Source: Aquabacterium sp. (GTDB taxonomy: Bacteria; Pseudomonadota; Gammaproteobacteria; Burkholderiales; Burkholderiaceae_C). From it: a stretch of DNA of 36,402 nt. Shown here piece by piece: positions 1-36,402 of the stretch. The translations under genes and the position numbers were made by a program. The notes under the pieces were generated by a model. It was given only the letters and a program-made list of their open reading frames with translations. It ran no database searches and had not been told where the DNA came from. Position 1 is the first letter of the stretch; the number at the start of each line of letters is the position of its first letter. The stretch spans positions 1 through 36,402 of the forward strand of contig NZ_SCTN01000293.1 of the NCBI RefSeq assembly GCF_004297345.1, written 5' to 3'.

Positions 1-250
1 CTCCTTTTGGACGAGCCAGGTTCACGACCAGGGCGCGACCGTCAACGGTCTTGCCGTGCAGACCACGGATGGCGGCCTGGGCTTCTTCAGCCGAACCCAT
101 TTCGACAAAGCCGAAGCCCTTCGAACGACCGGTGTCACGGTCCATCATGACCTTGGCGGACATGACGCTGCCGAAAGCCGACATTTCTTGTTGCAGGCTG
201 TCGTCGCGGACAGAGTAGGCCAGGTTGCCGACGTAGAGTTTGTTTTCCAT
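1..250 (-). CDS. RRM-type RNA-binding protein (C-terminus cut by window edge)
   Basis: A single-domain RNA recognition motif protein that probably binds single-stranded RNA in the cytoplasm. Such small bacterial RRM proteins are often cold-induced. Translating the minus strand from the ATG at 250 gives MENKLYVGNLAYSVRDD, which contains the RNP-2 motif LYVGNL. Further on, KGFGFVEM is the RNP-1 motif with its aromatic RNA-stacking residues. The segment after it (AIRGLHGKTVDGRALVVNLA) closes the RRM fold, and the protein runs off the left end of the window, so any Gly/Arg-rich tail is not visible. It follows infA on the same strand after a 48-base gap, which suggests a translation/cold-adaptation operon. 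The family assignment is firm; the cold link is inference. Confidence 0.9.
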   Translation of the reverse strand, partial: MENKLYVGNLAYSVRDDSLQQEMSAFGSVMSAKVMMDRDTGRSKGFGFVEMGSAEEAQAAIRGLHGKTVDGRALVVNLARPKG

Positions 251-298
251 GATGGAATCTTTCAAGAGAGAAATGGGTGAGAGAAAAACCAGCGTCGA

Positions 299-565
299 TC
301 AGCGGTAAGGCCGTCGCGCAGGAATGGGCCCGCCACCCGTGCGGGGCTCCAAATGACGGAAGGTGATGCGACCTTTGCTCAGGTCGTAGGGAGACAGTTC
401 AAGCGAAACCTTGTCACCCGCCAGGATGCGGATGCGGTTCTTGCGCATCTTGCCGCCCGAGTAGGCGATGAGCTGGTGACCGTTTTCAAGCGTCACACGG
501 AAACGGGCATCAGGCAGGACTTCGTCAACCTGGCCGCGCATTTCAATCAGATCTTCTTTGGACAC
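299..565 (-). CDS. infA: Translation initiation factor IF-1
   Basis: IF-1 binds the 30S A site and helps IF-2 and IF-3 select the initiator tRNA. The protein is an S1/OB fold: [20 protein letters not shown], then the hallmark [19 protein letters not shown] and [19 protein letters not shown] start it at the GTG at 565, which gives VSKEDLIEM. An AAGGA ribosome-binding site lies a few bases upstream, and the longer ORF in the track adds an unrelated N-terminus. At 88 residues it is longer than the roughly 72-residue enteric IF-1. The extra C-terminal tail, rich in Pro, Arg and Gly, is typical of a second betaproteobacterial infA copy rather than the ribosomal-operon copy, but I cannot see the rest of the genome. 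It starts 14 bases after the stop of the upstream small gene, so the two are probably co-transcribed. Confidence 0.95.
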
Positions 566-579
566 GTATTTCCTTGTGT

Positions 580-801
580 TCAGGCGGGGATGAGGCTGCG
601 GCCTTGGATCAAGGCGTAGCGGGTGGCTTCTTCGCAAGTGGCGAAAGAGGGCACGAACCGGAAGATCCGGTCATGGGTGCCACAGCCACGGCCGCTGCGC
701 ACCGAGACGGACGCAGCGTACCGACCGGAGTCGGTGAGTTTGACGAGCGGCGACAAGAGGTACTTGCCGATAGACAGTGCGTTAGCTTGAGAAATGTTCA
801 C
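580..801 (-). CDS. Small conserved-looking hypothetical protein upstream of infA
   Basis: A 73-residue protein beginning with GTG ([19 protein letters not shown]) and ending 14 bases before the infA start. I do not recognise a named family. The sequence reads as a compact soluble domain with one internal Cys-rich turn ([15 protein letters not shown]) and a helical end ([18 protein letters not shown]). There is no signal peptide and no obvious membrane segment. No strong Shine-Dalgarno is visible ahead of the GTG. The tight spacing to infA and coding-like composition support a real gene in the infA-RRM operon. The 284 bases upstream (802-1085) hold no convincing gene: the 112-residue ORF there overlaps the DUF1566 gene and looks like noise. 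That stretch may be the promoter and 5' leader. Confidence 0.7.
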
Positions 802-1085
802 TTCAATGGCACGCGTCGCTCATGCGACCGTGCAGGTCAATACAGACAAGCAATCGGCGTAGATTCAGCCCTTGCAGGCTCGACATCCCGATCGCCAGAT
901 TGCAGAAAAAGGGGTGGGGGGGTTGATCTGACCTAGATGAAGGTGAGGCCAGAGTGAAGCTCGCCGATTGAGTGCGCGACCGCAAAAACATCTCGGGTCG
1001 ACAGTCTGATCGAGCTATGGGGGCGCAGAGCGCGTCGAATCGTGGATCAGACGATGAAGGCTGCAAAGGTAAGCAGATCGCAGCT

Positions 1086-1703
1086 CTAATAGCGCAATAT
1101 ATCAGGCCTTTGGCAATCTTGCTTGCATTTTTTTTCCACACTGAGCAATCGCATCAATCTGACTGGCAGACGCGTGGTGCGTTTGAGGAAGTCGCCACGC
1201 GCTTCGCCTGTGGCCATGTCCACGGCCCAGCCGTGCAGGAAGGCCATGCGATTCGTGTTCTCGCTGTTGCGGCCCTGGCTCAGGTTGCCGTAGTTGTATT
1301 GATTGACCACGGGCGCCGTGCTGTCCACATTGGCCGAACCAGCCCAGTACCAGCCCTCAGGCGCACGAGGAAATCTGGAACGCCCGCCATCACGCAAAGC
1401 CTGCATATCGGATGCAAGCTGCCGCAAGGCCGTGACACGGGGCAGACGCCAATCGCCCCCATCAGCCTTGCGCCGGTCTGCAGCGAGGCTCAAAGCCTCC
1501 TTGTGCGTGGCCAGCACGGCCTCGCCCTCGCAGGTCTTGCCCGTCCAGTGCATGCCCTCCACACAGCGCGACCAGGCCACGCCGGCCTGCGCGTCAATCA
1601 CGGTCTCGCCATCGGCAGAGATCGTCAGAGGTGCCGAGGCGGCCCCTTGCGCCATGGCGCTCACGGTCACCAACGACAAGATCAGGCACGCCCACGCTCT
1701 CAT
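1086..1703 (-). CDS. Secreted DUF1566 (Lcl C-terminal) domain protein
   Basis: A 205-residue exported protein of unknown biochemical role. The first ~22 residues (MRAWACLILSLVTVSAMAQGA) are a typical Sec signal peptide with an A-x-A type cleavage region. The rest follows the DUF1566 pattern: a GVAWSRC opening, a GMHWTGKTCEG segment with a pair of Cys that could form a disulfide, DWRLPRVTALRQLA, then a FPRAPEGWYWAGS strand and the closing TTRLPVRLMR. The DWRLP motif is the family's hallmark. Its ATG overlaps the stop of the histidine kinase gene (ATGA), so it is translationally coupled to the kinase. An accessory or sensory role for that kinase is possible but only inferred. The tail after LMR is short, basic and Cys-containing. 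Confidence 0.82.
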   Translation of the reverse strand: MRAWACLILSLVTVSAMAQGAASAPLTISADGETVIDAQAGVAWSRCVEGMHWTGKTCEGEAVLATHKEALSLAADRRKADGGDWRLPRVTALRQLASDMQALRDGGRSRFPRAPEGWYWAGSANVDSTAPVVNQYNYGNLSQGRNSENTNRMAFLHGWAVDMATGEARGDFLKRTTRLPVRLMRLLSVEKKCKQDCQRPDILRY

Positions 1704-3553
1704 GTTCGCACCGGTCGGTAAGTCTGCCGGGGCATGCGCAGATGCCGCTTGAGCGCACGCGCCAAGTCGATTGGCCGAAAGGGCTTGGCCAGATGATCGT
1801 TCATGCCGGCCTTGCGGCAGCGGTCTGCGTACACGTCCTTGCCGTTGGCCGTCAGCGCGATGATGCTCACAGGCGGCTTTTGCTGCTGACTCTCTTGTTC
1901 ACGGATCAGGCGCGTGGTCTCGAAGCCATCCATCTCGGGCATCTCGCAATCCATCAGCACCAGATCGGCTTGTTCGTGTGCCAGCCAGTCCACGGCAGCC
2001 TGGCCGTTGTCGATCACGGTCACATCCACGCCCAGCGTCTTCAACTCAGCCTCGGCGATCATGGCATTGACCGGGTTGTCCTCCACCAGCAGCACATGAG
2101 GCGCGGCATCCTTGAACAGGTGCTGCGCTTCGGCGATTTCATCCACAGGCGCGGCATCCGATGCACCGGTCTGCTGAGCCTCATCCTCCTGATGGACCGA
2201 CATGGGCAGACTGAAGCTGAACACCGAGCCCTTGCCCACTTCGCTGACGCAATGCAGCTCCCCCCCCATGGCCTGGCACAGGTCGCGCGAGATGGTCAGG
2301 CCCAGACCGGTGCCACCAAAACGCCGCTGGTAGGTGCCCTCTGCCTGATGGAAAGCCTCAAACACGCGGGCGACATCTGCAGGCGCAATGCCCACACCTG
2401 AGTCCTGTACCTGCACGCTCAACTGGCCGTTCAAGGGATCATGCTGCGCACTGATCTTCACAAAGCCTTGCTGCGTGAACTTGATGGCGTTGCCCAGCAG
2501 GTTGTGCAGGATCTGGCGCAGGCGAACGGGATCGCCCTGCACGTCGAACTCATGACCGATGTCCAGCGTGGCATACAGGCTCAAGCCGCGTTCCTGCGCA
2601 TTGACGCGCGAGGTCTCCACCATCTCCTGCAACAAGGTGCGCAAATTGAATGGCTGCGCGTGGATGGGCAACTTGCCCGCTTCGATGCTGGAGAAATCGA
2701 GGATGTCATTGATGACGTTGACCAGATGCTCGCCCGAACCCCTGATGAGATCGAGCTGACGCAGGCTTTGCGTGTCTCGCTCGCGAGCCCGCAGCTGCCG
2801 CGTCAAACCGAGGATGCCGTGCAATGGGGTGCGCATCTCGTGGCTCATCGTGGCCACGAAACGGCTCTTGGCTTCGCTCAAGGCTTTGGCCTGCTGCAAG
2901 GCCTCTTCGCGGATCAAGGCCACCTGCTCGCTTTGAAAGCGCAAGGCCAGCAACTCCTTGACGCGCCGGTTCGAGCGCCGCCCTTCCGACAGCAGGATCA
3001 CCCAGGTGCCAAACATGGCGACCGAGCAATACACGCCCAGATCGTCATGGCGGGCCAGGGCAAAGAAGAGATTGGGCAACATCATCGCGGACACGAAGCC
3101 CGCCACGGAGGGCCAATCCACATGCAGGATGAAGGTGCCCAAGGTGGCCACGCCGATGATCACACTGATGGTGACCACGGCCACATCAAGCTGGTCCAGC
3201 GGCGTCAGCCCCCAGGCCAGGAAGCTCCACGACAGGCCGTCAAGCGCGGTCAACACGCGGTAGATGGTCAATGTCCGCCCAGGCTTCTTGTTGCCCTTGA
3301 GCAGAAACCAGGCTGAGTAGGCATAGCGCGCGCTACCCAGCAACATGCGCGCCACCATCCAGATTTCCAGACCCGGGTGATTCACACGGTGCTGCAGCAC
3401 AAGGGATGTGCCCAGCGTGCAGATCATGCTGAACAACATGGCGTTGGGCAGCAGTTCGTGCATGGCCTGCTCGCGCGCCTGATCGACACGAGCGATCATT
3501 TCCGGCGAGGCCGGATTGCTGGCAGAGTTGAACGACGACGACAGGACAGGCAT
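1700..3553 (-). CDS. Membrane hybrid sensor histidine kinase/response regulator
   Basis: A 617-residue hybrid two-component kinase. I place the start at the ATG at 3553 (MPVLSSSFN), preceded by GAGGGAAAGG at good spacing; the 680-residue ORF adds a non-protein-like extension. Residues about 35-190 hold several hydrophobic segments, probably five or six transmembrane helices, and no periplasmic sensor domain. A linker coiled coil (200-230) leads to HisKA with the phospho-accepting His238 in MSHEMRTPLHG. HATPase_c follows, with an N box near 355 (NAIKF), G1 DSGVGIA near 384 and G2 GGTGLGL near 413. The C-terminal receiver (from about 486) has VLLVEDN, phospho-acceptor Asp535 in LVLMDCEMPEMDG and the conserved Lys in AKPF. 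There is no Hpt domain, so the phosphorelay must use another protein. The signal it senses is unknown. Confidence 0.93.
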   Translation of the reverse strand: MPVLSSSFNSASNPASPEMIARVDQAREQAMHELLPNAMLFSMICTLGTSLVLQHRVNHPGLEIWMVARMLLGSARYAYSAWFLLKGNKKPGRTLTIYRVLTALDGLSWSFLAWGLTPLDQLDVAVVTISVIIGVATLGTFILHVDWPSVAGFVSAMMLPNLFFALARHDDLGVYCSVAMFGTWVILLSEGRRSNRRVKELLALRFQSEQVALIREEALQQAKALSEAKSRFVATMSHEMRTPLHGILGLTRQLRARERDTQSLRQLDLIRGSGEHLVNVINDILDFSSIEAGKLPIHAQPFNLRTLLQEMVETSRVNAQERGLSLYATLDIGHEFDVQGDPVRLRQILHNLLGNAIKFTQQGFVKISAQHDPLNGQLSVQVQDSGVGIAPADVARVFEAFHQAEGTYQRRFGGTGLGLTISRDLCQAMGGELHCVSEVGKGSVFSFSLPMSVHQEDEAQQTGASDAAPVDEIAEAQHLFKDAAPHVLLVEDNPVNAMIAEAELKTLGVDVTVIDNGQAAVDWLAHEQADLVLMDCEMPEMDGFETTRLIREQESQQQKPPVSIIALTANGKDVYADRCRKAGMNDHLAKPFRPIDLARALKRHLRMPRQTYRPVRT

Positions 3554-3735
3554 ATCCTTTCCCTCATCGGCAAACGCCACCCATACCGAACCGGGATTTA
3601 CACGCCCACGTGCATTGCTGACGTGAAGTTCTGCACGACTTGTGCGAGCGCAAGAAGGCGTTGCGCCAGGCGCAAGCGCACGTCCGCTTGCCCTATGCTT
3701 GAGCATCTGTTCACACTTGCCTGAGGCTTTCCGCC

Positions 3736-4938
3736 ATGCCACGCACTCGCACCGCTCTGCCCCTGCCGCTCCGGCCTCAATGGGGCCGCCAAGCCATCAA
3801 GCTGAGCGCCATGCTGGCCATCGGCCTGAGTTGCAGCCTGTCCATCGCAGGCAAGAAGCCCTATGACTACTACGTCACCGGCAATCCGGACACGCCCGTG
3901 CTGATCGCGACCCAACCCAGCACGCCTTCGCTCGTGTTGATGGGCGGCGGCCCCGATGTGGACGAAGCCTTCCGCTGGATGATCACCCGCGCCGGCATCC
4001 GCCCCGGAACCGGCGGCCACTTCGTGGTGCTGCAGGCTTCCGCGCGCGACACCTATGGCCCCTACATCCTCTTCAGCAACGCCGATTCGTCCACCACAGC
4101 CGCGCCGGTTGACGGCTGGGCGGGCGGCGCCTCTCTGGGGCTGACATCGGTCGAAACGCTGAACGTGCCCAGCACCGGTGCGGCCAATGACCCGACGGTC
4201 AACGCCATCGTGGCGCGTGCAGACGCCGTGTTCATCGCCGGGGGCGATCAAAGCAACTACATCCAGTTCTGGAAGAGCACGGAGCTGGATCACACGCTGC
4301 AAGGCCTGATGGCGCGCAACGTGCCGATTGGCGGCACCAGTGCCGGCATGGCCGTGCTGGGGCAATTCGATTTCAGTGCCATGCGCGGCACGTTGGATTC
4401 CAGCCAGGCACTGGCCGATCCGTACAACAAGTACGTGACGCTGGACCCGGCCCCACTGAGCCTCACCGGAGGCTTCCTCACACCGCCAGCCCTGGCCAAT
4501 ACCGTGCTGGACACCCACCTGGACAGCCGTGACCGCATGGGCCGACTGATCACCTTCACGGCCCGGCTGATCGCTCCGACCAATGGCCGCGGCTGCACGG
4601 GCGGCATCCTGGCGGCCGGCAGCAACCAGGCCAACTCGGCACGCGGCATTGGCGTGGATGTGGAAGCCGCCCTGCTCGTGCAAGGCAACGGGCCGTATCA
4701 GCCCTACACCGCCCGTCGCGTCACCAATGTGTCCACGGTCAGCGAGAGTGCGGTGTACTTCGTGCGCCCACTGCAAGCGCCCACGCTGTGCGCGCCGGGC
4801 AAACCGCTGAGCATGAGCACCGTGGAAATCCGCAAGCTGGGAAATTCCAACACCGTGTTCAACCTCAGCGAGTGGACGGGGCTGACGCCTTATTACGTGG
4901 ATGCCGTTGCGGGCTCACTGACCTCATCCCCCTACTGA
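3736..4938 (+). CDS. Exported cyanophycinase-like peptidase (family S51)
   Basis: A 400-residue serine peptidase of the S51 clan. Cyanophycinases of this family cleave the Arg-Asp storage polymer into beta-Asp-Arg dipeptides, but the substrate here is unproven. The N-terminus carries a basic stretch followed by a hydrophobic core (AMLAIGLSCSLSIAG), consistent with export. The nucleophile elbow GGTSAGM lies near residues 199-205 (Ser202). Upstream GGDQSNY and downstream DTHLDSRDRMGRL match the family's conserved blocks, the latter carrying the candidate catalytic His. At 400 residues it is longer than intracellular cyanophycinase (about 270-290), which fits the secreted subgroup. GAGG lies nine bases before the ATG. 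It is divergent from the histidine kinase, and the 182 bases between them must contain both promoters. Confidence 0.85.
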   Translation: MPRTRTALPLPLRPQWGRQAIKLSAMLAIGLSCSLSIAGKKPYDYYVTGNPDTPVLIATQPSTPSLVLMGGGPDVDEAFRWMITRAGIRPGTGGHFVVLQASARDTYGPYILFSNADSSTTAAPVDGWAGGASLGLTSVETLNVPSTGAANDPTVNAIVARADAVFIAGGDQSNYIQFWKSTELDHTLQGLMARNVPIGGTSAGMAVLGQFDFSAMRGTLDSSQALADPYNKYVTLDPAPLSLTGGFLTPPALANTVLDTHLDSRDRMGRLITFTARLIAPTNGRGCTGGILAAGSNQANSARGIGVDVEAALLVQGNGPYQPYTARRVTNVSTVSESAVYFVRPLQAPTLCAPGKPLSMSTVEIRKLGNSNTVFNLSEWTGLTPYYVDAVAGSLTSSPY

Positions 4939-4944
4939 GAAGGC

Positions 4945-4972
4945 ATGACACGGCTGGCGCTTGTCCGATAAT
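4945..4972 (+). promoter_or_regulatory. Sigma-70-type promoter for the deaminase-like gene
   Basis: A -35-like ATGACA at 4945-4950 and a -10-like GATAAT at 4967-4972 are separated by 16 bases, each matching five of six consensus positions. Transcription would start near 4979, about 28 bases before the ATG at 5007, with a GCAGGTG ribosome-binding site between. This would give the deaminase-like gene its own transcript, separate from the peptidase gene just upstream. The match is by eye only. Confidence 0.5.
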
Positions 4973-5006
4973 CCACCTTCCACAAAACGAAATTGGCAGG
5001 TGCATC

Positions 5007-5519
5007 ATGACAGCAGAAGAACTGAATGCCGTGGTCATGGCGGTCTTTGGTCCCAGAGGAGACAAAGCCTACACATCCGCGCTAGGCACGCTGACCAAGC
5101 ACCCGGACGTGCTGATTGGCGCCATCCAGGGCGGCCCCTTCAAACCGGCAGCAGCCATTGAAGGCTTCACAGATGTCCGCGATGGCCGCGCAGACGCCGA
5201 CACCAAAACCAAACTGAGTGAAAGAACAGGCTTCCACGCTGAAATGTTGATCCTCTCTGCCTTGATCAACTATCTGGAAATCGATCCGGCACAGCCCATC
5301 GCCAATCTGCGCGCAGAACTGGCCAGTGGTGCCGGCAACATCACGATCACCGCAGACGCGCCCTGCTGCAAACACTGCGGCAGCATGCTGGATGCGTTGG
5401 GCATCAGTTACTTCGGCGCCAAAGCCGCGGCAGGGCTGACGGGATGGTGGAACCCGCTGACAGACAAAGTGACGCCCAACGGCTCCCCGGATTTCCAGAA
5501 GGCCATCCCGGGGATGTGA
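5007..5519 (+). CDS. Stand-alone deaminase-fold protein (putative)
   Basis: A 170-residue soluble protein starting at the ATG at 5007 (MTAEELNAVVM), behind a GGCAGGTG ribosome-binding site; the 243-residue ORF merely reads back into the previous gene. It has the two zinc signatures of the cytidine/nucleic-acid deaminase superfamily. One is H-A-E (FHAEMLILSAL, near residue 76), supplying a zinc ligand and the catalytic Glu. The other is a Cys-rich PCCKHC motif (near 120), supplying two Cys ligands at the start of the next helix. The extra Cys in PCCKHC is unusual. The C-terminal GWWNPLTDKVTP stretch resembles the loops of toxin-type deaminases more than metabolic cytidine deaminase. No signal peptide, toxin delivery domain or immunity gene is adjacent, so a host-directed role is equally possible. 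The subfamily is uncertain. Confidence 0.62.
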   Translation: MTAEELNAVVMAVFGPRGDKAYTSALGTLTKHPDVLIGAIQGGPFKPAAAIEGFTDVRDGRADADTKTKLSERTGFHAEMLILSALINYLEIDPAQPIANLRAELASGAGNITITADAPCCKHCGSMLDALGISYFGAKAAAGLTGWWNPLTDKVTPNGSPDFQKAIPGM

Positions 5520-5521
5520 GT

Positions 5522-5710
5522 TCAGTGCCGCATCGCCTGCGGCACATCAAAGTCCATCAGCACACTGGCCATCTCCAGCGCCCGCCACAGATGCGCGGGC
5601 ATCTGCATGATCTTGTCGGGCGTCTTGGATCGGCTGACCCAGGCGCCGATCTCGTGGTGTTGCTCAGGCGTCAGCAGGTTCAGAGAGAGCATCTCGTCCA
5701 GTAACTGCAT
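5522..5710 (-). CDS. Small hypothetical protein (62 aa)
   Basis: A 62-residue, largely helical and acidic protein (MQLLDEMLSLNLLTPEQHHEIGAWV) with no signal peptide or membrane segment. I do not recognise the family. An AAAGGGGG ribosome-binding site sits just before the ATG at 5710. The stop lies two bases from the convergent stop of the deaminase-like gene, an arrangement that suggests a real gene rather than a chance ORF. The LTPEQHHEIGAWV segment resembles a short helix-turn-helix packing unit, but this is not enough to call DNA binding. Confidence 0.68.
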   Translation of the reverse strand: MQLLDEMLSLNLLTPEQHHEIGAWVSRSKTPDKIMQMPAHLWRALEMASVLMDFDVPQAMRH

Positions 5711-6040
5711 GGGGTCCCCCTTTCAACAGCAGGTGGCAACGAACTCAAAAGGCTTGGCCTGCGTTCGATGCGCCAATTCACTATCGCACAGCGTGCCGCC
5801 CCAAGACCTGGGGAGTACACGGGCCTCAGCGCATTAATTCAGGACTTGGCCAGAAAAACACACCCCTATTTGGGGGTCCGTTGACCAGATACAGGGGCTC
5901 GGGTAGCCTGATCGATCAAGAAGAATAAATGCCTGCCGATTCAGGCCAGATCCCAGGAAGCACCACGCCATGGCCTACCGCACAGCCGACGCCGGCCCAT
6001 GCGGTCTCAGTTTTGTCCGGTTTCTTGCCGATAACGGACT
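5711..6040. other. Divergent intergenic region with a C-rich/G-rich inverted repeat
   Basis: This 330-base stretch separates the 62-residue minus-strand gene from the plus-strand diguanylate cyclase. I see no credible gene in it; the 84-residue and 76-residue ORFs in the track look like noise. It does contain a near-perfect inverted repeat, ACCCC-TATTTG-GGGGT (5862-5877), whose size suits a dimeric regulator such as a NarL/FixJ-family response regulator. It lies about 165 bases before the cyclase start. No clear -35/-10 pair was found by eye. Confidence 0.45.
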
Positions 6041-8626
6041 GTGAACCAGACCGTACGTCTCCATCGTGACGACCATTCGCGTCGTGACACGGGTGAACCC
6101 GTGCGCGCCGCCGCGCCTGATTCGGCCGAAGCGGTTCTGGCACATGGCCACACCTGGTTACGCTTCCCACGTGCGCTGGAGGCCGAATTCGCCGCAGAAA
6201 CGCTGGAGCCCCGCCGCAAGCTGCTGACCTTTTGCGCCGTGCTGGGCTGCCTGGGCGTGGTCCTGGGCTCGGGCAACGTGAACGAGGCCACCCCGGAGAT
6301 CGCCGCCTTTGTCTGGCGATTGGTCTGGATCTGGATGGGCTTTGCCTTTCTCGCCTTGGTCAGCATCTGGCTGTGCCCTGTCAAGCTGCGTCGCGGCTGG
6401 CACGCTGAAGGCCTTACGGCACTGCTGGGCACTGCCATGGCGCTGTTGGTGGCCTGGATGGGCTCGGCCAGTCAGGCCGATACAGCCATCACTCACTCCG
6501 CGATGGCCGCCATACCCGTGATGTATGCCTGCATCGCGGCGCGATTGCGTTTTTACTGGTCCTTGAGTTCGGCGCTGATCACCTTTGTCTACTACATCCT
6601 GACGGTCAAAGGGCACACACCCTCTCAGGCGCAGATCGCGCAGGGACTCACACACCTGATCGCCATGAGCTATGCCTTTGGCCTGCTGGCGAACTACGCC
6701 TTCGAGCACCGGGAGCGTCGCAACTGGCTGTTGCGCCGGGTCGAAGCGCAGCAGCGGGAGACCTTGTTGCAGACGTCGGCCCAACTGCATCAGTTGTCCA
6801 CGCTGGATCCGCTGACAGGCTTGCCCAACCGCCGTCAGTTCGATCTCAATTTGCAGCAAGCCATCGATCAGGCCACGTGGACACAAAAGCCGCTGGCCTT
6901 GCTGACCGTCGATGTGGACTACTTCAAGCGCTTCAATGACAGCCACGGGCACCCCGCCGGTGACACCTGCCTGATCGACATATCGCGCACGCTGGCCACG
7001 CAAGCTCTGATCCATGGCGGCACGGCCGCGCGGTTGGGTGGCGAGGAATTCGCCATCATCCTGCCAGGGCTGGATCCGGCGCTGGCACGCCAGGCCGGTG
7101 AACGTGTGTGCCAGGCCGTGGCGGCGGCACGCATGCCGCATCGCGATTCACCCGTGGCAGCGCACGTCACCATCAGCGTTGGCATGGCGGTGTGGCAGGC
7201 CGATGTGCGCGACACGCCCGCCAGCCTGCAAGAAAGGGCCGATCGCGCGCTCTACCAGGCCAAAGCGAGCGGCCGCAACCAGCTGTGTGTGGCTCCTGTT
7301 GCCACGGCGCTGACCGAGCCCAGCCCCATCCACGTGGCCAGCCCACCGCTCCCCGAGCGCTGGGTGAATTCGATGAGCGAGGAAGAAGATCAGGCCGAGG
7401 AAGACGAAGCCCTCTGCCAGCAAACGCTGGAAAGCCAATTCCTCAAGCTGCGCTTTCCTGAACCGCTGGAATCTGCCTACATCGCACACCATGCACAAGC
7501 CCGCCGCAAGCAGTTGGCCATCACAGCGCTGGTCGGGCTGCTGATTTTCAATGTGTCAGCCATTGCCAACCGCTCGATGTTTGGCGACATCAGCGACTCG
7601 GCCATGGATTACCTGGTGTGGCTGAGCGCTTGCGTGCTTTTCCTGCACACCTTCGCCTGGTTCGCCCATCGCCCGCTGTGGCGTGAAACGCTCTACAGCC
7701 TGAGCACGGCCATCGTTGCGCTGGTATCAACATGGGTCTTCTCCAAGAGCCAGCTCACGTCTACGTTGAGCTATTCGATCTGCCTGATGCTGATCCCGAT
7801 GTTCTCAGGTGTGGCGGCGCGCCAGCCCTTCTGGTTCACTTGCGTGCCTTCGTTGATCACGTCAGCTGCGGTGGCGCTGCTGCTCAAGCCCAACGGGCAC
7901 ACGCAAGAGATCGTGTATGGCGACAACCTGTTCATGATCGTCAACAACATGGTCTACACGCTGATCCTGGCCTATACGCTGGATCATGGCGCGCGCAAGG
8001 CCTGGCTGCTGGCCCGCATTGACAGGTTGCAACAGGGCGCCTTGCTGGCCGCCAGCCAGCGCCTGAAGGCATTGTCCGTGGTGGACCCACTCACGGGCAT
8101 CTGCAACCGCCGTCAGTTCGAAGACGATCTGGACCGTATCTGGCACGAATGCCTCGAAGATCGGCGCCCGCTGGGCATGCTCATCATCGATGTAGACCAC
8201 TTCAAGCTCTACAACGACAGGCTGGGCCACCTGGCCGGCGATGAATGCCTCAAGCTGGTCGCCACGCTCATGAGCAAGACCGCGCAAGCCGACAAAGGCC
8301 TGGCGGCGCGTCTGGGTGGCGAAGAGTTCGGCGTGCTGCTGCCCGGCGGCTCATTGAGCGATTCGCTGCAACTGGCCGAGCGCATCCGCCTGACGATCAG
8401 CCAGGCCTGCATTGCGCATGATTACGCGCCCCCGCGGCACGTGACGGTCAGCATCGGTGTGGCCAGCCTGATCCCGCAGGAGGGCATGGACCGCATTTCC
8501 TTGTTCGCCACGGCAGACAAGGCCTTGTACGAGGCCAAGCGCACGGGGCGCAACAAGGTGCTGGGCCCGAAGGGCGCGGACGTGGCCCACCGGTCGAGCG
8601 CACGATCCCCTGTTGATCAGGCCTGA
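6041..8626 (+). CDS. Tandem-duplicated membrane diguanylate cyclase (two GGDEF modules)
   Basis: An 861-residue protein that should make cyclic di-GMP from two GTP. It is two copies of one architecture. Residues about 40-215 form a multi-pass membrane domain and about 225-410 a GGDEF domain; about 450-655 and 660-850 repeat the pattern. Each membrane copy opens with a matching FPxxLE...RRK block. The cyclase motifs are DPLTGLPNRR, DVDYFKRFND and GGEEF (about 333-337) in the first copy, and DPLTGICNRR, DVDHFKLYND and GGEEF (about 758-762) in the second. Both active-site loops are intact, so both may be catalytic and could dimerise within one chain. Neither copy has the RxxD inhibitory I-site just before GGEEF, so product inhibition is probably absent. 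The start is a GTG at 6041. An acidic linker (SEEEDQAEEDE) joins the halves. Confidence 0.9.
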   Translation: MNQTVRLHRDDHSRRDTGEPVRAAAPDSAEAVLAHGHTWLRFPRALEAEFAAETLEPRRKLLTFCAVLGCLGVVLGSGNVNEATPEIAAFVWRLVWIWMGFAFLALVSIWLCPVKLRRGWHAEGLTALLGTAMALLVAWMGSASQADTAITHSAMAAIPVMYACIAARLRFYWSLSSALITFVYYILTVKGHTPSQAQIAQGLTHLIAMSYAFGLLANYAFEHRERRNWLLRRVEAQQRETLLQTSAQLHQLSTLDPLTGLPNRRQFDLNLQQAIDQATWTQKPLALLTVDVDYFKRFNDSHGHPAGDTCLIDISRTLATQALIHGGTAARLGGEEFAIILPGLDPALARQAGERVCQAVAAARMPHRDSPVAAHVTISVGMAVWQADVRDTPASLQERADRALYQAKASGRNQLCVAPVATALTEPSPIHVASPPLPERWVNSMSEEEDQAEEDEALCQQTLESQFLKLRFPEPLESAYIAHHAQARRKQLAITALVGLLIFNVSAIANRSMFGDISDSAMDYLVWLSACVLFLHTFAWFAHRPLWRETLYSLSTAIVALVSTWVFSKSQLTSTLSYSICLMLIPMFSGVAARQPFWFTCVPSLITSAAVALLLKPNGHTQEIVYGDNLFMIVNNMVYTLILAYTLDHGARKAWLLARIDRLQQGALLAASQRLKALSVVDPLTGICNRRQFEDDLDRIWHECLEDRRPLGMLIIDVDHFKLYNDRLGHLAGDECLKLVATLMSKTAQADKGLAARLGGEEFGVLLPGGSLSDSLQLAERIRLTISQACIAHDYAPPRHVTVSIGVASLIPQEGMDRISLFATADKALYEAKRTGRNKVLGPKGADVAHRSSARSPVDQA

Positions 8627-8630
8627 TCGC

Positions 8631-8990
8631 TTACTTGCCGCCCTTGCCCGACTTGGCTTCGGCGCTGGCCAGCATGTCCTTGGCCGACAGACCTGCGAAC
8701 AAGGCGGCGGCGCGGGTCTTGATTTCCAGCAGTTCGTCGGCAGTCACCGAGTACTGGCCAGTGGTCTTGTTGACCTTGATGCCAAACTCGACGTCCTTGC
8801 CGTTGTTGGACAGAATGCCGCTGGTGAACTCGTAATCCTCGCTGTCCACGGGCAGACCTTCGACATCGGCGTCATAGTCTTCGTAGGTCACGCGGTGGAT
8901 TTCGCCGCTGGCCAAGTCCAGCAAGCCGGTGCCGTTGATCACCTCGTCGGACAGTTCATCGGCAATCTTGATCGGTACTTTCAAATCCAC
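8631..8990 (-). CDS. Hypothetical protein, acidic, 119 aa
   Basis: I choose the GTG at 8990 (VDLKVPIKIADELSDEVI), preceded by GGGAGG at ideal spacing; the longer ORF adds a basic, unlikely N-terminus. The first two thirds are beta-rich and acidic (GLLDLASGEIHRVTYEDYDADVEG...), followed by a strand pattern ending in YSVTADELLEI. The protein finishes with a helix and a short Lys/Gly tail (KSGKGGK). There is no signal peptide or membrane segment. I do not recognise the family and offer no function. Its stop is only four bases from the convergent cyclase stop. It is divergent from the SMC-like operon, sharing a 108-base intergenic region with a perfect inverted repeat. Confidence 0.72.
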   Translation of the reverse strand: MDLKVPIKIADELSDEVINGTGLLDLASGEIHRVTYEDYDADVEGLPVDSEDYEFTSGILSNNGKDVEFGIKVNKTTGQYSVTADELLEIKTRAAALFAGLSAKDMLASAEAKSGKGGK

Positions 8991-9028
8991 AACAGACCTC
9001 CCTTCACGCAAAAGGGCTCGATTCTGGC

Positions 9029-9045
9029 ACGCCACGGCGTGGCGT
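9029..9045. repeat. Inverted repeat in the hypothetical/SMC-operon divergent region
   Basis: ACGCCAC and GTGGCGT form a perfect 7-base inverted repeat around GGC. It sits 54 bases upstream of the first SMC-like gene and 39 bases from the divergent GTG start. It could be an operator for either gene or a small hairpin in a leader. No regulator is known. Confidence 0.4.
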
Positions 9046-9098
9046 CTGCCTCCAACCGGTAAAAACCCGCCCTCGGGCTTCCGGCACAATCACCCCCC

Positions 9099-10616
9099 AT
9101 GACCGAGGCGCCCCAGACAGAACAACACGAGAGCACCAGCTTCGAGGGCTACTTCCGAGATGCGGACTTCGCCCCTGCCCAGCCCCTGGCCTGGGCCCTG
9201 AGCCAGCGCCAGGAACTGCTGGAAGCGCTACGCGGCCTGTTCAATGGCCCGCAAGCCATGGTGCAACTGCGCCTGTGGTGCTTCATGGAACTGGCCGCCC
9301 AGCCTCAGGCTCGCCTGTCTCGCGACGATGTGAACCGTTTGTTCCACGCCGTGCTGCCAGACGCACTGGAAACCGTGCTCAAGCGCCTGCGAGACATCAA
9401 TCTACTCGTGTGGGACGCCACCCCGCAGGACTACCACCTATCACCCCTGGCGCAGCAGGTACATGGCCTGCTGGCCCCGATGACCACACCGCCAGCGGCC
9501 GAATACGACGACATGGCCGCGCTGCTGTCGCAAGTGGCGGGTGCCCAGCAACTGGGCCTGGTCAGCACCAACCAGCTCAAGCACCTGCACGCGCAACTGG
9601 CTCGCCTGCACGACGAGTTCTCGGATGCGATTGCCAGCGGATCGGAGTCGCGCCTGCGCGTGGCCCAGCCTCGCTTTGACCGCGCTCTGGAACTGGTGGA
9701 CCGCGCCGGCCAGGCGCTGACCGCGCTGATCCGCGCCGAGCACGAAGACCCGCGCCTGGAGCGCGAAGCCCGTGCCATCGGCCAGGAACAGGCCCGCCTG
9801 CTGTCCATGGCCAGCCAGTTCACCCGTGCGCTGCAACAGGCCGATCGCCAGCGCGTGACGCTGGGCTCCACCGGCTTGACCACATCCGATGTGCGTGCCT
9901 GGCTGCAACGCCACCCCGCGCTGTGGGAAATCATGGGCGAGGCACTAGCAGTGCCCGTGCGGCCAGTGATGGTCAGCCAGCACGATCTGGTCGACGTGGC
10001 CGAAGGCGAGTTCGAACGCGATCGCCCCGTTTCGCAAGGCCTGGCTGGCCTGCCACCGCCCGCAGAGGCCGCTCACGGCACGCTGGACACGCTCAGCCTG
10101 CCGCCTGAACTGGGCAACCTGATCAGCCTGCTGGATCGCTGGTCAGAAATGGCCACGGAAGAAGCCGCCCAGCGCGCGGCGGCTCAAGCAGCTGGTGAAG
10201 CGCCGAATCCTGATGCGCCTGCACCCGGCACCCGGCCCCTGTCCGACGCCATTCTGGGCGGGCGCTTTGCCCAAGCCGCCTACCGCATGCAGCTCATGCC
10301 GCTGGTGGGCGACGCCCAGGCCCAGACCCTCAAAGGGCTCACGGGCGATCTGGCACGTGCGCCCTGGCAATGGCAGTTCAAGGCGCAGCACATCAGCGCT
10401 GCCGATGAAGCCGTGGCGCTCGTCAGCGACGGCTTCGTTCAGCCGATCCAGTTCGATGCACAGGGCCACCCCATCCCCCTGCCTGCGGATGACCGTGAGC
10501 CCATCGTGCTGATGCCCAGGCCCGCGCCTGAAGCCAAGCCCAAAGGTCGCGCCAAAAGCGCCAAGGCAACGGCGCCCTCCAGCGCCCCACAGAATCCCAA
10601 CGAAGCCCAAGCATGA
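9099..10616 (+). CDS. MksF/JetA-like kleisin subunit of an SMC-like complex
   Basis: A 505-residue cytoplasmic protein that I assign to the MksF/JetA (MukF-like) kleisin class, mainly from its place and fold pattern. Residues about 40-125 look like a winged-helix domain (LRGLFNGPQAMVQLRLWCFMEL...ETVLKRLRDINLLVWD). Residues about 150-245 are long amphipathic helices (LKHLHAQLARLHDEFSD...LIRAEHEDPRLEREA), as expected for the SMC-contacting bundle. A Pro/Ala-rich linker then leads to a C-terminal domain and a basic tail. The gene begins the operon; its stop overlaps the next ATG (ATGA). No Shine-Dalgarno precedes the ATG, but CACAAT lies eight bases upstream, compatible with a leaderless or nearly leaderless message. 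Sequence similarity to known MksF is weak by eye, so the assignment is partly contextual. Confidence 0.66.
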   Translation: MTEAPQTEQHESTSFEGYFRDADFAPAQPLAWALSQRQELLEALRGLFNGPQAMVQLRLWCFMELAAQPQARLSRDDVNRLFHAVLPDALETVLKRLRDINLLVWDATPQDYHLSPLAQQVHGLLAPMTTPPAAEYDDMAALLSQVAGAQQLGLVSTNQLKHLHAQLARLHDEFSDAIASGSESRLRVAQPRFDRALELVDRAGQALTALIRAEHEDPRLEREARAIGQEQARLLSMASQFTRALQQADRQRVTLGSTGLTTSDVRAWLQRHPALWEIMGEALAVPVRPVMVSQHDLVDVAEGEFERDRPVSQGLAGLPPPAEAAHGTLDTLSLPPELGNLISLLDRWSEMATEEAAQRAAAQAAGEAPNPDAPAPGTRPLSDAILGGRFAQAAYRMQLMPLVGDAQAQTLKGLTGDLARAPWQWQFKAQHISAADEAVALVSDGFVQPIQFDAQGHPIPLPADDREPIVLMPRPAPEAKPKGRAKSAKATAPSSAPQNPNEAQA

Positions 10617-11458
10617 GTTCCCATCTCGACGACGCAGCCCTGCTGGCTGCCGAACTGCTCGCGCGCCGCTGGTTGCCGCGCCAACACCCAAAGGTCAAGC
10701 GCGCCCTGATTGACGCCGACCTGTGGCAAGCCACGCAAGATCGCCTGGCCCAGGTCGGCCTGCGCCTGATCGACAACATCTACGCCGACCACGTCAGCGT
10801 GGCCTTGCTGCGCCCAGCCGAAACCGCCGTGTTCGGTGAAGCCGGCCTCAACAGCCACAACAACATCGACCTGCCGCGTGATGCCGTCTCGCTGCTGGTG
10901 ATCCTGTGGGCGCTGATCATCCTGCCCAAGCGTGAACGCCAGGCCGCCCGAGCCAACCAGGCCGAGGGCAACGACCAGAACGACATGTTCGGCAAGGACA
11001 AGCCCATCCCCACGGCCGCCAGCGTGAGCCCCCTGGTGTCGTACAAGGCCCTGCTGGCCGACTTCGGCATCCAGCTGGGCAAGAAGACCCGCCTGGACAC
11101 CAACCTCAAGCGCCTCGAAAACCACGGCTTCATCATCCGCAAGGGTGAGGACGTGGCCGAAGGCCCGCTGCTGGATTTGCTGCTCGACTACGACGCGCTC
11201 GCGCCCCGCATCCTGCAAGGCGCACTGGGCGACGTACTGGCCCAGGCCAAGGAGTTGGTGGGCAACCTGCCGCTGGCGATCACGCAGCCGCCACTCGAAG
11301 AGTTTGAAGAGATCCCGGAAGACGAGATCGAGATGGAAGCGCACGTGGCAGCGCCCGCGCCGACGCCCATCCATGTCGATGCGGCGCCGGCCTCCGACAC
11401 GGCCCATAACGACGCCGCTGATGACGCTGCGCCCCACGCTTCACCCGACCAGGCCTGA
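10613..11458 (+). CDS. MksE/JetB-like subunit (DUF4194-like)
   Basis: A 281-residue soluble protein, translationally coupled to the upstream kleisin-like gene by ATGA and followed six bases later by the SMC-like ATPase. In MukBEF, MksBEF and Wadjet complexes the E/JetB protein is a paired winged-helix subunit that binds the kleisin. Here residues about 40-110 (LAQVGLRLIDNIYADHVSVALL) and about 140-200 (SYKALLADFGIQLG, LDTNLKRLENHGFIIRKGED, PLLDLLLDYDAL) match that two-winged-helix outline. The 'LKRLENHGFI' turn is the clearest signature. After about residue 205 come an acidic segment and a low-complexity Ala/Pro/Asp tail to the C-terminus, longer than in typical MksE. The identification depends on the gene order F-E-B and is moderately confident. 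Confidence 0.68.
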   Translation: MSSHLDDAALLAAELLARRWLPRQHPKVKRALIDADLWQATQDRLAQVGLRLIDNIYADHVSVALLRPAETAVFGEAGLNSHNNIDLPRDAVSLLVILWALIILPKRERQAARANQAEGNDQNDMFGKDKPIPTAASVSPLVSYKALLADFGIQLGKKTRLDTNLKRLENHGFIIRKGEDVAEGPLLDLLLDYDALAPRILQGALGDVLAQAKELVGNLPLAITQPPLEEFEEIPEDEIEMEAHVAAPAPTPIHVDAAPASDTAHNDAADDAAPHASPDQA

Positions 11459-11464
11459 TCCCCG

Positions 11465-14281
11465 ATGTTTCACCTGCAAAGCCTCGAACTGCTGCACTGG
11501 GACTACTGCCAGCGCCTGACCCTGCCGCTGGACGGCGCCATCATCACGGTGGCCGGCCCCAATGGCTCGGGCAAGACCACCCTGCTGGATGCCATGCGCA
11601 CCCTGCTGGGCCTGGATTGCTCGGGCGGCCGCAACTACAAGACCTACGCCCGCCACGCCAATGCCGACAGCGCCTGGCTGCGCGCCACGGTGGACAACCG
11701 CCCACGCAACCGCCAGTCGTCCAACCGGCCCTTTGCCCGCTGCCTGCTGTACAGCGATGTGGTGACACTGGCCTGCCGCATCGACCGCAATGGCGGTGAC
11801 TGGACGCGCCGCTACATCATGGTCGAAGGCGATGTGAGCGTGGAAGAGCTCATCGAGCGCGGCGACCGTGACTGGCTGGGCATCGACAACTGGCGCCGCC
11901 GCCTGGAAGGTGCCGGCCTGAGCCGCGCCATCGCCAAGGTGCTGGCACTGGAACAAGGCCAGACCGACCGCCTGTGCGAATACAGCCCCAAGGAACTGCT
12001 GCGCCTGGTGTTCGACGTGTTCGGTGACCAGGACGTGCTCGACCGCTACGACGAAGCCCGCAACCACCAGAAGCAACTGCTGCAGGAAGTAGAAGCCGCC
12101 GAGCGCGAGCTGTCGCATGGCAAGGCCCAACGCGCCGAGCTTGAATCGCGCGTCAACAACTACCGCCAGTGGGAACTCAAGTGCCAGGAGCGCGAAACAC
12201 TGGGCACCGAAGTCGTGCCTGTGCTGAGCAACTTCGAGACCCGCAAGAGCCTGGCCGGCAAGCTGCGTGATCTGCACAAGCAACGGCTGCAATCATCGGA
12301 TGACCGCCGCCAGCATGGCCAGGTCAAGGCCGACTTGCTGCAACGCCTGCAGGACCAGACCGACACCGCGACCCGCGTGGAAGAGCTGGAAGCGCAAGTG
12401 CGCAGTGCCCGCCGCGTGCAGGAAGAAGCCCGCGATGCCGAGCGCCCCATCGAACTGCTGGTCAAGCGCGCCGACGAACTGCAAGGCCTGGCCAGCGTGG
12501 AAGGTGATGCGCAACAGCTCACCCAACGCATCCAGGAACTCAGCGACCACAAGCAGCAGCTGTCCACACAATGGCAGCGCCTCAAAGACCAGCGCGACGA
12601 GGCCCAGCGCGCCCTGAACGGCCTGCAAGGCCAGCGCCTGGCCCCGCCCCCGCCTGAAGTGCAGCGCTTCCGACGCACGCTGGATGAGGCCGGCATCGCC
12701 CACCATGTGGTGAGCGACATCATCGAGATCACCGACGAGAAATGGCGCGCCGCCGCCGAAGGCGTGCTGCGCGGCAGCCGCTGGGTGGTGGTGCTCGATC
12801 GCCCCTCGCAAGAGGCCCAGGCCATGGCCCTGGCCGAGAAGGAGCGCTTCCGCCACTACATCGTGGCCGAGGCCGAAGACGCGCCGGCCAAGCCCGATGC
12901 CGACAGCCTGCTGGCCGTGCTCAAGATCAGCGCCCCGGCCCCGCACTGGTTGCTGCGCCAGCTGGAAAACATCCAGCGCGTGGCCAGCACGGAAGCCGGC
13001 GTGAAGATCCGTGGCGAGTGGATCACGCCCGATGCCTATCACCGCGATGGCCGTGGCGGCCGCTCTGTCTGGGTGGACCCGAGCCAGTACCAGTTCGGCG
13101 CCAGCGCCGTGGCCTCACGCCGCACCTCGATCGACAACCGCCTGGCTCAGCTCGATGAAGAGATGACGCGCATCGTGCGCGACCAGGCCTTCTTCGATCG
13201 CCAGCTGCAGGATGCCCGCAAGGCCGCGCAAGGCTTCACGGCCGCCGCCGAACTGGCCGAGCGCGAAGCCGAATTCAGCGAAGCCCGACGCCAGTTGCCC
13301 ATGCTCAAGCAGGCCCGCGCCGAAGCCGGCGAGCGCTGGCAGCAGACGGAAGCGCAACTCAAGCGTGCCGTGGTCGAGCAGACCAACGCGCAGCATGCCT
13401 ACAGGCAGGCGCAGGAACGCCTGGCCCACATCGAACAACGCAGCGCCCAGCACGAGCGCGAATGGCAGCAACGCTTTGATGACGTGATGGCGCAGGCCGT
13501 GATGTCACGCGAGGTGAAGCTGCAGATGCCACGCCACTGGCGCACGCCCGAGCGCATCAAGGACATGCAAGGCCACTACGGCAACGCCACCCAGGCCCGC
13601 CTGCGTGCCGAAGCCGTGGAGCGTGAACTCAATGAAGGCAAGTGGGAAACCGACCCCACGGTGATCGAACAGCTCACGCTGATGAACGCCAACGTGCTGC
13701 GCCAGGAAGACGAGCTCAACCAGCGCAAGTCGAGCAATGCCGCCGCCGCCATCGCCGTGGACAACGCCCGTGAGCGCTACACCGACGTGCTCAAGGTCAC
13801 GGTGCGCCGCTACCGCAAGAACATCATCGAACTGGGCCAACTGGCTGGCGTGGAAGTCAACGCCGAGTTGCCGCACCTCGATGGCGACGACACGCAACTG
13901 CGCCAGGCCGAACTGCGCGTGCACTTCAACTTCGACGGCAAGGGCAGCATCGGCCTGAACGACGGCGAAGCCTCCGGTGGCCAGCAGGTGATCAAGTCAC
14001 TGATCCTGCTGGTGGGCCTGATGAAGGACGACGAAACGCCTGGCGGCTTCGTGTTCATCGACGAACCCTTCGCTCACCTGGACGTGCGCAACATCCAGCT
14101 GGTCGGCCACTTCCTGCGTTCCACGCGTGCACAGTACGTGCTGACCACACCGATCACGCACAACGTCGAGGTGTTCGAGCCGGCGGACGTGACCCTGGTC
14201 ACGTCCAAGAAGCCCAAGGGTGCGCGCTGGGCGCCGCCGATTGGGGTGCTGCAGCGCCGTGTGGCGCCTGAGGTTTACTGA
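11465..14281 (+). CDS. MksB/JetC-like SMC ATPase
   Basis: A 938-residue SMC-like ATPase expected to form the DNA-loading motor with the two preceding proteins. The N-terminal head carries Walker A GPNGSGKT (31-38). A long coiled coil follows from about 190 to 400. Residues about 405-540 form a globular hinge-like domain (VQRFRRTLDEAGIAHHVVSDIIEITDEKW ending near SQYQFG). A returning coiled coil runs to about 745. The C-terminal head has the signature ASGGQQ near 836, Walker B FVFIDEP near 861 with its catalytic Glu, and the D-loop AHLD. Head motifs are complete, so it should be active. Its length suits MksB (about 940) rather than SMC or MukB. It ends 23 bases before a strong hairpin terminator. 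RecN or SbcC-like relatives are less likely given the partners. Confidence 0.83.
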   Translation: MFHLQSLELLHWDYCQRLTLPLDGAIITVAGPNGSGKTTLLDAMRTLLGLDCSGGRNYKTYARHANADSAWLRATVDNRPRNRQSSNRPFARCLLYSDVVTLACRIDRNGGDWTRRYIMVEGDVSVEELIERGDRDWLGIDNWRRRLEGAGLSRAIAKVLALEQGQTDRLCEYSPKELLRLVFDVFGDQDVLDRYDEARNHQKQLLQEVEAAERELSHGKAQRAELESRVNNYRQWELKCQERETLGTEVVPVLSNFETRKSLAGKLRDLHKQRLQSSDDRRQHGQVKADLLQRLQDQTDTATRVEELEAQVRSARRVQEEARDAERPIELLVKRADELQGLASVEGDAQQLTQRIQELSDHKQQLSTQWQRLKDQRDEAQRALNGLQGQRLAPPPPEVQRFRRTLDEAGIAHHVVSDIIEITDEKWRAAAEGVLRGSRWVVVLDRPSQEAQAMALAEKERFRHYIVAEAEDAPAKPDADSLLAVLKISAPAPHWLLRQLENIQRVASTEAGVKIRGEWITPDAYHRDGRGGRSVWVDPSQYQFGASAVASRRTSIDNRLAQLDEEMTRIVRDQAFFDRQLQDARKAAQGFTAAAELAEREAEFSEARRQLPMLKQARAEAGERWQQTEAQLKRAVVEQTNAQHAYRQAQERLAHIEQRSAQHEREWQQRFDDVMAQAVMSREVKLQMPRHWRTPERIKDMQGHYGNATQARLRAEAVERELNEGKWETDPTVIEQLTLMNANVLRQEDELNQRKSSNAAAAIAVDNARERYTDVLKVTVRRYRKNIIELGQLAGVEVNAELPHLDGDDTQLRQAELRVHFNFDGKGSIGLNDGEASGGQQVIKSLILLVGLMKDDETPGGFVFIDEPFAHLDVRNIQLVGHFLRSTRAQYVLTTPITHNVEVFEPADVTLVTSKKPKGARWAPPIGVLQRRVAPEVY

Positions 14282-14303
14282 GCGATTGAGCTACTGCGTG
14301 ATT

Positions 14304-14329
14304 CAAGAGGCCCTCGCAAGGGCCTCTTG
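14304..14329 (+). terminator. Hairpin terminator after the SMC-like operon
   Basis: A perfect 11-base stem (CAAGAGGCCCT / AGGGCCTCTTG) closes a CGCA loop just after the last gene of the SMC-like operon. Only a few T residues follow, so it may act in both directions, also serving the LysR gene that ends at 14353 on the other strand. Its position closes the operon and argues against a fourth co-transcribed gene. Confidence 0.75.
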
Positions 14330-14352
14330 TCATGGCGCATCAACTTGATGCA

Positions 14353-15294
14353 TCACACCCGGGCACGCATATGCCCTCCCTGATTCGGCCCCAGGTTGTC
14401 GAGCAGGAACTCGGCCAGCAGCCGCGCCCGCTTGTGCAAATGCCGCGCGCTCGGGTACACGATGGAGAAAGGCCGCGAGCGCCCACCAAAAGGGGCCAGC
14501 ACCTCCACCAGCTCACCGCTGAGCAACTCGCGCTCGACCAAAAAGCGGCTCGTCTGATACAGCCCGCCGCCATGGCGCGCCAGGTGCACGCCACCGTCCA
14601 ACTCTTCCGAGCACGTGATGCTGCCGCGCGTGCTCACCTCGACATCCTGTCCATCCACGATGAAGGACCAATCCACGCAACGCCCCGTGCGCGGCAACAC
14701 GAACTGGATGCACTCGTGGCCGCGTAAATCGTCGATGGATTGTGGCTCGCCGGCGCGGGCAAGATAACCGGGTGAGGCCACCACCACCAGTTCCGAGTCT
14801 TCGATCTTGCGTGCCACCAGGCTTGAATCCGCTTGATGACGCGCACGCACAGCCAGATCAAAGCGATCCTTGGCGAAATCGACATTGCGGTTGCTGAGCT
14901 GGATCTCCAGGCAGATCTCCGGGTGTCGCTGCCGAAAACGCGGCAACAGCGGCAGCACACGATGCCGCCCATAGCCTGTGGCCAGACTGAGCCGCACCAC
15001 CCCGGCAGGCTGCGCCTGCTGACGGCTCAACTGCCGCTCTACCTCGCCCAATTGCGACAAGGTCAGGCGACACTGCGCCAGGTACAAGCGCCCCGCATCA
15101 CTGAGCCGTATCTGGCGCGTGGTGCGCATGAACAACCTCACGCCCAGCCGCGCCTCCAGCCTCGCCACACTGCGACTCACGGCACTGGGCGTCATGCCAG
15201 TGTGCTCTGCCGCCGCGGTGAAGCTGGCCGCATCGGCTGCCAGCACGAACAACTCCATGTCACCCAGCTGGGCGTCTTCAAACTGCCGGCTCAT
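14353..15294 (-). CDS. LysR-family transcriptional regulator
   Basis: A 313-residue LysR-type regulator. I use the ATG at 15294 (MSRQFEDAQLGDMELF), preceded by GGGAGAG; the longer ORF runs back into the operator. The N-terminal winged helix-turn-helix spans about 12-72, with the family core FTAAAEHTGMTPSAVSRSVARLEARLG. The effector-binding domain runs from about 100 to the end, in the CrgA/DmlR-like subgroup common in Burkholderiales, with SNRNVDFAKDRFDLAVR and the LVVVASPGYLA strand. It is divergent from a glutathione S-transferase and a nitronate monooxygenase. A perfect inverted repeat lies between them, so it probably controls that pair and itself. The inducing ligand is unknown. Confidence 0.93.
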   Translation of the reverse strand: MSRQFEDAQLGDMELFVLAADAASFTAAAEHTGMTPSAVSRSVARLEARLGVRLFMRTTRQIRLSDAGRLYLAQCRLTLSQLGEVERQLSRQQAQPAGVVRLSLATGYGRHRVLPLLPRFRQRHPEICLEIQLSNRNVDFAKDRFDLAVRARHQADSSLVARKIEDSELVVVASPGYLARAGEPQSIDDLRGHECIQFVLPRTGRCVDWSFIVDGQDVEVSTRGSITCSEELDGGVHLARHGGGLYQTSRFLVERELLSGELVEVLAPFGGRSRPFSIVYPSARHLHKRARLLAEFLLDNLGPNQGGHMRARV

Positions 15295-15346
15295 ACAAGG
15301 CTCTCCCCACTCACAACAGGCCCATTTGTGCGCAATAGGCATCAGT

Positions 15347-15372
15347 CATGTGAACCATAGCCTATTCACATG
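15347..15372. promoter_or_regulatory. Probable LysR operator between the regulator and the GST gene
   Basis: CATGTGAA and TTCACATG form a perfect 8-base inverted repeat with a 10-base spacer. A second overlapping pair, AATAGGC (15334-15340) and GCCTATT (15360-15366), is also perfectly inverted. Both lie in the 142-base divergent region between the LysR gene and gstA, and LysR proteins typically bind imperfect dyads containing T-N11-A. This makes it the best operator candidate in the window. Confidence 0.6.
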
Positions 15373-15436
15373 CGCCCAGCGCATCAATAAGCTGAAAGCC
15401 CTGATCAACACAAGGGCCCCGCGCCCTCCACACATC

Positions 15437-16045
15437 ATGAAGCTCTACTTCAGCCCCGGCGCCTGCTCGCTCGCCCCCCATGCCCTGCTGATCGAGATCG
15501 GCCGCCCCTTCGATCTGATCAAGGTCGACACCAGCAAAGGCCTGACCTCGCAAGGCGAACGTTTCAGCGACATCACACCCAAAGGTGCCGTGCCGCTGCT
15601 CGAACTCGACAATGGCGAGCGCCTCAGCGAAGGCGTGGTGATCTGCCAGTACCTGTGCGATCAGGCCGGCCGCACCGACCTGATGCCAGCGGCTGGCACC
15701 ATGGCGCGCTACCGCGTGATGGAGTGGCAGAACTACATCACCTCTGAATTGCACAAGTCGTTTGCACCGCTGTTCAACGGTCAGGCCTCGGCCGACACCA
15801 AGGCCTTGTTCGCGGCTCAGTTGCAACGCAAGTTCGCCTGGGTGTCCGCGCAACTGGCCGATCGCCCCTACCTGACTGGCGACACCTACACCGCCGCCGA
15901 TGCCTACCTGTTTGTGGTCGCGTCCTGGGCGACCTATGTGCAGCTGGATCTGTCGGCCCACACGCACCTGCTGGCCTTCATGGACCGCGTGAAGGCGCGC
16001 CCGGCCATGCATGCGGCCATGAAGTCAGAAGGCTTGCTGCAATAA
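15437..16045 (+). CDS. Glutathione S-transferase (beta class)
   Basis: A 202-residue cytosolic enzyme that conjugates glutathione to electrophiles or reduces mixed disulfides. The start is the ATG at 15437 (MKLYFSPGACSLAPH); the 308-residue ORF merely extends through the operator. The N-terminal thioredoxin-like domain has the beta-class Cys10 in PGACSLAPH, which forms a mixed disulfide with glutathione. It also has the conserved cis-Pro region (GAVPLLEL) and the glutathione-binding turn with LSEGVVICQYL. The C-terminal all-helical domain shows the GST capping motif YLTGDTYTAADAYLF. The next gene starts 21 bases later, so the two are likely one operon under the divergent LysR. The substrate is not predictable. 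Confidence 0.93.
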   Translation: MKLYFSPGACSLAPHALLIEIGRPFDLIKVDTSKGLTSQGERFSDITPKGAVPLLELDNGERLSEGVVICQYLCDQAGRTDLMPAAGTMARYRVMEWQNYITSELHKSFAPLFNGQASADTKALFAAQLQRKFAWVSAQLADRPYLTGDTYTAADAYLFVVASWATYVQLDLSAHTHLLAFMDRVKARPAMHAAMKSEGLLQ

Positions 16046-16066
16046 ACGTCACGAAGGCACACGACC

Positions 16067-17140
16067 ATGCGCACCGATACCCCATTCACACGCCGCCTCG
16101 GCTTGCCTTTGCCCATCGTGCAAGGCCCCTTTGGTGGCGGGCTCTCATCTGTATCACTTGTCGCCGCCGTCAATGGTGCGGGTGGACTGGGTTCCTTCGG
16201 TGCGCATCACCTGCACGCAGATCAAATCGTGCAGATCACGCGTGAGTTGCGGGCCGCCACGAATCGCCCTTTTGCGCTCAATCTGTGGATCCCCTTGCAT
16301 GACGAGCCCGAACACCCCAAGGTGTCCGACGCACAATGGATCAGGGCCGTGAACCGGTTGCAGCCCTTTTTCGATGAGTTGGGCCTGGATCTGCCCCAAC
16401 GACCTGACGCAAAGGCCGTGTGGCCCGACTATGCCCAACAGATCGAGGCCCTGCTGGACGCTCGGCCCGCCGTGTTCAGCTTTGTGTTCGGCATACCCGC
16501 GCCAGACGTGCTGTCTCGCTGTCGGCAAAGAGGCATCGTGACCGTCGGTGCAGCCACCACACCCCACGAAGCGCGCCTGCTTGAAGAAGCCGGCGTCGAC
16601 ATGGTCGTGGCCACAGGCAGCGATGCCGGCGGGCACCGCGTGTCTTTCACCGATGAGCCCGAAAACCTGCTGACAGGCACCTTCTCGCTGATTCCGCAAG
16701 TGCGCGATGCCGTGCGCATCCCAGTGATTGCGGCAGGCGGCATCGCCGATGCGCGTGGCGTGACCGCAGCCATGGCCCTTGGCGCGGATGCCGTTCAGAT
16801 CGGCACCGCCTTTCTGGCTTGCGAGGAGTCCAACGCGGGCAGGCCCCATCAAGCGGCTTTGCGCTCAGTCAGCCAAACCCCCTCCACCCTCACCAAAGGC
16901 TTCAGCGGCCGGCTTTCACGAGGCTTGCGCAACCGGCTCACGATCGAGTTGGAACAAGCCCAGGGGGACATCCTGCCCTACCCCTGGCAGAACTGGCTGA
17001 CAGGCATCCTCAAACGCGCCGCCATCGCTCAAAACCGGGCAGACCTGATGTCCTTGTGGGCAGGGCAAGCGGCGGGCCTGGTTCGCCATCAGCATGCAGC
17101 TGCCCTGATGCAGAGCCTGTCCAGCGCATTCGAACGCTGA
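16067..17140 (+). CDS. Nitronate monooxygenase (2-nitropropane dioxygenase family)
   Basis: A 357-residue FMN-dependent TIM-barrel enzyme that oxidises propionate-3-nitronate or other nitronates. Visible signatures are the N-terminal PIVQGPFGGGLSS phosphate/FMN loop and GGLGSFGA. The VDMVVATGSDAGGHR segment contains the His equivalent to the catalytic base of this family. The FMN phosphate site is PVIAAGGIADARG followed by GADAVQIGTAFLACEES. Length is normal. It follows the GST gene by 21 bases and should be regulated with it. Pairing a GST with a nitronate oxidase suggests defence against reactive nitro or electrophilic compounds, which is inference only. Confidence 0.9.
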   Translation: MRTDTPFTRRLGLPLPIVQGPFGGGLSSVSLVAAVNGAGGLGSFGAHHLHADQIVQITRELRAATNRPFALNLWIPLHDEPEHPKVSDAQWIRAVNRLQPFFDELGLDLPQRPDAKAVWPDYAQQIEALLDARPAVFSFVFGIPAPDVLSRCRQRGIVTVGAATTPHEARLLEEAGVDMVVATGSDAGGHRVSFTDEPENLLTGTFSLIPQVRDAVRIPVIAAGGIADARGVTAAMALGADAVQIGTAFLACEESNAGRPHQAALRSVSQTPSTLTKGFSGRLSRGLRNRLTIELEQAQGDILPYPWQNWLTGILKRAAIAQNRADLMSLWAGQAAGLVRHQHAAALMQSLSSAFER

Positions 17141-17155
17141 GCCAACACACCCATC

Positions 17156-17184
17156 CGGCCAAACATTATCTTTGTCGGCCAAAC
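17156..17184. repeat. Direct repeat CGGCCAAAC, 20-base period
   Basis: CGGCCAAAC occurs at 17156-17164 and again at 17176-17184, exactly 20 bases apart, about two helical turns, so both copies face the same side of the DNA. They lie roughly 180 bases before the acetylesterase-like gene. They may be tandem activator sites or chance; no regulator is identified. Confidence 0.35.
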
Positions 17185-17245
17185 GACGACTCGGGATTAC
17201 CCGACTGACATTACACGCCAAGCGTCACTGCGCTGACACTTGAAT

Positions 17246-17263
17246 CCCCCTTGTCTTAGGGGG
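17246..17263. promoter_or_regulatory. C-rich/G-rich inverted repeat upstream of the acetylesterase-like gene
   Basis: CCCCCT and AGGGGG form a perfect 6-base dyad around a 6-base spacer, about 97 bases before the start codon of the secreted hydrolase. It resembles the ACCCC/GGGGT dyad upstream of the tandem cyclase. It may be an operator; it is too far from the previous stop and lacks a T-run, so it is a poor terminator. Confidence 0.4.
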
Positions 17264-17359
17264 TGCGTCATATGGCACGCAGACTTACCCGCCCCTGAAA
17301 AAAAACACTGTCTTTCAGACTGCATCACATGGTCCACACAAACCGTTGATGGAGTCAAC

Positions 17360-18637
17360 ATGACACTGAATTCACTGATCAAGGACGCCAGCAAAGCCGT
17401 TGGCATCAGCCTGCTGTGCAGCATTGCCGCACAAGCGGCCTATCTGAAATGGGAAATGGTCGAGCTGCCCGCATCCAGCGGCGCCTCGTGCGGCAATGGC
17501 ACGCCCTACCGCTTCTTCGTCAACCGCACCCCCTTCACCAGCAAAACCGTGGTGATGTACGAAGGCGGCGGCGCCTGCTGGGAAAAGGGCACCTGCGAAA
17601 ACAAGGCCGGCACGCAGTTGGCCGCAGTGAACCCGGATGGCATCCCCACCAACTACATGAGCGACTGGAACCGCCAGGCTCACCTGGGGCTGGTCACACC
17701 ATTCACATCGCGCATCGACCCGCTGACCTCGGTGCAGACCCAAAGCTGGAACATCGTCTACCTGACCTACTGCACGGGCGACGTTCACACCGGCAACAAA
17801 GTCACCACCTACTCGGACAGCACCGGCTCGATCGCCTGGTACCACCGTGGCGCCGTCAATGCCAAGGCCGTGACCGCCTGGATGGCCGCCAACATGCCCA
17901 AGCCTGACGTGCTGCTGCTGACTGGTTTCTCTGCAGGCGGCACGGGCTCGACGGCCAACTTCGCCCAGATGCGCACCGGCACGAACGCCAACCACGCGGC
18001 CCTGCTGGCCGACTCCGGCCCGCTGTTCTGGACACCGCGCGACGGCTCGCCACAAGACTACCCATCCCAGCCCCTGCACAACAAGATCCGTCAGGTCTGG
18101 GGGCTGGATGAGCCCAACGGCATGGTGACCGAGTTGATCACCAAGTACCCCACGGCTGGCGACGCCAACAACCTGGGCAGCGTGACCTATGGCCTCAACA
18201 AGATCTTCCCCAAGGACCGCATCGGCTACGCGATGTTCCAGGAAGACATGGACTACTCGGCCTTCTCGTACTCGGCGTTCTACAGCGACATCTCGAACGC
18301 TGCGACTGATGCGGATCGTCAAGCGGCCTTGAACAAGCGCTGGCGCCAGGACATCAACACCACGCTGGCACACATGCCTGCTGGTGCCAACATGGGCTAC
18401 TACATCCCCAACTACCGCCAGATCAACCTGTCGCACTGCCTGACCATCGTGACCTTCGGCGACACCGGCATCAAGGAAGCCAAGCTGGACAACGTGGGCG
18501 CCTTCGTGGACAACCTGCTGGACTTCTCTGGCAAGACGCCCGTGATCCGCTCGTTTGAACTCAGCCGCGTCAAGGCAGCTGCCACCAACCTGTCTGATCT
18601 GATCGCGCAGATCATCGGCAAGGCCGGCTTGTTCTGA
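17360..18637 (+). CDS. Secreted pectin-acetylesterase-like hydrolase
   Basis: A 425-residue exported serine hydrolase of the pectinacetylesterase/Notum type. I start it at the ATG at 17360 (MTLNSLIKDASKAVG) with GGAG six bases upstream. The hydrophobic core ISLLCSIAAQA is a signal peptide with likely cleavage after AQA. Family landmarks are the oxyanion strand VVMYEGGGACWEKGTC, the nucleophile elbow TGFSAGGTGS near residues 192-201, an Asp-containing LADSGPLFW segment, and a late His in INLSHCLT as the probable triad His. Several paired Cys suggest disulfides. The true substrate may be a different acyl ester, as bacterial members are poorly studied. It is a plausible cargo of the type II secretion system in this window, which is unproven. 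Confidence 0.85.
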   Translation: MTLNSLIKDASKAVGISLLCSIAAQAAYLKWEMVELPASSGASCGNGTPYRFFVNRTPFTSKTVVMYEGGGACWEKGTCENKAGTQLAAVNPDGIPTNYMSDWNRQAHLGLVTPFTSRIDPLTSVQTQSWNIVYLTYCTGDVHTGNKVTTYSDSTGSIAWYHRGAVNAKAVTAWMAANMPKPDVLLLTGFSAGGTGSTANFAQMRTGTNANHAALLADSGPLFWTPRDGSPQDYPSQPLHNKIRQVWGLDEPNGMVTELITKYPTAGDANNLGSVTYGLNKIFPKDRIGYAMFQEDMDYSAFSYSAFYSDISNAATDADRQAALNKRWRQDINTTLAHMPAGANMGYYIPNYRQINLSHCLTIVTFGDTGIKEAKLDNVGAFVDNLLDFSGKTPVIRSFELSRVKAAATNLSDLIAQIIGKAGLF

Positions 18638-18666
18638 TTCATTCCTCCTCGGGATTCGTTCCCTTC

Positions 18667-18693
18667 AAAGCGGGCCTTCGGGTCCGCTTTTTT
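18667..18693 (+). terminator. Rho-independent terminator of the acetylesterase-like gene
   Basis: A 10-base stem (AAAGCGGGCC / GGTCCGCTTT, one G-T pair) with a stable TTCG tetraloop is followed by a T-run. It lies 29 bases after the stop codon at 18637. Confidence 0.85.
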
Positions 18694-18714
18694 CATGCCT
18701 GAGACGCACAAACA

Positions 18715-18740
18715 AAAACAGCGCCCGAAGGCGCTGTTTT
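18715..18740 (-). terminator. Rho-independent terminator of pckG
   Basis: A perfect 11-base stem (AAAACAGCGCC / GGCGCTGTTTT) with a four-base loop, read on the minus strand, is followed by a T-rich stretch. It sits about 40 bases past the pckG stop. Together with the preceding hairpin it insulates the two convergent genes. Confidence 0.85.
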
Positions 18741-18781
18741 CATGAAAGCCTAAAGGCTTGCTGTGCTGAACGAAAGGCCGA

Positions 18782-20641
18782 TCAGGCAGCCAGACGCTGT
18801 TCCAGCTTGGCCTTGGTGGCAGGCATGGCAGCAGGCAGGTTGTAGGCCAGTTGCGTGAACAGTTCGTCGTGCAGCTTGAGTTCTTGCGCCCAGGCTGCCT
18901 TGTCGATGCCGATGACGGACTGGAATTGGTCCTTCGTGAAGTTCAGGCCATTCCAGTTGATGTCTTCGTAGTTGGGGCTCAGGCCGAAAGCGTTTTCCAC
19001 GCCGTTGGCCTTGCCTTCCAGGCGGCCGACCATCCACTCCAGCACGCGCATGTTTTCGCTGTAGCCAGGCCATACGAACTTGCCGTCAGCGCCCTTGCGG
19101 AACCAGTTGACGCAATAGACCTTGGGCAGTGCGTGACCAGCAGCCTGCAGCTTGGCGCCCAGGTCCAGCCAGTGCTGGAAGTAGTCGCTCATGTTGTAGC
19201 CCATGAAGGGCAGCATGGCGAACGGATCGCGGCGCACCACACCTTGCTGACCGAAGGCAGCAGCGGTGGTTTCAGAACCCATGGTAGCAGCCATGTAGAC
19301 GCCTTCGGTCCAGTCACGGGCTTCAGTCACCAGCGGCACGGTGGTCGAGCGACGGCCGCCGAAGATGAAGGCGTCGATCGCCACACCAGCGGGGTTGTCC
19401 CACTCGCTGTCCAGCGCGGGGTTGTTGGTGGCAGCCACAGTGAAGCGGGCGTTGGGGTGAGCAGCCTTGGTGCCCTTTTCCTTGGCGATCTGAGGCGTCC
19501 AGTCATTGCCTTGCCAGTCGATCAGGTGAGCGGGGGCCTCGTCGGTCATCGACTCCCACCACACGTCGCCGTCATCGGTCAGGGCCACGTTCGTGAAGAT
19601 CACGTCGCGGTTGAGCGATTCCATGCAGTTGAAGTTGGTCAGGGTGTTGGTGCCAGGGGCCACGCCGAAGTAACCAGCTTCAGGGTTGATGGCGTACAGC
19701 TTGCCGTCAGCAGCGGGCTTGATCCAGGCGATGTCGTCGCCGATGGTGGTGACCTTCCAGCCGTTGTAGCCAGCAGGCGGGATCAGCATGGAGAAGTTGG
19801 TCTTGCCGCAAGCCGAGGGGAAGGCGGCAGCCACGTGGTACTTCTTGCCTTCGGGATTGGTCACGCCCAGCAGCAGCATGTGCTCGGCCAGCCAGCCTTG
19901 CTCGCGGCCCATGTTGGAAGCGATACGCAGGGCGAAGCACTTCTTGCCCAGCAGCGCGTTGCCGCCGTAGCCGGAACCGTAGGACCAGATTTCGCGGGTC
20001 GTGGGGTAGTGAACGATGTACTTGGTGTCAGGGTTGCAAGGCCATGCCACGTCCTTCTGACCTTCGGCCAGAGGGGCGCCCACGGTGTGCACGCAAGGCA
20101 CGAATTCGCCATCGGCGCCCAGCACGTCGATCACGCCCTTGCCCATGCGGGTCATGAGCTTCATGTTGACGGCCACGTAGGCGCTGTCAGACAGTTCGAT
20201 GCCGATGTGGGCGATATTCGAACCCAGGGGGCCCATCGAGAACGGCACCACGTACAGGGTGCGGCCCTTCATGGCGCCCTTGAACAGGGCTTGCTCGCCC
20301 GTTTGCAGCTTGGCGCGCATTTCAGCGGGCTCACACCAGTTGTTGGTGGGGCCGGCGTCTTCCTTGCGGTCAGAGCAGATGTAGGTGCGGTCTTCCACGC
20401 GGGCCACGTCGGACGGGTGGGTCCAGGCCAGGTAGGAGTTGGGGCGCAGCTCGGGGTTGAGCTTCTTGAACGAGCCGGCAGCCACGAGTTGGGCGCACAG
20501 GCGGTCGTATTCTTCCGTGGTGCCGTCGCACCAGTAGATGTCCTTGGGCTGCAGCAGAGCGGCCATCTCGGCCACCCAGGCGATCAGCTTGGTGTTTTTG
20601 ACGTAGGCAGGTGCGTTCACCTGTGCAGTAGCAGTCGTCAT
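18782..20641 (-). CDS. pckG: Phosphoenolpyruvate carboxykinase (GTP)
   Basis: A 619-residue cytosolic enzyme converting oxaloacetate and GTP to phosphoenolpyruvate, GDP and CO2, the first committed step of gluconeogenesis. The length is standard for the GTP class. Signatures are the P-loop with the reactive Cys, [15 protein letters not shown] (near residue 276), the oxaloacetate-binding [12 protein letters not shown] region, and [12 protein letters not shown] with the nucleotide/PEP-binding Arg pair. [19 protein letters not shown] further on is also characteristic. The start ATG at 20641 follows a GGAG. The gene has its own terminator and a 364-base divergent upstream region with several dyads. 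It reads as a single-gene unit. Confidence 0.97.
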
Positions 20642-20693
20642 GAATGAAGCTCCAGAAAGTAAAAAACAGGGTCTCGGCAGCGCCAGAACAAGC

Positions 20694-20714
20694 TTGATTC
20701 ACCTTATGAATCAA
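20694..20714. promoter_or_regulatory. Perfect inverted repeat upstream of pckG
   Basis: TTGATTCA and TGAATCAA form an 8-base perfect dyad with a 5-base spacer, about 53 bases before the pckG start codon on its own strand. Its outer TTGAT/ATCAA halves resemble an FNR half-site pair but the spacing is far too wide for FNR. A dimeric repressor or activator of gluconeogenesis is a reasonable guess; no identity can be given. Confidence 0.5.
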
Positions 20715-20901
20715 CAACTTGTGACGCTATCGACACCCCGCTATCGTTGTGACATCAGGCCCTCGTGAGGCCAGCAATCCGTGACAGTGGAACCGCGTAG
20801 TTTAGTCCACTCGGCGGGCTTTGAGTTCCCCCCTTGGCCGGGGGGGCGGAGACACCCTGGGCACTCAGGGTGAGACTTGAGTCACGAAGCCCCGATGTTT
20901 T

Positions 20902-20915
20902 TGTATCCTGATACA
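20902..20915. promoter_or_regulatory. TGTATC-CT-GATACA palindrome upstream of the Mod-type operon
   Basis: A perfect 6-2-6 palindrome lies about 90 bases before the first transporter gene. It does not match the ModE consensus (which carries TATATA half-sites), so a different regulator is likely if it is an operator. The nearby CACCCTG/CAGGGTG dyad (20854-20873) may be part of the same control region. Confidence 0.4.
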
Positions 20916-21004
20916 TATTCCGACACCGCTTTGCGGGCGTTTGGCATGGCGGCAGGCACACTGCTCGGCTTGCCCGATTTGCCACATTTTTCACATTGTT
21001 CAAT

Positions 21005-21805
21005 ATGCCCTTGCTGGCCCGCCGCCCGTTTTTGCAACTCAGTCTTGGTAGCACCCTGTGCGCTGCTGCATTGCCTCAAGCCTGGGCGCGCGAGCACCTG
21101 CCCGCGCGCGCGGAGAGCCCGGCCGTCGGCGTGGACCCCTTGCTCGTCGCCTCGGGCCTGACCGCGCGCTGGCAAGCCTCGATGAAGCAGGATCTGGGCT
21201 GGACCGCCCGCTGGACGGCCATGGACACCGATGTGATCCTGACCCAACTGGAGCAAGGCCAGATTGATGCGGGCTTGTTCCTGAGCCACCCACGTGCCGA
21301 TGCGCTGGACAAGCAAGGCCTGATCTACAACCGCAAGACGATTGCACAAACCGATGTGCTGCTGCTGGGCCCCCAGGAAGACCTGGCTGGCATTCGCAGC
21401 GAGACGGACCCAGGGCGCGCCTTGACCCAGGTGCTCGCAGCCGCCAGTGCGGGTGCGGTACGCTGGCAACAACCGCCAGCAGGATCCTCGCTGGCCGCAC
21501 TGGCCGACCAGTTGACGCAAGGCCTGGCCTCCAAAGGCTTGACTGCGACCAGCAAGATACCCGCGGGTCATGCCCCTGCCTACCGGCTCATGAGCCGGGC
21601 ACAATGGCTCAAAACACCGCCACGCGACGAAAAACTCAAAGTCTGGTTGGCCGACAAGCCCGCCTTGACCTTGCAAGCGCAGATTGCCTGCTCGTTCAGA
21701 TCCCGGCATGCCGGCGCCAAGCTGCTTGTGAGCTGGCTGCAGTGGCCCCTGGCGCAAAGCGCCGTCAAAGCCTCGCGCCCCGCCTGGCAACCCGTCAAGG
21801 AGTGA
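21005..21805 (+). CDS. TupA/ModA-like substrate-binding protein, Tat signal
   Basis: A 266-residue periplasmic binding protein of the tungstate/molybdate (TupA-like) type. I choose the ATG at 21005 (MPLLARRPFLQLS), not the upstream TTG. The N-terminus has a twin-arginine ARRPFLQL motif followed by a hydrophobic core ending in QAWA, suggesting Tat export. The core segment resembles TupA: a GLTARWQASM helix, the DTDVILTQLEQGQIDAGLF segment matching TupA's 'dvLLVH' region, and TDVLLLGPQEDLAGI matching 'vlVGPkaDPAGI'. However, the usual N-terminal oxyanion-binding Thr/Ser cluster is not evident and the C-terminal half is divergent. It begins an operon with a permease and an ATPase. The substrate is uncertain. 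Confidence 0.65.
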   Translation: MPLLARRPFLQLSLGSTLCAAALPQAWAREHLPARAESPAVGVDPLLVASGLTARWQASMKQDLGWTARWTAMDTDVILTQLEQGQIDAGLFLSHPRADALDKQGLIYNRKTIAQTDVLLLGPQEDLAGIRSETDPGRALTQVLAAASAGAVRWQQPPAGSSLAALADQLTQGLASKGLTATSKIPAGHAPAYRLMSRAQWLKTPPRDEKLKVWLADKPALTLQAQIACSFRSRHAGAKLLVSWLQWPLAQSAVKASRPAWQPVKE

Positions 21806-21812
21806 AGGCATC

Positions 21813-22544
21813 ATGTCTTCTTTTGAACTGGAAGCGTTGTCCTTGAGCCTGCAAGTGGCGCTGATCACCCTGATGATCTCCACACCCGCAGCCCTGGTGC
21901 TGGCAACCGTGATGGCCCGCACCCGTTGGCGCGGCAAGCTGGTGCTCGACACCCTGATCCTGCTGCCCATGGGCCTGCCGCCAGCGGTGATCGGCTTCGG
22001 CTTGCTGATGAGCCTGGGCGGCGATGGCTCGCTCGGCAGCTGGCTGCATGAGCTGACCGGCTTCAGCCTGAGCTTCTACCCCGGTGGCGCCATCCTGGCC
22101 GCCAGCATCATGACCGTGCCCTTGATGGTCCGGATCCTGCGCCCAGCCCTGGAAGCCACAGACCCCATGCTGCTGCCTGTGGCGCGGACATTGGGCGCAT
22201 CTCAATGGCAAGGCTGGTGGACGATCACCCTGCCACTGGTGTGGCCTGCTGTTGCCTCGGCCATGGCGCTGGGCTTGACGGCGGCCTGGGGCGAATCGGG
22301 CGCCACGCTTGTGCTGGCAGCGGCCCTGCGCCCGCACCATGTGGGCGACACGACCGCGCCCGTGGCCTTGGTACAAGCCTTGCTCAATCAACAAGACGGC
22401 GAAGACGCCGCCTGGCATCTGGCCCTGATCTCGCTGTGCATCGCCATGGCGGCCATCGTGATCAGTGAATGGGGGCGTCAACGCTGGCGCCGTCGCTGGC
22501 AGGCCCGCTTGCGCCCCATCGGCCAGCCCATCCAATCCGCATGA
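21813..22544 (+). CDS. Molybdate/tungstate-type ABC transporter permease (ModB-like)
   Basis: A 243-residue inner-membrane permease with about five or six transmembrane helices, starting LSLSLQVALITLMISTPAALVLATVMA, the classic ModB opening. The cytoplasmic coupling helix that contacts the ATPase is the EAA loop ARTLGASQWQGWWTITLPL (near residues 129-147), and it is intact. AWGESGATLVLAA also matches ModB. It lies eight bases after the binding-protein gene, and its stop overlaps the ATPase ATG (ATGA), so the three genes are one operon. The permease sequence looks normal, unlike its partner ATPase. Confidence 0.87.
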   Translation: MSSFELEALSLSLQVALITLMISTPAALVLATVMARTRWRGKLVLDTLILLPMGLPPAVIGFGLLMSLGGDGSLGSWLHELTGFSLSFYPGGAILAASIMTVPLMVRILRPALEATDPMLLPVARTLGASQWQGWWTITLPLVWPAVASAMALGLTAAWGESGATLVLAAALRPHHVGDTTAPVALVQALLNQQDGEDAAWHLALISLCIAMAAIVISEWGRQRWRRRWQARLRPIGQPIQSA

Positions 22545-23695
22545 TCGATCAAACGCTCCCTCGCCCGCTCAGCATCGAGCTCAAGCTCCAGCAGACAGGT
22601 CTGGATATCCGCGCGCAGTTTCGTGTGCTGCCAGGCCGCGTTTGTGCGCTTGTTGGGCGCAGCGGCGCAGGCAAAAGCGCCCTGCTCAAGGCTGCTGCGG
22701 GCTTGGCGCCTGCGCGAGGCGGTCGCATTGCCGTGGGCAACGAGGCCATGTACGACTCGGCAGCCCGCATCAACAAGCCGCCACATGAACGCCGCCTGAC
22801 CTGGCTGGATGGACACACCCACCTCTTCCCGCACCTCACCGTCCGGGCCAATCTGGAGTACGGTCTCAAAGGCAAGGGCCTGCGCCGCACCAAGCCGCCA
22901 GCGTTCGACAAGGTCGTCAACTGGCTGGACATCGCCTCGCTGCTGGCACGTCGTCCGGAAGCGCTGACCGTCAGCCAGCGCGTCAAGGTGGCCTTGGCAC
23001 GTGCCCTGATCTCCGGGCCCAATGCCTTGCTGCTGGACGACCCGCTGGGCGACGTCCCGGCCCATGAGCAGGAACCCCTCCTGGAGCTGCTGGCCGAGTT
23101 GCCCACGCGCTTTCATGTGCCCATCGTGCTGGTCAGTCCGCGCATGAACGAGGTGATCCGGCTGGCCGATGAAGTCGTGATCCTGCATGAAGGCCGCATG
23201 GCCAGTGCCGGGCCTGCCGCGCAGATCCTGTCTGATGTGTCGCTCTCGACCTTCCTGGAGGGCGTGCATGCTGGCAGCGTGCTGGAGGGCGAGGTCAAGC
23301 GCCACGACATCGAATGGCTGCTGAGCGAAGTTGATGTCTCTGGCCAGCGCGTGACAGTGCCCGCGATGCTGCACGCGGTGGGCAGCAAAGTGCGGCTGAA
23401 AGTTCGCGCCCGCGATATCTCCTTGCACCGGGCCGTGCCCACCGATACGAGTTGCAGCAATCACCTGCGCGGCCGCATCACGCAGATCATGCTGGCGGGC
23501 GAGCATGGCACCTATGGCGCCGTGGGCATCGAACTGGATCGGGCGCTGGATGCCGACAGCCTGCAAATCAAGTCTGGCTCGCCCTTGTGGGCCATGCTCA
23601 CCCGCAAATCGATCCAGCAGATGGGCTGGGCGCCAGGGCAGCCGGTCGTCGTGGGCTTCAAGGCCATGGCGACCACGGTGTCCGCATGGCGTTGA
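22541..23695 (+). CDS. ModC-like ABC ATPase with degenerate catalytic motifs
   Basis: A 384-residue ModC-family ATPase: an ABC domain (1 to about 240) plus a C-terminal Mop/TOBE-like oxyanion-binding region (about 250-384, with two repeats and the end KSIQQMGWAPGQPVVVGFK). Walker A is intact: GRSGAGKS (39-46). Everything else has changed. The Q-loop Gln is Asp90 (LTWLDGHTHLFPH). The signature LSGGQ is LTVSQ (142-146). Walker B LLLDEP is LLLDDP, with Asp167 in place of the catalytic Glu. The D-loop SALD is GDVPA. The H-loop His is Pro200 (VLVSPRMNEV). The reading frame is open throughout with normal codon use and the Mop region is preserved. It is therefore a diverged protein, not a decayed one. 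The start ATG overlaps the permease stop. Confidence 0.85.
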   Translation: MIDQTLPRPLSIELKLQQTGLDIRAQFRVLPGRVCALVGRSGAGKSALLKAAAGLAPARGGRIAVGNEAMYDSAARINKPPHERRLTWLDGHTHLFPHLTVRANLEYGLKGKGLRRTKPPAFDKVVNWLDIASLLARRPEALTVSQRVKVALARALISGPNALLLDDPLGDVPAHEQEPLLELLAELPTRFHVPIVLVSPRMNEVIRLADEVVILHEGRMASAGPAAQILSDVSLSTFLEGVHAGSVLEGEVKRHDIEWLLSEVDVSGQRVTVPAMLHAVGSKVRLKVRARDISLHRAVPTDTSCSNHLRGRITQIMLAGEHGTYGAVGIELDRALDADSLQIKSGSPLWAMLTRKSIQQMGWAPGQPVVVGFKAMATTVSAWR

Positions 23696-23764
23696 TGGGG
23701 CCATCCAGGATGGGGCCTTCAAGCTGACGGCATACTGCGGCGTCGGCCCACAACGCTTTCTGCC

Positions 23765-24373
23765 ATGCCCAGTCTTCTGCCCCGCCAACTGCTCTCGATC
23801 AACGTCGCACAAGCCAGCCCCCTCACCATCGAAGGCCGCAGGATCATGACGGCCATCGGCAAGCGCGCCGTGAGCACGCTGGCCGAGCCTCATCGCATCG
23901 ACGTCAAACCACTGGGTCTGCAGGGTGATGACCAGGCCGACGTGACCGTGCACGGGGGGCTGAGCAAAGCGGTTTACGCCTACCCGCATGAGCACTATGA
24001 TTTCTGGCAGACGGTGCGTGCGCAAGCCAGCGCACAAGCCTGGGGCGAAGCCATGCCGCACGGCATGCTGGGCGAGAACCTGACACTCACCGGCCTGCTG
24101 GAAGGCGATGTGTATGTAGGTGATGTCCTGCAGTTTGCCGACTGCAGCCTGGCGGTCAGTGAGCCACGCCGGCCCTGCTACAAATTCCAGGCCGTGATGG
24201 GATTCAAGCAAGCCGTCAAGATGATGGCGCAGTCTGGTTACTGCGGCTTCTACCTCACGGTCAGGCAAGCCGGCACGATCTCGGCGGGGGAGTCATATGA
24301 ACTCATCCCCGGCCCACGCGAAGTCAGCATCGCCGAGTTGTTCAAAACCAAGATGCACCGCCACATAGATTGA
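23765..24373 (+). CDS. MOSC-domain protein (YiiM-like)
   Basis: A 202-residue protein with the MOSC fold of molybdenum-cofactor sulfurase C-termini. YiiM-type members reduce N-hydroxylated compounds using the molybdenum cofactor. Motifs are GLQGDDQADVTVHGGLSKAVYAYP (the YiiM HGG core), GENLTLTGLLEGDVYVGD, and SEPRRPCYKF, whose Cys is the expected molybdenum ligand. Length is close to YiiM (about 220). It is 69 bases downstream of the Mod-type transporter genes on the same strand, which fits a molybdenum theme, though it may have its own promoter. Assignment to the MOSC family is firm; the substrate is unknown. Confidence 0.9.
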   Translation: MPSLLPRQLLSINVAQASPLTIEGRRIMTAIGKRAVSTLAEPHRIDVKPLGLQGDDQADVTVHGGLSKAVYAYPHEHYDFWQTVRAQASAQAWGEAMPHGMLGENLTLTGLLEGDVYVGDVLQFADCSLAVSEPRRPCYKFQAVMGFKQAVKMMAQSGYCGFYLTVRQAGTISAGESYELIPGPREVSIAELFKTKMHRHID

Positions 24374-24396
24374 CCCCAACCAGACCGGAGCCCGCC

Positions 24397-25029
24397 ATGA
24401 CCAGCGAACGCCACGTGATCCTTCACCACGCCCCTCAGACCCGCTCACGCGGCGTGCTCACGCTGCTGGAAGAGTTGGGTGCGGACTATGAACTGCACGT
24501 GCTCAACCTGAAGGCCGGAGAGCAACGCCAGCCCGCCTACCTGGCCATCAACCCCATGGGCAAGGTCCCTGCGCTGCAACACCAAGGTGCACTGGTCACC
24601 GAACAAGGCGCGATCTACATCTATCTGGCCGACCTGTATGCCGACAAGGGCCTGGCGCCGCAAATGGGCGACCCGCTGCGTGGCCCCTATCTGCGCTGGC
24701 TCGTGTACTACGGCTCGTCGTTCGAGCCGGCCGTGGTGGACCGCGCCATGAAGCGCGAGCCCGCGCCGCCGTCCACAAGCCCTTATGGCGACTACGACAC
24801 CATGCTGGCCACGCTCACAGACCAACTCGCCAAAGGCCCTTACCTGCTGGGTGAGCGTTTCAGCGCAGCCGATGTGCTGTGGGGTACAGCCCTGGCCTGG
24901 ACCACCCACTTCGGTCTGGTGCCGCTCACACCCGTGATCCAGGCCTACATCGAACGCGTCACCTCGCGCCCGGCGGCCATGCGGGCATCGGCCATTGACG
25001 ATGACTTGATCACCAGGCAGGCGGTTTGA
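24397..25029 (+). CDS. Glutathione S-transferase family protein
   Basis: A 210-residue GST-fold protein, started at the ATG at 24397 (MTSERHVILHHAPQTRSRGV) behind CCGGAG. The N-terminal thioredoxin-like domain shows AINPMGKVPALQHQG with the cis-Pro and the LVTEQGAIYIYLADLY glutathione-binding helix. The C-terminal helical domain has the capping box YLLGERFSAADVLWG. The N-terminal catalytic Ser/Cys position is occupied by the TRSRG loop, so Ser is likely. It follows the MOSC gene by 23 bases and precedes the SRPBCC gene by one base, suggesting co-transcription. It is unrelated in detail to the beta-class GST at 15437. The substrate is unknown. Confidence 0.88.
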   Translation: MTSERHVILHHAPQTRSRGVLTLLEELGADYELHVLNLKAGEQRQPAYLAINPMGKVPALQHQGALVTEQGAIYIYLADLYADKGLAPQMGDPLRGPYLRWLVYYGSSFEPAVVDRAMKREPAPPSTSPYGDYDTMLATLTDQLAKGPYLLGERFSAADVLWGTALAWTTHFGLVPLTPVIQAYIERVTSRPAAMRASAIDDDLITRQAV

Positions 25030-25030
25030 T

Positions 25031-25420
25031 ATGCGCACGCTCACGATCACGGTGGACATCAACGTCGAGCCCGATGCCGTCATGGCCTACGCCTCGAACC
25101 CTCGCCACTTGCCCGAATGGGCACCCGGCTTTGCGCGCAGCGTGACGCCTGATGGCGACGAATGGATGGTGCAGATGGCCGAAGGCGTGGTGCGCATGTG
25201 GTTCACGCCACCCAACGCCGATGGCATCCTGGATCATGTTGTGCGCATGCCCAACGGGGAAGAAGTCATGAACACGATGCGCGTGGCGGCAAAGGGCTCG
25301 GGCAGCGAAGTGTCCTTCTTGTTGCATCAACGTGCCGGCATGACGGATACCCAGCTGGCAGCGGATGCCGCGCTCGTGCAGGCGGATCTGCAACGGCTCA
25401 AGGACATTCTGGAGGACTGA
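25031..25420 (+). CDS. SRPBCC (START-like) family protein
   Basis: A 129-residue helix-grip fold protein. The polyketide-cyclase-like layout is clear: an opening strand with Val/Glu-rich VDINVEPDAVMAYASNPRHLPEWAPGF (the family's 'v..spe.VW.yl.dp..lp.W' segment), a run of beta strands, and a long C-terminal helix (DAALVQADLQRLKDILED). It starts one base after the GST stop and is the last gene of this plus-strand run. These proteins bind hydrophobic ligands or act as cyclases/hydratases; the ligand here is unknown. Confidence 0.82.
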   Translation: MRTLTITVDINVEPDAVMAYASNPRHLPEWAPGFARSVTPDGDEWMVQMAEGVVRMWFTPPNADGILDHVVRMPNGEEVMNTMRVAAKGSGSEVSFLLHQRAGMTDTQLAADAALVQADLQRLKDILED

Positions 25421-25444
25421 GCCTCCTGGCATCACACAGGATGC

Positions 25445-25780
25445 TCACTCCTCGTCATCCCAGCGCTTGAGGCTGCGCTTGACCTCATCTAGCCATTTGC
25501 GCACCTCGGCGCTCGATGACAAGGTTTGCTTGAGCCACTCGGGGCGCTGGCTTGGGCGCTTGGCCAAGGACACTGCCAGGGCTGGCTTTTCGCTTGTATC
25601 GCTTGATGGGGCCATGCTCAACTCGATCACCGGCAAGCCCTTCCACTCAAAGCGAACAGGCGAGCCCGTGCCTTTCTCGGCCAAAGGCTTGAGCTCACGC
25701 AGATCACGCCGCAGCTTGACCAGGGCTTCATCGGCCTTGAAGGGCGGCAGGGCAAAGAAGTCTGACAACTCATCGCTCAT
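25445..25780 (-). CDS. Hypothetical protein, 111 aa
   Basis: A charged, soluble, mostly helical protein (MSDELSDFFALPPFKADEALVKL) with a short predicted beta region (VRFEWKGLPVIELSMAP) in the middle. There is no signal peptide. The family is not recognised. Its ATG at 25780 overlaps the stop of the 5'-nucleotidase gene (ATGA), so it is translated by coupling to it. The gene ends 24 bases from the convergent SRPBCC gene. The coupling makes a real gene likely, but I give no function. Confidence 0.75.
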   Translation of the reverse strand: MSDELSDFFALPPFKADEALVKLRRDLRELKPLAEKGTGSPVRFEWKGLPVIELSMAPSSDTSEKPALAVSLAKRPSQRPEWLKQTLSSSAEVRKWLDEVKRSLKRWDDEE

Positions 25781-26712
25781 GGATTGTCTCCTGCGTTGAC
25801 GATTGCAGTATTGACGATACCCGCAGCCACATGCCCCGAAGGCACGTGCGGCGCCGCGTTTTCAACATGGCCAGTCTGATCATCGAAGAAGAAATCGGGC
25901 TCGAACTCACGCAGGAACTCGCCCTTGGGCAAGCCACCAAGGAACAGGGCCTCGTGCACTTCAATGCCCCATTCCATCAAGGTACGGATGGCACGCTCAT
26001 GCGCTGGCGCGCCACGTGCCGTGACCAAGGCCGTGCGGATGCGCATGGCGTCCGCGCCCTGAGCCGGATCGTGCTGCTGCAAGTCATGCAAGGCCATCAG
26101 CAAGGGTTTGAACGGGCCGTCAGGCAGCGGCTGATCAGCCATGGCCACCTCGTGCGCCTGGAAGGCATTGAGCCCGCCCTTTTGGAAGACTCGCTCGGCC
26201 TCATCTGAAAACAGCACGGCATCGCCGTCAAAAGCGATGCGTACTTCATGCGGATGCGCACTCCCGGCCCGCGCCGCGTGCGGCAACACGCGTGCAGCCG
26301 GCACACCCGCGCCCAAGGCCGAGCGCACGTCGTTCTCATTGGCAGACAGAAACAGATGCGCCTGCAAGGGCTTGAGATAGCGCCAGGGGCTCTGCCCGCG
26401 TGTGAACACGCCCCGCTCGATGGGCAAGCCGTAGTGCTTGGCCGAGCGGAACACCCGCATGCCTGAGACAGGATCGTTGCGAGACAGGATCACCACTTCG
26501 ACGCGTGCCTTGTCTGGCGTATTGAAGGCCAGCAGTTTGCGCACCAGGGAGAAGGCCACGCCAGGCTTGGCAGGCTCGTCGACCTTGTCGAGTTGCAGCT
26601 TCATGTAGGCGCGGTCATCCACGCCTTCAAACAGTCGGTTTTCTTCTTCGAAATCGAACAGCGCGCGCGAGGAAATCGCAACGACCAAACGCCCGGTCAG
26701 GCTGGCAGCCAT
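25777..26712 (-). CDS. Cytosolic 5'-nucleotidase (5-nucleotidase family)
   Basis: A 311-residue enzyme expected to dephosphorylate nucleoside 5'-monophosphates. It resembles the bacterial relatives of eukaryotic cN-I (Pfam 5-nucleotidase). Clear blocks are LVVAISSRALFDFEEENRLFE with the nucleophile region, VILSRNDPVSGMRVFRS, LFLSANENDVRSAL, and AFDGDAVLFSDEAERVF, which is the HAD-like Asp cluster. HEALFLGGLPKGEFL and DFFFDDQTGHV complete the metal site. Length is standard. It overlaps the downstream hypothetical gene by four bases. Just upstream lies a hairpin whose right arm contains the ribosome-binding site, listed separately. No signal peptide, so cytoplasmic. Confidence 0.9.
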   Translation of the reverse strand: MAASLTGRLVVAISSRALFDFEEENRLFEGVDDRAYMKLQLDKVDEPAKPGVAFSLVRKLLAFNTPDKARVEVVILSRNDPVSGMRVFRSAKHYGLPIERGVFTRGQSPWRYLKPLQAHLFLSANENDVRSALGAGVPAARVLPHAARAGSAHPHEVRIAFDGDAVLFSDEAERVFQKGGLNAFQAHEVAMADQPLPDGPFKPLLMALHDLQQHDPAQGADAMRIRTALVTARGAPAHERAIRTLMEWGIEVHEALFLGGLPKGEFLREFEPDFFFDDQTGHVENAAPHVPSGHVAAGIVNTAIVNAGDNP

Positions 26713-26717
26713 GGAAA

Positions 26718-26748
26718 AGGCCTCTCGGCATCAATGCACAAGAGGCCT
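26718..26748 (-). promoter_or_regulatory. Hairpin overlapping the nucleotidase ribosome-binding site
   Basis: On the minus strand, AGGCCTCT and AGAGGCCT form an 8-base stem around a 15-base loop, then TTTTCC and the ATG. The right arm includes GAGAGG, the only plausible Shine-Dalgarno of the 5'-nucleotidase. So the structure could hide the start site, or act as the terminator or attenuator of the upstream AAA+ gene. Which role is not determinable from sequence alone. Confidence 0.55.
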
Positions 26749-26789
26749 AGTTTAGTGCCGCAGCGGTGGCGGCATAGCGGCGCCACGCA

Positions 26790-27797
26790 CTATTGAACAA
26801 AGCCGATGGGCTGACGCTTGCCGCCTTGCTCCGGCAGGTCTCGCACTTCCAGTTGGTAGCGCCCATCGAGCTTGGCATTGCCGAACGCCGTCATCAGCGC
26901 CCTGCGCATCTCGCGTGGTGCGCAATGACTCATTTCACCGAGCACAGCCTCGCTCAACTCCGGCTCGAAACGCTGCCCCCAGTCGTGATCGGCGCGGATG
27001 CTGCGGTACAGCTTGGAGGCGATCTTGCGCGCAGCCTCCTCATCGGGCATGTTGATGTCGAACACATTCATTCGGTTGAGGATGGGATCCGGAATGCCGC
27101 GCAGATCGTTGGCCGTGGCCACCCAGATCACCTGGCTGGCATCGATCGACACTTCCGCGAACTCGTCGGTGAAATGCCCCGCCGTATCGTGCTCCAGCAA
27201 GCTGTAGAGCGATCCCAAGGGGTCATAGGCATGCTCGCCTCCGCTCTTGTCGATCTCATCGACCACCATCACCGGATTGGCGTATTGCCCGTCCACCAAA
27301 GTCTCGAACACCTTGCCGGGCCGCGCGCCCTTCCACTGGCTGGAGGCACCCGAGAGCACCCAGCCCGCGGTCATCGAACTCATGGAGATAAAACCCATGC
27401 CCGTTCCCAGCAGTTGCGCGACCTCGCGCGCAAAGTGCGTCTTGCCGACACCGGGCGGCCCCAGCAGCAGCATGGGTGTGATCTCAAGGGCATCGCGGCT
27501 GTCTGCGCACAAGGCCAGCTGGCGTCGCAGGTCGTCCAGCACCTCGTGGAAGTTGGGCAACTCGTCGTAGAGATGGTCCATCGCAGGCAGGCCAGATGGC
27601 TTGACCTGGAAGCGCTCCGGCCCCATCTCCAGCATGCGCTCGTAAGTAGCGCGCAGGGATTCGTGTTCGCGTGGCGGCAGCTTGCCCAGGCGCTTTTCCA
27701 CCTCGTCGAGCTTGTAGACATGCCGCATGTGCGCAATCGGAATGCGCCCTCTGTAGGCCTCTTGTTGAACGGGAACAAGATCGGTACAGCTGCTCAT
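26790..27797 (-). CDS. AAA+ ATPase, Lon/ClpX-like, no protease domain
   Basis: A 335-residue AAA+ protein. I choose the ATG at 27797 (MSSCTDLVPVQQEAY) with GGAGGG five bases upstream; the longer ORF start has weaker support. After an N-terminal helical region (about 20-100, coiled-coil like), the AAA module has Walker A GPPGVGKT (113-120), Walker B VMVVDEID, sensor 1 WVATAND, an Arg-finger-like RMNVFDI and sensor 2 APREMRRAL. The pattern resembles Lon's ATPase, but no Ser-Lys protease domain follows. It could be a remodelling or unfolding factor. It precedes the nucleotidase by 77 bases on the same strand. The partner protein is unknown. Confidence 0.87.
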   Translation of the reverse strand: MSSCTDLVPVQQEAYRGRIPIAHMRHVYKLDEVEKRLGKLPPREHESLRATYERMLEMGPERFQVKPSGLPAMDHLYDELPNFHEVLDDLRRQLALCADSRDALEITPMLLLGPPGVGKTHFAREVAQLLGTGMGFISMSSMTAGWVLSGASSQWKGARPGKVFETLVDGQYANPVMVVDEIDKSGGEHAYDPLGSLYSLLEHDTAGHFTDEFAEVSIDASQVIWVATANDLRGIPDPILNRMNVFDINMPDEEAARKIASKLYRSIRADHDWGQRFEPELSEAVLGEMSHCAPREMRRALMTAFGNAKLDGRYQLEVRDLPEQGGKRQPIGFVQ

Positions 27798-27917
27798 ATC
27801 GGCCCTCCAGGCTTCAACACGCTCACCCCATGATGCAACAAAGCCCTGAGAGTCAAAGCCCGTGAACAAGGGGGATGCAGCCATTCATATCATCGAATCC
27901 GGCTGACACCAAGAGGA

Positions 27918-27938
27918 ACGGCCCCGATCAGGGGCCGT
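27918..27938 (-). terminator. Terminator at the end of the gsp operon
   Basis: Reading the minus strand, ACGGCCCC and GGGGCCGT form a perfect 8-base stem with a 5-base loop, followed by a short T-rich run (TCCTCTT). It lies about 45 bases after the gspF stop, closing the type II secretion operon before the AAA+ gene. Confidence 0.7.
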
Positions 27939-27982
27939 CGTCAATGGGCATTCAGTGCACAAAGTGGCAGATTGCCGTGGGC

Positions 27983-29209
27983 TTACTTCACCCAGGTGTT
28001 CATCTGCATGATCGGCATCATCACCGACATCACGATCAGCATGACGACCAGGCCCATGACCACAATGAGCAAGGGCTCCAGAATGGTCGCAATGGCCAAG
28101 GCCTTGCGCTGCACCTCGCCAGACAACTGCGTGGCCGCACGTTGCAGCATCACGGGCAACTGGCCGGTTTGCTCACCCAGGCGGGCAAACATCGACAACA
28201 GGCCCGGGAAGCGCTTCTTGGCCGCCAAGGCAGAGGCCAGCGGCGCCCCTTCGCGCACCTGTACCAGGGCCTCCATCGCATCGGCCCGCATCGCGCGGTT
28301 GGACAGCGTTTCAGCAGCAGCCTGCAAGGCCTTCAAGATGGGCACACCAGAGCCCGCCAGCATGGCCAGCGTACCGGCAAAGCGCGCGGCGTTGTAGCCG
28401 CGCGAGAGCTTGCCGATCAGCGGCAACTCCAGCCAGAAGGCATCGAACTTCTGGCGGAAGTCTTCATTGCGGCGGGCAAACATCAGGGCCAGGAAGCCCC
28501 CGATCAACACGATGGCCAGCAACCAGCCCCAGTTGCGCATGAAGGCACTGAGCGCCAGCATGAACTGCGTGAGCGCCGGCAGCGCCCGCTTGCCACTGGA
28601 GAACACCTGCGCCACCTGCGGCACCACGAACACCAGCAAGGCGATCACGATGACGATGGCGAACAAGGAGACGATGGCCGGGTACAGCGTCGCACCAATC
28701 AGCTTGGATGTCAGCGCCTGCTGCTCTTCCAGGTCATTGGCCAGCTTGTCCAGCACGGCGCCCAACTGGCCGCTTTGCTCACCAGCCGCCACCACGCCGC
28801 GGTACACATCGTCGAACTCGCGCGGCGAGCCCTGCAGCGCGCGGGCAAATGGGGAGCCGGCGTTCACTTCCGCACGCAGATGCGACACCAGCTCGCGCTG
28901 GCGGGGATCTTCAGCCTCATCGGCCAGCGCCGTCAAAGCGCGCTCCAACGGCAGCCCGGCCACCACCAGGCCGGAGAGCTGGCGCGTCCAGATCGCCAGG
29001 GCGCTCGAATTGAACACCTTGCGAACGAAAATCTGCTTGTTGAGGCCTTCGCCCTCGCCCGCCGTACCTTGAACAACGGTCTCGACCTTCAGGGGCACCA
29101 GTTGCTGCAAACGCAATTGCGCGCGCGCGGCCTTGGGGTTGTCGGCCTCGACCAGACCATTGATGGTCTTGCCGGCTGCATCAAGAGCTTCAAAGCGAAA
29201 GGCTGGCAT
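27983..29209 (-). CDS. gspF: Type II secretion inner-membrane platform protein GspF
   Basis: A 408-residue polytopic membrane protein of the T2SS assembly platform, where it couples the GspE ATPase to pseudopilus growth. It has two T2SSF cytoplasmic domains (about 70-195 and 275-395), each opening with a recognisable FTRQLSGLVVAG-like helix pair (here IWTRQLSGLVVAGLPLERAL and FAGTLAMLAGSGVPILKAL). Three hydrophobic helices follow the usual pattern: IVSLFAIVIVIALLVFVVP, WLLAIVLIGGFLALMF and LLIVVMGLVVMLIVMSVMMP. The length (about 405) is standard. It starts 15 bases after gspE and is the last gene before the operon terminator. Confidence 0.96.
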   Translation of the reverse strand: MPAFRFEALDAAGKTINGLVEADNPKAARAQLRLQQLVPLKVETVVQGTAGEGEGLNKQIFVRKVFNSSALAIWTRQLSGLVVAGLPLERALTALADEAEDPRQRELVSHLRAEVNAGSPFARALQGSPREFDDVYRGVVAAGEQSGQLGAVLDKLANDLEEQQALTSKLIGATLYPAIVSLFAIVIVIALLVFVVPQVAQVFSSGKRALPALTQFMLALSAFMRNWGWLLAIVLIGGFLALMFARRNEDFRQKFDAFWLELPLIGKLSRGYNAARFAGTLAMLAGSGVPILKALQAAAETLSNRAMRADAMEALVQVREGAPLASALAAKKRFPGLLSMFARLGEQTGQLPVMLQRAATQLSGEVQRKALAIATILEPLLIVVMGLVVMLIVMSVMMPIMQMNTWVK

Positions 29210-29224
29210 GAGGCAATCCCGTCC

Positions 29225-30649
29225 TTATTCCCGCGTGACCCGCAAGACTTCTTCGAGAGACGTCACGCCCTCGGCCACCAGGCGATCGCCGTCGTCACGC
29301 ATGGTCCGCATGCCAGCTTGTTGCGCGCGTTCGAACAACTTGGCCTCGGAGGCCTGCTCATGGATCAGTGCACGGATGTCGTCATCAGCCACCATCAGCT
29401 CATACACGCCGGTACGGCCCTTGTAGCCACTCATGCCGCATTCGCTGCAACCCACAGGGTGCCACTTGCCATGGTCGTCTTCGCGCTTGCAATGCGGGCA
29501 CAGCTTGCGCACCAGGCGCTGGGCCAACACGCCCAACAGCGACGACGACAGCAGGAAGGGCTCGATGCCCATGTCGGTCAGGCGGGTGACGGCGCTGGGC
29601 GCGTCATTCGTGTGCAGCGTGGCCAGCACCAAGTGACCGGTCAGCGAAGCCTGCACGGCGATCTGCGCAGTTTCCAGGTCACGGATTTCACCGATCATGA
29701 TGACGTCCGGGTCCTGACGCAGGATGGCGCGCAAGGCCTTGGCAAAGGTCAGATCGATACGGGCGTTGACCTGGGTCTGACCGATGCCGGGCAGTTCATA
29801 TTCAACCGGGTCTTCCACCGTCAGCACATTGGTGGTCTGGGCATCAACGGTGCTCAAACCGGCGTACAGCGTGGTCGTCTTGCCGGAGCCGGTCGGACCG
29901 GTCACCAGCACGATGCCGTGCGGCTGGCGCAGCAGACGCTTGAAGCGGTCCAGCGAATCGCCGCTCATGCCCATGGATTCGAGCGTGAACTTGTTGGCAT
30001 CACCCTTGTCCAGCAGACGCAGCACGGCGCGCTCACCGTGCGCAGAAGGCAGCGTCGAAACCCGCACGTCTACCGCGCGACCGCCGATGCGCAGACTGAT
30101 GCGACCGTCTTGCGGCAGGCGCTTTTCAGAGATGTCCAGCTCGGCCATGATCTTCAAGCGAGAGATCAGCGCGGCGTGCAAGGCCTTGTTGGGCTGCACC
30201 ACCTCACGCAGCGTGCCATCCACGCGAAAGCGCACGGCCGATGAACGCTCGTAGGGTTCGATGTGAATGTCGGAGGCGCCGTCCTTGGCCGCTTGCGTCA
30301 GCAAGGCATTGAGCATCCGGATGATGGGCGCGTCGTTGCTGGATTCAAGCAAATCCTCAACGGCGGGCAGGTCCTGCATCATGCGGGACAAGTCCACCGC
30401 GCTTTCGACTTCGCCCACCACGGCTGCGGCGCTGCCCTCACCGGCCGCGTAAGCGGCAGCAATGCGCTGCGCCAAGGTTTCGGCGGGTTCCTGCTCGATG
30501 GCGTTGACCACATACAAGCGCATCACTTCGGACAAGGCCGAAGGAGACACGGCCGTGCTGGCCCACAGTGTGGTGCGCGCCTCATCGCACTCCAGCAGCA
30601 GACCATTGGCCTTGGCGAAAGCGTAAGGAAGGGGGTGACGTGCGCCCAT
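29225..30649 (-). CDS. gspE: Type II secretion ATPase GspE
   Basis: A 474-residue hexameric ATPase that powers the T2SS. Order of parts: a short N-terminal domain (about 1-60), an N2-like helical region, then the catalytic module with Walker [12 protein letters not shown] (251-258). The Asp box [18 protein letters not shown], Walker [13 protein letters not shown] and the His box [13 protein letters not shown] follow. Near the end, the tetracysteine zinc element CPHC...CSEC is present, typical of GspE and needed for its function. The protein is at the short end for the family because the N1 domain is small. The gene starts 12 bases after gspD, and an AAGGA ribosome-binding site overlaps the gspD stop. 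Confidence 0.96.
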
Positions 30650-30661
30650 GATTCGCGATCC

Positions 30662-32908
30662 TTACTTGCCGCTGGAAGGTTGCGGCGTCAGCTTGGGCGC
30701 AAAGCCGGAGTCAGCTGGCATCACCACGGTCGGGGCGGGTGCGTTTGGATCGTCCATGGGCTGGCGAACGGGCGGCATGGTCAAACGATTGCTGAGCTTG
30801 AGCGGGTCGAGTTGAGGCCCCTCGTTGACGGGCAGCACGGTGCTCTTTTCAGGCTGGGCTGCCAACTGGCGCTGGCGCATGTAATCGTAGCGATCCATGG
30901 TCAGGTTGTTGCTGTCATCCTGCGTACGCATCACAACCGGTCGCAGGAAAACCATCAAGTTCTTCTTGGCATGTTCGCGCGCGCGGCTCTTGAACAAATT
31001 GCCCAGAATGGGGATGTCGCCCAGCAAAGGCACCTTGGTGTCGCCATCGTTATAGGAATCGGACAACAAGCCACCCAGCACGAGGGTCTGGCCATCATCA
31101 ACCACCACAGTGGTTTCGATCGAGCTCTTGGTTGTGGTGGGGCCTTGGGTCGAGCTGGTCGACTCCACATCGGACTTCTCCTGGAACACGGTCATGCGAA
31201 CCGTGCCACCCTCACCCACCTGCGGACGCACCCGCAGCGTCAAGCCCACGTCCTTGCGCTCGACCGTCGTGAACGGGTTCACCGAACCAGCGCTGCTGGT
31301 CGCACCATTGGTGTACTGCCCAGTCACAAAGGGCACGTTGCGGCCCACCACGATCTTGGCTTCTTCGTTGTCCAGGGCCACCATATTGGGCTTGGACAAC
31401 ACATTGGCATCGGCGTTCTGCTCCAGGAAGCTGGCCAACGCGCCGAGGTTGTACGTGCCATCGGCCATCTTGTGCAGGAAGCCGATGTTGAAGCCACTCA
31501 GGCCTTGCAGTGTCGATTTGCTGGTCACACCAAACAAGCCGGGGATATTGGTCGTCGTGGTGCCCGTAGCCAGGCTGGTGCCTGCGCCCACAACATTGTT
31601 GTTGCCCGCAGCGGCCGCCCACTGGAACCCAACCTGTGCCAGCTTGCTTTCATCCACCTGAACGATCATGGCTTCTACATAGATCTGCGCCCGACGCCCG
31701 TCCAACTGATCCACCACCGCACGCAACTGCTTGTACAGCGCATCCGTGGCCGTGATGATCAGCGAATTGGTGCTGGGATCGGCCTGGATGAAGCCACCGG
31801 TAGAGGGGCCGGCAGATGCCGCCACAGGAGAAGTAGATTGCTGTGAGGCGCCACCGCTGGAAGCCGTGTTCTGCACGCCGCCCATATTGGACGTGGGCAT
31901 GCCACTGGCACCGGAACTGCTCGAAGCACCCGAAGCGCCGCCACCCGAACCACCCGCGCCGGGGAAGGCCGCGCGCAGCACCTGCGCCAGCTTCACGGCA
32001 TCGGCGTTCTTCAGGTAGACCACATGAATGCCGCTACCGCCCAGGCCTGCCGTACCAGGGCGATCCAGGCGCTGGATCAGACTGCGAACCAAGGTCATGC
32101 GCGCCGCATTTGGCGCACGCACCATCAGCGTGTTCGTGCGGGAATCAGACAGCACCATCGTGGTCTGCCCGCCCGCCGCACCAGGTGCGCCAGGCGTGGA
32201 ACCACCGCCATCAGCCAGCTTCTGCACCACAGGCGCCAGATCCGAAGCAATCGCGTACTGCAACGGGATCGCTTCCATGTCCGTGGCCACAGGCACGTCC
32301 AGCGCCGCAATCATCTGGCCGATGCGCTTGAGGTTGTCCGCGTAGTCGGTGATGACCAGCGTATTGGTGGACGCGTTGGCGTTGATCGTGTTGTTGGGGC
32401 TGATCAGCGGGCGCAGCACGGTCACCAGGTTGTTGGCGTTTTCGTACTGCACGCGGAAGATCTGTGTCAGCACCTGATCGCCCGATTGCTTGACGGTACC
32501 GACCTCGACCGTGCCCGTCTGCAACTTGGCTTCGGCTTCCGGCACCACCTTGAGCAGGCCGGACACTTCCACCAGGCTGAAGCCCTGACCACGCAGGGCG
32601 GCCAGGAAGTTCAGGTAGGCCTCGCGCGAAGTCAGGGGCTGATCGCTGTACAGGGTGATGGCACCCTTCACGCGCGGATCGACCAGGATCTGGCGATTGA
32701 TGATGGCCGACATGGCTCGCGCCACGCCTTCGATCTCGGCATTGACGAAATTGAGCGTGACCGTGGGGCCGGCCGGGGCCTTCTTGGATGCAGCAGGCGC
32801 CGCCACAGCCATGCCAATGGGCAGCAAGCCGCCGGGCCCGAAGGTCAGAGCCACGGCTACCATCAGCGCGGTAGCACGAGGGCGAGTCAGCTTGGGATGG
32901 GTCTTCAT
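30662..32908 (-). CDS. gspD: Type II secretion outer-membrane secretin GspD
   Basis: A 748-residue secretin monomer forming the outer-membrane channel. A Sec signal peptide (MKTHPKLTRPRATALMVAVALTF... ending in AVAA) precedes N0 (from VTLNFVNAEIEGV), N1 (FRVQYENANNLVTVLRPL), N2 (IPLQYAIASDLAPVVQKL) and N3 (VVYLKNADAVKLAQVLR). N3 is interrupted by a long Gly/Ser/Ala-rich insertion (about 55 residues) before FIQADPSTNSLIITA. The secretin beta-barrel domain follows from IYVEAMIVQVDES, including VERKDVGLTLRVRPQV and VVVDDGQTLVLGGLL. A C-terminal tail contains the presumed S-domain/pilotin region. The start is 3 bases after gspN, so the two are coupled. Confidence 0.96.
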   Translation of the reverse strand: MKTHPKLTRPRATALMVAVALTFGPGGLLPIGMAVAAPAASKKAPAGPTVTLNFVNAEIEGVARAMSAIINRQILVDPRVKGAITLYSDQPLTSREAYLNFLAALRGQGFSLVEVSGLLKVVPEAEAKLQTGTVEVGTVKQSGDQVLTQIFRVQYENANNLVTVLRPLISPNNTINANASTNTLVITDYADNLKRIGQMIAALDVPVATDMEAIPLQYAIASDLAPVVQKLADGGGSTPGAPGAAGGQTTMVLSDSRTNTLMVRAPNAARMTLVRSLIQRLDRPGTAGLGGSGIHVVYLKNADAVKLAQVLRAAFPGAGGSGGGASGASSSSGASGMPTSNMGGVQNTASSGGASQQSTSPVAASAGPSTGGFIQADPSTNSLIITATDALYKQLRAVVDQLDGRRAQIYVEAMIVQVDESKLAQVGFQWAAAAGNNNVVGAGTSLATGTTTTNIPGLFGVTSKSTLQGLSGFNIGFLHKMADGTYNLGALASFLEQNADANVLSKPNMVALDNEEAKIVVGRNVPFVTGQYTNGATSSAGSVNPFTTVERKDVGLTLRVRPQVGEGGTVRMTVFQEKSDVESTSSTQGPTTTKSSIETTVVVDDGQTLVLGGLLSDSYNDGDTKVPLLGDIPILGNLFKSRAREHAKKNLMVFLRPVVMRTQDDSNNLTMDRYDYMRQRQLAAQPEKSTVLPVNEGPQLDPLKLSNRLTMPPVRQPMDDPNAPAPTVVMPADSGFAPKLTPQPSSGK

Positions 32909-32911
32909 GAC

Positions 32912-33844
32912 TTATCCGATCGAAATGACAGAACGGTCGCCTTCGCGGCGCCCGATGATGTTCAACAAATTGTCCAGTGCGCCTTTTTCAGCGTCACTGG
33001 CGCGCGCCTCCCCACGAAAGCGCATGCCACCGGAGCTCATGCCCCCTTGGCCAGACAGCTGCAGCGCGCCGTCCACAGTGATCATGGCCATTTGCAACTG
33101 GCCCTGTGCGTCGCCACTCAGATCCAGGCGATAGGACCCGAGACGATCCAGCGTGGTCACACGCGAGGACACGTTGTCCAGCGCCAGATTGGCCTGCCCT
33201 TGAATGCGTGCACGACCTTGCACCACCTCGATGCTCAGGTCCTGAGCCGACAAGCGCACCACGCCGCCCAGTTGCAAGGTGTTCCAGGGCGTGCCCAGCC
33301 CACCCAACCAGGCCGCCGGCCAGTGGCCGATCTCGCCTTGGGAGGCCATGGCCGCCACAGAAGAGTCCGTTGTGGACGTTTGCAGGCGCACATCCGTCTT
33401 GATGCGGCCCAAGCCCAACTCCACCAGCACCACGACCGGTGTGGGCATGCAGCAATCCTGCTGCAGCGTCAAACGCAATCCCATGCCTTGCAGGCGCATG
33501 CGCCAGTTCAGGCGTCCGGGCAAGGCACGGGCGTCACGGCTGCCAGCCCCACCTGTGAGCACGGCCACGGCATCGCCCTTCCAGATGGTGCCTTGCGACT
33601 CGGCCAGCAACAAGCGCTTGCCCGTCAACTCAACGACCCCCTGCGCCAACCAACTGGCCGGGGCGTACACCACCATGCCAGCCAGCGCGCCGATGCCTGC
33701 ACCCCACCAGCCCCAGCGACGACCGGCCTTGCGCATGGTCTCCCAGCGGGCGATTTCCATCGTCGACTCGAGCCAACGCGTGGTCAAAGCGCCCGCGCCC
33801 TGCATCCAGGCAGGGCGTTTGTTGATAAAGGGGATACCAGCCAT
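32912..33844 (-). CDS. gspN: Type II secretion protein GspN
   Basis: A 310-residue accessory protein of the T2SS inner-membrane complex. After a basic N-terminus, one membrane helix (WGWWGAGIGALAGMVVYAPASWL, about 45-67) is followed by a periplasmic beta-rich region. This contains the GspN pattern LLLAESQGTIWKGDAVAVLTGG, then LNWRMRLQG and strands ending near GEARASDAEKGALDNLLNIIGRREGDRSVISI, a typical GspN C-terminus. I use the ATG at 33844 (MAGIPFIN); a TTG nine bases upstream has a better spaced GAGG and is possible. The gene lies between gspM (16 bases away) and gspD (3 bases). Confidence 0.88.
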   Translation of the reverse strand: MAGIPFINKRPAWMQGAGALTTRWLESTMEIARWETMRKAGRRWGWWGAGIGALAGMVVYAPASWLAQGVVELTGKRLLLAESQGTIWKGDAVAVLTGGAGSRDARALPGRLNWRMRLQGMGLRLTLQQDCCMPTPVVVLVELGLGRIKTDVRLQTSTTDSSVAAMASQGEIGHWPAAWLGGLGTPWNTLQLGGVVRLSAQDLSIEVVQGRARIQGQANLALDNVSSRVTTLDRLGSYRLDLSGDAQGQLQMAMITVDGALQLSGQGGMSSGGMRFRGEARASDAEKGALDNLLNIIGRREGDRSVISIG

Positions 33845-33860
33845 GGGAATCAACTCGGCC

Positions 33861-34379
33861 TCAACGGCCGCCTCCCGATCCCGGCCCCAACGCCAGCACG
33901 ATGTTGCCGGAATACACCCCTGGCTCGACCTGCATCAGGCCGGCCTCGGTTGGCTTGGCTCGCGCGGCACCACGGGCCTCGTCCAGCCAGGAAGCCAGCG
34001 CATCGCCCGACACCTTGTTGAGTGTGAGTGTGGCCCTGTCACCCTGAATAACCAGCTTGGCTCCGGCGCCCAGGCGATCCGTCGCAGACTTCAGCGCGGC
34101 CTCGGATTGCGCAGGCGGCACGGGCGGCCGCTGCTTGAGCATCTGCGTTTCATCCGCCAGGCGGCGCATCTGATCAAGTTGCCCGTCCAGATCACGCAAT
34201 TGCGCGGGTGCGTCGCTCAAGGTACGCCAGGCAGGCCGCACGCCCACCATGATCAGCAGTGTGAGGCCAGCCAGCCAGGCCGCGACCAGCGTAATCTGCC
34301 GCTCACGAGGCGCCATGGCGGCCCACTTGGTTTGCCACTCCTGCTTGAGCGCTTGAAATGAAGATGATTGATTCGCCAT
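33861..34379 (-). CDS. gspM: Type II secretion protein GspM
   Basis: A 172-residue inner-membrane protein that partners GspL in the assembly platform. A short cytoplasmic N-terminus (MANQSSSFQALKQEW) precedes a single transmembrane helix (ITLVAAWLAGLTLLIMVGV, about 29-47). A periplasmic helix (DAPAQLRDLDGQLDQMRRLADETQML) and a ferredoxin-like domain (LVIQGDRATLTLNKVSGDALASWLDE) follow. The sequence is standard for the family. It lies 22 bases after gspL and 16 before gspN. Confidence 0.9.
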   Translation of the reverse strand: MANQSSSFQALKQEWQTKWAAMAPRERQITLVAAWLAGLTLLIMVGVRPAWRTLSDAPAQLRDLDGQLDQMRRLADETQMLKQRPPVPPAQSEAALKSATDRLGAGAKLVIQGDRATLTLNKVSGDALASWLDEARGAARAKPTEAGLMQVEPGVYSGNIVLALGPGSGGGR

Positions 34380-34401
34380 CTGAATGCTTTCGAGGTTGGC
34401 C

Positions 34402-35664
34402 TCAACCGTTCGTACGGCGCACCGTCAAGCGACCGTCACCGGACTCGACCTGCACCCCCGCTGCGCTCAGCTTGCTGCGGAACTGCTCCAGTTCGGCTGG
34501 GCCCCAGGATGCGGGCGGCATCAGCGTCAAGGCATTGCCGTCGTACTGCAAACCTGCCGTGGGTTGCTCGGGTGGCCAGGCGCTGGCCACCGCCGCCATC
34601 AGGGCCTCCAGATCGTTGCCGCCTGCTTGACCGGCCATGGCACGCAAGGCCTCGGTTTCGCGGCGCATCTGTGCGGGCGCATCCAGCACGGCCTGAACCT
34701 GCGGATGGGCCTGCTTGAGCAAGGTCACCATCGCAGCCTTCTTGGACTTGACCAGTTGCGATTGCTGCCATGCCCAGAGGTTGAGCCCCAGCACCTGTGC
34801 ACCCACCAGCGCCAACACACCCATGCGCGCGGGGCGCCACTGAGGGCTCATCACGCGTCGCCATTGGTCGCTGAGGGCATACAGGCCTTTGCTGCGCGGT
34901 GTCAGCTCGAACTGCAGGATGTTCCAGATCGAACGAGCGGCCAGCAGCAAGTGCTCGGCAGGACTTTGCACGGCCACAGCCCGGCCCAGCCAACGCTCGG
35001 CCGGAGAAGCCACGGGCGGCGTGGCAAAGAAGCGTGCCTGAACCGGCAGGGGATCAGGCAACAAACTTCGAGACAAGCTGCCCGCCACGGGCCAGGTCGC
35101 CAGCCCCTCACCGGTCGACCAGGTCAGCAACATATCGGAGCCAGGCTCTTCACTGTTGCCTGCGCCGTAGTGCTCTTCGTGGAAATAGGCGGTAGGCGGT
35201 TCGTCCGGCGCCATGCTGGGCACGACACGCTCCACGCGAATCTTCGCCTTCTCAAGGGTCATGAGCTGGCTGGTGAGCCAGGTGTGGTCGCACGCAGCAA
35301 TCCAGGTAGGCTCCCCCACCTTGGGCAAGGGCGCCACGGCCAGATGCAGGTTCTCGGGATCATCCAGCAGCGCCTCTTCCAGCATGCTGGCCAGAGCCGC
35401 ACGCAAACGGGCAGCAGGCGCCTTGGGCAAGGTCACGCGGTGCCAGCTCAGGTCGGTCGGCGCCATGACAGCCACGACACTGTCCGCCTTGGGCAACATG
35501 GGCGCAGCGCAGCGCCCCTGGCGCGTCACCGACATCCCATCGACGCTGAGCACATAGCTGTACTCCTTCGCCCCGGAGGCCGAGGGCGCAGCGCCGGCTT
35601 CCGCCGCAGCCGCGTCGGCACTCAGGCGCACACGCGCCGGCAGTTGAATGATGAGAATGCTCAT
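34402..35664 (-). CDS. gspL: Type II secretion protein GspL
   Basis: A 420-residue bitopic protein: a cytoplasmic actin-like domain (about 1-255) that docks the GspE ATPase, one transmembrane helix (MGVLALVGAQVLGLNLWAW, near 265-285), and a periplasmic ferredoxin-like domain that pairs with GspM. The start ATG at 35664 gives MSILIIQLPAR, the usual GspL opening; the track's longer start is a TTG. It is preceded by a 125-base gap after gspK that holds no gene and a TACAAT stretch that might be an internal promoter, too weak to list. The C-terminus (ALTLMPPASWGPAELEQFRSKL) carries the periplasmic fold. Confidence 0.93.
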   Translation of the reverse strand: MSILIIQLPARVRLSADAAAAEAGAAPSASGAKEYSYVLSVDGMSVTRQGRCAAPMLPKADSVVAVMAPTDLSWHRVTLPKAPAARLRAALASMLEEALLDDPENLHLAVAPLPKVGEPTWIAACDHTWLTSQLMTLEKAKIRVERVVPSMAPDEPPTAYFHEEHYGAGNSEEPGSDMLLTWSTGEGLATWPVAGSLSRSLLPDPLPVQARFFATPPVASPAERWLGRAVAVQSPAEHLLLAARSIWNILQFELTPRSKGLYALSDQWRRVMSPQWRPARMGVLALVGAQVLGLNLWAWQQSQLVKSKKAAMVTLLKQAHPQVQAVLDAPAQMRRETEALRAMAGQAGGNDLEALMAAVASAWPPEQPTAGLQYDGNALTLMPPASWGPAELEQFRSKLSAAGVQVESGDGRLTVRRTNG

Positions 35665-35789
35665 GCCCAAACGGTCAGGTTTTCAAAAATTTTTCAGCAT
35701 CCAGCATAGATGCCAGCGCATTGTAGGAGCGCAGGAATAGCGCCCATTTAAGGATTGATACCTGCTTTGACAGTAAAGAATGCCCCTCA

Positions 35790-36402
35790 TCATGGGGTAG
35801 CGCCGGTATCGGTAGCCTTGTCGAGTCCGGAAAAACGACTCTGGTGTCGCACGACAACGTCATTTCCACCGTTGGTGCGCTCCACCAGATGGCGCTGCTC
35901 GATGATGTTGTCTTCGAAACGCAGGCGTCCGCGAACTTCGAAAAAATCGGATCGAATGGAAAGACGCTTGACGTCCCAGTCCGGCGACACCTTCCCGACC
36001 ACATCGGTGAATGCCCCACTGTTGCCACTGAGCTCGTCCTTGAACGGCTTGCGCTGCCGTGCCTGAACAATGCGCGCAGCACGCGCCAAGTCCAAGCCAG
36101 GCACCACGGCGGCGATCACTTCCTTGGTTGCCGTATTGATGTTGACCTGCGAACTGTTGTTGGGCAGCAAGGTCACATAAGGCCGCAAGCGCTCCAGCGT
36201 ACCCGCGTCCAGCCCCAACCACAAGATCTGATCGAAGGTTTGCGGCACCAGCGGGGCCTGTGCACGCCCTTGTTCACCGCCCAGCTTGGTCAAGGCATCC
36301 GGGTCGGACAGCGAGGCCACAGCCAAGACCGATTTATGCAAACTATCGGCGATGCCATCAGCCAAAGAGGGTGACATGCTCAAGGATTCCAGCAAGCGCT
36401 TG
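35790..36402 (-). CDS. gspK: Type II secretion minor pseudopilin GspK (N-terminus outside window)
   Basis: The visible 201+ residues are the C-terminal part of GspK, the largest minor pseudopilin, which caps the pseudopilus tip. The helix-hairpin-helix-like ILWLGLDAGTLERLRPYVTLLP, the VNINTATKEVIAAVVPGLDL motif ('vNvNTAs.evL.al.pgl') and the ending DFFEVRGRLRFEDNIIEQRHLVER are family hallmarks. The N-terminal prepilin signal and transmembrane helix lie beyond the right edge of the window. It is the first visible gene of the gsp operon, which presumably begins further to the right with gspG-J. Confidence 0.93.
   Translation of the reverse strand, partial: KRLLESLSMSPSLADGIADSLHKSVLAVASLSDPDALTKLGGEQGRAQAPLVPQTFDQILWLGLDAGTLERLRPYVTLLPNNSSQVNINTATKEVIAAVVPGLDLARAARIVQARQRKPFKDELSGNSGAFTDVVGKVSPDWDVKRLSIRSDFFEVRGRLRFEDNIIEQRHLVERTNGGNDVVVRHQSRFSGLDKATDTGATP

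What the first reader, a model, noticed from the sequence alone, without database searches (positions are those of the whole stretch)
9099..14281. SMC-like MksF-MksE-MksB (JetA-B-C order) operon without JetD nuclease
Seen: three overlapping or closely spaced plus-strand genes encoding a kleisin-like protein, a paired winged-helix protein and a 938-residue SMC-type ATPase with all head motifs. The operon ends in a strong hairpin and is followed by an unrelated LysR gene. Known: Wadjet has the order JetA-B-C-D, where JetD (MksG) is the plasmid-cutting nuclease, while MksBEF without G acts in chromosome organisation. Inference: this is either a housekeeping second condensin or an anti-plasmid complex that recruits a nuclease from elsewhere. 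The long acidic, Ala/Pro-rich tail of the E-like subunit and the Lys/Ala-rich tail of the kleisin-like protein look non-standard and could be recruitment surfaces.
Basis: partly seen in the sequence, partly recalled or inferred. Interest (0 to 1): 0.7.

Follow-up and report, generated by a model that had tools for sequence, protein, structure and literature searches.

The report
Plasmid-cutter relative without its nuclease
In an Aquabacterium genome this is a DNA-looping SMC machine (three proteins) of an unmodelled branch of the plasmid-destroying Wadjet systems; its close relatives carry or lack the DNA-cutting fourth gene JetD many times over at the same chromosomal sites, so the family offers a ready-made comparison of how a cutting immune system may turn into a non-cutting chromosome organiser.

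Summary
Observation confirmed. Three plus-strand genes (9099-10616, 10613-11458, 11465-14281) encode a kleisin (model nearest MukF), a tandem winged-helix KITE (model nearest JetB) and a 938-residue SMC ATPase with intact head motifs. No JetD follows; Pfam JetD_C and a family-specific JetD profile find none in the genome. It is a second SMC complex beside Smc-ScpAB (ScpB found). The trio belongs to a distinct family, mostly Burkholderiales, with over 500 relatives. PADLOC, Pfam and NCBIfam recognise neither its kleisin nor its KITE, and it was not found in 199 Pseudomonadaceae genomes. New here: 27 of 103 scored relatives carry JetD directly after the SMC gene, with invariant Toprim acidic residues and PADLOC JetD1 matches. 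On the SMC tree JetD comes or goes at least 13-14 times, often at syntenic sites with a clean 1.2-kb gap; one decayed copy shows loss. JetD and SMC trees are largely congruent. The trio stays under purifying selection where JetD is missing. Most likely this is a Wadjet-derived, non-cutting loop-extruding complex acting on the chromosome (function inferred, untested). The proposed tail 'recruitment surfaces' are not conserved. New variant of a known kind.

The parts
9099..10616 (+). Kleisin subunit (MukF/MksF/JetA-like), 505 aa: N-terminal winged helix, long neck helices, disordered linker, C-terminal cap domain; low-complexity tail after about residue 446
   Evidence: ORF; AlphaFold model mean pLDDT 78.5; Foldseek best PDB hit MukF 9gm7_C, E 5.6e-4, prob 0.98, four of the next four hits also MukF/MukE-MukF chains; no Pfam, PADLOC or NCBIfam hit
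10613..11458 (+). KITE subunit (MukE/MksE/JetB-like), 281 aa: tandem winged-helix core of about 210 residues plus a non-conserved acidic Ala/Pro tail
   Evidence: ORF; model mean pLDDT 62, best hits JetB 8as8_C E 1.2e-6, 8dk1_F, 8dk1_E, then Nse1/Nse3, ScpB and MukE; weak Pfam DUF4194 E 0.03; tail variable
11465..14281 (+). SMC ATPase (MksB/JetC-like), 938 aa: split ABC head, hinge-like domain at about residues 396-560, arms of about 200 residues
   Evidence: Pfam SMC_N 4.8e-14; PADLOC JetC1 best, 1e-22; profile best PDB hit JetC 8dk2_C 1.4e-9; hhalign to JetC middle region 98.6%; 517 relatives in genome contigs
11555..11581 (+). Walker A, GPNGSGKTT (residues 31-39)
   Evidence: invariant apart from P32 in 14 divergent family members
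13967..13987 (+). ABC signature region, EASGGQQ (residues 835-841)
   Evidence: invariant
14048..14083 (+). Walker B and D-loop, FVFIDEPFAHLD (residues 862-873)
   Evidence: residues 863-873 invariant
14304..14329 (+). Hairpin after the SMC stop codon, 11-bp stem and 4-nt loop; likely transcript end
   Evidence: fold -25 kcal/mol, z -4.6; no T-run
14282..14352 (.). Site where JetD-positive relatives carry jetD; here only 71 nt separate the SMC gene from the convergent LysR gene
   Evidence: no JetD in six-frame profile search; jetD sits here in L062, L067, L069 and others

Best explanation
The operon encodes a JetABC-type SMC complex that has lost the nuclease JetD from its own operon, within a Burkholderiales-centred family of Wadjet relatives. 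Kleisin plus KITE bind the heads of an SMC dimer, ATP binding and hydrolysis drive DNA loop extrusion, and with no JetD the completed extrusion does not end in cleavage, so the complex works as a second, dispensable condensin beside Smc-ScpAB. Shown: the three genes, their folds, absence of JetD here, presence of JetD in relatives at the same operon position, repeated presence/absence change, one decayed JetD, purifying selection on the trio without JetD. Inferred from known families: ring assembly, loop extrusion. Inferred and untested: that it acts on the chromosome and not on plasmids, and that most changes were losses.
For: Folds of kleisin and KITE; SMC nearest JetC. A fourth gene of about 400 aa follows the SMC in 27 of 103 scored loci; it matches PADLOC JetD1 at 1e-10 to 4e-16 and keeps the Toprim Glu, DxD and KxEQE motifs. 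The JetD state changes at least 14 times on the SMC tree, 13 forced by well-supported branches. JetD-plus and JetD-minus operons share neighbourhoods in at least six groups, with a gap of about 1.2 kb exactly replacing jetD in L111/L110, L117/L109, L062/L058 and L133/L143. L038 holds a broken jetD remnant. JetD and SMC trees share 16 of 24 splits, Mantel r 0.78, 0 of 2000 shuffles. The trio is under purifying selection in JetD-minus lineages (SMC omega 0.02-0.18). ScpB is present. Five families of the order keep the JetD-minus operon, four of them directly after obg. A published review proposes that P. [quoted passage not shown]
Against: Only one remnant proves the direction of change; equal-cost parsimony slightly prefers gains (14 against 16 steps) and favours a JetD-bearing root only when a gain costs twice a loss or more. 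Presence is patchy: 33 of 41 same-genus genomes and few other genera, which suits an accessory system as well as a condensin. No functional data. The genome is a 626-contig draft.
Confidence: 0.6

Rival explanations
1. Still a defence system: the JetABC core recruits a nuclease encoded elsewhere, or silences and compacts plasmids without cutting, much as Smc5/6 restricts episomes.
For: Same architecture as plasmid-restricting complexes; patchy distribution; many relatives keep JetD; family almost absent from plasmids, with two broken copies in 72,556 records.
Against: No JetD of any kind found in the genome; no conserved replacement gene next to JetD-minus operons; tails that might recruit a partner are not conserved; conserved chromosomal position in JetD-minus groups.
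Confidence: 0.22
2. A decaying leftover of a Wadjet operon: the nuclease went first and the rest is on its way out.
For: Some genomes of the genus lack the operon; the L038 remnant shows decay of jetD.
Against: All three genes intact with invariant motifs and omega well below 1 across 26 JetD-minus Aquabacterium-group sequences.
Confidence: 0.05
3. JetD was gained repeatedly by an ancestral chromosome-organising MksBEF, so the window shows the ancestral state and not a loss.
For: Equal-cost parsimony gives 14 steps with JetD absent at the root against 16 with it present; the JetD-minus operon lies directly after obg in several outgroup families.
Against: JetD and SMC trees agree, including the deepest split, which repeated acquisition from elsewhere would not give; a decayed remnant exists; JetD sits in the same place and frame in both deep clades.
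Confidence: 0.13

Closest known systems
Wadjet type I (JetABCD / MksBEFG)
   Same: Gene order kleisin-KITE-SMC(-JetD); KITE model nearest JetB; SMC nearest JetC; the relatives' nuclease matches JetD1 models
   Different: The window lacks JetD; kleisin and KITE match no PADLOC JetA/JetB model; SMC of 938 aa against about 1100-1200 aa in the JetC proteins examined here
JetD-less MksBEF of Pseudomonas aeruginosa
   Same: Kleisin-KITE-SMC complex without nuclease, alongside Smc-ScpAB
   Different: No member of the window's family in 199 Pseudomonadaceae genomes; a JetD-less trio found there (L150) matches PADLOC JetA1/B1/C1 strongly whereas the window's kleisin and KITE do not. That L150 corresponds to the studied PAO1 MksBEF was not tested
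MukBEF of enterobacteria
   Same: Kleisin fold nearest MukF
   Different: SMC far shorter and only a weak MukB hit (E 0.0077); Smc-ScpAB is present rather than replaced
Lamassu (LmuB SMC-like)
   Same: SMC-like ATPase; PADLOC LmuB hit 1.3e-13
   Different: JetC scores better, and kleisin and KITE partners are present

Membership tests
Wadjet (JetABCD) | JetD Toprim nuclease in the operon | tested here: not met
   Absent from the window and the genome; present in 27 of 103 scored family members
Wadjet (JetABCD) | JetA and JetB recognised by Wadjet models | tested here: not met
   No PADLOC hit for either; hhalign against known JetA/JetB not significant
Wadjet (JetABCD) | JetC-type SMC | tested here: met
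   PADLOC JetC1 1e-22; JetC best PDB hit 1.4e-9; hhalign 98.6% over the middle region. Distant match
Wadjet (JetABCD) | JetB-type tandem winged-helix KITE fold | tested here: met
   Foldseek 8as8_C E 1.2e-6, prob 1.00; model of modest confidence
Wadjet (JetABCD) | Restriction of circular plasmids | not testable with these tools
   needs an experiment
MksBEF (JetD-less MukBEF-like condensin) | MksF-MksE-MksB operon without MksG | tested here: met
MksBEF (JetD-less MukBEF-like condensin) | Coexists with Smc-ScpAB or MukBEF | tested here: met
   ScpB found, E 6.7e-51; Smc and ScpA not searched separately
MksBEF (JetD-less MukBEF-like condensin) | Role in chromosome organisation and segregation | not testable with these tools
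   needs an experiment
MukBEF proper | MukB N-terminal family and size of about 1500 aa | tested here: not met
   MukB Pfam E 0.0077, below cut-off; 938 aa
Rad50/SbcC | Zinc hook CxxC at the coil apex; no kleisin or KITE | tested here: not met
   No CxxC in the 938-aa sequence; kleisin and KITE present

The most novel reading that the evidence does not exclude
One bacterial SMC family has switched many times between a DNA-cutting anti-plasmid machine and a non-cutting second condensin simply by losing (or regaining) one gene at a fixed chromosomal site, so the loop-extruding core is selected for its own sake and JetD is a detachable effector.
Probability: 0.45. Interest if true: 0.75.

Novelty: new variant of a known kind. 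Interest (0 to 1): 0.56.

Why it matters
Reviewers have proposed that chromosome-organising MksBEF descended from plasmid-cutting Wadjet by loss of JetD (PMC10586767), but on one example. This family gives sister pairs with 93-97% identical SMC proteins that differ in the presence of JetD (Bordetella L072/L075, Roseateles L111/L110), some with a precise gene-sized gap. That makes the question of defence-to-condensin conversion directly testable. It also shows a Wadjet-like family whose JetA and JetB are invisible to current defence-system models, so both states are under-counted.

Tried and rejected
Tails as recruitment surfaces: rejected, not conserved. RecN/SbcC grouping: rejected (no zinc hook). 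Identity with P. aeruginosa MksBEF: tested by searching 199 Pseudomonadaceae genomes, none in this family; PAO1 itself could not be named in the collection. Profile-profile comparison of kleisin and KITE with known JetA/JetB gave nothing; structure prediction was needed. A first synteny attempt with a greedy gene caller misread strands in this GC-rich DNA and was replaced. JetD remnants in JetD-minus loci other than L038: weak hits no better than an upstream control. Viral contigs: only Walker-A-level hits. A replacement gene after the SMC gene in JetD-minus loci: none conserved. The gene following in L046-L048 (c59) and the GNAT-like gene between KITE and SMC in L046/L047 are limited to those loci; c59 was not identified.

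Full report
Observation. The hairpin after the operon folds at -25 kcal/mol, z -4.6, but has no T-run. The genome is an Aquabacterium or very close to it: the nearest named relative, L051, has 99% identity.

What the proteins are. Pfam, NCBIfam and PADLOC recognise only the SMC: SMC_N 4.8e-14, PADLOC JetC1 1e-22. Profile search of the PDB puts JetC first, and hhalign links its middle (hinge-like) region to a known JetC at 98.6%. For the first two proteins sequence methods fail (DUF4194 only at E 0.03). AlphaFold models settle them. The kleisin model (pLDDT 78.5) finds MukF first (9gm7_C, E 5.6e-4; other MukF chains next). The KITE model (pLDDT 62) finds JetB of E. coli and PA14 Wadjet (E 1.2e-6 to 1.5e-4), then Nse1/Nse3, ScpB and MukE. 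TM-scores over whole chains are low, so the fold family is established better than the detail.

No JetD here. Pfam JetD_C finds nothing in the genome, DUF4194 finds no other Wadjet, and a JetD profile built from this operon's own family finds nothing in six frames of the window or in the genome. ScpB is present, so Smc-ScpAB is probably the housekeeping complex.

The family. A genome-contig scan found 517 relatives and kept the best 80, nearly all Burkholderiales. 33 of 41 same-genus genomes have the gene, with patchy presence beyond. Outside the order one genus of eight species has it in all eight. No member appeared in 199 Pseudomonadaceae genomes, where instead a JetD-less trio (L150) matches PADLOC JetA1/B1/C1 strongly. 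The window's family is therefore separate from that one. I could not identify PAO1 in the unnamed collection.

JetD in the relatives. While checking the outlying genus I found a fourth gene of 420 aa overlapping the SMC stop codon by 4 bases, with a Toprim-like VENRTSFE and CDPDPAG. Relatives of it follow the SMC gene in many loci. It matches PADLOC JetD1 models at 1e-10 to 4e-16 and a known JetD by hhalign at 93.6%. The catalytic Glu, DxD and terminal KxEQE motifs are invariant across 19 sequences.

Repeated change of state. On the SMC tree of 106 sequences (27 JetD-plus, 76 JetD-minus, 3 unscored) the state changes at least 14 times, 13 of them forced by well-supported branches. JetD-plus and JetD-minus operons share chromosomal neighbourhoods in at least six groups. 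In pairs such as L117/L109 and L111/L110 the flanks are 92-95% identical and jetD is replaced by a gap of exactly its size. L038 has a decayed jetD at the site. JetD and SMC trees share 16 of 24 splits, including the deepest. These points favour loss from a JetD-bearing ancestor; up to 21 losses under a strict loss-only model. The caution is that equal-cost parsimony slightly prefers gains (14 against 16), so direction is inferred, not shown, except in L038.

Function. With JetD gone, the trio remains under purifying selection with values like those in JetD-plus relatives, keeps its chromosomal place within groups, and in several outgroup families sits directly after obg (Obg named by sequence recognition, not by a profile search). 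No conserved gene replaces JetD. The most economical reading is a second, non-cutting SMC complex. Loop extrusion and chromosome organisation are taken from what is known of JetABC and P. aeruginosa MksBEF (PMC10586767, PMC7485682), not shown here. A non-cutting or partner-recruiting defence role remains possible.

Tails. The window's long KITE and kleisin tails are low-complexity; within the genus group tail length runs from 28 to 96 (KITE) and 12 to 88 (kleisin) residues, and the JetD-plus relative L062 has a KITE tail of the same kind. They are not evidence of a recruitment surface.

Novelty. JetD-less MksBEF and its proposed origin from Wadjet are in the literature (PMC10586767). What I did not find described in the searchable open-access library is this family, its invisibility to current JetA/JetB models, and the many-times-repeated presence/absence of JetD at syntenic sites. 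Subscription papers, including the original MksB survey, were not available.

Noticed in passing
L046:10058-10591 and L047:6390-6923: A 178-aa acetyltransferase-like gene sits between the KITE and SMC genes in two loci; other loci (L040, L043) also have extra DNA there.
   Followed up: no
L043, L044, L047, L048 upstream of the kleisin gene: The JetD-minus operon lies directly after an obg-like gene (rplU-like gene further upstream in L043 and L047) across several families, a conserved housekeeping position.
   Followed up: partly
L150:4964-10705: A Pseudomonadaceae JetD-less JetA1/B1/C1 trio that defence-finding models would label Wadjet although no nuclease is next to it.
   Followed up: partly
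JetD genes, e.g. L113/L117, L114/L119, L085/L086: JetD evolves clearly faster than the SMC next to it (72-90% against 91-98% identity).
   Followed up: partly
window 6041-8626: An 861-aa protein with two GGDEF domains, each after its own stretch of hydrophobic segments; looks like a tandem fusion of two membrane diguanylate cyclases.
   Followed up: no
window 8631-9089, minus strand: A small protein of unknown family divergent from the kleisin gene; conserved at the same place in the two nearest relatives (L051, L052) but without a Pfam match.
   Followed up: no
plasmids NZ_LR594690.1 and NZ_LR594663.1 (Variovorax): The only plasmid-borne copies of the SMC gene cover only about half of the query each, as if broken.
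   Followed up: no

Follow-up and report, generated by a model that had tools for sequence, protein, structure and literature searches.

Degenerate ATP sites are known from heterodimeric ABC exporters, in which one complete site is left and in which conservation has been read as pointing to a new role (PMC7756269). In molybdate and tungstate transporters the substrates are allosteric regulators and bind to the NBD dimer, as stated in the part of PMC2896483 that cites Gerber et al. 2008. Searches of the open-licence literature found no importer with only dead ATP sites and no bacterial importer analogue of the sulphonylurea receptors or CFTR, and nothing relevant on ABC pseudo-ATPases, modC-MOSC operons, or molybdate transport in Aquabacterium.

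The locus described here lies in a window of 36,402 nucleotides, a contig belonging to a 4.63-Mb Aquabacterium (Burkholderiales) genome bin made up of 626 contigs. The gene order is PEPCK, a TupA-like periplasmic binding protein (20996..21805), a ModB-like permease (21813..22544), a ModC-like ABC ATPase with a dead ATP site, here called pseudo-ModC (22541..23695), a YiiM-type MOSC-domain protein (23765..24373), a GST-like protein, and a 5'-nucleotidase-like protein, the last two being named by translation and family resemblance. The genes from the binding protein to the MOSC protein are on the + strand, and the stop codon of the permease overlaps the start of pseudo-ModC in an ATGA overlap. 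The pseudo-ModC frame is open over 384 amino acids, with the NBD at approximately residues 1-235 and a Mop/TOBE-like C-terminus at 236-384. No partner NBD is encoded within the operon in the window. Upstream of the operon, all Rfam matches to RNA control elements were below threshold and no match to a ModE-like site was found. A palindrome, TTGATTCA-N5-TGAATCAA, is present between PEPCK and the operon (window 20694-20714). As a candidate operator it has partial copies in only 2 of 21 relatives (L045 and L046).

The ATP site of pseudo-ModC

Pseudo-ModC has the domain architecture of ModC, with Pfam matches to ABC_tran (3.6e-22) and TOBE (2.9e-6). It matches the TIGR02142 modC model at E=7e-78 and 262 bits, which is below the 285-bit trusted cut-off for the equivalog. 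The best match in the PDB for its AlphaFold2 model (pLDDT 82.7) is ModC of M. acetivorans (3d31).

In alignment with canonical ModC, the Walker A motif GRSGAGKS (region of residues 36-48, 22646..22684) and the Walker B Asp are retained in the window. The other elements are replaced. The signature is LTVSQ (residues 142-146, 22964..22978) rather than LSGGE. Codons 167-173 (DPLGDVP, 23039..23059) stand in place of the Walker B Glu and the D-loop, with Asp167 at the position of the catalytic Glu and D-V-P where canonical sequences have S-L-D, so that the D-loop Asp has become Pro173. The H-loop His is replaced by Pro200 (23138..23140). A sequence-only reading of this DNA had already listed LTVSQ, the Walker B Asp, the D-loop, Pro200, and the open frame, all of which stand. 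Its assignment of the Q-loop Gln to Asp90 is corrected by the gapless alignment of RRLTWLDGHTHLFPHL with RRLGVVFQDGRLFPHR, in which Gly91 is at the Gln position and Asp90 at that of the preceding Phe (codons 22808..22813).

A pseudo-ModC ortholog is present at the matching locus in 36 of the 42 Aquabacterium genomes, with 56-92% identity and no internal stops. The set of ATP-hydrolysis motifs (Q-loop, LSGGQ, Walker B Glu, D-loop, and H-loop) is absent from all of them. Across the 36 distinct sequences, A, G, or S stands at the Q-loop Gln position; the catalytic Glu position is D in 30, N in five, and Q in one; the D-loop Asp position is P in 33 and otherwise H or A; and the H-loop His position is P in 35 and D in one. 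None has SGG in its signature. The loss of the Gln, the Glu, the D-loop Asp, and the His is therefore shared by all 36, as the sequence-only reading had proposed should be checked. Some of the replacements are themselves nearly invariant (D90 in 36/36, P200 in 35/36, V172 in 35/36, and also R201), as is expected under a new constraint. Since 36 of 42 genomes carry an ortholog without internal stops and all of these lack the motifs, the dead ATP site is not due to chance or to a local error. A sequencing artefact or recent decay is ruled out by the 36 orthologs, their matching replacements, and their intact frames.

The retained part of the site is less constant. The Walker A Lys is replaced by Gln in 8 of 36 orthologs, with two P-loop-less forms, REPATQSA and RVENGQRA, and the Walker B Asp is gone in 4 of 36. 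Therefore nucleotide binding is not conserved across the genus, and the earlier proposal that selection has kept it is not supported. This bears on the idea that pseudo-ModC works in the manner of CFTR, binding ATP without hydrolysis and gating a passive anion pathway. Most orthologs, including that in the window, do have both Walker A and the Walker B Asp, and most orthologous loci keep a full-length permease. However, the losses of the P-loop Lys (8/36) and of the Walker B Asp (4/36), the absence from every ortholog of the LSGGQ that is required for the ATP sandwich, and the lack of a permease pore in four of the carriers make such gating very unlikely.

Origin of the operon and the canonical transporter

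In four genomes of sister genera (G373, G149, G101, and G212) there is a ModB-ModC-MOSC operon in which ModC has fully canonical motifs. These ModC sequences (L110-L113) resemble pseudo-ModC in gene order and in 42-45% identity, and in two of the four genomes the operon likewise adjoins PEPCK. They differ in retaining FQ, LSGGE, DEP, SLD, and TH. In each genome this is the only strong ModC match. In one of the sister operons (L111:3390-7790), ModB-ModC-MOSC is preceded by two binding proteins for the one transporter, a canonical ModA and a TupA-like protein.

Pseudo-ModC has a single origin. In the tree it forms one branch with 100/100 support and a stem of 1.18 changes per site, sister to the canonical ModC of these operons; long branches in this tree were flagged by the tree program. 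Among 401 sampled genomes of the family, no pseudo-type match was found outside Aquabacterium. A single pseudo-ModC branch with a long stem, sister to canonical sequences, suggests that loss of the ATP site was most likely one event that preceded the radiation of the genus. It had been proposed that canonical motifs within the same operon would point to an artefact or to recent decay. Such motifs do exist, and only in other genera; they would date the loss to the Aquabacterium stem and give no sign of an artefact. PEPCK was rejected as a species tree because it evolves too slowly and conflicts with the pseudo-ModC tree, and its tree was used solely to place G013 outside, and G027 and G029 inside, the genus clade.

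The genus also has a second, canonical molybdate transporter. ModA (TIGR01256) is present in 40 of the 42 genomes and in 34 of the 36 that carry pseudo-ModC. Of the carrier genomes, 26 yielded a canonical ModC paralog, whose motifs are intact wherever the gene is complete. In the genome of the window, contig C12 carries canonical modE-modA-modB at its end, with nif-type genes alongside. This contig breaks off within modB, so the absence of a canonical modC is most likely no more than a gap in the assembly. The search for a second modC that the sequence-only reading called for is thus answered for the genus by a canonical modABC, and for this genome by modE-modA-modB with a modC presumed to be off the assembly. 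Loss of the sole molybdate importer is ruled out by the genes on C12, and with a canonical second transporter molybdate uptake need not depend on the operon in the window. Were pseudo-ModC annotated simply as ModC, after its family, one would wrongly expect these genomes to have a second system for molybdate uptake.

Encoded at the contig end itself (L127, G000:C12:1-6139) are nitrogenase-associated proteins (NifN-like, NifX-like, and ferredoxin-like) together with ModE, ModA, a double Mop protein, and the beginning of ModB. Judging from these genes, the organism probably fixes nitrogen and has a molybdenum regulon. Elsewhere in the genus, one species without pseudo-ModC (G020, L096) has a canonical-type ModC with LLLDGPLSALD, in which Gly takes the place of the catalytic Glu. 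Some species (L131, L140, and L141) have, next to ModA and ModB, a short ATPase of the ModC type that lacks a Mop domain, and thus a second kind of modABC.

Shift of constraint and reduction of the operon

The dN/dS values are NG86 values. For the dead NBD the median is 0.073 (range 0.03-0.13, 13 close pairs), which is close to the 0.07 for PEPCK, 0.09 for the permease, and 0.11 for MOSC; the canonical ModC NBD gives 0.05-0.19. The dead NBD is under purifying selection, with a dN/dS not above that of the canonical ModC paralogs. This agrees with the earlier claim that selection keeps a non-hydrolysing subunit, which is very probably so.

The constraint has moved from the engine, the NBD, to the Mop-like domain. 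In the 26 genomes holding both paralogs, mean identity in pseudo-ModC is 62.3% for the NBD and 69.1% for the C-terminus, whereas in canonical ModC it is 70.7% and 56.1%, respectively. Of 325 genome pairs, 304 show a higher identity in the C-terminus than in the NBD of pseudo-ModC, whereas 2 do so for canonical ModC. Although the pairs are not independent of one another, the reversal is consistent. Over positions 207-330, pseudo-ModC has a mean entropy of 0.66, and canonical ModC one of 1.31. Some letters of the C-terminus are invariant and specific to the genus, MLAG..G.YGAV for instance. The Lys of its FKA motif is N, Q, or E in some orthologs and is therefore not strictly conserved, which makes molybdate binding by this domain uncertain.

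The other transporter proteins have changed as well. Where ModA would be expected in the operon there is a TupA homolog, with a profile match to 5my5 at 7.8e-9 and an AlphaFold2 model that matches 3cvg, 5my5, and 3lr1. It has VGVD-like letters for TTTS and RWxxPPxGSA for RGDxSGT. The TTTS and SGT motifs of TupA are presumably oxyanion-binding. A twin-arginine signal (RR-x-F/L/W) is present in nearly all orthologs of this protein (L045-L080), including that in the window, and is unusual for a substrate-binding protein. The ModB-like gene is present, with the best models below their cut-offs. The permease lacks the ModB motif GEFGA-PG-QT (GEFGATITFVSNVPGQTQTLPLAIY in the sister genera), the GEFGA...PGQTQTLPLAIY stretch being altered in the window. 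Its EAA coupling loop is kept, as had been noted from the sequence. In pseudo-ModC the docking region that follows the Q-loop, LFPHL..N..YG, is retained with 84% consensus identity to canonical ModC over positions 92-110.

In four species (G011, G022, G030, and G023) the permease has been reduced to an 80-residue stump, one hydrophobic helix plus the EAA loop, which is fused in frame to pseudo-ModC (L080:5937-7346, L158, L159, and L160). The EAA segment, PMSRPLAHTLGASRWRSWWTLA.QLPAP, is identical in all four save for one residue, and the dN/dS of the stump is 0.14-0.28. The coupling loop has thus outlived the pore. The same four species also lack the P-loop Lys in pseudo-ModC. The fusion may contain an internal start codon.

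These observations bear on whether oxyanion import persists, driven in trans by canonical ModC or by a CysA/PotA-type ATPase while pseudo-ModC acts as a regulatory lid. The EAA loop and the 84% identity of the docking region would fit such import, and canonical ModC and further ModC-like ATPases are encoded in the genus. However, the signature and the Glu/His set are both missing from one and the same pseudo-ModC chain. No pairing with a normal ModC therefore completes an ATP site, and rescue by such a heterodimer is ruled out on motif logic. The earlier suggestion of a subunit that needs a second ATPase is weakened for the same reason. With the permease motif and the ligand motifs of the TupA-like protein gone, and with pseudo-ModC staying on in the four species where the pore is deleted, continued import is quite improbable.

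It is also conceivable that pseudo-ModC is a soluble store or sensor for molybdate or tungstate, acting through its Mop-like domain independently of the membrane and of MOSC. No part of the protein is better conserved than the C-terminal domain, and the account in PMC2896483 that cites Gerber et al. 2008 has substrate acting allosterically at the NBD dimer of known molybdate/tungstate ABC transporters. Against this, the putative Mop-site residues vary. In the stump clade the coupling loop has been kept better than the rest of the permease, which argues for membrane docking. A soluble role is accordingly rather improbable.

Reduction has also taken other routes. The operon has no binding protein in G002, G008, and G004. 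In G020, G027, and G029 only the binding protein and MOSC are left, the permease and the ATPase being gone. Pseudo-ModC is therefore dispensable in some lineages, and a sensor role need not involve MOSC. The MOSC gene is present throughout the assembled loci, whether the operon is complete or reduced, and is its most constant partner. Its product (PF03473, 2.6e-27) has PR.PC.K conserved across 41 sequences, and the invariant Cys of the family is present. In YiiM-type MOSC proteins an invariant reactive Cys lies at the proposed Moco site (PMC5818509).

Such a pattern could arise by slow decay, in which a redundant former transporter sheds its parts singly and leaves a remainder of slight function or none. 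In its favour, the genus has a second, canonical modABC, the binding protein, the permease, and the ATPase have each been lost in different lineages, and the first two have lost motifs too. However, the dN/dS of 0.03-0.13 over the 13 close pairs, the uninterrupted frames of 36 species (56-92% identity), the near-invariance of D90 (36/36), P200 (35/36), and V172 (35/36), and the constraint on the shortened permease remnant all count against decay, which is unlikely.

A proposed non-pumping complex and its relation to known ABC proteins

Taken together, the analysis suggests that an old molybdate pump has been turned into something else. What is conserved is the coupling loop and the Mop-like domain, not the pump or ATP binding, and a docked complex that does not pump is therefore the best explanation. 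The ancestral pump may have been converted to a membrane-docked, non-pumping Mop-domain sensor or scaffold beside the MOSC molybdoenzyme, a reading that is given a probability of about 0.45. Under it, an ancestral modABC-mosc operon would have lost its ATPase activity once, on the Aquabacterium stem, a second canonical modE-modABC would have taken over molybdate import, and the remaining complex would have been kept for a non-pumping role. The EAA coupling loop of the ModB-like membrane protein would be the docking site of pseudo-ModC, whose most constrained part today, the Mop-like domain at the C-terminus, would bind either an oxyanion or a protein partner. The assembly could then serve as a membrane-tethered sensor or scaffold for the MOSC molybdoenzyme, with which it is probably co-transcribed. 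Synteny and conservation are the grounds for the proposed docking and for the putative link to MOSC activity. Among the roles offered by the sequence-only reading, that of a regulator is the best supported.

A more specific version is doubtful. In this, the entire importer would have become a conserved non-pumping complex whose Mop-like domain senses molybdate or cofactor and controls the MOSC molybdoenzyme, with the coupling loop sometimes nearly the sole remnant of the permease.

If the conversion to a non-pumping complex is true, a homomeric importer subunit without any possible working site, under selection as strong as that on its active paralog, would be a natural pseudo-ATPase. The reduction series, from the full operon to the fusion of the stump with the dead ATPase and to the binding protein with MOSC, makes it testable which part of an importer functions without pumping.

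Compared with the ModC of molybdate importers (TIGR02142; M. acetivorans ModBC, 3d31), pseudo-ModC shares homology over its full length, the ABC ATPase with Mop/TOBE, a ModB-like operon partner, and the best structural match. It differs in scoring below the equivalog cut-off, in the genus-wide replacement of the catalytic elements except Walker A and the Walker B Asp, and in the reversed constraint on its domains. Heterodimeric exporters (TAP, CFTR, BmrCD, and TM287/288) likewise show conserved loss of the catalytic Glu and the H-loop in an NBD under selection, and in the sulphonylurea receptors and CFTR the ABC architecture is used, as proposed here, for a non-pumping purpose (PMC7756269). 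The heterodimeric exporters have one complete ATP site per transporter, whereas pseudo-ModC is a single NBD type in an importer-type operon and forms no complete site with a partner NBD. The sulphonylurea receptors and CFTR still bind nucleotide and keep one competent site, whereas pseudo-ModC has no complete site.
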